In this document: positions 1 to 51,848 of the stretch, in pieces
Numbering within the stretch: position 1 is the first letter of the stretch
Layout of the letters: every line of letters begins with the position of its first letter
Assembly (NCBI RefSeq): GCF_014696355.1
Contig: NZ_JACJQA010000011.1
Coordinates: 1 to 51,848, forward strand
Origin: Pseudanabaena sp. FACHB-1998
GTDB taxonomy: Bacteria > Cyanobacteriota > Cyanobacteriia > Pseudanabaenales > Pseudanabaenaceae
Reading direction: 5' to 3'
Length of the DNA: 51,848 nucleotides
The notes under the pieces: model-generated
What the model saw: the letters and a program-made list of their open reading frames with translations, nothing else
Database searches by the model: none
Told to the model about the DNA's origin: nothing
Program-made: the position numbers and the translations under genes

Positions 1-2
1 GT

Positions 3-80
3 AATGGCTTTGAATCAATTAAAGGCGCTATTGACTATTTTGCCCATAATTTACCCGCAATGTTGTCTTTGATTTCTTAA
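3..80 (+). CDS. 3-prime end of an unrecognised gene (partial)
   Basis: Frame 3 is open from the window edge to a TAA at 78-80 and encodes 25 residues ending in LPAMLSLIS. The composition looks like a real protein end (alternating helix-forming hydrophobics, sequence FESIKGAIDYFAHN), but it is too short to assign to a family. It could also be chance. The next gene starts about 100 bases downstream on the same strand. Confidence 0.3.
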   Translation, partial: NGFESIKGAIDYFAHNLPAMLSLIS

Positions 81-182
81 AGTCTCTCTACCTCTTTCTT
101 GAAATAGCCCTGCTCCCAAAAGGGGATATAACCCTTTCACTTGCTTTGTCTTGATAACACTATTAACTCTTCTACAAAAACT

Positions 183-782
183 ATGGCTGGTTCTCGTAAT
201 GATTGGTTTCCGACTCCCATTTGGCACTTTACGATCGCTAATCATCAGCAACTCAATGCCATCCTTCTCGCAGAAATTTATGCAGAACAAGAAAAAGATC
301 AGCAGGGGGAGAAATGGTCAAATATTCTGGGATGGCACAGCGTCAATGATTTACATAGACGCGATCGCTTCCAAGATCTCACCAAAATCATCCATACGAA
401 TGTTTTAGAGGTTGCTCAATTTTTGCAATGGGATTTACAAAAATTTTCACTACATATAACCACTTGTTGGGCAATTATCAATGGTAAGTTTGCTTCTAAT
501 TCAGTCCACAATCATCCCAATTCCATTTTAAGTGGAGTGTATTATCTCAAAGCTCCTGAGAACTGTGGTGGTATATATTTCAACGATCCTCGTCCTGCTT
601 CGCAAATGATCATTCCTCCTGTGACAGAGTTCAATTTATGGACTTATCCTAAAGTTAGTTACAAAGCCCACGCAGGTACGATGCTTTTATTTCCTAGTTG
701 GCTTTTGCATGGGGTAGATACAAATATGAGCGAAGAGTCTCGCATTTGTGTAAGTTTTAATATTGGCATGACTCCTCTCTAA
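183..782 (+). CDS. putative 2OG-Fe(II) oxygenase (TIGR02466-like)
   Basis: A 199-residue protein resembling the small 2-oxoglutarate/Fe(II) oxygenase family that opens with a FPTPIW-type motif (here WFPTPIWHF at residues 8-16). The double-stranded beta-helix core is visible: SVHNHPNSILSGVYYL supplies the first metal His region, and a distal GTMLLFPSWLLHGV segment supplies the last His, followed by RICVSFNIG with the Arg expected to hold 2-oxoglutarate. Substrate unknown; relatives are often thought to hydroxylate proteins or small metabolites. The reading frame is open from 141, but the conserved N-terminus begins just after the ATG at 183, so that start is preferred. No partner gene is adjacent. 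Confidence 0.72.
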   Translation: MAGSRNDWFPTPIWHFTIANHQQLNAILLAEIYAEQEKDQQGEKWSNILGWHSVNDLHRRDRFQDLTKIIHTNVLEVAQFLQWDLQKFSLHITTCWAIINGKFASNSVHNHPNSILSGVYYLKAPENCGGIYFNDPRPASQMIIPPVTEFNLWTYPKVSYKAHAGTMLLFPSWLLHGVDTNMSEESRICVSFNIGMTPL

Positions 783-800
783 GAAACCATTTTTGAGCAA

Positions 801-869
801 GCGATCCAGATCACAATATTTTGAAAAGCTTACTTTGCAAACTTTTCAAAATATTGTGATCTGGATCGC
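801..869. repeat. 28-bp perfect inverted repeat (hairpin, family E)
   Basis: Arms at 801-828 and 842-869 are perfect inverse complements of 28 bp around a 13-base loop. It sits 19 bases after the oxygenase stop. The loop and inner stem (CTTACTTTGCAAAC) closely resemble those of the hairpin at 31993-32043, so it is a repeat type rather than a simple terminator; no U-tract follows directly. Confidence 0.75.
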
Positions 870-974
870 CTTTATGTACTTTCAACATCACAGGATCATC
901 AGATTAGCGATCGCATATTAGCTCTTAATAGAAGGCGATACTAATCCCATCAAGCAATAATTTCCAAAAAAGCA

Positions 975-1220
975 ATGATCCTCACTTCCCTAAAGCAAGT
1001 TCGTTCCATAGTTATCAACACGGTAGCTGGCTCGGAGAATGCAATTATATTTTTAGGTAAGACCTTTGTATCCGATAAAGCCTATGACTCTCTTGACAAA
1101 GCGATCGCCGAAAGTAGAAGAGATATAGACTTAGGAATGGCTATAATCATTACACCCAATGACAACAAGTTTACAGTTTGGGTTGCAATTCCTCAGGAAT
1201 TGATTTTGCAAGCTGCTTAA
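975..1220 (+). CDS. small hypothetical protein
   Basis: An 81-residue ORF starting at an ATG at 975. It has no recognisable domain. A HIP1 site inside the frame reads as an ordinary Lys-Ala-Ile-Ala-Glu stretch, and the sequence mixes amphipathic helices (SLDKAIAESRRDID) with a strand-rich C-terminal half (MAIIITPNDNKFTVWVAIP). No strong Shine-Dalgarno sequence is visible. It lies alone between a hairpin and gene debris, so it could be a solitary small gene or a remnant. I do not recognise it. Confidence 0.4.
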   Translation: MILTSLKQVRSIVINTVAGSENAIIFLGKTFVSDKAYDSLDKAIAESRRDIDLGMAIIITPNDNKFTVWVAIPQELILQAA

Positions 1221-1292
1221 AATTTATCGCCAGAAAATCAAACTAACTCAGGACTAATAATAGATCTTTTGGAGAGGCAACAGTGGAGCATT

Positions 1293-1457
1293 TCAGTCTG
1301 AATTTTTATATACGCCTTCTCGCAGAGTTAATTCAATCTCAGACGCAAAGTATGTAGGAACTTCTATTTCAGATATTTGGATAAAGTTCTGCTCAGCATA
1401 GCTAACTTCAAATTCGCCTAGTACTTCATCAATCTTTTTGTAATTGTTGTATGGCAT
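1293..1457 (-). pseudogene. 54-residue ORF, likely truncated N-terminus of a hypothetical protein
   Basis: The reverse strand reads ATG at 1457 to TGA at 1293 and encodes 54 residues beginning MPYNNYKKIDEVL and containing EFEVSYAEQNFI and PTYFASEIELTL. This resembles the start of a longer cyanobacterial hypothetical protein that I recall only generally, and it stops abruptly after REGVYKNSD. No continuation in any frame is seen at 1240-1292, so the rest of the gene appears to be gone. It may alternatively be a genuine short gene. Confidence 0.4.
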
Positions 1458-1528
1458 ATTTTGACTTTAAATACTTGATTAGGTTTGGGACTCGGTAAGC
1501 ACAACTCGTGAATTCTACTTACCCAATT

Positions 1529-1680
1529 CTAAGCTTTTGATAAGCTATCTAACGCCGCATTTAGCTTCAACACATTTACGCCATCCTCACCAAAGATACC
1601 GAGAAAACGGCGATCGCTATTTTGTTCGATTAGCTTTTCCATTGGGCTAGGTTCAACTTTGCGGACTTGAGCAATTCTGG
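1529..1680 (-). pseudogene. kdpC: C-terminal remnant of kdpC (K+-transporting ATPase subunit C)
   Basis: Reverse-strand frame ending with TAG at 1529-1531. It encodes about 50 residues: ARIAQVRKVEPSPMEKLI, then RFLGIFGEDGVNVLKLN and ALDSL. This matches the conserved C-terminus of KdpC, where GEP-VNVLxLNxALD is diagnostic (here the Pro of GEP is Asp). No kdpA, kdpB or kdpD is in the window. The upstream part of the gene is replaced at about 1681 by half of a MITE. The fragment has no plausible start and is very probably dead. Confidence 0.6.
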
Positions 1681-1733
1681 CAACTCGCTTCTTGGGTTTT
1701 GAGTTGTCTTAATGCAAGTGACCACAGTTATTT
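1681..1733. mobile_element. half of a family C MITE
   Basis: These 53 bases match the right half of the complete element at 27491-27605 almost base for base: half of the hairpin (CAACTCGCTTCTTGGG), then TTAATGCAAG and the end TGACCACAG-TTAT (GTGACCACAGTTAT here). The left half and its terminal repeat are absent. The junction with kdpC coding sequence lies at about 1677-1685. Confidence 0.65.
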
Positions 1734-1822
1734 TTTTGCTGTGTTTCTCATAGATTATGACAATCAATGCTGAAAGATATTAGAATAGGACAGTAATATT
1801 TTCGGCTTGGTTAAACACTTTC

Positions 1823-3175
1823 ATGACTGCTCAGAAATATCACATCATCACCTTCGGCTGCCAAATGAATAAAGCTGACTCCGAACGCATGGCAGGCGTT
1901 TTGGAAGATATGGGCTATCAGTCAACCGAGGAAAGCGAAGAAGCCGACCTAATTTTGTACAACACTTGCAGCATTCGTGATAATGCTGAGCAGAAAGTTT
2001 ATTCGTACTTAGGACGACAAGCCAAGCGCAAACGCGAAAATCCTAACTTAACTTTAGTCGTGGCTGGTTGTGTCGCCCAGCAAGAAGGCGAAGCATTACT
2101 TCGTCGCGTTCCTGAACTTGATCTGGTGATGGGTCCCCAGCATGTCAATCGCCTTGGAGACTTATTGGGACAGGTCTTTAATGGCAATCAAGTCGCCGCC
2201 ACCGAAGAAGCCTATATTGAAGAAGACATCACCACCCCTCGCCGCAATAGCTCAGTATCGGCTTGGGTAAATGTGATCTATGGCTGTAATGAAAATTGCA
2301 CCTATTGCATTGTGCCTTCAGTGCGCGGACGAGAACAGTCTCGGACTCCTGAAGTCATTCGCCAAGAAATTGAAGGGCTTGCGGCGCAGGGCTACAAAGA
2401 AATTACTTTGCTGGGGCAAAATATTGATGCCTATGGGCGTGATTTGCCCGCAGGTAGTATCGGTGCGGGTGTGGGCGGCAAAATTACCTTTACGGATCTG
2501 CTTTATTACGTCCATGATGTGGAGGGGATCGATCGCATTCGCTATGCCACCAGTCACCCCCGCTATTTCAGCCCTCGCTTAATTAAAGCTTGCTCCGAAC
2601 TGCCCAAGGTTTGTGAACATTTCCATATTCCTTTTCAGTCAGGGGATAACGACATCTTGAAGGCAATGGCGCGGGGCTATACCCATGAGCGTTATCGCCG
2701 CATTATTGATGATATTCGCGCGGTGATGCCCGACGCTGCGATTACTGCTGACGCGATCGTCGCTTTCCCGGGGGAAACTGAGGAGCAGTTCGATCGCACT
2801 GTACAACTAGTCAATGATATCGGCTTTGACTTGGTGAATACCGCCGCCTATTCGCCTCGTCCGGGAACCCCTGCGGCGATTTGGGGAAATCAGTTAAGTG
2901 AGGAGATTAAAAGCGATCGCCTGCAACGTCTAAACCATGTTGTTAATCAAAATGCCGCCGAGCGATCGCAGCGTTATGCAGGACGTATCGAAGAAATCAT
3001 GATTGAAGGTACTAACTACAAGAATCCTAATCAAGTAATGGGACGCACACGCACCAACCGTATCGCTTTCACAGAGAACACTACAGGCAAATCATTGGCT
3101 GAGCTAATTGGACAAACGGTATCTATAAGAATTACTGAAGTAAGACCTTTTAGTTTAACTGGCGTAATTTGCTAA
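1823..3175 (+). CDS. miaB: tRNA-2-methylthio-N6-dimethylallyladenosine synthase
   Basis: Radical-SAM methylthiotransferase of 450 residues, the usual length. It adds the 2-methylthio group to i6A37 of tRNAs reading UNN codons. The N-terminal UPF0004 domain carries C13, C49 and C83, the ligands of the auxiliary 4Fe-4S cluster. The radical-SAM CxxxCxxC motif is C155-C159-C162 ([19 protein letters not shown]). The C-terminal TRAM domain (about 385-450) is present. The conserved ITLLGQN motif follows the SAM core. ATG at 1823 fits the family start. The tRNA-Lys gene follows about 80 bases downstream; tRNA-Lys is not a MiaB substrate, so the proximity need not be functional. Confidence 0.96.
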
Positions 3176-3252
3176 AAGCATGTTAGACTAGCCAAGCGCG
3201 TTAAAAACAAATAAGATAATTTTTTGTTAAACAGCGCTGTGACAAACTAAAT

Positions 3253-3324
3253 GGGTCGCTAACTCAACGGTAGAGTACTCGGCTTTTAACCGATTAGTTC
3301 CGGGTTCGAATCCCGGGCGACCCA
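3253..3324 (+). tRNA. tRNA-Lys (UUU)
   Basis: A 72-base cloverleaf: acceptor GGGTCGC pairs with GCGACCC, discriminator A at 3324. The D-arm, the anticodon loop CTTTTAA (anticodon TTT, Lys) and the T-arm with GTTCGAATC are all present. CCA is not encoded. Confidence 0.96.
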
Positions 3325-3333
3325 TAAAATCCC

Positions 3334-3366
3334 GAAATTAGCCAGTGCTACGCACTGGCTAATTTC
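3334..3366 (+). terminator. terminator-like hairpin after tRNA-Lys
   Basis: Perfect 15-bp arms 3334-3348 and 3352-3366 around a TAC triloop, 10 bases after the tRNA. Read on the other strand the apex is GCGTAGC, the GNA-type mini-hairpin seen in many palindromes of this window. Only a weak T-run follows. Just downstream (3368-3385) a sequence close to the end of a family C MITE (TATAGCTGTCGTC) is visible. Confidence 0.7.
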
Positions 3367-3424
3367 TTATAGCTGTCGTCTGAGCATTTGGTATTATACC
3401 TTTGGTAATAATGTGGTGTAATTC

Positions 3425-4591
3425 ATGCATATTGCATGGTTAGGTAAAAAATCGCCTGCTTGTGGCAACGTGACCTACAGTCGCGAAATTACAAATGCGT
3501 TACTCGATCGCGGGCATCGTGTTAGCTTTATGCATTTTGCGCCTGAGACCGATAGTGACAATCCAGATGATGAACTGGATGAAAACTCTCAAGAAGCCCA
3601 AGATGTAGCACTACCCTTTCTTTATAAGTCCACCATTTATACGGTTCCTTCACTGCGGGCTAATAAAATTTTGATCGATTCCTTGCGATCGCTCAAACCC
3701 GATCTTGTCCATGCATCCCTTGCCATATCTCCCCTCGATTTCCGCTTACCAGAAATTTGTGCCGAGCTAGATTTACCCCTTGTCGCTACTTTTCACCAAC
3801 CCTTCGATCTCAAACGACGCAATCTTGCCTCTAGCACGCAGCAACTCACCTATCAGATTTATGCGCCATCCCTCGCTGATTACAATCAGGTGATTATTTT
3901 TTCCAACATTCAGAAAGAACTACTGAATAAGCTAGGCGTTCCCAATACAAGGATTGCGGTTATTCCCAATGGTGTTGATAGCGATCGCTATTCTCCGGGG
4001 GAATCAAATATTAAGCGAGAACTCAAGGCGGATGTGCTATTTCTCTATCAAGGTCGCCTAGCTGCTGAAAAAAATGTGGAGGCTCTGCTCAAAGCTTGGC
4101 GCAAATGCCGAATGCCTGAAAATTGCAAATTAGCGATCGTTGGTACTGGTCCCCTACTCGCAGGTTTAAAAGCCTTTTATGGAAATGACCCTACCATTGT
4201 GTGGATGGGATATATTGCGGATGAGCAGCGCCGCATTGAGATATTGCGCGGTACGGATGTGTTTATCTTGCCTTCCCTCGTGGAAGGTTTATCTCTCTCC
4301 TTGTTAGAAGCCATGTCCTGTGGGGTGGCTTGTATTGCCACCGATGTGGGAGCCGATGGTGAAGTGATTGAGCATGGCGCAGGAATTATTCTTGATTCCC
4401 ATAAGGTGACTTCGCAACTTTGTACACTTCTGCCTTTATTTGTCGATCATCCTGAAATGGCTAAAATTATTGGGCTGAAGGCAAGACAAAGGGTTTTAGA
4501 CCGCTATACCTTAACTAAAAATATCGATCACCTCGAAGTTCTCTATGAGCAAACTATGAGTCAGCAATGGGTTCGAGTCAGTGCTTTCTAA
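3425..4591 (+). CDS. glycosyltransferase family 4 (group 1)
   Basis: A 388-residue GT-B fold glycosyltransferase. The N-terminal Rossmann half begins MHIAWLGKKSPACGN and covers acceptor binding. The GT4 C-terminal half contains VIPNGVDSDRYSP, LFLYQGRLAAEKN (nucleotide-sugar loop) and the E-x7-E motif region LPSLVEGLSLSLLEAMSCG, whose two Glu residues contact the donor ribose and phosphate. There is no signal peptide or membrane segment, so it is likely cytosolic or peripheral. Donor and acceptor cannot be read from the sequence; a lipid or exopolysaccharide sugar transferase is plausible. It stands alone downstream of tRNA-Lys and converges on the kinase at 4612. Confidence 0.85.
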   Translation: MHIAWLGKKSPACGNVTYSREITNALLDRGHRVSFMHFAPETDSDNPDDELDENSQEAQDVALPFLYKSTIYTVPSLRANKILIDSLRSLKPDLVHASLAISPLDFRLPEICAELDLPLVATFHQPFDLKRRNLASSTQQLTYQIYAPSLADYNQVIIFSNIQKELLNKLGVPNTRIAVIPNGVDSDRYSPGESNIKRELKADVLFLYQGRLAAEKNVEALLKAWRKCRMPENCKLAIVGTGPLLAGLKAFYGNDPTIVWMGYIADEQRRIEILRGTDVFILPSLVEGLSLSLLEAMSCGVACIATDVGADGEVIEHGAGIILDSHKVTSQLCTLLPLFVDHPEMAKIIGLKARQRVLDRYTLTKNIDHLEVLYEQTMSQQWVRVSAF

Positions 4592-4611
4592 AGACACGCG
4601 ATCGCTCCTCT

Positions 4612-6741
4612 TTAAATATACTTGGCGATGGTTTGGACGAGAGCTTTGAGTTTAACTGGCTTCATTAAATAATCAGTAATTCCCACTTCGAGAAACTTTT
4701 CGCGATCGCCCTCTATCGCTAAATCTGTCATGGCAATAATTGGTATATTAGCCAAACTAGAGTCTAGTCTTATTTGCTTAATTGTCTCAAGTACATCGAT
4801 GTTAGACATTTTCAGATCAATCACCATCATATCTGGCTGATAGAGTTGAGCATTAGCAAAAGCATTTTGATGATCGCAAGAACCTTGTACGCGAAAACTC
4901 TTGGCTTCTAGATAACAAAAGATCGTGCTGAGATTTACTTCATTGTCTGCAACTAAAAAAATTAGAGGAGATGTAGTTAGAGGTGGAGATACACTCGAAC
5001 TAGGAATTTCCAAAGCTGTTTCCGCTATGGGGACAAAACCTTCCCGCAAGGGAAGTTCGATGGTAAAGCAACTGCCCTTATCAATTTCGCTAATTACACC
5101 TACCCGTCCTCCGTGCAACTCGATAATTTTTTTAACGAAAGTCAAACCAATTCCCGATCCATTGTACTGACGATTAATTTTGCTATCTAATTGAGTGAAA
5201 GGCTCAAACAAAATTGATATATGCTCCTCCGCAATCCCTATTCCTGTATCCATAACTGCTAATCGCAGCCAACAATCAGAGTCTTGGCGATCGCAATGGG
5301 TATCCACCTGTAATTCAATGGAGCCACCTGTGGGCGTGAATTTCACCGCATTACTTAGCAATTTAATCAATACTTGCTGGATATGATTACAATCAATTTC
5401 CACATAGGGCAGATTAGGCTGGATTTTGTACACAACCTTAATTTTCTTTTGGAGAGCAGATTGTTGGATTAAACTCAAACTGGTTTGACAGATCTGATCG
5501 ATACTGCTGGGGCTGAGATTGAGGGCAAATCGTCCCGCCGCAATATTTGTGATATTGAGAATGTCTTCAATCATTCCTAATAGATGTTTACCACTGGTGG
5601 CAATGGTATTTAAGGCTGTGAGTTGTTTTTGATTAGTAAGTCCAAATGCATGATCTTGAAAGGCTTCCGTCAATCCAAGAATTGCATTAAGTGGAGTTCT
5701 CAACTCATGACTCATCACCGATAGAAACTCATCTTTGAGGGAGCTAGCCCTCATCAGTTCTATATTAGAGAGAGCAAGTTTTTCATTGCTAGCTTGAAGT
5801 TCTGCTTCAGCAATTTTCTGAGCAGTAATATCTTTGGCAATGCCCAAATATCCTGTAATCCCATCTTGGGGTGAACAAATCGCTGTAATTGATAGCAAGA
5901 CAGGAATTCGATTACCATTTTTATGAATATATGTCCATTCTTCTTCAAATACTTCCCCCAGTTTTGCTTTCGCAATAAATACCTCAAATCCCGCTTCAAT
6001 ATTTTGCTGTAATGCTGTAGAGAGAAGGGCGGCTCTCTCTGATATTTCGTTAAAGTCATGAAAGCTGGCAGGGGTTTTGCCCAGTATTTCCGCCTCTGTA
6101 TATCCCAAAAGTGCTTCTGCACCTGTATTAAAAGATTTGATGATCCCTTCTAAGTCGGTGGAAATAATCGAAAAGTTGGCACTATCGAGAATTGCTTTCT
6201 GAAACATTGCAATTTCAAATAATTGCTTCTGCATCTCTTTTGCAGTAAATTCTTTGAGTCTTAGCTCTAACTGGCTGATTACTAAACTTCCCAAGACTTG
6301 AAGTTGTTGAATTTGTTTGGAATTAAGATTTTTTGGTTGATAATCAATGACACATAAGGTTCCTAAAATATAGTTGTCAGGTGTTATCAACGGAACCCCT
6401 GCGTAAAAACGAATTTTAGGATCATCCTGAACCAAAGGATTATTGGCAAAACGTTCATCTTTAGTTGCGTCTGGGACTATTAAGATAGATTCCAATGCAA
6501 CCACATGACCACAAAAAGAAATGTCTCGCGATGTTTCTGAAACATCAATCCCAAATCGTGATTTGAACCACTGGCGATCGCGATCAACTAGTGAAATCAA
6601 GGCGATCTCCGTGTCGCAAATATCGGCAGCTATTTGGGTTAAATCATCATATTCTTTCTCAGGCAAAGTATCGACGATTTTATAGCGGTCTAATGCGGCT
6701 AGTCGTTCATTTTCATTTGTAGGGATTAGAGGTATTTTCAT
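4612..6741 (-). CDS. GAF-PAS hybrid sensor histidine kinase with receiver
   Basis: A 709-residue soluble kinase. An N-terminal GAF domain (about 20-155) includes FCGHVVALES and the YAGVPLITPDNYILGTLCV core typical of the RsbU/phosphatase-linked GAF class. A PAS domain (175-310) ends in GIAKDIT. HisKA carries H345 in SVMSHELRTPLN. HATPase_c carries N-box LIKLLSNAVKFTP, G1 DTGIGI and G2 GSGIGLTF. The C-terminal receiver (590-709) has the phospho-acceptor D642, T672 and K694, but its acidic pocket reads ADNE rather than the usual acidic pair. No transmembrane segment. The gene is tandem with the related kinase at 6952-9510 but separated by a MITE. Signal and output partner unknown. Confidence 0.92.
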   Translation of the reverse strand: MKIPLIPTNENERLAALDRYKIVDTLPEKEYDDLTQIAADICDTEIALISLVDRDRQWFKSRFGIDVSETSRDISFCGHVVALESILIVPDATKDERFANNPLVQDDPKIRFYAGVPLITPDNYILGTLCVIDYQPKNLNSKQIQQLQVLGSLVISQLELRLKEFTAKEMQKQLFEIAMFQKAILDSANFSIISTDLEGIIKSFNTGAEALLGYTEAEILGKTPASFHDFNEISERAALLSTALQQNIEAGFEVFIAKAKLGEVFEEEWTYIHKNGNRIPVLLSITAICSPQDGITGYLGIAKDITAQKIAEAELQASNEKLALSNIELMRASSLKDEFLSVMSHELRTPLNAILGLTEAFQDHAFGLTNQKQLTALNTIATSGKHLLGMIEDILNITNIAAGRFALNLSPSSIDQICQTSLSLIQQSALQKKIKVVYKIQPNLPYVEIDCNHIQQVLIKLLSNAVKFTPTGGSIELQVDTHCDRQDSDCWLRLAVMDTGIGIAEEHISILFEPFTQLDSKINRQYNGSGIGLTFVKKIIELHGGRVGVISEIDKGSCFTIELPLREGFVPIAETALEIPSSSVSPPLTTSPLIFLVADNEVNLSTIFCYLEAKSFRVQGSCDHQNAFANAQLYQPDMMVIDLKMSNIDVLETIKQIRLDSSLANIPIIAMTDLAIEGDREKFLEVGITDYLMKPVKLKALVQTIAKYI

Positions 6742-6807
6742 AGGATCAAATCATCGCCTAATTTACTAACTAAAAAGTTATTCGTAAACTTACTTATTCA
6801 TATAGTA

Positions 6808-6911
6808 ATACCAAATGAAGAAATGGCGTAGCCATTTCTTCATTTAAAAAACCTTACTGGGTTTGGTTTGTAAATCACAAAAGTGTTGTCCCACTTTCGT
6901 GATTTGGTATA
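6808..6911. mobile_element. family B MITE-like element, copy 1 (104 bp)
   Basis: Bounded by the terminal inverted repeat ATACCAAAT / ATTTGGTAT. It contains two sub-hairpins, one centred on GGCGTAGCC (arms AATGAAGAAATGGC and its complement) and one with arms AAATCACAAAAGTG and CACTTTCGTGATTT. The reverse complement of 16757-16860 is the same length and closely matching along its whole length, and 27432-27644 is a third, interrupted copy. Confidence 0.8.
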
Positions 6912-6951
6912 ACTAAAAGTTTGCTTAGGTTATAAAACGCTTTTTTTATAC

Positions 6952-9510
6952 TTAAACTTCTAAATATTGTTGGATTAGCATCGTCATTTGCTTAAGTTTG
7001 ACGGGCTTACTTAAATAATCGGTCGCGCCTGCTTCTAAACATTTTTCGCGATCGCCATCCATCGTTAAAGCAGTTAGGGCAATAATCGGAATATTCTTAG
7101 AATTATCATCTATTCGGATTTGGCGGATCGCCTCTAACCCATCCACAGTCGGCATCTGAATATCCATTAAAATCAAATCTGGATGATGGCTTTTGGTAAA
7201 GGCGATCGCTTCTACTCCATTTTTAGCTATTAGCGTACGATAATTTTTAGCTTCTAAATAGCTAGAAAAAGTAATAAGATTCGCCTCATTATCCTCAGCA
7301 ATCAAGATTAAAGGATTATTGTTTATATTTGTTTCCGAAAAACTAATTTCTTTAATAGATTCATGATTATTAAGATTGGATGATATGAGCAGAGAACTAC
7401 TTTTTTGTAAATCTAAATCTGCAAATTCTTCTGGTTTACAGACATAGGGTAGGCGTACCGTGAAATTACTGCCACTTCCTCGCTGACTACGCAAAATCAC
7501 ATCTCCACGGTGAAGTTCTACTATTTTTTTTACTAGAGCTAATCCTAAGCCTGTACCTTCATATTGTCTATTCAGATTGCTATCTATTTGAATAAATGGC
7601 TTAAACAATTTTGCTTGATCGGCTTCAGAAATACCAATACCTGTATCAATTACGGAAATGCAGAGATATTTTTGAAACCCTATGTAGCATCCTTTTTGAT
7701 CGTCAAGATTAATAGGTTTGCGTAGGCGAACTAGGGATATCGGCTCAGACAAATTGATATCCATTGGTTCATAGTGAACTGCAAGGGTAACTTGTCCAGC
7801 GATGGGCGTAAATTTGATAGCGTTGTTTAAGAGATTAATCAGTACTTGCCGAATTCGCCTTTCGTCTAAATCCATTACTCCTAAATCTTTGGGCAGTCTT
7901 GCCTTAAGTCGAATTTGTTTTTTAAAAGCTTGCTGTTTAACAAAGGTAAGACTGGATTGACATAACTCCTCGATGTCAACTTTAGAGATTTCTAAATCTA
8001 GTTTTCCTGCTTCTATTTTAGAAAGTTCAAGAATTTCATTGATTAATGATAGTAAATGTTGTCCACTGCTGGCAATTGTAGCGATCGCACTAGACTGGCG
8101 ATCATTCAGATTGCCCAATATCTTATCTAGTAAACTTTCGGACATTCCTAAAATGGCATTTAGTGGAGTTCGCAATTCATGACTCATGTTGGCGAGAAAT
8201 TCGTCCTTAAGGCGTGTAGCTCTCATTAGCTCTGCATTGGAGTATTCGAGACGTTGTTCATAGTCTTTTTGCTCTTGCTCCAGACGTTTGCGATCGCTAA
8301 TATCTCTAAAAATCCCTTGAGCCAACATTTTGCCATCTAGCTCGATACTACTTCCAGTAATTTCCACAGGAACTTTCGTTCCATCTTTCTGTAAAATAGT
8401 GCTTTCTATCGGGTGTTTGTAATTCTCTTCTAAAATTTGTTTAAAATGCTGGCGAGTGATTTCTAAAGTCTCCAAAGGATGAATTTGAGATGTATGCATC
8501 TCCATGAGTTCTTCGTGGCTATAGCCTAGCAATGTCTCAGCCATTTTGTTAGTGCTAATAATGTAGCCTTGGTCATCGGCTAGAACAATTGCGTCACTTG
8601 CTCCATCCATCAAAGCTCGGTAAAGTTTTTCTCTTTTTTCTAGAGCGATTTCTGCTTCTTTGCGATCGGTAATATCCGTTAAAGTGCCGATATATCCAGT
8701 CAGGCTGTTATTTTCAGGATCAAGCTCTTGGACTACTTGCACGTAAAACCAGTTGATACTTCCATCTGGTCGCAAATGTCGCCCTTCCCCATAATTGATG
8801 ATTTGTTTGACAGGATTTGGATCACTATGGCTTTGTATCCATTGACTAATGAAGAGATCGCGATCCTCTGGATGTAATGTGTCCGTCCATCCATCCCCCA
8901 AAGCTGATTCTGCTGGATAGCCTGTCATTTCACTCCAGCGATCATTTACATAGGTGCATTTACCCTGCTTATTAAAATGAAAAATAGCTACGGGAGCCGC
9001 CGTCGCTAAACTTGTATAACGGGTTTTGCTCTCCTGTAAATCTAATTCCGCTTGCTTGTGTTGAGGAATATCAGTTTCTAAAGCACTTCTACTCGCAAGG
9101 ATTTCAATTAATTTCTCCTTGTCTAACACACCAAGGAGGCGATCGCCATTTAATACGGGCAAATGCCGAACTTGCGGGGGGAAAGTTGTCAAAAACGAAG
9201 AAATATTGCTAATAAAATTATTTAACTCTGACTCTTGGAGCGTAACTACAGGACTCATCACTTCCTGTAAATTTAGTTTATCTAAATTAAGACGCTGAAG
9301 GCTAATACGCACTAAATCACGTTCTGTGAAAATGCCCAGTAAAGTGGGTTCCTCATTCTGTTTGCTTTGGCTCTGCGTTACAAGCACATAACCCTCATTT
9401 TGCATCAAAGCGATCGCCTCCATCACACTCATATCCTGTGAAGCCATCGGAGGATCGCGAGTGATTACCGAATGCAAAGCTGTAATTTTTGACGAAAATT
9501 CAGTAGTCAT
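6952..9510 (-). CDS. CBS-PAS-PAS hybrid sensor histidine kinase with receiver
   Basis: An 852-residue soluble kinase. A CBS pair occupies 15-145 (GIFTERDLVR, HLPVLNGDRLLGVLD), suggesting regulation by an adenine nucleotide. Two PAS domains lie at about 160-285 and 290-410, each closed by DITDRK or DISDRK. H444 lies in ANMSHELRTPLN. HATPase_c carries LINLLNNAIKFTP, DTGIGI and GTGLGLAL. The receiver (735-852) has an intact AEDN pocket, D783, the T in IIALTAL and the K in YLSKPV. From the H-box onward it resembles the kinase at 4612-6741, including the linker before the receiver, so the pair looks like an old duplication with exchanged input domains. No membrane segment. Confidence 0.93.
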   Translation of the reverse strand: MTTEFSSKITALHSVITRDPPMASQDMSVMEAIALMQNEGYVLVTQSQSKQNEEPTLLGIFTERDLVRISLQRLNLDKLNLQEVMSPVVTLQESELNNFISNISSFLTTFPPQVRHLPVLNGDRLLGVLDKEKLIEILASRSALETDIPQHKQAELDLQESKTRYTSLATAAPVAIFHFNKQGKCTYVNDRWSEMTGYPAESALGDGWTDTLHPEDRDLFISQWIQSHSDPNPVKQIINYGEGRHLRPDGSINWFYVQVVQELDPENNSLTGYIGTLTDITDRKEAEIALEKREKLYRALMDGASDAIVLADDQGYIISTNKMAETLLGYSHEELMEMHTSQIHPLETLEITRQHFKQILEENYKHPIESTILQKDGTKVPVEITGSSIELDGKMLAQGIFRDISDRKRLEQEQKDYEQRLEYSNAELMRATRLKDEFLANMSHELRTPLNAILGMSESLLDKILGNLNDRQSSAIATIASSGQHLLSLINEILELSKIEAGKLDLEISKVDIEELCQSSLTFVKQQAFKKQIRLKARLPKDLGVMDLDERRIRQVLINLLNNAIKFTPIAGQVTLAVHYEPMDINLSEPISLVRLRKPINLDDQKGCYIGFQKYLCISVIDTGIGISEADQAKLFKPFIQIDSNLNRQYEGTGLGLALVKKIVELHRGDVILRSQRGSGSNFTVRLPYVCKPEEFADLDLQKSSSLLISSNLNNHESIKEISFSETNINNNPLILIAEDNEANLITFSSYLEAKNYRTLIAKNGVEAIAFTKSHHPDLILMDIQMPTVDGLEAIRQIRIDDNSKNIPIIALTALTMDGDREKCLEAGATDYLSKPVKLKQMTMLIQQYLEV

Positions 9511-9572
9511 TGATTGGCAATTGCTGTGACAAGATTATAGCGATTTCTGCACATACTTATTTGCCACACATT

Positions 9573-9627
9573 AATAAAAACCAAACTGATTTCCTCATTT
9601 AGCGGGGGAATCAGTTTGGTTTTTATT
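9573..9627. terminator. hairpin between divergent genes
   Basis: Perfect 19-bp arms 9573-9591 and 9609-9627 (AATAAAAACCAAACTGATT and its complement), with a further G-U stem inside the loop. The A-run on one side and the T-run on the other make it terminator-like in both directions. Its position between the starts of divergent genes (9510 and 9692) is unusual for a terminator. Confidence 0.6.
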
Positions 9628-9691
9628 AAGCCTCTGTACTTTGCTATATAATTCGGCATGATTACGCGAAATTTAGTCGGAGTAGATCGAG

Positions 9692-9955
9692 ATGCCGAGA
9701 GAACCCAAAAAGCCTAATGAATACATCGTGCATTTAAAGCTAGAAGGTGGGCAAGAAGTCATAACAAAATTTACGACCATTGAAGAAGTGAAAACTTGGT
9801 ATGCATCGCAATTTAAGGCGAAGGCTAATGAGGATGATCTGATGCCTATTCCCGTAAGAGCCGAATTAAATGAAATTTTGCTGGTTCGTCCTAAACGGGT
9901 TATTGCTATTCACGTTGAGCCGATTTACTCCTCTAGCGTCGAAATGTTTTCATAA
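9692..9955 (+). CDS. conserved-looking small hypothetical protein
   Basis: An 87-residue soluble protein starting MPREPKKPNEYIVHLKLEGG, at an ATG with GGAG upstream (GTCGGAGTAGATCGAG). The first half is a predicted beta hairpin with the pattern YIVHLKLEGGQEVITKF; the middle is a helix (SIEEVKxWY type); the end is a strand (ILLVRPKRVIAIHVEPIY). No family recognised and no catalytic motif seen. The stop codon lies inside the next hairpin. It may be co-transcribed with the EamA gene 47 bases downstream. Confidence 0.65.
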   Translation: MPREPKKPNEYIVHLKLEGGQEVITKFTTIEEVKTWYASQFKAKANEDDLMPIPVRAELNEILLVRPKRVIAIHVEPIYSSSVEMFS

Positions 9956-9991
9956 AATTAAAAGGGGCGCTGCGCCCCTTTTAATTTTATG
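9951..9991. terminator. palindrome overlapping a stop codon
   Basis: Perfect 20-bp arms 9951-9970 and 9972-9991 separated by one T; core GGGGCGC-T-GCGCCCC. The left arm contains the TAA stop (9953-9955) of the preceding gene. The right arm ends in TTTTAATTTTATG, supplying a T-rich tail. An intrinsic terminator in form, but the complementarity extends into coding sequence. Confidence 0.75.
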
Positions 9992-10001
9992 AATAAAAAT
10001 A

Positions 10002-10931
10002 ATGCCTCTACATCAAGTTTCGGGGCGATCGCGTTTAGGTCTGGCGCTATCGTTGCTCACAGTTTTGTTATGGGGATTTTTAGCGATCGCCTTAAAAATC
10101 GTTCTCCAAGAGCTAGATCCCTTCACAGTCACTTGGTTTCGTTTTACTGTCTCAGGGGTCGTTTTAGGAGCATATCTAGCCATAACTAAGCAATTACCAA
10201 CATGGCAACAATTGCAGAAAATTCCCTTGCCCGTGTTTTTAGTAGCCGTTGGCGGTTTAACGCTGAACTATGTTTTATTTTTAATTGGGGTGGGCAAAAC
10301 CTCCGCCAATAACGCTCAGGTAATCACCCAGATCGCGCCCGTGATGATGGGCATGGCTTCATTGGTAATTTTTAAAGAAAAGTATAACTATCTACAGTGG
10401 TGTGGCGTAGGTATTCTGGTCTGCGGATTGTTGCTGTTTTCCCATGACCAAGTGCGATCGCTAATCACCAGCTTTGACACCTACCTGTGGGGCAATACGT
10501 TATTAGTAATAGGCGCGATCGTCTGGGCTTTTTATGGACTAGCTCAGAAACAGCTATTGCTCAATTTGCCTTCGTCATCCGTATTGCTATGTCTCTACCT
10601 CAGTGCAGCAACGCTACTCGCACCAATAGCAAATCCTCAGAGACTGCTCACTCTGTCAGCGTTGCCTATGATTACCCTCATATTTTGTGCCTTTAATACT
10701 TTGATTGCTTACGGAGCTTTTGCGGCAGCCCTCGAACATTGGGAAGCATCACGGGTTAGCGCCGTAATTACCCTTGCCCCTCTGGTCACTTTAGTCGCCT
10801 CAGCGATCTTGCCTAATTTTATCCCCCAATTTTTGCCTCCTTCTCCCCTTAGTTTGTTGGGTTATACAGGAGCGATCGCGGTAGTTTGTGGTTCTATGGT
10901 CATTTCCTTAGCCTCAAATCCGAATAATTAG
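10002..10931 (+). CDS. EamA/DMT-family transporter
   Basis: A 309-residue drug/metabolite transporter of the 10-TM type, built from two EamA repeats (about 15-145 and 155-300). Typical features: SLLTVLLWGFLAIALK in TM1, the DPFTVTWFRF loop with the conserved W-x-RF after TM1, and a matching second half opening GNTLLVIGAIVWAFYGLAQK. The substrate cannot be deduced; export of amino acids or metabolites is common for the family. ATG at 10002 puts TM1 at the correct distance. A strong terminator follows at 10936. Confidence 0.9.
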   Translation: MPLHQVSGRSRLGLALSLLTVLLWGFLAIALKIVLQELDPFTVTWFRFTVSGVVLGAYLAITKQLPTWQQLQKIPLPVFLVAVGGLTLNYVLFLIGVGKTSANNAQVITQIAPVMMGMASLVIFKEKYNYLQWCGVGILVCGLLLFSHDQVRSLITSFDTYLWGNTLLVIGAIVWAFYGLAQKQLLLNLPSSSVLLCLYLSAATLLAPIANPQRLLTLSALPMITLIFCAFNTLIAYGAFAAALEHWEASRVSAVITLAPLVTLVASAILPNFIPQFLPPSPLSLLGYTGAIAVVCGSMVISLASNPNN

Positions 10932-10935
10932 TACC

Positions 10936-10968
10936 AAAAGCCAAAATCGCTAATCGATTTTGGCTTTT
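10936..10968 (+). terminator. intrinsic terminator of the EamA gene
   Basis: 14-bp arms 10936-10949 (AAAAGCCAAAATCG) and 10955-10968, loop of 5, followed by TTTATTTTTTT. Classic Rho-independent form. Confidence 0.85.
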
Positions 10969-11000
10969 TATTTTTTTGCTATAAAGCTTATCTAGAGAAG

Positions 11001-11055
11001 CTTTTGGAGATTTTTTGAAAAAAACTTGAAGTTTTTTTCAAAAAATCTCCAAAAG
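11001..11055. repeat. 27-bp A/T-rich palindrome
   Basis: Arms 11001-11027 and 11029-11055 are perfect complements (CTTTTGGAGATTTTTTGAAA at the outer end) with essentially no loop. It lies between the EamA terminator and the tRNA-Asn promoter region. The GAGATTTTTTGAAA part recurs in the hairpin at 41013-41049. Confidence 0.7.
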
Positions 11056-11058
11056 GGG

Positions 11059-11089
11059 TTGCACAAATACCACCCTTATACGCTATAGT
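11059..11089 (+). promoter_or_regulatory. possible sigma70-type promoter for tRNA-Asn
   Basis: TTGCAC at 11059-11064 and TATAGT at 11084-11089, with a 19-base spacer (slightly long), 41 bases before the tRNA. Supported only by consensus likeness and position. Confidence 0.35.
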
Positions 11090-11129
11090 TGTTAACGCTG
11101 AAGTCAATGACGAAGCAAAACCGCTACAT

Positions 11130-11201
11130 TCCTCAGTAGCTCAGTGGTAGAGCAATCGGCTGTTAACCGATCGGTCGCAGGTTCGAATCCCGCCTGGGGA
11201 G
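11130..11201 (+). tRNA. tRNA-Asn (GUU)
   Basis: A 72-base cloverleaf: acceptor TCCTCAG with CTGGGGA, discriminator G at 11201, anticodon loop TGTTAAC (anticodon GTT, Asn), T-arm GTTCGAATC. CCA is not encoded. Confidence 0.96.
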
Positions 11202-11206
11202 TTATT

Positions 11207-11241
11207 AAAAAAGAAGGTATGCATTGCATATCTTCTTTTTT
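11207..11241 (+). terminator. terminator after tRNA-Asn
   Basis: Near-perfect 17-bp arms 11207-11223 and 11225-11241 (AAAAAAGAAG...CTTCTTTTTT) ending in a T-run, 5 bases after the tRNA. Confidence 0.8.
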
Positions 11242-11279
11242 GTTATTGCGATAAAATTGGGCAAAAGCATGATAAAACT

Positions 11280-12671
11280 ATGCCCCAGTCACAAGATATC
11301 CTCAAAGAGCGTTATCAACTGCAAAATCAGTTAGGGCTGAATTCAGGTCGCCAAACATGGCTCGCCCAAGATTTGCAATCTAATGGAGAGCTTGTAGTAG
11401 TTAAGTTGTTGACTTTTGGGGGAGATGTGCAATGGGAAGACTTAAAACTATTTGAGCGCGAGGCTCAAGTTCTCAAGCAGCTTAATCATCCAAGGATTCC
11501 TAAGTATCGAGATTACTTTTCGATTGATGAGCGATCGCTATGGTTTGGGCTAGTCCAAGAATATATTCAAGGCTCCTGCCTTAAGCAATTAATTGTACAG
11601 GGGCAAAAATTTACCGAGTCCCAGATCGAAGATATCGTCACGGATACCTTGGAGATATTGATTTACCTGCATGGACTTAATCCACCCGTACTCCATCGCG
11701 ATATCAAGCCTAGCAACTTAATTTGGAGCGATCGCCAAGAAATTTATCTAGTAGATTTTGGGGCAGTTCAGGATAAAGCTTCGGCAGAAGGTAAGACTTT
11801 TACTGTAGTTGGGACCTATGGCTATGCGCCAATGGAGCAGTATGGAGGGCGAGCCGTCCCAGCATCGGATCTCTACGCTTTAGGTGCAACAGCAATTCAT
11901 TTATTAACGGGGACTTCACCTGCGGAGTTGCCCCAAGACGATGAACTAAATATCCAGTTTCGCGATCGCTCGGGAGCAAGTCCTCAATTATTAGACTGGG
12001 TACAGAAAATGACCGCTCCTTCACCCAAACGACGGTTTGCCTCCGCTAGAGAAGCTCTAGATATGCTCCACAGCACCATCGAGCCTATAAAAAGAACATC
12101 TAATAATAGTCCTTCGCATTTCAAAGTCCCGAATATCAAAATCCCACAGCCACCGCTTAGCAAAGTCAAGATCGAGCGATCGGCAACGCACTTATTAGTT
12201 ACGATTCCGCCTTCCATGTGGGCAATGGTAACTTCCGCCTGTTTATCGTCAGTCGCAATATTTATTGTATTTTTTATATCTACTTTAATATCGCGATGGA
12301 ATCCTACATTCGCGATCGGTTTACTATTAGGAACATTAGTTCTTAGCTATATGTTTGTAGTTACGAACTGGTCTACGATTATTTTTGAGATTGATACTAA
12401 TCATGTTCATTGTAGATTGGTGAAGCGCATTTTTAGATGGCAGCATTTTCTTCAAAAATTTAATATTAGGCAGATTGAATATATTCATACTTCTATGCAA
12501 AGTAAAACAGGGGGATCGGTAATTATTCAAAATCGTCAACAACTACCTCAATATCCCCGCAAACCAGAGCCGATTATTAATCGATGTGTAGTCGGTGATA
12601 ACCGTCTTACCGAACTAGAAACTGCATGGTTAGCCCAAGAAATTCAAACTTGGTTACAAAGCTTAAAATAA
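11280..12671 (+). CDS. membrane-anchored Ser/Thr protein kinase
   Basis: A 463-residue Hanks-type kinase. The kinase domain occupies about 10-270. VVVKLL places the ATP-binding Lys at K42 and the helix C Glu at E61. The catalytic loop is HRDIKPSN with D141, and DFG has D159. APMEQ replaces the usual APE, a common form in cyanobacterial kinases. The glycine-rich loop is weak (LGLNSGRQT). After a proline-rich linker come two membrane spans (about 305-335 and 336-360) and a C-terminal domain of about 100 residues with no recognised fold. The kinase domain should face the cytoplasm. No WD40, PASTA or GAF input domain is attached. It stands alone and converges on the GGDEF-EAL gene. Confidence 0.9.
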   Translation: MPQSQDILKERYQLQNQLGLNSGRQTWLAQDLQSNGELVVVKLLTFGGDVQWEDLKLFEREAQVLKQLNHPRIPKYRDYFSIDERSLWFGLVQEYIQGSCLKQLIVQGQKFTESQIEDIVTDTLEILIYLHGLNPPVLHRDIKPSNLIWSDRQEIYLVDFGAVQDKASAEGKTFTVVGTYGYAPMEQYGGRAVPASDLYALGATAIHLLTGTSPAELPQDDELNIQFRDRSGASPQLLDWVQKMTAPSPKRRFASAREALDMLHSTIEPIKRTSNNSPSHFKVPNIKIPQPPLSKVKIERSATHLLVTIPPSMWAMVTSACLSSVAIFIVFFISTLISRWNPTFAIGLLLGTLVLSYMFVVTNWSTIIFEIDTNHVHCRLVKRIFRWQHFLQKFNIRQIEYIHTSMQSKTGGSVIIQNRQQLPQYPRKPEPIINRCVVGDNRLTELETAWLAQEIQTWLQSLK

Positions 12672-12673
12672 GA

Positions 12674-12710
12674 AAGATAAGTGGCGGCGCTTCACATCGC
12701 CACTTATCTT
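12674..12710. terminator. bidirectional terminator between convergent genes
   Basis: 13-bp arms 12674-12686 (AAGATAAGTGGCG) and 12698-12710, ending exactly next to the stop codon of the gene at 12711 and 3 bases after the stop of the gene at 11280. Confidence 0.75.
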
Positions 12711-14795
12711 TTATGAAGATTGCTGAATCCATTGAGTAGCTTTTTCGCTATCCAGAGGATGAGAAATAAAGTATCCTTGCACTTCAATGCTACTACCTCC
12801 AAGCCCTTCAAAATAATCTAACTCTTCCAAAGTTTCCACTCCTTCTACAACAATTCCCATACCCAGATTATTAGCTAAACGTAAGATTGAATGAATAATG
12901 CGTTGGCTTTTCTTATCAGTAAAGATACGATTAGTGAAACTTCGATCAATCTTTAAGACATCAATGGGTAAATTTTGAAGATAGCTAAAGGAAGAATAGC
13001 CAGTACCAAAGTCATCAATATAGACCTGTACCCCAATCTCCCGCAATTGTTCTAATTTTTGAGAAGAAACTTCAATATTTTCCATCAAAATAGTTTCGGT
13101 AATTTCCAATTTAATCAAACTAGGAATCACTTGATTCTGTTTGATAATTTGATGAATTCTTTCCACAAAGTCTGATTGAATCACCTGCAAAGTAGATACA
13201 TTAATCGCTAGGGTTAGGGGGGATATATTAGGAATTGTTTGCTGCCATTGATATAACTGTTTACATGCTGTATCTAAAACCCAATAGCCAATTTTAATAA
13301 TTTCTCCACTTTCCTCTGCGATTGGTAGAAATTCTTGGGGAGATATCAAACCCTGTAAAGGGTGTAACCAACGTAATAAAACTTCAAAGCCAGTAAGTTG
13401 ATGGAGATGTAGTGAGACAATTGGCTGATAAACTAAGTAGAATTCTTGTCTTTCAAGAGCTTGACGTAAATCCGATTCTAGTTGCCATTTAACCCTAGAG
13501 CCTTGCTGCATATCCATATTATATAAAGCATATTTCCCTTTGCCTAACTTGCGGGATTTATGCATAGCTATGCTGGCATCTCTTAATATTTCATTAGCAT
13601 AATTGTACTCCAGATCACTTAGAGCAATTCCAATACTCACAGAAGTAAAAATCTTTTGATTATTTACGATAAATGGTTGTTTGATACTCTCTATAATTTG
13701 CTCAGCTAGGCTAAAAATATATTCTTGATTATCAATATTTTCTACGAGAATTGAAAATTCATCACCATCAATTCTAGAAATAGTTATATTATCTTGTTGA
13801 AATTTAGCGAGGCGTTGTCCAATTTCTTGTAACACCTTATCCGCAACAGAAATACCGAAGTTATCATTAATCGATTGAAAGCGATCGCCATCTATAAAAA
13901 TAACCGCAAACTGCATACTGGGTTCTAACTTTAACCTAGTAAAGGCTAAATCCAAAGATTCCATAAATGAATCACGATTGGGCAATCCCGTTAAAGAGTC
14001 GTGAAGTTGGCTATGATTTAATTGTTCAATAACTAAATCTCTTTCAATTCTAATGGAATCTGATTTAACTAGTAATTGTAATTGATGTATACAAATTGCT
14101 AACTGAGTAGCCAACCTTTCGAGTAAATCTATTTCCCAATTTTGCCAATAATGCGCGTGATTATATTGATGAATAATAATCAATCCCCACAATTTCTTGC
14201 TAAAGGGAATTGCTAACGAAATTGCTGAGTGGATACCTAAGGGCAATAAAGATTCTGCTACTTTGGGATCAACTGTAGGGGAAGAAATATCATTAACAAC
14301 TACACTCACGCATCTTTGGTAGCATTGGAGCCATTCCGAATCGGTATAGAGGGGAGGTAGTTCTTTTCCAAGTAGCGATCGCTCGGGAACGCTGACTAAT
14401 TCACATTTGATTTCCCGATGATTATCATCAGTAAATTGATAGACAATTACCTGATCGATTTGCAAAAGTTGTTGTATTTCCAAGACTACCGTATCTAGCA
14501 ATTCCTCTAAATCGATAGATTGACGTAATCTATTTAACATTAACGCTAATAAAGTGTTAATTTCGTCTTCATTTAAGGAATCTTCACCTAATTTTGCTTT
14601 ATAAACTTGCTTAATTCTTAACTTTAGACTAATCGTATCTTTGTCTAATTCGTCAAAATTTTTAGCTAATATCGTAGATAGAGATTGAATACTCTGAAGA
14701 TCTTTATGTTGCTGTTCGGTTAGGTTTGTAGACTCGCTAATGCGATTTGTACATTCAATTATTTCGCCTAGCGTATCAAAAAACTGTTTTCGCAT
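12711..14795 (-). CDS. GAF-GGDEF-EAL cyclic-di-GMP protein
   Basis: A 694-residue soluble protein. An N-terminal helical segment (1-75) is followed by a phytochrome-like GAF domain (about 85-240; VIVYQFTDD, LWGLIIIHQ). The usual bilin-binding Cys of cyanobacteriochromes is not seen at the expected place, so a bilin is unlikely. The GGDEF domain (265-425) has the signature RIDGDEF at 341-347, i.e. the first Gly is Asp. The EAL domain (440-690) has EVLLRW at the signature, and the catalytic residues AINVS, EITET, DDFGTGYSS, LKIDRSF and VEGVE all appear intact. Most likely an active c-di-GMP phosphodiesterase with a weak, regulatory or inactive cyclase half. Confidence 0.9.
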   Translation of the reverse strand: MRKQFFDTLGEIIECTNRISESTNLTEQQHKDLQSIQSLSTILAKNFDELDKDTISLKLRIKQVYKAKLGEDSLNEDEINTLLALMLNRLRQSIDLEELLDTVVLEIQQLLQIDQVIVYQFTDDNHREIKCELVSVPERSLLGKELPPLYTDSEWLQCYQRCVSVVVNDISSPTVDPKVAESLLPLGIHSAISLAIPFSKKLWGLIIIHQYNHAHYWQNWEIDLLERLATQLAICIHQLQLLVKSDSIRIERDLVIEQLNHSQLHDSLTGLPNRDSFMESLDLAFTRLKLEPSMQFAVIFIDGDRFQSINDNFGISVADKVLQEIGQRLAKFQQDNITISRIDGDEFSILVENIDNQEYIFSLAEQIIESIKQPFIVNNQKIFTSVSIGIALSDLEYNYANEILRDASIAMHKSRKLGKGKYALYNMDMQQGSRVKWQLESDLRQALERQEFYLVYQPIVSLHLHQLTGFEVLLRWLHPLQGLISPQEFLPIAEESGEIIKIGYWVLDTACKQLYQWQQTIPNISPLTLAINVSTLQVIQSDFVERIHQIIKQNQVIPSLIKLEITETILMENIEVSSQKLEQLREIGVQVYIDDFGTGYSSFSYLQNLPIDVLKIDRSFTNRIFTDKKSQRIIHSILRLANNLGMGIVVEGVETLEELDYFEGLGGSSIEVQGYFISHPLDSEKATQWIQQSS

Positions 14796-14942
14796 AGTCT
14801 CAGAAAGTTTAGTTGGTTAGACTGATGGCTTTACGAGCAAGATTAACACTAGAGCATATCAATGCTAAAAGCACTTTAAAGATTTGAGATGTTATACGTG
14901 CTGTATATGTATAACTAAAAGTATAACTGAGATACTCCGATC

Positions 14943-14997
14943 CCAGTCAAGAATTAGCTATGCGGCGCGAAGCGCCGCATAGCTAATTCTTGGCTGG
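14943..14997. repeat. long palindrome with GCGAAGC apex
   Basis: Arms 14948-14968 and 14972-14992 are perfect 21-bp complements around a GAA triloop (GCGGCGC-GAA-GCGCCGC); pairing continues outward to 14943-14997 with one G-T wobble. It lies in the 332-base gap 14796-15127, which holds this, the family A element and otherwise AT-rich sequence. Confidence 0.75.
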
Positions 14998-15024
14998 CAT
15001 GTTCTATTTTTAGACTGGGAAAGG

Positions 15025-15106
15025 AGTAAGTAGCTAGGCATAATTAATTACAAACCAAAAGCCGTAAAGTTGCGCTCTGTAGGGGCGCAACTTTACGGCT
15101 TTTGGT
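15025..15106. mobile_element. family A MITE-like element, copy 1
   Basis: The tail GTAGCTAGGCATAATTAATT is followed by a hairpin with perfect 22-bp arms (15054-15075 and 15085-15106). The tail is the reverse complement of the one at 34793-34820, and related copies lie at 15712, 31148 and 33352. The hairpin may also end transcription of the Ycf51 gene, whose stop is 22 bases away. Confidence 0.7.
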
Positions 15107-15127
15107 AATTTATTTTATACAAGTACT

Positions 15128-15652
15128 TTATAAACTTTGATTTTTGGGAAGTTCCGCAAACTTATCGGGAAAGATCTCTATTTCAATATTGGGATCATTG
15201 CGAAGACTCAGCGATCGCTTAACACGCCCTAAATATAAAGGCTTCGATACACCTTCTTGAGGGTGAATAACTGTTCTCGCATAAATGGTAAGTTGCTCTG
15301 CACCTTGGCTATTGCGCCCAGGGGAAAATAAGTTGCTACTAGCTTGTTTCAATGTTGACACTAGCTGCTCAGGGGTGACAGTAGGCGGAACAACAATTGT
15401 TGCTTGGGGACCAAAGCGATCGAAAACAGTCTTAAAAGCAACCGAGCCTTCGATAGATGTGCGGGTAATTGGCTCAAAGCTTAGGGAAAATAGTCCTACA
15501 ACTAATACTACCGAAAAGAGGGTAGCGCCTACCATGCGATAGCGCCAGCTCCACTGACGGGCAACAGCTAAGCCTGTTACCAAAGCACATGCCAATACAA
15601 ATATGCCCATTCCCTGTGCAAGCTGACCAAATAAAGCAGGCGTTAACGACAT
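15128..15652 (-). CDS. ycf51: Ycf51 family membrane protein (DUF2518)
   Basis: A 174-residue protein with two N-terminal membrane spans (about 12-30 and 38-57) and a soluble C-terminal domain. The diagnostic regions are WSWRYRMVGATLF between and within the spans, EQLTIYARTVIHPQEGVS, and PLYLGRVKRSLSLRNDPN. Ycf51 is conserved in cyanobacteria and some algal plastids; its function is unknown and a photosynthesis-linked membrane role is only presumed. Monocistronic by appearance, flanked on both sides by hairpin repeats. Confidence 0.85.
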   Translation of the reverse strand: MSLTPALFGQLAQGMGIFVLACALVTGLAVARQWSWRYRMVGATLFSVVLVVGLFSLSFEPITRTSIEGSVAFKTVFDRFGPQATIVVPPTVTPEQLVSTLKQASSNLFSPGRNSQGAEQLTIYARTVIHPQEGVSKPLYLGRVKRSLSLRNDPNIEIEIFPDKFAELPKNQSL

Positions 15653-15711
15653 AACTTAATTTATTGTGAATTATTAAATAACTACTCAGTTCATTTTATA
15701 GCGGCTTGTAC

Positions 15712-15788
15712 AGTAAGTTGCTAGGCGCAATTAAATATAAACCCCAAAAAAGTGTGGCGCACGCGCCGCTTGTGCCACACTTTTTTGG
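15712..15788. mobile_element. family A MITE-like element, copy 2
   Basis: Tail AGTAAGTTGCTAGGCGCAAT, then hairpin arms 15744-15758 and 15774-15788 (CCAAAAAAGTGTGGC and complement) with a GC-rich loop. Lies upstream of ycf51 and beyond the end of the hxlR gene. Confidence 0.6.
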
Positions 15789-15792
15789 CAAA

Positions 15793-15847
15793 CATCAATA
15801 GTTAAAGAGTCGCAGCACTTTACGCTGCGACTCTTTAACTATTGATG
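15793..15847. terminator. palindrome overlapping the hxlR stop codon
   Basis: Perfect 24-bp arms 15793-15816 and 15824-15847, loop of 7. The right arm covers the stop codon (15839-15841) and the last codons of the HxlR gene, so coding sequence is part of the stem. Confidence 0.75.
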
Positions 15848-16234
15848 TTCTAAGTACTTTTTACCCCAGAGATGCATGGCATCTAATACAGGACGTAAAG
15901 TTTTACCCAAGGGGGTAAGAGAATATTCGACTTTTGGCGGTACTTGCATATAGATTTCACGATGGATTAAGCCATCACGCTCCATTTCCCGCAATTGCTG
16001 AGTGAGCATTTTTTGGGTGATACCATGCAAGCCACGATGCAATTCACCAAAGCGTCTTGTACCATTGAATAATTCATGTAAGATTAAAACTTTCCAACGA
16101 CCACCGATCGCATCAAGTGTCGCTTCGACAGGACAACTGGTGCGATCGCTTTGATAAGAAGCACTGCAATTAACTTCTTCTGATTGAATCGGCTCAGTAA
16201 ATGTATCGGGAAAAGTAACAACAAATTTATCCAT
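15839..16234 (-). CDS. HxlR-family transcriptional regulator
   Basis: A 131-residue winged-helix regulator. The HxlR core runs from about 32: CPVEATLDAIGGRWKVLIL, then RRFGELHRGLHGITQKMLTQ (recognition helix) and PPKVEYSLTPLGKTL in the wing. The Cys in front of PVE is the conserved residue that senses electrophiles or redox change in YodB/QorR-type members; a second Cys at about 25 may pair with it. The preferred start is ATG at 16234. It is divergent from the CDGSH and pirin genes, the usual layout for an HxlR repressor and its targets. Confidence 0.88.
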   Translation of the reverse strand: MDKFVVTFPDTFTEPIQSEEVNCSASYQSDRTSCPVEATLDAIGGRWKVLILHELFNGTRRFGELHRGLHGITQKMLTQQLREMERDGLIHREIYMQVPPKVEYSLTPLGKTLRPVLDAMHLWGKKYLEHQ

Positions 16235-16272
16235 AGTTTCTTTTTGGTATGTACCTTACAAAAAAGTGCATA

Positions 16273-16293
16273 CTTTACGCAAAGACTGTAAAG
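16273..16293. promoter_or_regulatory. candidate HxlR operator
   Basis: Perfect inverted repeat CTTTAC-N9-GTAAAG, 39 bases upstream of the HxlR start codon, in the region shared with the divergent CDGSH gene. Nearby GTATGTAC (16246-16253) adds a second small palindrome. Position and symmetry fit an autoregulatory site; nothing here proves binding. Confidence 0.35.
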
Positions 16294-16456
16294 CAATTAT
16301 ATTTAGATTTATCAGAAATCAACAAGTAATCAATAACTTCTCTTTGTTTAGGACTTTGCCGTAACCCAAGGAGCTGACGTTTGATGGCGCGAGTCGCCTC
16401 ATCAAAAGCCAGTTCCTAATCAACCAGTAAATTACCACTTAAATTTGGATAGAACT

Positions 16457-16693
16457 ATGAGTGAGCCTAAGATCGTTGATAAAAAGCCCGTTGTATTAGA
16501 ACTCGAACCTAAGACTTATTATTGGTGTACCTGTGGAGAATCCACTAATCAACCCTATTGTAATGGAGCGCATAAAGGTACTGGCTTTACTCCTCTTGTC
16601 TTTGAAGTAACAGAAGCTAAAAAAGTCGCTCTCTGTCTATGCAAACATACAGGCAATGCTCCATTCTGTGATGGCGCACATACTAAATTGTAA
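16457..16693 (+). CDS. double CDGSH iron-sulfur domain protein
   Basis: A 78-residue protein made of two CDGSH motifs, each a 2Fe-2S binding C-x-C-x2-[ST]-x3-P-x-C-[DN]-G-A-H: CTCGESTNQPYCNGAH at residues 24-39 and CLCKHTGNAPFCDGAH at 59-74. The first has Asn instead of Asp. Such soluble tandem CDGSH proteins are linked to redox and iron handling. The frame is open from a TTG at 16445, but the ATG at 16457 gives the natural N-terminus MSEPKIVDKKPVV. It lies between hxlR (divergent) and pirin (same strand). Confidence 0.88.
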   Translation: MSEPKIVDKKPVVLELEPKTYYWCTCGESTNQPYCNGAHKGTGFTPLVFEVTEAKKVALCLCKHTGNAPFCDGAHTKL

Positions 16694-16707
16694 TGGCGTT
16701 GCCCCCC

Positions 16708-16746
16708 ATTTTATGATGGCGCGGCTTCGCCGCGCCATCATAAAAT
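16708..16746. terminator. palindrome after the CDGSH gene
   Basis: Perfect 18-bp arms 16708-16725 and 16729-16746 around TTC (the complement strand shows GGC-GAA-GCC), 15 bases after the CDGSH stop. No strong T-run, which suggests a repeat that may also act as terminator. Confidence 0.7.
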
Positions 16747-16756
16747 AGTTTGAGTA

Positions 16757-16860
16757 ATACCAAATCACGAAAGTGTGACAACACTTTTGGGTTTTAAAAC
16801 CCAAACCCAGTAAAGTTTTTCTAATGAAGAAATGGCTACACTATTTCTTCATTAGGTATA
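16757..16860. mobile_element. family B MITE-like element, copy 2 (104 bp)
   Basis: Same length as, and inverted relative to, 6808-6911, with the same two sub-hairpins (CACGAAAGTG...CACTTTTG type and AATGAAGAAATGGC...). One end is ATACCAAAT; the other has drifted to ATTAGGTATA. It ends 60 bases before the pirin start and may supply or disturb that promoter. Confidence 0.8.
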
Positions 16861-16869
16861 AAGTTTTAA

Positions 16870-16902
16870 GATTTTCATTTTGCCTGCGACAAAATGAAAA
16901 TC
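16870..16902 (+). promoter_or_regulatory. hairpin in the pirin leader
   Basis: Perfect 13-bp arms 16870-16882 (GATTTTCATTTTG) and 16890-16902 with a 7-base loop, ending 5 bases before the pirin Shine-Dalgarno sequence (AGGAGA at 16908-16913). It could influence mRNA stability or translation. Confidence 0.45.
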
Positions 16903-16919
16903 GCTATAGGAGAAAAATT

Positions 16920-17618
16920 ATGTTGACTATTCGCAAATCCGAAGAAAGAGGTCATGCAAATCATGGTTGGCTCGATAGTTACCACACTTTCTCATTTGCT
17001 AACTACTACGATCCACAGCATATTGCCTTTCGCTCTTTACGAGTAATTAATCAAGACCAAATTGCAGGAGGCAAAGGCTTCGGCACGCATCCCCATCGAG
17101 ATATGGAAATTATTACCTATATGCTTGATGGTGCATTAGAGCATAAGGATAGTATGGGCAATGGTTCTATTATTCGAGTAGGCGATGTCCAGAGAATGAG
17201 TGCGGGAACAGGAATTACCCATAGCGAGTTTAATCATTCTGCAACTGATATCGCTCATTTGTTGCAAATATGGATTCTGCCCAACCAACAGAATGTAACT
17301 CCTAGTTATGAGCAGATTTCTTTTTCTAGAGAAGAGAAATTGAATCAATTACGATTGATTGCATCCCCTAATGGTAGCGATCGCTCAGTTACAATTCATC
17401 AAGATGCTTACATATATGCCTCTATTCTCGAAGATGGCGCTATGGTTAGCCATAGAGTTCAAGCTAATCGTTATGCATGGGTACAGGTTGCTAGAGGAAG
17501 TGTGTTAATTGATGATCGCTTACTCAAAGCTGGAGATGCGATCGCTAGCGATCAAGCTGGGGATTTGTCAGTGATGGCTCAGGATGATGCTGAGATTCTC
17601 ATCTTTGATTTAGCCTAA
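16920..17618 (+). CDS. pirin family protein
   Basis: A 232-residue bicupin of the short YhhW type. The first cupin carries the metal motif GFGTHPHRDMEIITYML and later RMSAGTGITHSEFNHS, giving the three His and one Glu ligands. Relatives include quercetin 2,3-dioxygenases; the physiological substrate is unknown. The C-terminal cupin (about 140-232) is the degenerate half expected for the family. The reading frame extends upstream to 16824, but those 32 residues are encoded by the MITE and leader; the ATG at 16920 has AGGAGA upstream and matches the family N-terminus MLTIRKSEERG. Context with HxlR and CDGSH suggests a stress-response role. Confidence 0.9.
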   Translation: MLTIRKSEERGHANHGWLDSYHTFSFANYYDPQHIAFRSLRVINQDQIAGGKGFGTHPHRDMEIITYMLDGALEHKDSMGNGSIIRVGDVQRMSAGTGITHSEFNHSATDIAHLLQIWILPNQQNVTPSYEQISFSREEKLNQLRLIASPNGSDRSVTIHQDAYIYASILEDGAMVSHRVQANRYAWVQVARGSVLIDDRLLKAGDAIASDQAGDLSVMAQDDAEILIFDLA

Positions 17619-17632
17619 ACCAATTCAGTCTT

Positions 17633-17673
17633 TAATCAAAGAGGCGCTGGCAAAGCCAGCGCCTCTTTGATTA
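17633..17673. terminator. palindrome overlapping the ureC stop codon
   Basis: Perfect 19-bp arms 17633-17651 and 17655-17673 around AAA (GCGCTGGC-AAA-GCCAGCGC). The right arm contains the whole ureC stop codon (17671-17673). It serves both convergent genes, pirin and ureC. Confidence 0.8.
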
Positions 17674-19383
17674 GAAGAGAAAGTATCTTTGTGCCATCGG
17701 CAATACTGATGCAGGTTCGCAAGTGAGTAATTCCCCATCGGCTCGGACTTCGTAAGTTTCCGAGTCAACTTCCATGTGAGGAAGCGCATCATTAAGTTTC
17801 ATATCCCGTTTACTGATATTACGAGTTCCTTTAACGGTAAGTACCTGCTTCTTCAAGCCTAATTGAGTAGGAATACCTCGCTCCATCGCAACTTGGGAAA
17901 GGAAAGTAAAAGATGTGGGCGCGATCGCTCCTGCATAACTGCCAAACATTGGACGCATATATACAGGTTGGGGGGTGGGGATACTAGCATTGGCATCACC
18001 CATCTGCGCCCAAGCAATGAAGCCTCCTTTCAATACCATTTCGGGCTTAACTCCAAAAAAGGCAGGATGCCAAAGAACTAGATCGGCGATTTTGCCCACT
18101 TCCACCGAACCGACATATTCAGAAATACCATGGGCGATCGCAGGATTTATCGTGTACTTTGCCACATAGCGCTGAGCGCGGAAATTATCAGCTCTAGTAC
18201 TTTCGGCACTAGAAAGAACTCCTCGCTGCACTTTCATTTTGTGAGCAGTTTGCCAAGTTCTAATAATCACTTCGCCAACTCTTCCCATTGCTTGCGAGTC
18301 AGAGGAAATCATACTGAATGCACCGATATCATGGAGAATATCTTCAGCAGCGATCGTTTCGCGACGGATTCTTGATTCTGCAAAGGATACATCTTCGGGA
18401 ATGCTAGGATCAAGATGGTGACAGACCATCAGCATATCAAGATGTTCATCAAGAGTATTTAAAGTATAGGGACGAGTGGGATTAGTAGAAGAAGGCAGAA
18501 CATTCGCTTCACCACAAATCTTGATAATATCGGGAGCATGACCACCACCTGCGCCTTCGGTGTGATAGGTATGGATGACGCGATTTTTAAAAGCGGCGAT
18601 CGTATCTTCCACAAATCCCGCTTCGTTAAGCGTGTCGGTGTGGATGGCAACCTGCACATCATATTCATCGGCAACACCTAAGCAAGTATTAATCGTGGCG
18701 GGAGTCGTTCCCCAGTCCTCATGAAGCTTTAAGCCGATCGCACCCGCTTCCACCTGTTCCACTAAGCCTTCGGGCTTGCTGCTATTCCCTTTTCCGAGAA
18801 ATCCTAAATTCATCGGGAAAGCATCGGCGGCTTGCAACATCCGATACATATTCCAAGGACCGGGGGTACAAGTTGTCGCATTTGTTCCAACGGCGGGTCC
18901 AGTTCCACCACCGATCATCGTCGTAATACCAGAAGCGATCGCGACTTCAATTTGTTGGGGACAGATAAAATGGATATGGGTATCAATGCCGCCTGCGGTG
19001 AGAATGCGTCCTTCTCCTGCGATGATTTCCGTACCCGCACCAATAATAATATCTACGTTATCCTGAATGTAAGGATTTCCTGCCTTCCCGATCGCCACAA
19101 TCTTGCCATCTTTAATTCCCACATCCGCCTTCACTACGCCCCACCAATCGAGAATCAGTGCATTGGTAATCGCAACATCTACGGCTCCATTGGCATTAGT
19201 AATTGGCGATTGTCCCATACCATCGCGGATCACCTTGCCACCACCAAATTTCACTTCATCGCCGTAGGTGGTGTAGTCTCGTTCGACTTCAATAAATAAT
19301 TCGGTATCAGCTAAGCGAACTTTATCACCAACGGTTGCGCCATAGGTTTCTGCGTAGGCACGGCGCGACATTCTATAACTCAT
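17671..19383 (-). CDS. ureC: urease alpha subunit
   Basis: A 570-residue catalytic subunit, the full usual length. The nickel ligands are all present: H136 and H138 ([10 protein letters not shown]), the carbamylated Lys K219 (GLKLHEDWG) with H221, H248, H274 and D362 (SSDSQAMG). The catalytic His H322 and flap Cys C321 lie in MVCHHLDP. It hydrolyses urea to ammonia and carbamate in the cytoplasm with UreA and UreB. It starts 4 bases after the ureB stop and is the last gene of the ureD-ureA-(Uma2)-ureB-ureC run. No disrupted residue is seen, so it should be active when UreD, E, F and G are made. Confidence 0.98.
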
Positions 19384-19387
19384 TTGT

Positions 19388-19699
19388 TTAACTCTCCAAT
19401 TTGCCTTCTACTAAAGCATTAAATCCATAAATCTCGCGAGTACCCACATAGGGAACCAGATTTACTTCCTTCTCATCCCCTGGCTCAAAGCGGATGGAAG
19501 TTCCTGCAGGAATATCGAGATGTTTGCCTTTAGCGCGATCGCGATCAAAAATTAATGCTCGATTGGTTTCATAAAAATGATAATGCGAACCAACTTGGAT
19601 AGGGCGATCGCCTGAATTCGCAACCTTGAGCGTGGTCACCTCTCGCCCCGCATTTAATTCAATATCACCTTCTTGAGTAATGATTTCACCAACAATCAT
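19388..19699 (-). CDS. ureB: urease beta subunit
   Basis: A 103-residue subunit matching UreB from [18 protein letters not shown], through [11 protein letters not shown] and [16 protein letters not shown]-like ([19 protein letters not shown]), to YGFNALVEG at the end. It packs around UreC as part of the (UreABC)3 core. A small spacer of 51 bases with a hairpin separates it from the Uma2 gene that now lies between it and ureA. Confidence 0.97.
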
Positions 19700-19724
19700 A
19701 GATTTATCTCCATTATTATTTAGT

Positions 19725-19753
19725 TAGGATGTAGGGCAAAGCACTACATCCTA
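19725..19753. terminator. small palindrome overlapping the Uma2 stop codon
   Basis: 10-bp arms TAGGATGTAG (19725-19734) and CTACATCCTA (19744-19753), core GGCAAAGC. The right arm contains the stop codon of the Uma2 gene. It lies directly upstream of ureB and could cut read-through into ureBC. Confidence 0.6.
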
Positions 19754-20395
19754 GATGTTGAGAATTTGAGCAGCAGTTAAGTCTAGTTCAGGAAAAGTCC
19801 GCGAATTAATTTTGTCATCTCCTATAAATTTAGTTGTTTGATATTTACCTTTTTCATCTAATAGGTTGACAAACACAGTGGGGATTTTAGGATTACCAAG
19901 AAACTCACGGCTAGCGATCGCTAAATAATCCACAATCCAATATTCAGAAATACCTATGCGTTGATATTCTTCAAACTTGTCAACATAATCATCTTCCCAG
20001 TTTGTAGAAACTACTTCAACAGCTAGCTGAATTTTGTCCCCAAATCCTTTATAGTCACTACGATTAGAGCGCCAAGATGTCGCATCGATCACACTTACGT
20101 CAGGTACACGCCCACGCTCATTTCCGCTTTGGTCGATGCTTCTTATGGGAACCGCTCTCTTAATGACATAGTTAAGAGCTAATCGTTCGACTTCACGATA
20201 AAAACGTCTATCAATAAATTCTCCAACATCGTCATGATTGCGTGTAAATGCCATTTCAAAAATCTCAATTAGCTCGCCATCAATAAGCTCGTAATGACCA
20301 TATTCAGGATAAATTTTTAGAAACTGCTCAAAGGTTATTTTCTGTTCTCCCTCTGTTTGTTTCTGTTGATTTTTGGGCGTTGCGATCGCAATCAT
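19751..20395 (-). CDS. Uma2 family endonuclease-like protein (DUF820)
   Basis: A 214-residue protein of the Uma2 family, which has a PD-(D/E)XK-like restriction nuclease fold. Visible motifs: GHYELIDGELIEI in the N-terminal half, VPDVSVID, then LAVEVVST (catalytic E-x-V) and ISEYWIVDYLA. Function in cells is not established. It sits between ureA and ureB on the same strand, a place normally occupied by no gene, so it is probably an insertion into the urease operon; flanking hairpins mark both ends. It is likely co-transcribed with the urease genes, but a role in urease is not implied. Confidence 0.85.
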   Translation of the reverse strand: MIAIATPKNQQKQTEGEQKITFEQFLKIYPEYGHYELIDGELIEIFEMAFTRNHDDVGEFIDRRFYREVERLALNYVIKRAVPIRSIDQSGNERGRVPDVSVIDATSWRSNRSDYKGFGDKIQLAVEVVSTNWEDDYVDKFEEYQRIGISEYWIVDYLAIASREFLGNPKIPTVFVNLLDEKGKYQTTKFIGDDKINSRTFPELDLTAAQILNI

Positions 20396-20419
20396 CTCAG
20401 ACCTCCATAAAGTATTTGG

Positions 20420-20462
20420 AATCGATCAAAATAAAGTGCAAAGCACTTTATTTTGATCGATT
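20420..20462. terminator. palindrome after ureA
   Basis: Perfect 20-bp arms 20420-20439 and 20443-20462 around AAA (AAAGTGC-AAA-GCACTTT), ending 1 base from the ureA stop codon. It could attenuate transcription between ureA and the Uma2/ureBC part. Confidence 0.75.
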
Positions 20463-20463
20463 G

Positions 20464-20766
20464 TTAGCGAATAGGATTATGTACTGTCACAAGTTTAGTT
20501 CCATCAGGAAAAGTAGCTTCTACTTGCACATCATGGATCATTTCGGGAATGCCTTCCATCACGTCATCATGGGTGAGCAAAGTTGCGCCATAGGACATCA
20601 ACTCGGCAACTGTACGACCTTCCCTCGCACCTTCTAAAATCTCCGCAGTAATAAAGGCGATCGCTTCAGGATAATTTAACTTCAAACCTTTAGCTTTACG
20701 ACGCTCTGCTAATAATGCAGCCGTAAAAATCAATAATTTATCTTTTTCTTGAGGCGTAAGTTGCAT
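20464..20766 (-). CDS. ureA: urease gamma subunit
   Basis: A 100-residue subunit, the standard length. It begins [20 protein letters not shown] and contains [40 protein letters not shown]-type and the C-terminal TVHNPI, all characteristic of UreA. It forms the urease core with UreB and UreC. It lies 130 bases after ureD, separated by the 62-bp tandem hairpin repeat. Confidence 0.97.
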
Positions 20767-20774
20767 GAATATCT

Positions 20775-20918
20775 ACCAAACTCTAGGTAAGCATTTACTT
20801 GGTTTTTGATTTTGGCGAAGCCAAAATCAAAAACTTACCAAACTCTAGGTATGCATTTATTGAGTTTCTAGTTTTGGCGAAGCCAAAACTAGAAACTCAC
20901 CAAACCCTAGGTACGCAT
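20775..20918. repeat. 62-bp tandem repeat with two hairpins, fused to the ureD 3-prime end
   Basis: The sequence ACCAAACTCTAGGTA-N-GCAT occurs at 20775, 20837 and (one change) 20899, exactly 62 bases apart. The third copy is the coding end of ureD (Val-Pro-Arg-Val-Trp-stop). Between copies lie two hairpins, 20802-20834 and 20862-20898, both with GGC-GAA-GCC at the apex. Their arms differ at three positions in the aligned part, and every change is matched in the opposite arm, so both stems are perfect. Confidence 0.85.
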
Positions 20919-21721
20919 ATTGCTCTATCCCTATAGGATACACGCAAAAGCTGCCAAATTTGCTGAAACCATTTACGCGCATCGCTAGAGGAGTCTCCAA
21001 AATAACGACATACTAAACCTGACAGCGATCGCGTAACTCCTGACATTCCTCGATAATTTCCCCCTTCCCAAGTAGAACGAATGTGTGTAATTAATTCAGG
21101 CTCTACGGTTGCACCGACAAAGATAAAATTTGCAGCGATCGCATAATTATTTAATCCATTAGGACTCCCTAACATTTCTGTATTTCCATTGAGATATTGT
21201 CGATCAATCCATAGCGGACTTTGGTCGCGCCATACCTCCATATGCGATCGCCAGTTACCATCCAGAAATTTCTCTCCCCTAGCTGTGCGTCCAAACCTGA
21301 TAATTTCCCACATCGTAAAAGTGGCGGCTGGTGCTAGATCAATTCTGGTTTGCTGACGATATTGCGCTTCGGAAAACACAATTGTCTCCTGTGGAAACCA
21401 TTCCAAGCTTGCCCCTTCATCAATGCGGATATGAACATTTTGTAGAGATTCTGCACCTTTGCTGCGATAGATTTTGCTAGCAGCAGCCGTAGTAATCAGG
21501 GCTTGGGTTTGGGGTTGCAAATGGATTTTTGCAGACAGGCGATCACCCCCCACTAGACCACCTGCGGTATGTAAAAGAATACAATGACAAATTTCTTCGC
21601 CTTCAGGATAAAGCGATCGCTGAATTTTCCAAGGTGCTACGGTGTAATTACGGGTTAATACTGTTTGTTGATTCCGTTTCGCAAATTCTAATTCTAATTC
21701 TCCCGCCCAAGGTGAAGCCAT
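20897..21721 (-). CDS. ureD: urease accessory protein UreD
   Basis: A 274-residue accessory protein that binds apo-urease and delivers nickel with UreF and UreG. Family motifs: CHCILLHTAGGLVGGD, QALITTAAASKIYRS, GASLEWFPQETIVF and MWEIIRFGRTARGE. It heads the urease gene run, 108 bases after the urtE stop. Its last codons belong to the direct repeat of the 62-bp tandem, so the present C-terminus (CVPRVW) may have been shaped by that repeat or was the source of it. Confidence 0.95.
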   Translation of the reverse strand: MASPWAGELELEFAKRNQQTVLTRNYTVAPWKIQRSLYPEGEEICHCILLHTAGGLVGGDRLSAKIHLQPQTQALITTAAASKIYRSKGAESLQNVHIRIDEGASLEWFPQETIVFSEAQYRQQTRIDLAPAATFTMWEIIRFGRTARGEKFLDGNWRSHMEVWRDQSPLWIDRQYLNGNTEMLGSPNGLNNYAIAANFIFVGATVEPELITHIRSTWEGGNYRGMSGVTRSLSGLVCRYFGDSSSDARKWFQQIWQLLRVSYRDRAICVPRVW

Positions 21722-21778
21722 AGGAATATCTAATTAATTCTGTGCAATAGGAAACATAGCATCTAATAGACTGAGGCT

Positions 21779-21827
21779 AACATAAAAATAAGGGAGAGTG
21801 CGAAGCACTCCCCCTTATTTTTATGTT
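21779..21827 (-). terminator. palindrome after urtE
   Basis: 23-bp arms 21779-21801 and 21805-21827 with one mismatch, GAA apex (GAGTGC-GAA-GCACTC). It ends 1 base before the urtE stop codon, and on the reverse strand runs into a T-rich stretch. It separates the urt and ure gene sets and may act as a partial terminator between them. Confidence 0.75.
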
Positions 21828-21828
21828 T

Positions 21829-22551
21829 TTAAACTGCTAGGAATTTCTGAATTACTTCATTACTTAGCTCTGAAGTTTTACCAGAGGCGACAATACCGCC
21901 TTTTTGCATGGCGTAATACCAATCCGCTTGGCGGACAAAGTGCAAATGCTGCTCTACAAGCAGGATTGAAATCCCAGTGGTTGCCACAATATGTTTAACT
22001 GCCGATTCAATTTCTAAAATAATCGATGGCTGAATTCCTTCCGTTGGTTCATCGAGAATTAACAATCTAGGTTGTCCCATCAAAGCACGGGCGATCGCTA
22101 ATTGTTGTTGTTGACCGCCGCTAAGGTCTCCGCCCATACGATTGAGCATCGATTTCAATACTGGAAATAGCTCATACACCATATCCAAAAGGTTTTGGCG
22201 CACCGCAGGAGTAACTGGGTGAGACTCCAAACCTAGTAAGAGATTTTCTCTGACGGTCATACGGGGCATGACCTCGCGACCCTGTGGCACATAGCCCACA
22301 CCCATTCTAGCTCGGCGATCGGGAGTAAGTTGAGTGATATCCTTCCCAAAAAAGGAAACATCACCCTGTCTCGGTTTTAGTAATCCCATGATTGTTTTTA
22401 ATAGAGTGGTTTTACCTACTCCATTACGACCAATTAGGCAGACCATTTTGCCAGCCGCCACACCCATATCCACATTGCGGAGAATATGGCTTTCACCATA
22501 ATAAACATTGAGATTATTAATTTGTAAAATCGGATCGTAAGTTTCTTCCAT
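21829..22551 (-). CDS. urtE: urea ABC transporter ATP-binding protein UrtE
   Basis: A 240-residue LivF-like ATPase. Walker A GRNGVGKTT, Q-loop, signature LSGGQQQQ, Walker B LLILDEPTEG and the switch His in LLVEQHLHFV are intact. The first residue overlaps the last base of urtD. It powers high-affinity urea uptake together with UrtD. Confidence 0.95.
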   Translation of the reverse strand: MEETYDPILQINNLNVYYGESHILRNVDMGVAAGKMVCLIGRNGVGKTTLLKTIMGLLKPRQGDVSFFGKDITQLTPDRRARMGVGYVPQGREVMPRMTVRENLLLGLESHPVTPAVRQNLLDMVYELFPVLKSMLNRMGGDLSGGQQQQLAIARALMGQPRLLILDEPTEGIQPSIILEIESAVKHIVATTGISILLVEQHLHFVRQADWYYAMQKGGIVASGKTSELSNEVIQKFLAV

Positions 22552-23303
22552 TATTCTTCCTCTTCCTGATGTCCCAAATAAACTTCAATGACTCGTGGAT
22601 CATTTTGCACTTCTTCAAAATTGCCTTCACAAAGGACGCTACCTTGATGCAAAACCGTTACTTTACGAGCAATCTGACGCACAAACTCCATATCATGCTC
22701 AATCACGATAATGGAATGGGATTCTGCCAAAGACATTAGCAATTCGCCAGTTTTTTCGGTTTCTTCGTCAGTTAAGCCCGCTACAGGCTCATCCACTAAC
22801 AACAGGTCGGGAGATTGAGCAATTAACATCCCAATTTCTAGCCATTGCTTTTCGCCGTGTGATAGAAACTCGGCTTTCATTTCCGACTTGTGCATCAGTC
22901 CAATGACCTTTAGCAAGTCATTCACTTTTTGCTTTTCAACTACCGATGGTGGCTTAAACAAAGTAGAGAAAACATTTTTATTGGGATTACTTGCTAACTC
23001 TAGGTTTTCTCTGGGAGTGAGATTGAGATATACACGGGGAGTTTGAAACTTGCGACCTACGCCCATTCTGGCAATTTTATGCTCTGAAAGCGATCGCGTA
23101 TTTTTACCTTTAAATCGTACCTGACCTTCAGTGGGCTTCACTTTACCCGTAATTACATCTAAAAATGTGGTTTTGCCCGCACCGTTAGGACCAATAATTA
23201 CTCGTAATTCACCCTGCTCCATCTCAAAGTTTAAGTTGTTAATAGCTTTAAACCCATCGAAGCTTACCGTAACATTTTCAATCTCTAAGATTCTGCCGCT
23301 CAT
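22551..23303 (-). CDS. urtD: urea ABC transporter ATP-binding protein UrtD
   Basis: A 250-residue LivG-like ATPase. Walker A GPNGAGKTT, signature LSHGEKQWLEIG, Walker B LLLVDEPVAGL and the His of IVIEHDMEFV are present. LSHGEKQWLEIGML with the His in the signature is typical of UrtD. It overlaps the end of urtC by 26 bases, implying translational coupling. Confidence 0.95.
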   Translation of the reverse strand: MSGRILEIENVTVSFDGFKAINNLNFEMEQGELRVIIGPNGAGKTTFLDVITGKVKPTEGQVRFKGKNTRSLSEHKIARMGVGRKFQTPRVYLNLTPRENLELASNPNKNVFSTLFKPPSVVEKQKVNDLLKVIGLMHKSEMKAEFLSHGEKQWLEIGMLIAQSPDLLLVDEPVAGLTDEETEKTGELLMSLAESHSIIVIEHDMEFVRQIARKVTVLHQGSVLCEGNFEEVQNDPRVIEVYLGHQEEEE

Positions 23304-24483
23304 TTTGTACCTCTGGATCTAATTCAAGACTGGGATATGTAACCTTGGGTCTCCGACTAAAAACTCGTTGGAACAGCAATAAGCCACTAGTTTTGAACCA
23401 ACCCACTAAACCATCGGGTAGCACCATCACCACAATTAAGAACATCGCGCCCTGAAAGAACAACCAGATTTCGGGGAACTGCTCACTTAATAGACTTTTA
23501 GCAAAATTAACTAAAATTGCGCCAATTAATGCTCCGATCAGCGTAGAGCGACCACCCACGGCAACCCAAATCACCATTTCAATGGACAGTCCGATATCCA
23601 TCGACTTCGGAGAAATAATCCCTGTCTGGGGTGTGAAAAGAGCGCCGCCAATACCTGCTAAAACTGCGGATATGGCAAATACCAAAACCTTAAACCCTGT
23701 AGGATCGTAGCCTGAAAATCTGGCACGGTTTTCATCATCCCTAAGAGCAATTAACAATCTACCAAATCTTCCACTCGTAAGCCAACGACATAGCACATAG
23801 GCTAGTCCTAAAAAGGCAACGGTAAGAATATAGAAAAATCGCTGGGTTTCAGGAGCATTGATGTCATAACCAAAGATGGTTTTGAAGTCAGTGAGTCCAT
23901 TTGTGCCATTAATATATTGCTGCTGACCGTTGAAGAAGTTAAAGAAAATAATCGTGGTTGCTTGGGTCAGAATCGAGAAATATACGCCGCGAATGCGATT
24001 TCTGAATACGAGATATCCTAAGATTGCGCCCACGATCGCTGGTATTAAGACGATCGCTAAAAGCGTAAATTCAAAGGAATAAAACGGCTCCCACAATGCA
24101 GGTAATTTCGTAATGCCATAGAGAGGCATGAAGGAAGGTAACTTCTCTGTTGCATCGGCAGGAAATTGCAGCTTTAAGTGCATGGCGAGGGCATAGCCGC
24201 CCAATCCGAAAAATACGCCATGACCTAAACTAAGAAGCCCTGTATAGCCCCAGATCAAATCAATTCCTAAAGCCACGATCGCTAAAGCTAGAAATCGCCC
24301 TAGCATCGTGATCCGAAAGGCTTGACCCGTTGCTTTAAAAATTTCGGGAATTACAAAAATCAATAATAAGGCGATTGCCAAGCCGACACTAACTTCAATG
24401 CCAAGCGATCGCCACTTGTTTTTTGATGGATTCGGCGAGGTAGATTGATTCGGAATCGTAGAAATATCTTCTGTCGTACTCAT
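23278..24483 (-). CDS. urtC: urea ABC transporter permease UrtC
   Basis: A 401-residue LivM-like permease with about ten membrane spans. Family features: LIWGYTGLLSLGHGVFFGLGGY, and the cytoplasmic coupling loop LIALRDDENRARFSGYD followed by GIGGALFTPQTG. The start is 5 bases after urtB. Confidence 0.95.
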   Translation of the reverse strand: MSTTEDISTIPNQSTSPNPSKNKWRSLGIEVSVGLAIALLLIFVIPEIFKATGQAFRITMLGRFLALAIVALGIDLIWGYTGLLSLGHGVFFGLGGYALAMHLKLQFPADATEKLPSFMPLYGITKLPALWEPFYSFEFTLLAIVLIPAIVGAILGYLVFRNRIRGVYFSILTQATTIIFFNFFNGQQQYINGTNGLTDFKTIFGYDINAPETQRFFYILTVAFLGLAYVLCRWLTSGRFGRLLIALRDDENRARFSGYDPTGFKVLVFAISAVLAGIGGALFTPQTGIISPKSMDIGLSIEMVIWVAVGGRSTLIGALIGAILVNFAKSLLSEQFPEIWLFFQGAMFLIVVMVLPDGLVGWFKTSGLLLFQRVFSRRPKVTYPSLELDPEVQNERQNLRD

Positions 24484-24488
24484 AATAA

Positions 24489-25658
24489 TTACAATTCCAC
24501 TGAACGACCTTTTTGAGGAAACATTCCCGCAGGCTTATATTGCAAGAAAGCAACAATCATCAGGAACAGCAGCACTTTTGCCATACTGGTAGTTCCAAAG
24601 AAAGTGAAAAATCCTGCAACGGGACTTAGTGGACCAAATAAAGTAACAAAGGTTTGGGAACCGAAGAGATAGCTGGTGATCCCAATCGCCATGGCTGCCG
24701 CAATACTACCCACCAACTTACCGACACCACCAACGACAACCACCATAAAGGTGTCTACAATATAGTTTTGTCCAGTATTTGGTCCCACGGAGCCAAGGAA
24801 GCTAACCGCACATCCTGCTATTCCTGCTAATCCTGAGCCAAGAGAAAATGTTAAAGCATCAACAGTTTTAGTAGGAATACCTAAACAGGAACTCATTTGT
24901 CTATTTTGAGTTACCGCACGGATTCTCAAGCCCCAAGGTGACTTCTCTAGAAATAGATAGATGCCCACCACACAGGCAATGGTCAAAACGATGATAAATA
25001 AGCGGACATAGGGTAATTGTAATGATCCGATCGCGATACCACCTCTAAGCCACTTAGGAGCAGTCACGTCCACATTCTGAGCGCCAAACCAAGGTTGGGT
25101 CACAGCCATTTTGTAAATCTGTCCCAGAAATACTGCCACTGCCCCTGAAATTGCGAGGGATAGGGGTAAGAGGATCGCGATCGCCCAATTCCGAATCGCT
25201 TCCCAATTAGGTCTTTTCTGTAAAATCCAGACAGCCCCAAAATATAACAGGCTAAAAACTAATATTGCTGCAATAATCACCCAATTTACGCTGCGGACAA
25301 ATTGTTGCAAAATCAAGCTTACGCCCCAAGTTGCTAAAAGTGTTTCTAATGGTCGTCCATAGAGATAACGAATTACTCCCTTTTCCAAGAGAAATCCGAT
25401 CCCTGCTGTCACTAAAAAAGCGGCAATTAGGGCTGCAAAAACATAAAAATCTGTCCAAGGTTCTCCTAACTTTTTGAAGCCATTCTGTACCACAAAGGTT
25501 GTATATGCACCCAGCATCATCAATTCGCCGTGAGCCATATTAATTACGCCCATCAAACCAAAGACGATCGCCAATCCTAATGCAGCTAATAATAGTACCG
25601 AACCCGTACTGATACCATTAAATACTCCCTCTAGAAGTCGGAGAAGATTTTCATTCAT
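24489..25658 (-). CDS. urtB: urea ABC transporter permease UrtB
   Basis: A 389-residue LivH-like permease. INMAHGELMMLGAYTTFV near the N-terminus, a long middle insertion (about 125-205) typical of UrtB, and the coupling loop RAVTQNRQMSSCLGI. Membrane protein with 8-10 spans. It forms the channel with UrtC. Confidence 0.95.
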   Translation of the reverse strand: MNENLLRLLEGVFNGISTGSVLLLAALGLAIVFGLMGVINMAHGELMMLGAYTTFVVQNGFKKLGEPWTDFYVFAALIAAFLVTAGIGFLLEKGVIRYLYGRPLETLLATWGVSLILQQFVRSVNWVIIAAILVFSLLYFGAVWILQKRPNWEAIRNWAIAILLPLSLAISGAVAVFLGQIYKMAVTQPWFGAQNVDVTAPKWLRGGIAIGSLQLPYVRLFIIVLTIACVVGIYLFLEKSPWGLRIRAVTQNRQMSSCLGIPTKTVDALTFSLGSGLAGIAGCAVSFLGSVGPNTGQNYIVDTFMVVVVGGVGKLVGSIAAAMAIGITSYLFGSQTFVTLFGPLSPVAGFFTFFGTTSMAKVLLFLMIVAFLQYKPAGMFPQKGRSVEL

Positions 25659-25715
25659 GACTCTATCTACATAAAAAACATGAGCAGATTCGGCAATAAA
25701 TACCGAACAGAATCA

Positions 25716-25809
25716 AAATAGTTTGCTATGCAGACATTGCCCACACAGCAAACTATTTCGAGGTTTAAGTTGATGGGTAACAGGCAAGGGGCTTAAGCCC
25801 CTTGCCTGT
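25716..25809 (-). terminator. two hairpins between urtA and urtB
   Basis: An imperfect hairpin with 12-bp arms (25716-25727 and 25747-25758) and, nearer urtA, a perfect 30-base palindrome at 25780-25809 (ACAGGCAAGGGGCTT and its complement, no loop). The latter ends 10 bases from the urtA stop. This is the usual place for a partial terminator or mRNA-stabilising stem that lets the binding protein be made in excess over the membrane subunits. Confidence 0.65.
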
Positions 25810-25818
25810 AAAAGAAAC

Positions 25819-27162
25819 CTATGCTTTCTTGAACTTACCACCCTTAGCCTTATCAGAGTAATCGCAAGCAAAGCCCTTAGTCTCTGCAACAAATTGGTTC
25901 CAAGGTAATGGAGCCACTGCGGACTTGGTTTCATAAACCACTTTGAATTGTCCATCAGGTGTAACTTCACCAATACGGACAAACTTAGACAAGTGATGGC
26001 TGTTTTCCATAGTCACCTTGCCTTCTGGAGCGTCAAAGGTTTGACCGAGAGCAGCCATTCTTACGGCTTCAAGATCCTCTGCTTTACCTGCTTTCTCAAC
26101 CGCTTGCTTCCAAATGTTTACAGCGATGTATCCAGCTTCCATAGGATCATTGGTTACACGATCTGCACCATACTTAGCCTTGAAAGCTTCGACGAACTTC
26201 TTGTTAACAGGGTTGTCAACGGTCATGAAGTAATTCCATGCTGCATAGTGACCCTTGAGGAATTCAGGACCGATCGCTTTAACTTCTTCTTCGGCGATAC
26301 TAACGGACATCGAAGGATATTTGTCAGCAGTCAGACCAGCACCTTGCATCTGTTTGAAGAAAGCAACGTTACTATCACCATTGAGGGAGTTGTAAATTAC
26401 GCCGCCATTGGGAAGTGCTTGCTTAATCTTGGTGATAATTGGTGTAACTTCAGAGTTGCCCAAGGGTAGATAGTCTTCACCGACTACCTTACCGCCCGAT
26501 GCTTCCAATTGAGCTTTAATGATTGTGTTTGCAGTGCGAGGGAACACATAGTCAGAGCCAACGAGGAAGAACTCTTTACCCTTGTTCTTAAGCAACCATT
26601 CTACAGAAGGCTCAATCTGTTGGTTAGGAGCGGCTCCAGTGTAGAAGATATTCTTAGAACATTCTTGACCTTCGTACTGAACTGGATAGAAGAGTAAATG
26701 ATCTTTTGACTCAAATACAGGCAATACAGCTTTACGGCTAGCAGAAGTCCAGCAACCAAACACGACAACTACCTTGTCTTGGTCGATTAATTTCTTCGCT
26801 TTTTCAGCGAATGTTGGCCAGTCAGAGTTACCGTCTTCAACGATCGCTTCGATTTGCTTACCAAGCACGCCGCCTTTCTTGTTAATTTCTTCGATCGCAA
26901 GTTGAGTTGCATCGACCAAGCTCTTTTCACTAATTGCCATAGTGCCGCTCAAGGAATGCAAAATGCCAACCTTGATTGTTCCACCCTTAGCTGCCGCAGT
27001 ACTAGCAGCAGTAGGAGAAGCAGCAGTTGTTGCTGCCGTAGTTGCAGCAGTTGTAGTAGTTGCTGTAGGTGTAGATGGGGTACAGGCTTTAATTAAACTA
27101 CTAACGCCCAGTGCAGCAGAGCCATAGACGATAAACTTACGACGATTCATTCTCTTGCTCAT
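25819..27162 (-). CDS. urtA: urea ABC transporter substrate-binding lipoprotein UrtA
   Basis: A 447-residue periplasmic binding protein. The N-terminus has a twin-arginine sequence ([15 protein letters not shown]) leading to a lipobox SLIKAC, so it is likely Tat-exported and lipid-anchored at that Cys. An Ala/Thr linker of about 30 residues follows (low complexity). The mature domain starts [16 protein letters not shown], a Leu/Ile/Val-type periplasmic fold; [20 protein letters not shown] and [20 protein letters not shown] are the urea-binding UrtA signatures. First gene of the urt operon, downstream of a perfect NtcA box. Confidence 0.96.
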
Positions 27163-27299
27163 TAAATTTTAACGCCTCCAAACTGTTGAATTCTATTTTC
27201 CATGACTAGTTAGAATGGAGGTTAAACCCCACTCCTCACACACTTAAATCAATCGAAGTGATTGCTTAACAATCCTGATATAGTTAATCCTAGCAGGTT

Positions 27300-27313
27300 G
27301 TATCAGAGAATAC
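27300..27313 (-). promoter_or_regulatory. NtcA binding site upstream of urtA
   Basis: GTATCAGAGAATAC fits the NtcA consensus GTA-N8-TAC exactly and lies 138 bases upstream of the urtA ATG. NtcA activates urea uptake genes in cyanobacteria under nitrogen limitation. On the reverse strand an AT-rich element (ACTATATC) begins about 16 bases downstream, a little closer than the usual -10 spacing of about 22, so the start point is uncertain. Confidence 0.65.
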
Positions 27314-27431
27314 TTTTTGCCTTTAGTCTTTGTTAGAAGTATTTCTACTGATTGTTGGTTTAGGGGTTGTGAGAATAGATAACATTGTCCAAATTGATAG
27401 CTAAGACTCTGATATTAATCCCTTTCCAGTG

Positions 27432-27644
27432 ATACCAAATCAAAAGATGGCGTAGCCATCTTTTGATTTGGTATCACTGGATTTGATTTTTATAGCTGTG
27501 GTCAGTCTTGTTAGCACACAAAACCAGAAGACGAGTTGCGGCGCGAAGCGCCGCAACTCGCTTCTTGGGTTTTGATTTGCCCTAATGCAAGTGACCACAG
27601 CTATAAATCACAAAAATATTGACTCACTTTCGTAATTTGGTATA
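27432..27644. mobile_element. family B MITE-like element, copy 3, interrupted
   Basis: Starts with ATACCAAATC and ends ATTTGGTATA like 6808-6911. The left part is itself a perfect palindrome (27426-27451 with 27455-27480, apex GGC-GTA-GCC). The right part (27605-27644) keeps the AAATCACAAAA and CACTTTCGTAATTTGG segments. Between them lies the complete family C element, so about 98 bases of family B sequence flank a 115-base insertion. Confidence 0.75.
27491..27605. mobile_element. family C MITE, complete (115 bp), nested in family B
   Basis: Perfect 14-bp terminal inverted repeats TATAGCTGTGGTCA (27491-27504) and TGACCACAGCTATA (27592-27605). A central hairpin has 25-bp arms with the apex GCGGCGC-GAA-GCGCCGC (27520-27572, one mismatch). 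No ORF. The ends begin and finish in TA, so a TA target duplication, as made by IS630/Tc1-type transposases, is possible. Confidence 0.8.
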
Positions 27645-27650
27645 CAAGGG

Positions 27651-27683
27651 TTGGAGGTGCGTGGCTTCGCCGCACACCTCCAA
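27651..27683. terminator. imperfect hairpin downstream of the PAS kinase
   Basis: 15-bp arms 27651-27665 and 27669-27683 with two mismatches around TTC. It lies 48 bases after the kinase stop on the reverse strand. With the MITEs and the NtcA promoter it fills the 568-base gap 27163-27730, in which I see no gene. Confidence 0.55.
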
Positions 27684-27730
27684 TCCTCCACTTTATAAGG
27701 ACTATTCCTTAGGTGAGAAGGGAGTAAGCA

Positions 27731-30700
27731 TTATTTTAGACTTGAAATTATATGAATAATCTCTTGCATTTTAATGGGTTTACTAATGTAATCATTCATA
27801 CCTGCATCCAAACAAGCCTGACGATCTTCAGGTCTAGCATTGGCGGTCATGGCAACGATCGGTAGGTGAGAATTTTCAGAACTTTGACGAATCAATTTGG
27901 TAGCCGTTAATCCATCCATTTCAGGCATTTGGATATCCATCAAAATTAAGTCATAGGCATGAGTCTGAATTGCTTGTACAGCTTCTAAGCCATTTCTTGC
28001 CCAATCTATTTGATATCCTAATTTTTCAAGAAATTTCGTGGCAATTAGTTGATTAAAGGGATTATCTTCTACCAATAAAATTTGTAAAGGGAATTTTTCG
28101 GCTAGTTGAGACTCAATCACAAGGGGAGGGATTGAAGATGTTTGCCCATCGATCGCCTCTTTCTCGATTTCAGAAGTTGAGCTAGCGATTGTAAAATAGA
28201 AGGTTGAACCTTGGATTGAACCTCTAGTGGAGAATAGCGGCTTCCAGTCTAAGCTTGGCTTACCACCTACTTGACCGAGACTTTCCACCCAAATCGTGCC
28301 ACCCAGAAATTCTACAAGACGCTTACTAATGGCTAACCCCAATCCTGTACCACCATATTTGCGATTAATGGAGACATCAGCTTGAGTAAATGGTTGAAAT
28401 AATTGGTCGATCTGATCGCTTTGAATGCCAATACCTGTATCGGCGATCGCAAACTTGAGTATGTATTTGTTGCTTGATGAAATTTCTGATGAAATTTGTG
28501 TGGAAATAAAAGACTGAAACTCAGCACTGACAAAAACTTTCACCTCACCGATTTGAGTGAATTTAATCGCGTTACCAATCAGATTTAGTAAAATTTGACG
28601 CAGGCGGTGGCGATCGCTATAAACCGTAGTCGGAACATTAGGAGCGATCTCATATTGGAGATTAATTTGCTTAGCGATCGCTTGACTATTTAAGAGTTGG
28701 CAAACCCGACTGATCAGCTCTTCTAAATTAAATTCCCATTTTTCTATGGCTAACATACCTGATTCGATTTTCGAGAAATCGAGAACATCATTAATTATAT
28801 TTAAGAGCGCATCTCCACTATCTTGGATTGCTTTCACAAAATCTGCTTGTTCTTCATCTAGCTTCGTAGTTTCTAGTAGTTGCGCCATCCCTAATACTCC
28901 ATTCATGGGAGTACGAATTTCATGGCTCATATTTGCTAAGAATGCACTTTTGGCTCGAGTAGCTTCTTCTGCTGCTTCTTTGGCTTTGAGTAATTCTATT
29001 TCAGTACGTTTGCGAATGGTAATATCCACTATGCGAGCCAGACTAAAATGTCTTTCACCAAAATTAATTCTCTTTAGCAAAAGATCTCCCCAAAATTCAC
29101 GTCCTTTAAAAGTGAGGTATTCTAACTCTAATTGACAAAAACCTTTTTGATCAACTTCTTGATTAATCCAAGCAAGTTCTTTCTTGGTGAAATTACGTTT
29201 ATGAAGAGTGCTACCCACGATGTTAAGTAATTGGTTTTTATGATCTACTTCAAATAATTCTATGGCTTGCTGATTGCAGTCAAATATTAGTGAAGTTCTA
29301 CTATCAAGTAAGAACAATGCATCGGTGGATTCATTAAAGATTAGTTCCCGTAGATCATGGCTGTAGGATAGCTCCTCTTCCAGTTTCTTGCGATCGCTAA
29401 TGTCACGAATCAGGATCATCGCTTCATTATCACCACTGACAGCAATCCGAGCCTCCTCGTAATGCACTTCGCCATTGATTACAGTTTGGTACTCATGAAA
29501 TTGAATTTCCCCAGTTTGAAATGCTTGTTCGATGTAATACATGCGCTGTTGTGCGACTTCTGGTTCAAGCACATCTAATACATTGTTACCGAGCATTTGT
29601 TCAGGTGAAACTGCACACTCAATTTCATCGGAAGGAATGGCATCCAAGTAAAAACCATCACGACTCACACGCAAAATTAGGTCAGGAATTGCATCAATTA
29701 AAGCTTGAGTAGTGGTAACAGCTTGACGTAAATTTTCTTCGGTTTGCTTTTGATCACTCAGGTCAATATCTACACAATAGAGTTCTTGTTCTCCTTCAGT
29801 ATTAGTCAGCATTATGTGACTAGAATAAACTGCTATTCTAGAACCGTCTTTACGCATTAAGTTTAGTTCATCGGCTGGAATAGGTTGCCCATTTACGAGC
29901 CAATTTTGAACTGCATCAATTACACCTTGACGCATCTCTGGAGGAATAATCAGATCTTCCAGTTGCTGACCGATTGCCTCAGCCTTGGTGTAGCCATACA
30001 GATGTTCACTTGCCTCATTCCAGTAAATTACTTGACGCAGACGATTGTAGCCTTGGACTGAGATTTTTGGGGTAGACTCAAATAAGTTGCGAAATCTCTG
30101 CTCACTTTTTTCTAAGTTGGCTGCGGTTTGCTTGCGATCGCTAATATCTGTCAGAATTCCATTCCAAATAATTGCTCCATCTTCTCTCTGTTGGGGAATG
30201 GACTTTCCTAAAATCCACTTAATTTTTTCGCTAACAGTTTGAATGCGAAATTCAAAATTCCAAGGTTCGAGGGTCTGAGCGGAAACAACAATGGATTGGT
30301 GGAAAGATTCCCAGTCTTCAGGAAAAATCAAGTCCCAAATAACTTGGATATCGTTAATGACACATTCTGGCGAAATCCCCGTTAATTCCTCAATGCCCTG
30401 ACTCGCGAACGGCACACTAAATTCCCCTTCTGGGCTAAGTCGAAATTGATAAACAGCCCCTGGTATTGCGTCGGTGAGGTTGCGGAGCTTGAGTTCACTC
30501 TCTAGCAAGGCTATCTCAGCTTGATTGCGTTTAGCTTCATTAGTTAGGCGATCGCTAATATCCTGAAAAGTGGCGATCGCATAAATAACCTGTTCCTGCT
30601 GATCAAAAATTGGTGTAGCTGTTACTTCTAAAGGCACTACGCCATCAGAACGACGAATCTCTAAATCATTAACTTGAATGGTTTCTCCTGCAAAAGCACG

Positions 30701-31033
30701 ATTACTAGGCAAGTCTTGATTCGGATAGGGTTCCTCAGTACCAGCACGATATATCTGGAAAGATTCTGAAAGGCGATCTGTCTCTGATTCTGCGTAGCGA
30801 TTAGTCCCCAATATTGATCGCCCGATATTATTGATATAAATTAGTTGTCCTGCTGCGTCATGCACAGCAATTCCAATCGGGGTCGCGTCTAAAAATTGGA
30901 TCAGACGGCTTTCGCTAACCGATAAAGACACATTGGCAACAAGTGACTCCAAAATACGCTTGACACTAGTTGGTGTGTTTTCCCAGTCTTCTGGAGAAAT
31001 CTGCTCAGACCCTAGAGGAGACTGTTTTACCAT
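27731..31033 (-). CDS. multi-PAS hybrid sensor histidine kinase with receiver
   Basis: An 1100-residue soluble kinase. Five PAS-like domains lie at about 40-165, 175-300, 305-430, 437-550 and 555-680, most followed by a DISDR(K)-type linker. HisKA has H704 in [16 protein letters not shown]. HATPase_c shows [21 protein letters not shown] and [10 protein letters not shown]. The receiver (about 985-1100) has LLVEDNPFN, the phospho-acceptor Asp in [13 protein letters not shown], and YISKP at the end. This is a BarA/ArcB-like arrangement without an HPt domain. It lies between urtA and ureG on the same strand; whether it controls urea use is only suggested by position. The signal is unknown. Confidence 0.92.
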
Positions 31034-31147
31034 AACTCCAACTTAGACCAGCTTGCTTTAGTTCATTCCTTTATTGTATAGCTAATACCTTGATAGTCAA
31101 GAATTTACGAAGTGACTTACTACTAGTTGCTGATTAGCAAATTAAGG

Positions 31148-31225
31148 CAAAAATAAAGCCTATAGCATAGGCTAAACCTATACTACAGGCTTTATTTTTG
31201 TGTATTTAATTACGCCTAGTTACTC
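31148..31225. mobile_element. family A MITE-like element, copy 3
   Basis: A hairpin with 24-base arms (31148-31171 and 31177-31200, two mismatches) is followed by the tail TTAATTACGCCTAGTTACT. It lies in the 300-base gap between the PAS kinase and ureG; the rest of the gap shows no gene. A degenerate counterpart of the tail precedes the hairpin (31110-31146). Confidence 0.6.
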
Positions 31226-31333
31226 AAATCTACAGGGATCATATTACTTTGGCTTTGTCACGATTTCGCCAAGCCTAGAACAGGGGACTTAAGCCCATTG
31301 CTTTTCTCAAATGTTTTCAAATGAGATATTAAT

Positions 31334-31927
31334 CTACATTTTTTTGATAATAAAATCTGTGATTTTAGTTAAACCTTCTTGGGTTTTAAGATTACTAAAT
31401 ACAAAAGGTTTGTCACCACGCATTTTTTTAGCATCACGATCCATTACGGTTAAATCTGCCCCCACGTAAGGCGCAAGATCAATTTTATTAATCACTAATA
31501 AATCAGATTTAGTAATTCCAGGTCCTCCTTTGCGCGGTATTTTATCGCCTGCCGCTACATCAATTACATAGAGAGTGAGATCTACCAACTCAGGGCTAAA
31601 GGTAGATGCAAGATTATCGCCACCACTCTCTACAAAAATTAAATCTAAATTCTCAAATCGAAGTTCTAATTGCTCGATCGCTGCCAAGTTCATCGATGCA
31701 TCTTCACGAATGGCAGTATGGGGACAACCACCAGTTTCTACGCCCACAATGCGATCGCGTTCTAGAGCTTCGCTGCGAACAAGGAACTGAGCATCCTCTT
31801 GAGTGTATATATCATTAGTGACGACAGCAATTTGAAAATGCGATCGCATCGCTTTACAGAGCGAATCAACAAGGGCTGTTTTTCCAGAACCAACGGGTCC
31901 AGCAACTCCAATGCGAAATGGTGACAT
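31334..31927 (-). CDS. ureG: urease accessory GTPase UreG
   Basis: A 197-residue SIMIBI-class GTPase that drives nickel insertion into urease. P-loop GPVGSGKT (residues 10-17), the nickel-binding CPH motif at C68-P69-H70 ([15 protein letters not shown]), the ESGGDNLA region, and [13 protein letters not shown] for base recognition. Full length. It is divergent from ureE and separated from ureDABC by the urt operon and a kinase gene. Confidence 0.97.
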
Positions 31928-31992
31928 ACGGATTTATCTTTAACTTATACTATTGTGAATAGAGTTACAGCGCTTTGCACTTTCTTAAAACC

Positions 31993-32043
31993 CAGATAAA
32001 TTTTCAAAAAGTTTACTTTACAAGCTTTTTAAAAATTTATCTG
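31993..32043. repeat. family E hairpin in the ureG-ureE promoter region
   Basis: Arms beginning CAGATAAATTTT (31993) and ending AAAATTTATCTG (32043), nearly perfect, around GTTTACTTTACAAGC. The loop resembles that of 801-869. It lies between divergent starts (31927 and 32111), so it must sit in or beside both promoters. Confidence 0.65.
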
Positions 32044-32110
32044 TAATATACAAAACCTCAATAGGCTGTAATCGCTATCCACCATAGTACAAGAGTATAG
32101 TTTCGGAATT

Positions 32111-32566
32111 ATGCACATTCTCACCCAGCGTCTATCGCCACAGGCAAAACAAACAGTGGAGCCTACATCTTTACTCACCTTGGCATTAATTGCCGAAGAT
32201 AGAACTCGGAGTCGTCATCGTTTTATGAGCGAAGAAGGTGAGGAAGTAAATCTGCAACTACAGAGAGGTACAGTGTTGAGAGAAGGTGATATTCTTGCGG
32301 ATGCTAATGGTCAGGCGATCGCCAAAGTCTTAGCTAAGCCCGAACCTGTCTTAACTGTCACATCCCACCATGCGATCGATTTTTTGCGCGCAGCTTATCA
32401 TTTAGGAAATCGACATATTGCCCTAGAAATTACTGAATCTTATCTAAGGCTGTCACCTGACTCCGTACTTGAGGATATGGTTCTCAAAATGGGTTTAAAT
32501 GTTACTCAGGAAATGCAACCTTTTCAACCAGAGTCTGGCGCATATCATCATCACCATGATCATTAA
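32111..32566 (+). CDS. ureE: urease accessory nickel chaperone UreE
   Basis: A 151-residue chaperone. N-terminal peptide-binding domain (about 1-75; DRTRSRHRFMSEEGEEV) and a metal-binding domain with HHAIDFLRAAYHLGNRHIAL, whose exposed His binds nickel at the dimer interface. The C-terminus is a short His-rich tail (YHHHHDH) that would hold extra nickel. The stop codon lies 11 bases inside ureF, implying coupled translation. Confidence 0.95.
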   Translation: MHILTQRLSPQAKQTVEPTSLLTLALIAEDRTRSRHRFMSEEGEEVNLQLQRGTVLREGDILADANGQAIAKVLAKPEPVLTVTSHHAIDFLRAAYHLGNRHIALEITESYLRLSPDSVLEDMVLKMGLNVTQEMQPFQPESGAYHHHHDH

Positions 32567-33341
32567 TCTTGATTCTTTGCAAATATTGCGACTATTGCAA
32601 ATCACCAGTCCTACTCTACCGATAGGAGCTTATAGCTATTCAGAGGGAATAGAATACCTATGCAGTTCTGGTGTTATCCATAATGAAGTGGATCTTTACA
32701 ATTGGCTCAAAAGGGAGTTAAGTTTTGGTTTTATTTCCAACGAGGCGGCGATCGCACTTCGCGCCCATCAAGGATTTATCAAAAGCGATATCCATAGCCT
32801 TATCTATTGGAATAACTGGTTTTCAGCTACTAGAGAAACAGAAGAAGTTCGTTTAGCTAGTTGGCAAATGGGACAATCTTTAATCAAATTGTGGTGTCAG
32901 CTTCCATTAGATTCATTATCTAGGGAAGAGACTTATCAAGATTCTTTAAAGGAAAATCTCCAAGACTTTCAGTCTCTATCGACAATTAGGCAAGAAATAC
33001 AAGACTCTTTGCCCAAGGCTAAAGATAATGCTGAAGGAAGGGGATGCAATTATGCGATCGCCTTTGGTATTGTTGCCGCAAGCTTGGGTATCAACCCTCA
33101 AAATACTGTTAGTGGTTATATCTATAGCTGGTTATCAAATTTAGTTAGTGCCGCAGTAAGAGCAGTTCCCTTTGGTCAAACCATTGGGCAACAGATTATA
33201 TTTCGGCTTAGCACTGATATTGTGCAGAGTTCACAGTTGGCTTTAGAGCGATTAGATTGCGATCTAGAGTGGTGTGGATGGGGGGCAAGTTTAGCCTCAG
33301 CCAATCATGAGACGCAGTATTCTCGACTATTTCGTAGTTAG
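32556..33341 (+). CDS. ureF: urease accessory protein UreF
   Basis: A 261-residue all-helical accessory protein that links UreD-urease to UreG. Family motifs: [20 protein letters not shown], then TRETEEVRLASWQMGQSL, and GCNYAIAFGIVAASLGI followed by SNLVSAAVRAVPFGQTIGQ. Longer than typical UreF (about 225-230): an extra charged segment of roughly 30 residues lies at about 120-160 (SREETYQDSLKENLQDF). The frame is open from 32499, but the ATG at 32556 gives the natural start MIINLDSLQ and overlaps ureE by 11 bases. Confidence 0.94.
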   Translation: MIINLDSLQILRLLQITSPTLPIGAYSYSEGIEYLCSSGVIHNEVDLYNWLKRELSFGFISNEAAIALRAHQGFIKSDIHSLIYWNNWFSATRETEEVRLASWQMGQSLIKLWCQLPLDSLSREETYQDSLKENLQDFQSLSTIRQEIQDSLPKAKDNAEGRGCNYAIAFGIVAASLGINPQNTVSGYIYSWLSNLVSAAVRAVPFGQTIGQQIIFRLSTDIVQSSQLALERLDCDLEWCGWGASLASANHETQYSRLFRS

Positions 33342-33351
33342 AGTTATTAGG

Positions 33352-33421
33352 GCTAAGTGTCTAGACGCGATTAAAAAACAAACCCACGACTTGTGGCGCG
33401 TGCGCCACAAGTCGTGGGTTT
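33352..33421. mobile_element. family A MITE-like element, copy 4
   Basis: Tail GCTAAGTGTCTAGACGCGAT, the most diverged of the family, followed by perfect 20-bp arms 33380-33399 and 33402-33421 (core TGTGGCGC). It begins 10 bases after the ureF stop and may terminate the ureEF transcript. Confidence 0.6.
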
Positions 33422-33444
33422 TAATCCAAAAATTAGATTGAAAA

Positions 33445-33562
33445 ATATAGCAGTGTAAGTTTTGCTTAGGACATAAAACCCAAAAAGCGAGTTGCGGCGC
33501 GAAGCGCCGCAACTCGCTTTTTGGGTTTTGGTTTGTACTGGCTAACTCTTGCTTTGCTATAT
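33445..33562. mobile_element. family D MITE-like element (118 bp)
   Basis: Short terminal inverted repeats ATATAGCA and TGCTATAT flank a hairpin with perfect 26-bp arms (33475-33500 and 33504-33529) and a GAA apex. The central 29 bases of the hairpin (33488-33516) are identical to 27532-27560 in the family C element, although the ends of the two elements differ. Confidence 0.65.
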
Positions 33563-33893
33563 AGTGTGACTCTAGAAAACCTATTTAATTTACGTTAGAT
33601 AAAGTGTAGAAAAACTTCATTTGATGTAAACATTCCTCTTTAGTAAAATCACCTCAGAATATTTAGTGTTAACTATTAATTTTAATTAGCTGCTTATTTT
33701 TATTTGGCTCATAAAACACATAATCCCCAATAAAAATGTTACATACTACACTTTATATTTTCTCTAAATTTAAGATTTGGCAATTACTAAAAGCTGTTCT
33801 AGAATTACTATATTTAAAAGGTTAGCAGGTAGAAGATTATTACAGACTCATATTTCTACGCATAGGCAGATACTCCCCAATAGTTAGAAAAGT
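33563..33893. other. AT-rich intergenic stretch upstream of the diguanylate cyclase
   Basis: About 330 bases, strongly AT-rich, without an ORF of note and without strong palindromes. It presumably holds the promoter and leader of the gene at 33894. A GTA-N9-TAC at 33829-33843 has the wrong spacing for NtcA. Confidence 0.5.
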
Positions 33894-34739
33894 ATGCATA
33901 CTGAAGAACACACCCAAGTTATTAATGATCAACTTTTCTCGGCTAAAGTTGAAAGCCTAGCGCAAGAAATTAAAGAGTTAAAATCCCAAAATATTAGTTT
34001 AAAGCAGCAACTCGCTGCCAAGACTATTCAACAAGAACAGTTATCCAAAGCTAATCACCGTTTGCAAACAGAAATAATAGATCGGCAACAAACTGAAACA
34101 GCATTACGGTTACTTTTAGATCGGTTGTCGAGCGAAAAAAATGATCTCGAACTGATTTTAGATACTACCACCACCCATAGTGACACGATTGAAGCGATGC
34201 TCTATGACCGAGCTTTGTCCCTTGCGCGTGAGGTAACCGTAGATGGGCTTACGCAAATAGCTAATCGTCGAGCCTTTGACCAGCGCTTAGAAAATGAATG
34301 GCAACGCCTAGCCAGAGAAAATTCACCACTTTCGCTCTTGTTGTGTGATGTGGATTTCTTTAAACGTTATAACGATCGCTACGGACATCCTACGGGAGAT
34401 GATTGTTTACGGGCAGTTGCTAAAGCGATCGAGTCTTGTATTCGTCGTCCCGCCGATCTCGCAGCTCGTTATGGAGGGGAAGAATTTGCGGTTATTCTTC
34501 CAAATACTCTAAGAGAAGGCGCAACTCATATTGCAGAGCAAATTTGTCAGGCTGTAGATAATCTCAAAATCCCCCATGAGTTCTCTTATGTAAGTAAGCA
34601 TGTTTCTTTAAGCATTGGTATATCTACGGCTTTTCCTACTGTTAGAGTTTTATCCAAAACACTTCTAGAATCTGCGGACAAAGGCTTATATTTAGCCAAA
34701 AATAATGGTCGCAATCGCGCAGTTTTTAATAGCAGCTAG
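33894..34739 (+). CDS. diguanylate cyclase (GGEEF) with coiled-coil N-terminus
   Basis: A 281-residue soluble protein. Residues 10-105 form a long coiled coil (heptads in SLAQEIKELKSQNISLKQQL and on). The GGDEF domain (about 110-280) has DGLTQIANRRAFDQ, LLLCDVDFFKRYND, and the active-site GGEEF at 194-198. An inhibitory I-site RxxD (RPAD, 185-188) lies five residues before it. The catalytic motifs are intact, so it should make c-di-GMP with product feedback, unlike the degenerate GGDEF at 12711-14795. No receiver or sensor domain is attached; dimerisation through the coiled coil probably sets activity. Confidence 0.93.
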   Translation: MHTEEHTQVINDQLFSAKVESLAQEIKELKSQNISLKQQLAAKTIQQEQLSKANHRLQTEIIDRQQTETALRLLLDRLSSEKNDLELILDTTTTHSDTIEAMLYDRALSLAREVTVDGLTQIANRRAFDQRLENEWQRLARENSPLSLLLCDVDFFKRYNDRYGHPTGDDCLRAVAKAIESCIRRPADLAARYGGEEFAVILPNTLREGATHIAEQICQAVDNLKIPHEFSYVSKHVSLSIGISTAFPTVRVLSKTLLESADKGLYLAKNNGRNRAVFNSS

Positions 34740-34743
34740 TATT

Positions 34744-34822
34744 CCAAAACCCGTCAAGTTGCGCCCTATGGGGCGCAACTTGACGGGTTTTGGTTTGTAA
34801 TTAATTATGCCTAGCTACTTAA
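34744..34822. mobile_element. family A MITE-like element, copy 5
   Basis: Perfect 23-bp arms 34744-34766 and 34771-34793 (CCAAAACCCGTCAAGTTGCG...) then GTTTGTAATTAATTATGCCT and AGCTACTTAAC. The tail is identical over about 25 bases to the reverse complement of 15030-15056, while the hairpin arms are only partly alike. It follows the cyclase stop by 4 bases. Confidence 0.75.
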
Positions 34823-34863
34823 CAGGAATCGGGCAAAGCCCACTTCCTGTTATTGATTTATAG

Positions 34864-34901
34864 GTTAAAGATGGTTGACGCTAAGCGCCGCCCATCTTTA
34901 A
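34864..34901. terminator. imperfect hairpin abutting the stop of the dehydrogenase gene
   Basis: 18-bp arms 34864-34881 and 34884-34901 (GTTAAAGATGG outer stem perfect, three mismatches inside), ending directly before the stop codon at 34902. Convergent terminator for the genes on both sides. Confidence 0.6.
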
Positions 34902-35918
34902 CTATTTAACAGAAGCGATCGCTTGTTCCATTCTGACAATATTGATACAGTTACCAGTCTTCTCAAATTCCGTAATATTAGAGAGGGTAGTTTCAGCGAT
35001 ATTACTGAGAGCTTGACTGGTAAAAAAGGCTTGATGTCCTGTAACAATGACATTTGGGAAAGTGAGTAAACGCTGGAAAGTGTCATCTTGAATAACTTGA
35101 TTGGATAAATCTTCAAAAAATAAATCCGCTTCCTGCTCATACACATCTATGCCCAGATAGCCGATCGCCCCAGATTTCAGTCCATCAATTGCCGCTTGCG
35201 TATCAATCAAACCGCCTCGACTGGTATTAATTAGCATCATCCCTGATTTCATCTGCGCGATCGCCGCCTCATTAATCAAATGATGGGATTCAGGAGTGAG
35301 TGGGCAATGGAGAGAAATAATATCGGATTGAGCAAATAGTTGAGAGAGGTCTACATATTCCATCCCTAAATTAAGGCAAGTTGGATTTTGATAGGTATCA
35401 TACCCTAAGAGCTTGCAGCCAAAGCCTTTCATGATCTGGGCAAAAATAGCGCCGATCTTTCCAGTGCCAATAACGCCTACGGTCGAACTATGCAAATCAA
35501 AACCTAGTAATCCATCAATTGAAAAATTACCTTCTCTCACACGGTTATAAGCGCGATGGACTTTTCGATTGAGAGAGAGAATTAAGGCTACGGCATGTTC
35601 GGCAACCGCATAGGGAGAATAGGCTGGCACGCGCACCATCTCTAGACCTAATTGAGCCGCCGCCGCTAAGTCTACATGATTAAATCCCGCCGATCGCAAC
35701 GCAATTAATTTTGTACCGCCTTTGGCGAGGGTTTCTAGCATCGAGGCATTGAGATAGTCATTGATAAAAATGCAGATCGCAGGAAATCCAGAGGCGAGGG
35801 AAACGGTTTCAGGACTGAGGTGAGATTCTAGGAAGGTAATCTCATGATCATATTGAATATTGGCGGTTTCAAAAAATTGGCGATCGTAGGTTTTGGTATT
35901 AAAAAAGGCAATTTTCAT
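34902..35918 (-). CDS. D-2-hydroxyacid dehydrogenase (D-lactate dehydrogenase type)
   Basis: A 338-residue NAD-dependent enzyme of the LdhA/Ddh type, which reduces pyruvate to D-lactate. Rossmann motif GVIGTGKIG; catalytic Arg in [10 protein letters not shown], Glu in [13 protein letters not shown] and His in [18 protein letters not shown] and [17 protein letters not shown] are the family signatures for D-lactate dehydrogenases. Soluble, cytosolic; a fermentative role in darkness is likely in cyanobacteria. It lies 76 bases after glycogen phosphorylase on the same strand, separated by a hairpin; the pairing fits dark glycogen use. Confidence 0.93.
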
Positions 35919-35941
35919 AACTCAATAATCAATGAATATAC

Positions 35942-35980
35942 ATAAATCAAAGGCGGCGCAAAGCGCCGCCTTTGATTTAT
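35942..35980 (-). terminator. palindrome between glgP and the D-LDH gene
   Basis: Perfect 18-bp arms 35942-35959 and 35963-35980 around AAA (GGCGGCGC-AAA-GCGCCGCC). It sits 14 bases past the glgP stop in the transcript direction and may separate the two transcripts. Confidence 0.75.
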
Positions 35981-35994
35981 AGATTTAGAGAAGC

Positions 35995-38529
35995 TTAACC
36001 ACTAATATTGAGGGTCGCTTTTGCTGGATCGTAGGCTTCTAATTCCACCTTAACTGGCTTAACATTCCAGATTTCATCGCAGTATTCCTTGATTGTGCGA
36101 TCGGAAGAGAACTTACCAGAACGAGCAACATTGAGAATGCTCATCGTTGTCCAATTCTCCCCATCCTTATAAGCGGCGGCGACTTTATCTTGACAATCGG
36201 AGTAGGCTTGATAATCAGCCAATAACATATAGTCATCCCGATAAAGTAGAGAATCTACCAAAGGCTTGAATAGGTCTTTATCGCCGGGAGAGAAATATCC
36301 TCCCCCTAAGCGATCGAGTACAAGACGTAGTTCTTCATTATTTTCGTAAAAGCTATAGGGATTATAGCCTTCAGACTTCATCTTTTCTACTTCAGCCGCA
36401 GTCAAACCGAAGAGGAAGAAGTTTTCTGCACCGACTTCTTCACGAATTTCAATATTTGCACCATCTAAAGTACCAATGGTTAAGGCTCCATTCATGGTGA
36501 ATTTCATGTTGCCAGTACCAGAGGCTTCCTTACCTGCGGTGGAAATTTGTTCAGAGAGATCAGCAGCAGGATAAATCAATTGTCCCAGAGAAGCACTGAA
36601 GTTAGCTAGAAAGACAACTTTAATTCTGTCTTGAACATCGGGATCGCGATTAACCACATCAGCAACGGCATTGATTGCTTTAATGATCAACTTCGCCATG
36701 AAGTAACCAGGAGCAGCTTTTCCGCCAAAGACGAAGGTGCGAGGAGTAACATCAATACTAGGATTTTGCTTGATTCGCAAGTACAGGGCAATGATGTGGA
36801 GTAGGTCAAGATGCTGACGCTTGTATTCATGAATACGCTTAACTTGGATGTCAAAAATAGAATTGACATCAACGTCTACACCATTGTGAGCTGAGATGTA
36901 ATCAGCAAGTTTTTGCTTGTTGGCGCGTTTGATCTGATTCCAGCGATCGCGAAAATCCTTGTCATCCACAAAGGCTTCAAGTTTTTTAAGTTCATCAAGG
37001 TGCTTCAGCCAAGTATCACCAATTTTTTCGGTAATTAGACCAGATAAAGCAGGATTAGCTAGTAATACCCAACGACGAGGGGTAACACCATTGGTTTTAT
37101 TGTTGAACTTCGCAGGCCAAAGCTTATAAAAGTCCTTTAAAACATCCTGCTTCAACAATTCAGTATGCAAAGCGGCTACACCATTGACGGCATGACTACC
37201 AACGGTTGCAAGATTTGCCATGCGGACTTGTTTACCACCACTTTCTTCAATGATCGAGAGCCGCGCTAGTAACTCTTCATCATCGGGATACCAAGTCTGG
37301 ACATCCTGTAAAAAGCGATGATTGATTTCGTAAATGATTTGCAAATGGCGAGGCAAAAGACTCTCAAATAAGGGAACTCCCCATTTTTCTAGAGCTTCGG
37401 GCATGAGAGTGTGATTGGTGTAGGCAAAGGTGCTTTGGGTAATGCGCCATGCTTCGTCCCAATACATTTCATGGTCATCTACCAACAAACGCATCATTTC
37501 CGCAATGCTAATGGCAGGGTGCGTATCATTTAGCTGAATGGCGGCATGTTCAGGAAGATTATCGAGGCGACCATATTTTTTCAGATGGCGGCGAATGATG
37601 TCTTGCAATGAGCAGGAAACAAAGAAGAATTGCTGCTCTAGGCGTAGTTGGCGACCTTGAGGAGTGTTGTCGTTGGGATAGAGAACTTTAGAGATAGTCT
37701 CTGATTTGATTTTGGTAGCTACTGCGCCATCATAGTCGCCAGAGTTAAAGGCTTGGAAGTTAAAGTCTTCCCCTGCTTCTGCTTTCCAGAGACGCAAGGT
37801 GTTGACGGTGTTGGTTTGATATCCGGGAACGGGGGTATCGTGGGGAATGCCCTCAACGGTGAAGCTAGGAATCCAACGGGTATGGGGACGACCGCGATCG
37901 TCATTATAGATTTCGGTATGTCCGCCGAATTTGACTTGGACTGTGGATTCGTAGCGCACAACTTCCCAAGGATTGCCACAACGGAGCCATTTGTCAGGAA
38001 TTTCTACCTGCCAACCATGTTGAATTGATTGGTTGAAAATTCCGAATTCATAGCGAATTCCGTAACCCATTGCAGGAATTTCTAGAGTTGCGAGGGAATC
38101 AAGAAAACAGGCGGCTAGTCGTCCCAGTCCACCGTTACCAAGCCCGGGATCTGGTTCTTGTTCTAAGATCTCAGTGAGGTCGAGCCCTGATTCTTTAACG
38201 GCTTGCTCAATGGCTTCGTAAAGGTCAAGATTGATCAAACTATTACCGAGATGTCGCCCCATCAAAAATTCGGCGGAGAGATAATAGACAGTTTTAATGT
38301 CTTGCTCGTGGTAGACCTTGAGGGTTTGAAGCCAGCGTTGTAAGAGGCGATCGCGTGTGGTGTACGATAACGCCATGTAATAGTCGGTAAAATTAGCCAG
38401 TAATGCGAGTTTGCCTTGAATGTAGAACAGGTTATCGGCAAAGGCTCGCTTGAGGGTTTCAATACTTAAACCTGTGCGATCGTCTTCTACCGTAATATTG
38501 CTGGTTTGATTAGCAACATTTGTTTGCAT
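35995..38529 (-). CDS. glgP: glycogen phosphorylase
   Basis: An 844-residue GT35 enzyme that releases glucose-1-phosphate from glycogen. The pyridoxal-phosphate Lys lies in SGTGNMKFTMNGALTIGTLD, and the N-terminal region has YYLSAEFLMGRHLGN, PDPGLGNGGLGRLAACFLDS and YGIRYEFGIFNQ. Complete in length and motifs. The start ATG at 38529 is in the usual position (MQTNVANQTSN...). About 220 bases of spacer lie upstream, with no gene seen. Confidence 0.97.
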   Translation of the reverse strand: MQTNVANQTSNITVEDDRTGLSIETLKRAFADNLFYIQGKLALLANFTDYYMALSYTTRDRLLQRWLQTLKVYHEQDIKTVYYLSAEFLMGRHLGNSLINLDLYEAIEQAVKESGLDLTEILEQEPDPGLGNGGLGRLAACFLDSLATLEIPAMGYGIRYEFGIFNQSIQHGWQVEIPDKWLRCGNPWEVVRYESTVQVKFGGHTEIYNDDRGRPHTRWIPSFTVEGIPHDTPVPGYQTNTVNTLRLWKAEAGEDFNFQAFNSGDYDGAVATKIKSETISKVLYPNDNTPQGRQLRLEQQFFFVSCSLQDIIRRHLKKYGRLDNLPEHAAIQLNDTHPAISIAEMMRLLVDDHEMYWDEAWRITQSTFAYTNHTLMPEALEKWGVPLFESLLPRHLQIIYEINHRFLQDVQTWYPDDEELLARLSIIEESGGKQVRMANLATVGSHAVNGVAALHTELLKQDVLKDFYKLWPAKFNNKTNGVTPRRWVLLANPALSGLITEKIGDTWLKHLDELKKLEAFVDDKDFRDRWNQIKRANKQKLADYISAHNGVDVDVNSIFDIQVKRIHEYKRQHLDLLHIIALYLRIKQNPSIDVTPRTFVFGGKAAPGYFMAKLIIKAINAVADVVNRDPDVQDRIKVVFLANFSASLGQLIYPAADLSEQISTAGKEASGTGNMKFTMNGALTIGTLDGANIEIREEVGAENFFLFGLTAAEVEKMKSEGYNPYSFYENNEELRLVLDRLGGGYFSPGDKDLFKPLVDSLLYRDDYMLLADYQAYSDCQDKVAAAYKDGENWTTMSILNVARSGKFSSDRTIKEYCDEIWNVKPVKVELEAYDPAKATLNISG

Positions 38530-38723
38530 AGAATTATTCCTGAATGGTTACTTTGTCTTATTGCCGTTCTGCTGACCCTAAGGCGGAGGGCAAGGCTACC
38601 CTCCTATCCAAGCATAAACTTGGGGTTGTTGGGCATTTATTAACTGATAATTTATGTTTGGAGATAGCAATATTTACGGTTTCCTGACATTAGCACCAGT
38701 TATCGTAAATATTAGCTCATTAA

Positions 38724-38760
38724 AAATAAAGTGATAGCGTGTTGCATCATCACTTTATTT
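38724..38760. terminator. palindrome overlapping the stop codon of the Uma2 gene
   Basis: 12-bp arms AAATAAAGTGAT (38724-38735) and complement (38749-38760). The right arm includes the TGA stop (38750-38752 on the reverse strand) of the Uma2-like gene. Confidence 0.65.
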
Positions 38761-39427
38761 GCTCTTGTAACCATTGCCGAAATTCGCGACGCAAAGTACT
38801 CATTGGGATTTCATTACTTTTTTCTAAAAATAGAGATATCCCTTGAATAACATCAATATTAGGTAAAGCCTTGCTAACAGTGGAGTTAACATATTGACTA
38901 TTTGCCAATAGATTTATCTCTAATTTTCCATTCTTATACCGCCAAATTTCAGAAACCGCCAAAGCTTCATAAGCATTGATTTGAGTAATTGAGGTTAAAT
39001 CAACTTCGATTACCAAATCAGGCGCAGGATCAACCGTAAGATCAATCCTCTTTTTGCCAATTACTGCTTGATAGTTATTGATATAAAAGCAATCATCAGG
39101 CTCGATCCCCGCCTGCATTTTCTTATTCTTAAAGGTTGTAGAACCTAGGGATTCCCACTCCAAGGCTAATTCGTCCAAAATAATCTTAAGTAAATCTCCG
39201 ATCAAAACTTTTATACGTTCATGTCCTGCGAGTGGCATCCGTAGTTCTAACACTCCCTTGTAGTAGGCAATCAGTGAATGACGATGTTCTCCTAAGTCTT
39301 CTAAGATGTCTACAAATTCCTGCCAGCTAATATTTTCTAGGCTAACTCGTTGACCTTGCTCTAACTGAATTTGCGCGATCGCGATTTTAACTGGCATGGT
39401 AGCAATCTCAAGTTGATCAATACTCAT
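38750..39427 (-). CDS. Uma2 family endonuclease-like protein
   Basis: A 225-residue PD-(D/E)XK-like protein. Motifs: SLIAYYKGVLELRMPLAGHE, DDCFYINNY, and the core TVDPAPDLVIEVDLTS (Asp and E-x-D), then ISEIWRYKNGKLEI. In this subtype the third position is a Arg/Lys-rich strand rather than a classical Lys. The start may be the ATG at 39427 or the Met 11 residues further in. Function unknown; one of three Uma2 genes in the window. Confidence 0.8.
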   Translation of the reverse strand: MSIDQLEIATMPVKIAIAQIQLEQGQRVSLENISWQEFVDILEDLGEHRHSLIAYYKGVLELRMPLAGHERIKVLIGDLLKIILDELALEWESLGSTTFKNKKMQAGIEPDDCFYINNYQAVIGKKRIDLTVDPAPDLVIEVDLTSITQINAYEALAVSEIWRYKNGKLEINLLANSQYVNSTVSKALPNIDVIQGISLFLEKSNEIPMSTLRREFRQWLQEQIK

Positions 39428-39491
39428 CCTAGCAAGGAATTTTTGATTGATAATAGGAGAGTGCTTTAAGTCAGTAGAACTGTAGATAGTT

Positions 39492-40961
39492 ATGCCTCAA
39501 ATAGCCAGTAACTCTGGAAAAGATCGTCAAATATTATCGGGACAAATCGCTTTAGTTTGGCATCGTCGTGATTTGCGCGTGGATGATCATCCAGCCCTAA
39601 GTGAGGCGATCGCACAGGTGGGGGATCAAGGTTGTGTATTAGGGCTATTTATCTTTGATCCCGATATTCTTGATGATGGCTTAACTGAAGGTCGTAAGGT
39701 CGATTTTATGCTGGGCTGTCTGCGAGAATTGCAGGCTAATTATCGCCGCTTGGGGAGTGAATTGCTATTCATGTATGGACAGCCTGTGCAGGAAATTTGT
39801 AAATTAGCACAGGCTGTTTCGGCTAGTCACGTTTTTTTTAATGAGGATGTGGAACCCTTGGCGATTAAGCGCGATCGCCAAGCGACTGATGCTTTGCAAG
39901 CTCTGGGGATCAAGGTACAGAGCTTTGTCGATATTGGGTTGATTGCCCCCCATGCGATCGCCACTCAGTCGGGAGAACCCTATAAGGTGTACACCCCCTT
40001 TTGGCGCAATTGGCAAAGCAAGCCGAAACCTCAGCCCTTCGATGCCCCACAAAAAATAAAAGGTTTAGCTAATTACGAAAATTTACCCGTAATGTCTTTA
40101 CCAAGTTTGCGAGAACTCAAGTTTATTAATGACATTGCCCTGCCCAAATCAGGAGAAACTGCCGCTTTAGAGCTATTAAACAAATTTTGTGATAGCAATA
40201 GCATTCTGCGTTATCAAACAGAACGGGATCTGCCTGCCCATGCTGGCACATCAAATTTAAGCCCCCATTTACGCTTTGGGACTGTGGGGATTAGGCGGGT
40301 CTGGGCGGCAGCGATCGCGGCGAAACAGATGGTGCGTAGCGAAGAAGATGCCACGGGGATCACCACATGGAAGCAAGAATTAGCATGGCGTGAGTTTTAT
40401 CAGCATGTTTTGTTTTATTTTCCTGAGCTAGAGTCAGGAGCCTATCGCCCCCAAATGCGAAATTTCCCTTGGGATGATGACGAGGAAAAATTTCAGGCTT
40501 GGTGTGAGGGTCGTACAGGCTATCCCATTGTGGATGCCGCCATGCGTCAACTTAATCAAACGGGCTGGATGCATAATCGTTGTCGGATGATTGTGGCGAG
40601 CTTTTTGACTAAGGACTTAATTATCAATTGGCAATGGGGCGAACGTTACTTTATGCAAAAGCTTCTGGACGGTGACTTAGCGGCAAATAATGGCGGCTGG
40701 CAGTGGAGTGCATCTAGTGGGATGGACCCTAAGCCCCTCCGCATTTTTAATCCTGCATCTCAATCTCGCAAGTATGATCCTGAAGGTGAGTATATTTTGC
40801 AATGGTTGCCTGAATTGCAGGGTTTAACGACGGCTGAGCTATTAAGTGGCAATATTCCACCCCATCAGTGCAAAAAACGAGATTATCCCTTGCCAATTGT
40901 GGATCACAATCTGCAACAGCAAAAATTTAAAAAGCTCTATCAAGATTGCAAAAGTCCTTAA
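39492..40961 (+). CDS. phr: deoxyribodipyrimidine photolyase (class I)
   Basis: A 489-residue light-driven repair enzyme for cyclobutane pyrimidine dimers. N-terminal antenna-binding alpha/beta domain (LVWHRRDLRVDDHPALSEAI from residue 20) and a C-terminal FAD domain with TSNLSPHLRFG, WRRELAWREF-like (WKQELAWREFYQHVLFYFPE), WCEGRTGYPIVDAAMRQL, GWMHNRCRM and LDGDLAANNGGWQW. The Asn near FAD N5 and the Trp residues of the electron path appear present. It is probably an 8-HDF-antenna type, as in other cyanobacteria, but the antenna cannot be proven from motifs alone. Starts 65 bases from the divergent Uma2 gene. Confidence 0.95.
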   Translation: MPQIASNSGKDRQILSGQIALVWHRRDLRVDDHPALSEAIAQVGDQGCVLGLFIFDPDILDDGLTEGRKVDFMLGCLRELQANYRRLGSELLFMYGQPVQEICKLAQAVSASHVFFNEDVEPLAIKRDRQATDALQALGIKVQSFVDIGLIAPHAIATQSGEPYKVYTPFWRNWQSKPKPQPFDAPQKIKGLANYENLPVMSLPSLRELKFINDIALPKSGETAALELLNKFCDSNSILRYQTERDLPAHAGTSNLSPHLRFGTVGIRRVWAAAIAAKQMVRSEEDATGITTWKQELAWREFYQHVLFYFPELESGAYRPQMRNFPWDDDEEKFQAWCEGRTGYPIVDAAMRQLNQTGWMHNRCRMIVASFLTKDLIINWQWGERYFMQKLLDGDLAANNGGWQWSASSGMDPKPLRIFNPASQSRKYDPEGEYILQWLPELQGLTTAELLSGNIPPHQCKKRDYPLPIVDHNLQQQKFKKLYQDCKSP

Positions 40962-40996
40962 ATAGGCGGCGCTTTGCACCGTCTATTTAAGGACTT
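40952..40996 (+). terminator. palindrome overlapping the phr stop codon
   Basis: 18-bp arms 40952-40969 and 40979-40996 with one wobble pair. The left arm contains the phr stop TAA (40959-40961). Confidence 0.75.
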
Positions 40997-41012
40997 AACC
41001 AAGATCAAGAGA

Positions 41013-41049
41013 TTTTTTGAAATTGCTGCAAAGCAGCAATTTCAAAAAA
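41013..41049. repeat. hairpin between convergent genes
   Basis: Perfect 17-bp arms 41013-41029 and 41033-41049 around AAA (TTGCTGC-AAA-GCAGCAA). Shares GATTTTTTGAAA with the palindrome at 11001. Three hairpins stand in a row between phr and the cNMP gene. Confidence 0.65.
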
Positions 41050-41084
41050 ATAGAAGTGCGGCGCTATGCGCCGCACTTCTATTT
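41048..41084 (-). terminator. palindrome overlapping the stop of the cNMP-binding gene
   Basis: Perfect 17-bp arms 41048-41064 and 41068-41084 (AGAAGTGCGGCGC with apex TAT). The right arm reaches into the stop codon 41083-41085. Confidence 0.75.
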
Positions 41085-41529
41085 ATGACTGCTTAGAAGC
41101 TTGTAGCTCATTGAGTTGCAAATTTTGGCTACGGATGCGCCGTGATAATAAACGAATAATATTTACTGCAATATCGGGAGTCTCATCGATCGCCTCATAC
41201 AGTTGCTGCTGCGTTAACACCAAGCAATCGCAGTTAGAAATAGCCGTTACAGAAGCTGATCGCGGCTCTGCGTCAAAAAGCGACATTTCCCCGAAACAAC
41301 TACCTTTATCTAAAATTGCCAAATCCTTGTCCCCCAAATGCACCCGCACCCGACCAGCCACCACAATGTAAAGCGATCGCCCCTCTTGACCTTGGGCAAA
41401 GATCATCTTGCCCGATGGGTATGACACCTCATTCATAATTGAAGCGAGGCGTACTAAGAAGTCATCACGGAGTTCCTTAAAAATCGGAACCCCGCGCACT
41501 AACAATAACCGATCAATACTGGTTAACAT
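41083..41529 (-). CDS. cyclic nucleotide-binding domain protein
   Basis: A 148-residue protein consisting of one CRP/PKA-type cyclic-nucleotide-binding beta barrel. The phosphate-binding cassette reads FGEMSLFDAEPRSASV, keeping the Glu and Arg that hold ribose and phosphate, so cAMP or cGMP binding is likely. There is no helix-turn-helix, so it is not a DNA-binding CRP. It starts 2 bases after the stop of the 1015-residue transporter-HEAT gene, so they are surely co-transcribed and it is the probable ligand-sensing partner. Confidence 0.88.
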   Translation of the reverse strand: MLTSIDRLLLVRGVPIFKELRDDFLVRLASIMNEVSYPSGKMIFAQGQEGRSLYIVVAGRVRVHLGDKDLAILDKGSCFGEMSLFDAEPRSASVTAISNCDCLVLTQQQLYEAIDETPDIAVNIIRLLSRRIRSQNLQLNELQASKQS

Positions 41530-41531
41530 CG

Positions 41532-44500
41532 CTAAGACTCCCCATACCCAGTTGGCTTGCCAGCCATTCTGGCTCTAATCTCAGTATCTATATCTTTGCT
41601 CTCATGGGAATTATCACTTAGATTTAGGGTGTTTTTCCCGTTATTTTGAAAATAATAGGAAATTGCTTTTGCCTGAGCGAGTACCAAAGGATTACGATCT
41701 TTTAATAAACGGGGCAGAATTCTTACCAGCGATCGCGGTGAAGAAACTTGCAAATAGGCAATCACCGCTTCTCGGACAAAACCTGTGGGATGCTCTATGC
41801 ATTTCAACATGGTTTCCGCAGGTAGGCTCCAAAATTGAGTCCTTGCCACATGTAAGCAACAAGTTAAAGTCCAGTCAGATAGACAATAACGGAGTTCTAC
41901 AAGCTGCTGTAGGCGCTTGAGGGGTGATAAAGGTTGGTAGGGATGAATTGTGGAAAGTACACCTAATTTATCGGAGATCGAGCGATTATCGACTACTGAC
42001 AAGAGGATCTGCTTAATACTTAAATCAACCGTATTGTCTAGAATTTCCATACCTCGCGCCAGACTACCCTTAGATCCAGACAGAATATTAAAGGCCGCCG
42101 CCTGAATTGCGGAAGATGAGTACAGCAATTTCATTAATAGAAAAATTCGCTCTAGGCTATCGATCGCCTCAGTTCGCAAAGAATCTAAAAGTAAACCCGC
42201 TTCGACGGTGGAAATTTGATCTTCGGGAACGTCCTCGATCGCCGCCCAAGCCTCAGTCATCACCCCTAGTTCTTGAACGACCATTTTTTCAATGCCGCTA
42301 CGTCCCATTAACTCTAAAACTGCTTCAATGCCCTGTTCTTGAGGAATACGGATCAGAGTTCTAAGGATTTGTCGCCGATGCTTGCCCCAAGTTTGGGATA
42401 AGTTGCTAGCAAGGACAGATATAGAAGTCTGTGTACCAATTTCACCCAAAATGTCCCAAGCTTGGACACGCGCATTATCGGGACTGCGATCGCTATAGGC
42501 AAGGTCGATGAGAGAGCTGATCGCATCATCACCAAGGGTGACTAGGGCTTCGTGAGAAGCTTTGCGGGTCGCCTTATAGTGTAGACCCCGAATCACTGAG
42601 GGAAAGTATTCACTCGCACGAGTAGCGGCGATCGCCCGCAATAGCGCACAACGCACCTCAATCGAAGGATCTTGCAATAATTGCGGCACATAAAATCGTA
42701 AAGACTGCATAAAGGCGGCTTCTGCCAAGGCGCGGCAACCGATCACTCTCTCAGGCTGGGATGAACTCGTGATCATATGGCGCAAAGTATTTGTTGCCTC
42801 CGCCACCTGAGACGAAGCGCCTAACCGCATCATCAAAGCTACAGCCGTACCCCGAATGATCGGATTTTGTTCTGGCCCCAAATATTTTCGCAGACTATCA
42901 ATATCGCGATTTTTATCGTCTGCTAGCAATACATAGCGCAAACATAAAGCCTGTACCTGCGGTGATGCTTGGGGAGATTGCATTACCTCCCGAATGGATG
43001 GCAAATATTTCGCTTCAGGATTTGCCAACATTGCTTCAATGCTTTGCGCTTGCAAATCGGGATTCATTTGGGCAAGCAAAGGAGCAAGGGATTCGCCCAC
43101 CGCCTGTGGCGCAATTTGCGTAAGCAGATCGATGCAAACCGACTGCTCCGTTTGCGTTTCGGCACGAGTCATTGATTCGGAGACGGCTCGGCGTAACTCA
43201 CGGGTATCTACCGCCATTAAGCTCAGTTGTCCACGCTCGACACTTTGAATCAATAGTTCTAAATAGCCGCGCCGCAGTAGCCAAATGACCGCCACCCAAA
43301 TTATGGCTACAAGGACAATTACGCCAGCAAACCAATGGGAAAAAATGTCAGAATCAATCCCCCTTTGTTTAAAAATTTCACTCACTACCCAAATCAATAC
43401 CCCTGCGCCTCCAGTGGCAAGCGGATCGGCGATGCCCCGCACAAAGGATTGCATCTGACTGCGAAACTGATCGGGGACAGCTTGAAATAAAGTAGGTGCT
43501 GTTGCCGCCACGATCGTAAATCGAAATAACTCGTCAAAGAACTTCAGAACCACAAACCCTATAAGGAGTCCAAAGGGAGCAAATCCTGCGAGCGTGCCTG
43601 TGATGATGATGCCCGCAGGCGGCATAAGTACCGCAAAAAACACCCCGATCCTTTCGATAATGCGACTAGAGCCAAAAAGCTGCAAGGCAAGCTTAAAGAC
43701 TCCCATAATCCCCCCAAATATTCCTAAGAAGCTACCGATCGCCTCTTCAGTTTTTAGGTGAGTTTCGAGTTGGGTCTGATACTGAAACTCGATCATGAAA
43801 AACAAAACTTGAGCCGCTACAAAAAAGCCAAACAATAGCCAAACATAGTTGAGAATATTCCCCTGTAGCGATCGGGTGGAAATATCACTATCCTCGTCAT
43901 TGTTATAGACCGAGTTGGGAAAGGCTTGTTTATAGCGCGTACTCAAATAAAACAGTACGCAGGAACCCATAAACAGCATAAAGCAGGTGGCTAGGGTCAT
44001 ATTGATCGCCCCACCCCAACTCACCAGAAATGGGTAAGAAAATCCGCCCACAATTTCGGCAACAATAATTCCCGTACTAATTAAGGGGAAAGCACGTTTG
44101 ATTTCACGGATATTAAATAACTGGTTAGCCGCAATATCATTATTAATATTGCTAAGTACATAAATCCCTTCAACCCAGAGGCGAATCCCAAAAACTGCCG
44201 CCATGTATATAAATGATCCCTTTTGCATCAGCCCCATCCAAGCAAAAGGCAATGGTAGGGCTAATAAAAATGAAATGCCTAGCATGACCCAACGCAAAGG
44301 AAATAGCTTTTGCAGCCAAGAATAAAAAACACCAAAAGCTGTGACCACAAAAGCCGTGGCGATATATACCCAAGTTAAATTTTCGGCTTTATAGGCTTCC
44401 AGAAACAGGGTAGAGCTAGAATACTCAAGCCATACCGCGCCAATTGATGTTGCACCGTAAAATAAAAACATCAACAACGTGCGCTCTGCTTCGTCAGGAC

Positions 44501-44579
44501 GCAGGTTGACGATTTTTAAAAATCGACGCATCGAAGAATTAGGGTTGGGAATGACAGAGGCATTCACTGGTGCATTCAT
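41532..44579 (-). CDS. MFS/ADP-ATP-translocase-like membrane protein with HEAT repeats
   Basis: A 1015-residue protein. The first 440 residues hold about 12 membrane spans related to the NTT-type nucleotide transporters or MFS (VWLEYSSSTLFLEAY, INNDIAANQLFNIREIKRAFPLI, ATAPTLFQAVPDQFRSQMQSFVRG). The remaining 550 residues are soluble and largely helical HEAT-like repeats (SIEVRCALLRAIAATRASEYFPSV, ARVQAWDILGEIG, SPRSLVRILPRLLKDRNPLVLAQAKAI). Transport of nucleotides is possible but unproven; the conserved charged residues of true ATP/ADP translocases were not all identified. Directly followed by the cyclic-nucleotide-binding gene. Confidence 0.85.
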   Translation of the reverse strand: MNAPVNASVIPNPNSSMRRFLKIVNLRPDEAERTLLMFLFYGATSIGAVWLEYSSSTLFLEAYKAENLTWVYIATAFVVTAFGVFYSWLQKLFPLRWVMLGISFLLALPLPFAWMGLMQKGSFIYMAAVFGIRLWVEGIYVLSNINNDIAANQLFNIREIKRAFPLISTGIIVAEIVGGFSYPFLVSWGGAINMTLATCFMLFMGSCVLFYLSTRYKQAFPNSVYNNDEDSDISTRSLQGNILNYVWLLFGFFVAAQVLFFMIEFQYQTQLETHLKTEEAIGSFLGIFGGIMGVFKLALQLFGSSRIIERIGVFFAVLMPPAGIIITGTLAGFAPFGLLIGFVVLKFFDELFRFTIVAATAPTLFQAVPDQFRSQMQSFVRGIADPLATGGAGVLIWVVSEIFKQRGIDSDIFSHWFAGVIVLVAIIWVAVIWLLRRGYLELLIQSVERGQLSLMAVDTRELRRAVSESMTRAETQTEQSVCIDLLTQIAPQAVGESLAPLLAQMNPDLQAQSIEAMLANPEAKYLPSIREVMQSPQASPQVQALCLRYVLLADDKNRDIDSLRKYLGPEQNPIIRGTAVALMMRLGASSQVAEATNTLRHMITSSSQPERVIGCRALAEAAFMQSLRFYVPQLLQDPSIEVRCALLRAIAATRASEYFPSVIRGLHYKATRKASHEALVTLGDDAISSLIDLAYSDRSPDNARVQAWDILGEIGTQTSISVLASNLSQTWGKHRRQILRTLIRIPQEQGIEAVLELMGRSGIEKMVVQELGVMTEAWAAIEDVPEDQISTVEAGLLLDSLRTEAIDSLERIFLLMKLLYSSSAIQAAAFNILSGSKGSLARGMEILDNTVDLSIKQILLSVVDNRSISDKLGVLSTIHPYQPLSPLKRLQQLVELRYCLSDWTLTCCLHVARTQFWSLPAETMLKCIEHPTGFVREAVIAYLQVSSPRSLVRILPRLLKDRNPLVLAQAKAISYYFQNNGKNTLNLSDNSHESKDIDTEIRARMAGKPTGYGES

Positions 44580-44603
44580 AGGTGCTGGCGATCGTTTGAC
44601 GAT

Positions 44604-45467
44604 ATGGTACTACAAGAACGCAAATCTGCAATGAAAGCTATTTCTTCAATTCCTTCGATATCTCAGGGGCATCTTAATATCTGGGAAAGTTGTCGGCGTA
44701 AGTATCAATACACTTTTTTAGAGGAGTTGAGCTTACCAGATGCTGACTTGGAAATCAAAAAAAAGCTGCTTTTGGGCGCAAATTTTCACTTGCTCATGCA
44801 ACAAAAGGAGTTAGGGCTGGATGTCTCAGCCTTAGCAAATAGTGACGCTAATTTGCAGTCATGGCTAGCCGCTTTTGAAAACCAACCACCAGAGATGATT
44901 GTTGGCGATCGCCTATGCGAGCATCGCCGCACTTTAGAAATTTCATTAGAAATGTCGCTGCATCATAAAGAGAATAATGATCGTGGTCAAGAGTATTTTG
45001 TCCTAACCGCTATTTACGATTTTTTAATTTTGGGCGATCGCCACGCTCAAGTCCTTGACTGGAAAACCCATCAAAGGGCGATCGCCAAAGAAAAGTTAGA
45101 ACATAATTGGCAAACTCGACTTTATCTATATCTACTAGCAAAAACGAGTAATTATGCTCCTGAGCAGTTGTCTATGACCTATTGGTTTGCAAATACTGCT
45201 GACGCGGTGATCATTTCTTATTCGCAAGCACAACATGAGCAAACCGAAAAAAAGCTTACAGAAATTTTGGCTGATCTTAGCCAATCTCTTCATGAATGGC
45301 AGTTGCACGGGTTAGATTATCCCCAACGCTCACCAGATGGCAATATCTGTAGTTCCTGCGAGTTTCGCGATCGCTGCGATCGGGGCAATGTATTAACCAA
45401 TTTAGCTAACCCTAAACCCCAAAACTCCTCCCTAAATATTGCCGATATACCCGAAATTTCTATTTAG
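44604..45467 (+). CDS. RecB/Cas4-like PD-(D/E)XK nuclease with Fe-S cluster Cys residues
   Basis: A 287-residue protein (278 if the ATG at 44631 is used, which I consider more likely from the start MKAISSIPSISQGHLNIW). Counting from 44604: LGANFH (H62) matches the G-x-x-x-H motif, AIYDF (D139), LDWKT (D152, K154) and QTRLY (Q170-Y174) are RecB motifs II, III and QxxxY. C30 (ESCRRKYQY) together with C249, C252 and C258 (CSSCEFRDRC) fits the Fe-S iron staple of AddB and Cas4. No helicase, Cas gene or repeat array is near, so it is a solitary nuclease. Divergent from the transporter-HEAT gene. Confidence 0.83.
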   Translation: MVLQERKSAMKAISSIPSISQGHLNIWESCRRKYQYTFLEELSLPDADLEIKKKLLLGANFHLLMQQKELGLDVSALANSDANLQSWLAAFENQPPEMIVGDRLCEHRRTLEISLEMSLHHKENNDRGQEYFVLTAIYDFLILGDRHAQVLDWKTHQRAIAKEKLEHNWQTRLYLYLLAKTSNYAPEQLSMTYWFANTADAVIISYSQAQHEQTEKKLTEILADLSQSLHEWQLHGLDYPQRSPDGNICSSCEFRDRCDRGNVLTNLANPKPQNSSLNIADIPEISI

Positions 45468-45500
45468 TTGCGAATAGAGCTCTCTCTATTCGCAACTAAA
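45463..45500 (+). terminator. palindrome overlapping the nuclease stop codon
   Basis: Perfect 17-bp arms 45463-45479 and 45484-45500 (TTTAGTTGCGAATAGAG and complement). The left arm contains the TAG stop (45465-45467). Confidence 0.75.
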
Positions 45501-45621
45501 AAAGGCGGCGCTTTTTTACACAAAACTCAAAATGCTTTTGAGTTCAGGTGCAAGATTTACGCTTTGTAAAGTTATAATTGGGCGTTAGCCCCAACAACTA
45601 TGTAGAAATTAATAGATAAAT

Positions 45622-46596
45622 ATGGCAGAGGTTACTTTTTTTAACGCCCTCAGAGAAGCAATTGATGAGGAAATGGAGCGCGATCCAGCCGTTTATGTTT
45701 TAGGCGAAGACGTGGGGCATTATGGCGGCTCCTACAAAGTAACCAAAGACCTTTATAAGAAATACGGTGATTTGCGCTTACTTGATACCCCGATCGCCGA
45801 AAACAGCTTCACAGGTCTAGCGATCGGCTCAGCGATGACAGGCTTGCGCCCTATTATCGAAGGCATGAATATGGGCTTCCTGCTCCTTGCCTTCAACCAA
45901 ATTTCTAACAACGCAGGGATGCTGCGCTACACCTCTGGTGGCAACTTCAAAATTCCCGTCGTAATTCGTGGACCAGGTGGCGTAGGACGGAACCTCGGTG
46001 CAGAACATTCCCAGCGTCTTGAAACCTATTTCCAAGCAGTACCCGGAATTAAGATGGTGGCTTGCTCTACGCCCTACAACGCCAAGGGCTTGCTAAAATC
46101 AGCAATTCGCAACGATAATCCGATTCTTTTCTTTGAGCATGTTTTGCTTTACAACCTCAAAGAAGATATTCCCGATGAAGAGTACTTACTACCCCTCGAC
46201 AAGGCAGAAATTGTCCGTGAGGGAAGTGATGTAACGATTCTCACCTATTCGAGAATGCGTTATCACGTTCTTAAAGCTGTCGAAACTTTAGTGGATAAGG
46301 GCTACGATCCTGAAGTGATTGATTTGATTTCTCTCAAGCCCCTTGATATGGAAACAATCGTAACTTCCCTTCGTAAAACTCATCGCATTGTGATTGTTGA
46401 AGAAGGTATGCGTTGCGCCAGTATTGGTTCGGAAATTATTGCTTCGATCAATGACAGTTACTTTGATGAGCTTGATGCGCCAATTGTGCGTCTTGCGGCT
46501 TTGGATGTCCCAACTCCTTACAATGGTGGCTTAGAAAATCTCACCATTCCTCAACCTGAAGATGTAATTGCCGCAGTTGAGAAGTTACTGGCATAA
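45622..46596 (+). CDS. pdhB: pyruvate dehydrogenase E1 component, beta subunit
   Basis: A 324-residue thiamine-diphosphate enzyme subunit. It starts [18 protein letters not shown]; the E of [17 protein letters not shown] and [18 protein letters not shown] (the ThDP-activating Glu) are present, as is [16 protein letters not shown]. Together with the alpha subunit, E2 and E3 (none in the window) it converts pyruvate to acetyl-CoA. Gene dispersal of pdh subunits is normal in cyanobacteria. Confidence 0.96.
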
Positions 46597-46633
46597 TTTT
46601 TGTAGAGAGGCTTTGCCTCTCTATAAAAATTAT
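46593..46633 (+). terminator. palindrome overlapping the pdhB stop codon
   Basis: 19-bp arms 46593-46611 and 46615-46633 with one wobble, loop TTT, apex GAGGC-TTT-GCCTC. The left arm includes the pdhB stop (46594-46596). Ends in an A/T-rich stem rather than a pure T-tract. Confidence 0.75.
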
Positions 46634-46671
46634 GGTTTTAGATCGCTTTTTTTAGCCAACCAATTCAACCC

Positions 46672-46718
46672 TTAAAGCCTTTAAAAGTAACGCTTAGCAT
46701 TACTTTTAAAGGCTTTAA
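46672..46718 (-). terminator. palindrome overlapping the trhO stop codon
   Basis: Perfect 19-bp arms 46672-46690 and 46700-46718 (TTAAAGCCTTTAAAAGTAA), loop of 9. The right arm includes the TAA stop of trhO (46715-46717). Confidence 0.75.
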
Positions 46719-47509
46719 ATTGAGTTAATACTAACGCGATCGTCAAATACAAAACATTCTCCTTCCCAGACACTCTCTTCCTGTGGCACTTCCTCAATAT
46801 ATTTGAGAATTCCACCCTTAAGGTGATATACCTCACTAAAGCCTTGAGACAACATATAAGCACTAGCCTTTTCGCAACGAATACCCCCAGTGCAGAACAT
46901 AGCAACCTTTTGATGTTTGTTAGGATCTAGATGTTCTTGCACATAATTTGGGAACTCGCCAAAGGTCTCCAAATTAGGATTTATTGCACCTTTAAAAGTG
47001 CCAAATTCTACTTCATAGTTATTGCGAGTATCAATAACGATTACTTCTGGATCAGCAATTAAGCTATTCCAGTCTTTAGGATCGACATAAGTACCAACTC
47101 GATATCTAGGATCGATATTGGGAACTCCTAGAGTCACTATTTCCTTTTTAAGGCGTACTTTCATTCGTTGAAAGGGAATACCTTGGCAATAGGATTCTTT
47201 ATGTTCTAATTGCTGTAGTCGGCGATCGCTGCGTAAATGGCTGAGCAAAGCATCGATCGCTTCGCGACTACCAGCAATTGTCGAATTGATACCTTCTTGA
47301 GCCAAGAGGATAGTTCCCTTAAGCTGATGAGCATCACAAAACTCTTTGAGCGGATTTCGCAAAGCTTCGTAATCTGGCAAGTCTGTAAAATGATAAAAAG
47401 CTGCAACCACGCAAAGCTCATTTTTTTCAGGATGAGCCGCTTGAGACTTGGCAAGATTGGCTTTAATAATTTGGGCTTGCAGACGATTTATTTGCTTGAT
47501 TCTACTCAT
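46715..47509 (-). CDS. trhO: tRNA uridine(34) hydroxylase TrhO (rhodanese domain)
   Basis: A 264-residue protein of the YceA/TrhO family, which hydroxylates U34 of tRNA to ho5U. The N-terminal UPF0176 domain has [20 protein letters not shown] and [16 protein letters not shown]; the rhodanese domain has [15 protein letters not shown] and the active-site loop [16 protein letters not shown] with its catalytic Cys. Shorter at the C-terminus than enterobacterial members, as is common in cyanobacteria. The small gene at 47540 lies 30 bases upstream on the same strand. Confidence 0.93.
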
Positions 47510-47539
47510 TGATCCAGCTTTTACTCATTTATTTGTGAT

Positions 47540-47782
47540 TTAGTTATTCCAATCATAGCTAAGCCAACCGTTGGCTAGCTTATCGTGGATTAGCTGTCGC
47601 ACCATGTTGACTTCCTCGACTAATACTTTACCGTCCGCATGAATTGTCCGATCAATTAAATCCAGATCGTACTTAGAAATCTTGCCGTCAGCAGATGCTA
47701 AACGAATTACCGATTGTAAATTCTTTAAACTAAGTAATTCCTCGGCAGTCAATTCTTGTCGGTTAGGATGTTCAACTAACAT
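47540..47782 (-). CDS. small hypothetical protein
   Basis: An 80-residue soluble, mostly helical protein (LTAEELLSLKNLQSVIRLA; RTIHADGKVLVEEVNMVRQL) ending in a Trp-rich tail (GWLSYDW). It contains two similar sequences, ASADGKISKYDLDLID and HADGKVLVEEVNMV, reminiscent of the short ADGKI-type repeats in TerB-like folds, but it is too short to call. It ends 30 bases before trhO on the same strand, so they may share a transcript. Not recognised further. Confidence 0.65.
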   Translation of the reverse strand: MLVEHPNRQELTAEELLSLKNLQSVIRLASADGKISKYDLDLIDRTIHADGKVLVEEVNMVRQLIHDKLANGWLSYDWNN

Positions 47783-47893
47783 TTACTTAACCTCAAACTC
47801 TATTAATCTAGTTTATCTGGTTATTTTGGGGTCTATCTAAATGTCTTAGTTTTGTTACCGAATTTAACGATTTTTGACTTTAAAGGAATCCTA

Positions 47894-47942
47894 AATATTT
47901 TTAGAGAGTGCGTCTCTTCGGGACGCACTCTCTAAAAATATT
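47894..47942 (-). terminator. palindrome overlapping the purL stop codon
   Basis: Perfect 21-bp arms 47894-47914 and 47922-47942 (AGAGAGTGCGTC around TCTTCGG). Overlaps two bases of the purL stop (47941-47943). The loop on the top strand contains TTCG. Confidence 0.8.
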
Positions 47943-50265
47943 ACAGAATATGACTCATGCGTTTTGGAATAGCCTCATTAAAGTTTTTGGTGATTTGCGA
48001 TAAAGATAAAGCGATCGCTTGTTCTCCATTCACCACAATCTCCAACTCACTAGCCGCCTCGCTTACCCTGCCAATACACTGCCAAGCATCATCTAGCTGA
48101 TTATTGAGATATGCTTCCCATGCAGTGCGATCGCTTTCTTTCACAGAAACAACAATCCGACTTGCACCTTCACCAAACAGAAGTTGAGTTAAATGTAAGT
48201 CTTCAGAAAGAACAAGTTGAATTTTGGCAGTGAGTTTGCCCGAAATAGATGATTCGGCGATCGCTACGGCTAGCCCACCTTCAGAACAATCATGGGCAGA
48301 TTGAACTAAGCCTTGGATAACTCCTTGACGACAGGCAAGCTGTACTTTGCGCTCTAACTCAAAATCTACGGGTTGAGGACGACCTGTGACTTCACCGATG
48401 ACTGATGCGAGATATTCTGAACCTGCGAGACTAGCGCGATCGCTACCTAGCAAATAAATCACATCACCGACATTCTGCCAACCCTGACCGACAACCTTAG
48501 TCACATCTTCAACTAAGCCGACCATTCCGATTACAGGTGTGGGATAGATGGGTTGTGAATTGCCTTCCGCATCAATAGTTTCGTTATAGAGGGATACATT
48601 ACCGCCAGTAACAGGTGTGGACAATTCGCGACAAGCATCAGCAATGCCGCGACAGGCTTCATGTAACTGCCAGTAACCGATCGCATTTTCAGGACTGCCA
48701 AAATTCAAGTTGTCAGTAACAGAAATAGGATCGGAACCAACACAGGATAAATTACGGGCAGCTTCAGCAACCGCTAGTTTTGCGCCTTCGTAGGGATCGA
48801 GGTAAACATAACGGGCATTGCAATCAACAGTCGCCGCAACCCCCGCAAGGGCATCAATTTGGCATTCAGCCGCGCTCAACTCACCAGCCCCAAACCCTTG
48901 ACTGCGTAAACGAATTACCGCCGCGTCCGCGCCCCCAGGGAAAAGCACCGTATTATTCTGAACCTGGTGATCATACTGGCGATAGACCCATGCTTTCGAG
49001 GCGATCGCGGGTGTATCGAGTAATTTCAATAATGCATCATTAGGGGAAATAGCAGGGAAAGAGGCGATCGCTGTTTTTTCATCCCATGCCCAAGCTTGCT
49101 TAGCATATTCAGGAGTATCGGCAAGTTGACGATGATAAATCGGGGTGTTGTCCGCCAAAGCCGTCGCAGGAATCTCCGCCGCAATTTCACCATGCCAGAG
49201 AATGCGTACAATTGGTTCTTCTAGAACTTCACCTGCCACCACTGCATGAAGTCCCCAACGCTCAAAAATCTCAATCAGTTCTGTTTCCCTGCCCTTATGC
49301 GCCACAAATAACATCCGTTCCTGAGATTCCGAAAGCAGATATTCATAAGCGTTCATTCCTGATTCTCGCGCAGGAATTTTATCTAAATCCAGAGATACAC
49401 CCACGCCGCCCTTAGCCGCCATTTCGGAAGTAGAACAGGTCAACCCTGCCGCGCCCATATCCTGTGCCGCCACCACAGCACCAGTTTTGAAAGCTTCTAA
49501 ACAAGCTTCCACTAAAGCTTTCTCTAAAAATGGATCGCCCACCTGTACCGCCGAGCGATTCTGTTCTGACTTACCAGAAATCTCCGTACTAGCAAAACTT
49601 GCGCCCTTGATCCCATCGCGCCCCGTAGTCGAACCCACATAAATTACAGGATTGCCCACACCCGCAGCACCTGATTTGACGATTTCTTTAGTTTCCATAA
49701 TCCCGATCGCCATCGCATTGACTAGCGGATTACGGTTATATGCCTTATCAAAATAGACCTCACCGCCAACCGTAGGAACGCCGATACAATTACCATAGCC
49801 AGCGATGCCGTTGACAATGCCGTTAACACGACTACGTACCCAAGGATCGGACAATTCCCCAAATCGCAATGAGTTCAAAATCGCCACGGGACGCGCTCCC
49901 ATTGTGAAAATATCGCGTAAAATGCCGCCAACGCCTGTCGCTGCGCCCTGATAGGGTTCTACTGCTGAAGGACGGTTATGGCTTTCGATCTTAAAACTAA
50001 TGGCAATATCATCGGTAATCTTGACTACGCCAGCGTTTTCTCCCGGACCAACCAGAATGCGATCGCCCGTCGTGGGAAATTGCTTGAGCAAGGGACGCGA
50101 ATTTTTGTAGCAGCAATGCTCAGACCACATCACGCCAAACATCCCCAATTCGGCTTTGTTGGGTTCACGACCAAGGCGATCGCAAATCATTTGATATTCA
50201 TCGAGGGTCAAGCCCTCAGATTTGATTTCGGCTGGAGAAAATTTGGGTGTGATACTGGCGGTCAT
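47941..50265 (-). CDS. purL: phosphoribosylformylglycinamidine synthase subunit PurL
   Basis: A 774-residue short-form FGAM synthase that works with PurQ and PurS in the fourth step of purine synthesis. [52 protein letters not shown] and [11 protein letters not shown] form the first half; [17 protein letters not shown] and [10 protein letters not shown] are also present. No glutaminase domain is attached, as expected for the small form. Monocistronic, ending in a strong palindrome. Confidence 0.97.
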
Positions 50266-50362
50266 GATTAATGTGCGACAAAATTTTGACTAAGGACTAT
50301 GATCTTATCGCATTGACCCAGCCTAAAATGATTTCATGTTGTCCAAAAGGAGATCAACTTTT

Positions 50363-50941
50363 ATGACATTGCAATTACTTGATCAAAGCGCGATCGCCCA
50401 GAAGTTTAAATTCACAACCCAGCAATATCACCTCATGCATGAAGCGGGTGTTTTTAAAGATGGCGATCGCCTTGAGTTAATTAATGGAGAAATTAAAACC
50501 ATGTCCCCAATTGGCAGAAAACACGTTGCTTGCATCATTCGACTTGACAAACTCATCCAAAAAAAACTTGGCGATCGCGTTATGGTTTCAACGCAGAACT
50601 CAATTCGCTTAGAAGATCATTCAGAGCCACAGCCCGATCTTGCTATCTTAAAATTTCGTGATGATTTTTATGAAGGAGGCTTGCCAACGCCAGATGATAT
50701 TTTGCTAATTATTGAGGTTGCGGATAGTTCAATTGATTATGATCGCGATGTGAAAGCCCCTCTATATGCGATGGCAGGGATTCCTGAAATGTGGTTATTT
50801 GATGTCAATAAAAAAGTGATCGAGGGATATTCTCAACCATCACCATTAGGTTATAAACAAATACATCGCTACGATGAAGGTGATGTGTTATCCATACTTG
50901 CTTTTTCTGACGTTACTTTTAATTGGAATGAGCTTTTCTAG
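50363..50941 (+). CDS. Uma2 family endonuclease-like protein
   Basis: A 192-residue protein, the most typical Uma2 member of the three here. GDRLELINGEIKTMSPIGRKH, SEPQPDLAILKFR, and the core LLIIEVADSSIDYDRDVKAPLYAMAG with IPEMWLFDV give the D, E-x-(V) and K residues of the PD-(D/E)XK site. The frame is open from 50336, but AAGGAGATC at 50346-50354 sits correctly for the ATG at 50363. Converges on the gene at 50949 with 7 bases between. Confidence 0.9.
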   Translation: MTLQLLDQSAIAQKFKFTTQQYHLMHEAGVFKDGDRLELINGEIKTMSPIGRKHVACIIRLDKLIQKKLGDRVMVSTQNSIRLEDHSEPQPDLAILKFRDDFYEGGLPTPDDILLIIEVADSSIDYDRDVKAPLYAMAGIPEMWLFDVNKKVIEGYSQPSPLGYKQIHRYDEGDVLSILAFSDVTFNWNELF

Positions 50942-50948
50942 AATTATC

Positions 50949-51848
50949 TTATCCTTCTTTCGCCTTCACTGTGATTTTTAATAGAGCTTTACCCTCTGAC
51001 GGAGAATTAGGAGAACTTAAATCTCCTACATTTAAAGGCTGGGATTTACTTAAGCGCTGTAGAGGAATTTGCCATTTAGACTCTAAATAAGTAGCGATCC
51101 CCTGAAAGCGCGATTGCCTTAAATCATTACTTTCAAGATTCCGTAAACTTATTGATATAGATAGATTGACCTGAGGATAGCGCTGGAGTAAGTTGCCAAT
51201 CTGATCAAGTTTGCTATTTACATCTAGCGGAATCACGGCTTTACTCTCCTCAAAGAGAATCTCAGCGATCGCTGAATTAATATACTCTAAATTTACTTTT
51301 GCATCAGCCATACCGATTCTTGTCTGCACATCTCTAATCACTAAAGCTTGGGCATCAGCGCTGATGGGGCGATCGCTTAAATAGGTAATTGCTACTAACA
51401 TCGACTGGGATTTGCCCGTAGTCACTGCATAGTCAAGTAATTGAGCATTTGGCGGCAAAGTCAAATCCGCGATCGCTGTATTTAAACTTTGTAAGAAATT
51501 GGTTTGTAATTCATTTAAACTTCGAGGTTTTACTTCAATAGGTAGAGAAACTTCTTCCTTTTTAGCCAAAATCTCATTGGAGGCAGTAGGAATCTCAGTT
51601 AGCACAAATTGAATTTGCTGAGGACTTTTACCTAGCTTTTGAGCTAATTCTTGAACATACTGTTCCTTCTCTTCATTAGAATAAAGCTTGCTAGTAAATA
51701 CATTTAGGCGCAAAGTCACGAACTGATTTTGTTCTGTAATCGAGATGCGCTCAATCGAAGAGCGAGGCTGATTATCTGGATAATTACTAAACTTAGCTTG
51801 CCAAACATTGGTTGCATTGCGCTGCAAAGCATTTTGTTGTTGCTTCTG
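50949..51848 (-). CDS. C-terminal part of a DUF389/OmpA-like protein (partial)
   Basis: The frame is open from the window edge: seven codons (rich in Gln) precede the TTG at 51827, so the gene surely starts outside. About 299 residues are visible. A segment RLNVFTSKLYSNEEKEQYVQ and a second like it (VAITYLSDRPISADAQ) resemble the C-terminal extensions of cyanobacterial DUF389 (TIGR00341) proteins. The last 90 residues (LDQIGNLLQRYPQVNLSISI, LRQSRFQGIATYLES) look like a degenerate OmpA-type peptidoglycan-binding domain. Both matches are from memory of patterns and are moderate. Stop TAA at 50949. Confidence 0.5.
   Translation of the reverse strand, partial: QKQQQNALQRNATNVWQAKFSNYPDNQPRSSIERISITEQNQFVTLRLNVFTSKLYSNEEKEQYVQELAQKLGKSPQQIQFVLTEIPTASNEILAKKEEVSLPIEVKPRSLNELQTNFLQSLNTAIADLTLPPNAQLLDYAVTTGKSQSMLVAITYLSDRPISADAQALVIRDVQTRIGMADAKVNLEYINSAIAEILFEESKAVIPLDVNSKLDQIGNLLQRYPQVNLSISISLRNLESNDLRQSRFQGIATYLESKWQIPLQRLSKSQPLNVGDLSSPNSPSEGKALLKITVKAKEG

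Follow-up and report, generated by a model that had tools for sequence, protein, structure and literature searches.

Loop inversion and matched arm changes in hairpins at the ureD end and across the genus Pseudanabaena

Small inversions associated with hairpins were reportedly described in chloroplast DNA by Kelchner and Wendel in 1996, and quasipalindrome correction is said to be the subject of work by van Noort and colleagues; the chloroplast itself is an organelle of cyanobacterial descent. A review attributes small chloroplast inversions to hairpins (PMC12371153), as we do for the inversions below, although it concerns plant plastids rather than a cyanobacterial chromosome. Template switching has been published as the cause of both arm homogenization and spacer inversion (PMC8604942). 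According to the same paper, yeast coding genes resemble the present case in the exact inversion of short spacers (2-5 substitutions), in perfect arms longer than 9 bp, and in the re-matching of arms; they differ in that ten spacer inversions, in coding sequence, were described, whereas here a third of the hairpins are inverted between two close strains, mostly in intergenic DNA. A study of template switching in the making and maintenance of RNA hairpins (PMC8794818) poses the same question as ours, the origin of perfect stems and compensated changes, and it describes as less clear the part that template switching plays in keeping up short stems; its table gives 69 cases of loop inversion only, 6 with a compensated change and 9,406 isolated compensated changes, whereas inversion is the commonest change here. 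In bacterial inverted repeats, spacers vary more than arms (PMC13155455), as they do here, but that study counts single-nucleotide variants; a term search of its text returned neither "template switch" nor "reverse complement", and part of the excess of variants may, we infer, consist of whole-spacer inversions. In the open-licence PMC literature we found no description of inverted hairpin centres in the chromosome of a cyanobacterium. Small hairpin inversions in chloroplasts and yeast, and spacer variation in bacteria, are known, and what appears to be new is the rate of inversion, and its scale, in the chromosome of a bacterium. It is an open question whether selection or copying error gives rise to perfect stems and compensated changes, and a bacterium with hundreds of centre-inverted hairpins between close strains would make both processes directly measurable.

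The window analysed here is a stretch of 51,848 nucleotides from Pseudanabaena sp. FACHB-1998. Its initial annotation had described, at the end of ureD, a repeat of period 62 with two full units and a partial copy formed by the ureD end, and Tandem Repeats Finder returned the same structure (20774-20918, period 62, 2.3 copies). The repeat lies between ureD (urease accessory protein; 20897..21721, minus strand, identified by ORF and Pfam UreD) and ureA (urease gamma subunit; 20464..20766, minus strand, ORF and Pfam). Both full units, the one nearer ureA at 20774..20835 and the one nearer ureD at 20836..20897 (both minus strand), consist of a hairpin and a copy of the ureD 3' end, and are identical at 52 of 62 positions; the partial third copy (20898..20918, minus strand) is formed by the coding end of ureD. 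Read along the coding (minus) strand, a unit has its hairpin first and its ureD-end copy second, the ureD end proper being the third copy. Both hairpins are perfect and have the loop GAA on the plus strand (TTC on the minus strand), with arms of 15 bp in one (20802..20834) and 18 bp in the other (20861..20899). Over their shared 15 bp, three aligned arm positions differ and all three differences are compensated, just as had been reported, with both stems perfect. The next two outer pairs, which the initial annotation had passed over, differ as well, and their differences are uncompensated, the bases being paired in 20861-20899 and unpaired in 20802-20834.

The repeat stretch folds as RNA with a z score of -8.5, matched by none of 200 shuffles, and only one perfect hairpin (perfect arms of at least 10, loops up to 4) occurred across five first-order Markov sequences of the window's length. 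Together with the covariation shuffles described below, these controls rule out chance as the origin of the ureD hairpins and of their compensation. A comparison of 20774-20918 with Rfam yielded matches of 18 to 25 bits, all far under the gathering cut-offs. The ureD hairpins share with intrinsic terminators perfect stems soon after stops, but their 3' arm is A-rich whichever strand is read and they lack a T tract; a scan for intrinsic terminators did not pick them.

Unit number was followed across a genus sample of 26 genomes, 24 of which gave a ureA match and, with it, a readable ureD-ureA junction (three second ureA homologues without ureD, L108-L110, were dropped from the count). Printed junctions, read by eye, carried no unit in 7 genomes, one in 11 and two in 6; the variation among relatives that the initial annotation proposed to look for is present, and the locus behaves as a variable-number tandem repeat. 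The seven empty sites have a single ureD end. Two units are found in our genome and G018, and in G022, G025, G007 and G006, which form two groups within a supported group of eight; the rest of that group (G015 and G017) is empty, as is G011, the lineage just outside it. In a tree from which the ureD end was left out, unit number requires at least five changes, and presence or absence at least four. In all 17 unit-bearing genomes the first hairpin starts with the ureD stop codon, which keeps the end of the protein, and in four two-unit genomes the last ureD-end copy is shortened by 9 bp. Because units number 0, 1 or 2 across the 24 genomes, and because two are present also in the single-contig assemblies G007 and G022, the repeat is not an assembly artefact. 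A hairpin of the same class just past the ureA stop (20420..20462, 20-bp arms) likewise comes and goes: it is absent at the same place in G007, G018, G015 and G004, and present in the distant G020 with a compensated arm difference.

We aligned the arms of 15 gap-free ureD hairpins (13 distinct) from these genomes, omitting eight of the 11 one-unit genomes, whose stems differ in length or sequence. Paired cells made up 89.6% of the alignment as against 81.9% in shuffles; the covariation score was 0.249 versus 0.110, with none of 500 shuffles as high, and 19 cells were changed on both sides versus 6.3 in shuffles, again unequalled in 500. Six stem pairs show changes on both sides. In one compensated column orthologues differ by a transversion, with T-A in our genome and G-C in G022, G025, G007 and G006. 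Pairing extends to all 17 positions in only two of the 15 hairpins, the others having 11 to 16 pairs. Uncompensated arm changes are found in G025, G018, G004, G010 and G005, and those of the first four are one-step, single-sided intermediates of the columns that separate the two window units. Loops vary as well: that of the ureD-proximal hairpin (20861..20899) is reverse-complemented between our genome and G018, and that of the other hairpin (20802..20834) between our genome and G025.

These hairpins are not isolated structures. We defined a class of perfect hairpins with arms of at least 11 and loops of 1-10, and found 202 of them in 421 kb of our genome, or 48 per 100 kb; eight other genus genomes, each sampled over more than 30 kb, held 15 to 74 per 100 kb. 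At urease loci elsewhere the yield was 6 in 101 kb for 18 loci of other cyanobacteria, so that our genome is roughly eight times denser, and 14 in 367 kb for 62 non-cyanobacterial loci. Extrapolation gives an estimated 2,000 such hairpins, approximately, per genome. Among the 202, 91 are singletons and the remainder are clustered, the biggest clusters having 34, 25 and 12 members. Hairpins fall predominantly in spacers between ORFs (430 of 471 in three genomes, with a simple ORF call), at 5.15 per kb in convergent, 2.16 in codirectional and 1.85 in divergent spacers, and in codirectional spacers 159 of 208 are closer to the upstream stop. The 3' arm is T-rich and terminator-like in 150 of 202; an A-rich type accounts for 18 of 202, a minority that by their letters includes the ureD hairpins. 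When mismatches were allowed in 16-bp arms, there were 119, 72, 43 and 47 hairpins with 0, 1, 2 and 3 mismatches, respectively, and in those with one or two the mismatches were towards the loop or the outer end, not in mid-stem. Loss of the hairpin nuclease SbcCD is not supported as a cause: SbcD, the subunit searched, gave a match over the cut-off in 26 of 26 genomes. The search for a similar duplication at other gene ends, also proposed in the initial annotation, came back all but empty, as a scan of 619 hairpins in seven genomes for exact matches within 45 bp on each side found, outside urease loci, only a CRISPR-like repeat to be comparable. The 62-bp unit is one instance of the class, set apart by the duplicated gene end at its flank. 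In L208 (G007), at about 17830-17950, a CRISPR-like 39-bp direct repeat flanks a 35-bp stretch that is itself a perfect inverted repeat. Separately, MITE-like stretches of 100-120 bp occur in the window at 6800-6912, 16757-16871, 15025-15128, 27491-27611, 31964-32078 and 33446-33563; they match many sites in the genus, among the matches listed mostly in G018, and several have inner hairpins.

Close strains G006 and G007 allowed changes in these hairpins to be counted. About 266 kb could be aligned in 12 blocks of 95.1 to 99.7% identity, eight of them at 99.2% or above; 16 other pieces of G006 had no alignment of at least 1,500 bp with the sampled stretches of G007. Of 110 hairpins present in either genome, 62 are identical, 31 are exact reverse complements, 4 combine an inverted loop with an arm change and 13 are otherwise different. 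Setting aside two with self-complementary centres and adding two further flips recognized among the others, the centre is flipped, including inversions with an arm change or indel, in 37 of 108 informative hairpins, compared with 2,177 substitutions in 261,561 positions outside hairpins. Under a two-state model, the path between the two genomes carries 0.58 flips per hairpin, which exceeds the per-base substitution distance by a factor of some 70 to 136, according to the distance chosen. Flips were seen at every arm length (5/24 for 11-14 bp, 10/26 for 15-17, 11/27 for 18-20 and 11/31 for 21 or more); inverted hairpins numbered 24 of 78 with arms up to 20 bp versus 11 of 32 with longer arms (Fisher p 0.82). 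Three-base loops flip most (23/42), and loops of 8-10 not at all (0/12). In one inverted tract (b90b 93005) the flip carried an arm mismatch over to the opposite side, so that inversion by itself leaves the arms unrepaired.

A graph assembler may leave loop orientation open only where the arms exceed its word length. Loop inversions occurred at all arm lengths, and were seen also between the few-contig assemblies G015, G022 and G025, which makes an assembly artefact an unlikely source of them. E. coli served as a control: in three comparisons, each covering 43-47 kb, a scripted exact-inversion score gave no exact inversion in 36 hairpin comparisons (12, 11 and 13), in a small set with arms from 9 bp whose comparisons are not independent; the differing rows, read by eye, likewise held no flipped loop. 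Centres replaced by their exact reverse complement between close relatives, the pattern of a template-switch hotspot, and recurrent loop inversion between conserved arms in non-coding DNA, the pattern of chloroplasts, are thus both found here. In such genomes a loop that differs should be scored as a single event rather than as several substitutions. G006 contig C90 includes blocks of 95-98.5% identity to G007 among blocks above 99%, which suggests recombination between lineages, though one of the lower-identity blocks is perhaps partly misaligned.

Arm changes were counted in the same strain pair. Since a hairpin had to have perfect arms in the genome in which it was detected, only about half of the divergence is visible, and on this basis 12.5 differences are expected under neutrality in the G006/G007 blocks with less than 2% intergenic divergence. 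The observed number is 20 in 5,756 arm positions, 10 of the 20 coming from one block and most hairpins being counted from both genomes, and no pair is compensated. Adding the four blocks above 2% gives 26 of 7,662 versus 79.5 expected (p 3e-12), which would read as conservation and counts against neutral change in the arms. We give the blocks above 2% less weight, because in the largest the intergenic divergence is 7.6% versus 0.8% in coding sequence, which suggests local misalignment. The purifying selection on arms that an uncorrected comparison indicated is accordingly gone from the blocks below 2% once discovery is corrected for, and would be read again from the arms if the blocks above 2% were kept.

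Wider comparisons do contain compensated changes. In 36 disjoint orthologous hairpin pairs (not fully independent, ten being G015/G022 and several sharing a locus across genomes), 18 arm pairs are compensated, 4 are changed on both sides and unpaired, and 61 are changed on one side. This count left out all G006 pairs, pairs with flanks below 80% identity, and pairs with many gaps or low similarity, and it replaces an earlier, redundant one (61 reference hairpins; 31 compensated, 7 both-changed and unpaired, 89 one-sided) in which pairs were counted twice; in the larger redundant set, compensated changes were fewer than one-sided ones in every divergence bin. By chance, one compensated change is expected for every two unpaired both-side changes, and 18 of 22 against one third gives p 4e-6. 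The compensated pairs comprise 11 transitions and 7 transversions, and the one-sided changes 33 and 28; transversions have no wobble intermediate. As to arm-copying in a single event, the closest pair of genomes has no compensated change and the 36 wider pairs have 18, which may have arisen in one step or in several. The absence of compensated change in the near-identical G006 and G007, together with the one-step intermediates at ureD, makes it appear that compensation takes at least two steps. The initial annotation had dismissed independent point mutations, and the same two observations, along with the other uncompensated changes in relatives, speak against that dismissal. Its proposal of either selection on the stem or an intra-stem correction fares better, in that compensation is non-accidental (19 versus 6.3) and inversion frequent; the second step may be either copying or selection.

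Flips of the centre between intact arms, which here far outpace single-letter mutation, are the published signature of intermolecular template switching (PMC8604942, PMC8794818), at an unusual rate. Given that inversion is so frequent, matched arm changes are most simply traced to arm copying, and we lean towards template-switch correction, with a good deal of reserve, as what keeps the arms matched. Under such a model the unit at the ureD stop, a hairpin of about 44 bp with an 18-bp copy of the ureD end, whose hairpins are members of a genus-wide class of short perfect inverted repeats, would have been doubled, once or more, in the lineage of our genome, G018, G022, G025, G007 and G006, with its number shifting between species and empty sites perhaps arising by precise loss between the flanking 18-bp repeats. 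At a hairpin during replication the growing strand would change templates. By crossing to the other strand and returning it would yield the inverted centres that we observe, and by a snap-back switch it could copy one arm onto the other and so re-match them. Point mutations would enter the arms at about the neutral rate, as in the least divergent blocks of the one strain pair, and would later be erased or copied across, so that related hairpins come to differ by matched changes. Selection for termination probably helps to keep many hairpins of the class, since most are intergenic, often soon after stops, with a T-rich 3' arm; the ureD pair, of opposite, A-rich polarity, is probably near-neutral.

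Several observations weigh against copying, or against copying alone. No arm-copying event was caught, and one-sided changes outnumber compensated ones (61 versus 18); as they do so in all divergence bins, re-matching must be slower than centre inversion. Most compensated changes (11 of 18) are transitions, which would be expected as well if arms evolved step by step through wobble pairs, the arms look conserved if the divergent blocks are kept (26/7,662 versus 79.5), and the placement at gene ends suggests selection or function at many hairpins. Selection on the stem, as RNA or DNA, would account for these features if single arm mutations were tolerated, second mutations that restore pairing were favoured, and switching flipped the loops only. 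The one-step intermediates at ureD are what such a process would leave, as is the rise from no compensated change in the closest pair to 18 of 83 changed arm pairs in the wider comparisons; 26 changes for 79.5 expected when all G006/G007 blocks are kept, the concentration in spacers (5.15 per kb convergent against 1.85 divergent) and the 150 of 202 terminator-like T-rich 3' arms fit it as well. The near-neutral arm change of the least divergent blocks (20 differences where 12.5 are expected) gives selection little footing, however, since it holds no purifying signal; compensation by transversion is frequent (7 of 18), the unit is missing at ureD from 7 of 24 genomes, and the A-rich polarity of the ureD arms is counted for only 18 of 202 hairpins. 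We regard stem selection as possible, yet would not expect it to be the answer.

Two further accounts fare worse. If the hairpin unit were a transposed mobile element of the MITE or REPIN type with a target-site duplication, the empty site with one ureD end and the filled site with two would resemble insertion with an 18-bp duplication, and other hairpins of our genome do form families (clusters of 34, 25 and 12 among 202). Across the whole genome, however, a 124-bp query had no match at E 0.001 other than its own site, so that the ureD unit lacks there the dispersed copies that mark such elements, and flanking duplications were not seen at the other hairpins among the 619 examined; this origin is improbable. 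Still harder to credit is neutral decay alone, in which hairpins made perfect once would drift and gain compensated positions by chance. Imperfect copies in many relatives and the tail of mismatches in 16-bp arms (119, 72, 43 and 47) are in keeping with drift, but 18 compensated pairs to 4 changed on both sides and unpaired, where chance would give one to two, and a covariation score at ureD of 0.249 rather than 0.110, are not. The 36-pair count largely contradicts neutral decay, which would survive only if alignment bias had made the compensated pairs. Returning to template-switch correction, arm covariation, commonly taken as proof that an RNA structure is functional, could come from a mutation process that couples the arms, and the genomes of this genus are well suited to studying how hairpins are kept intact by copying errors. 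It is a more speculative thought, and to our minds rather a doubtful one, that template switching is a main force on non-coding DNA here, with some 2,000 hairpins per genome, flips greatly exceeding base mutation, and copying that keeps hairpins perfect without selection; if so, a single culture should hold both orientations of many loops.

Other features of the window were noted in passing. A further hairpin of the class (21779..21827), flanked by ureD and by the ABC-transporter gene that ends at 21829, has one arm mismatch in our genome, and compared with G018 its loop is inverted and one stem pair compensated. The stem of a hairpin after tRNA-Lys (3334..3366) has compensated changes in relatives, and a hairpin at 9949..9993 is held at one place in seven genomes with its stem core partly swapped. 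Between ureA and ureB, within the urease cluster, lies a gene of the Uma2 family (putative restriction endonuclease; 19751-20395, minus strand). Antisense to ureC, 18942-19225 (plus strand) matches the Rfam 5' ureB sRNA at 112 bits against a cut-off of 40, a match that may reflect just conserved urease coding sequence. Directly upstream of ureD, at 21829-27162, are genes resembling a urea-type ABC transporter (permeases, two ATPases and a binding protein), putative names given by eye from the ORF translations.
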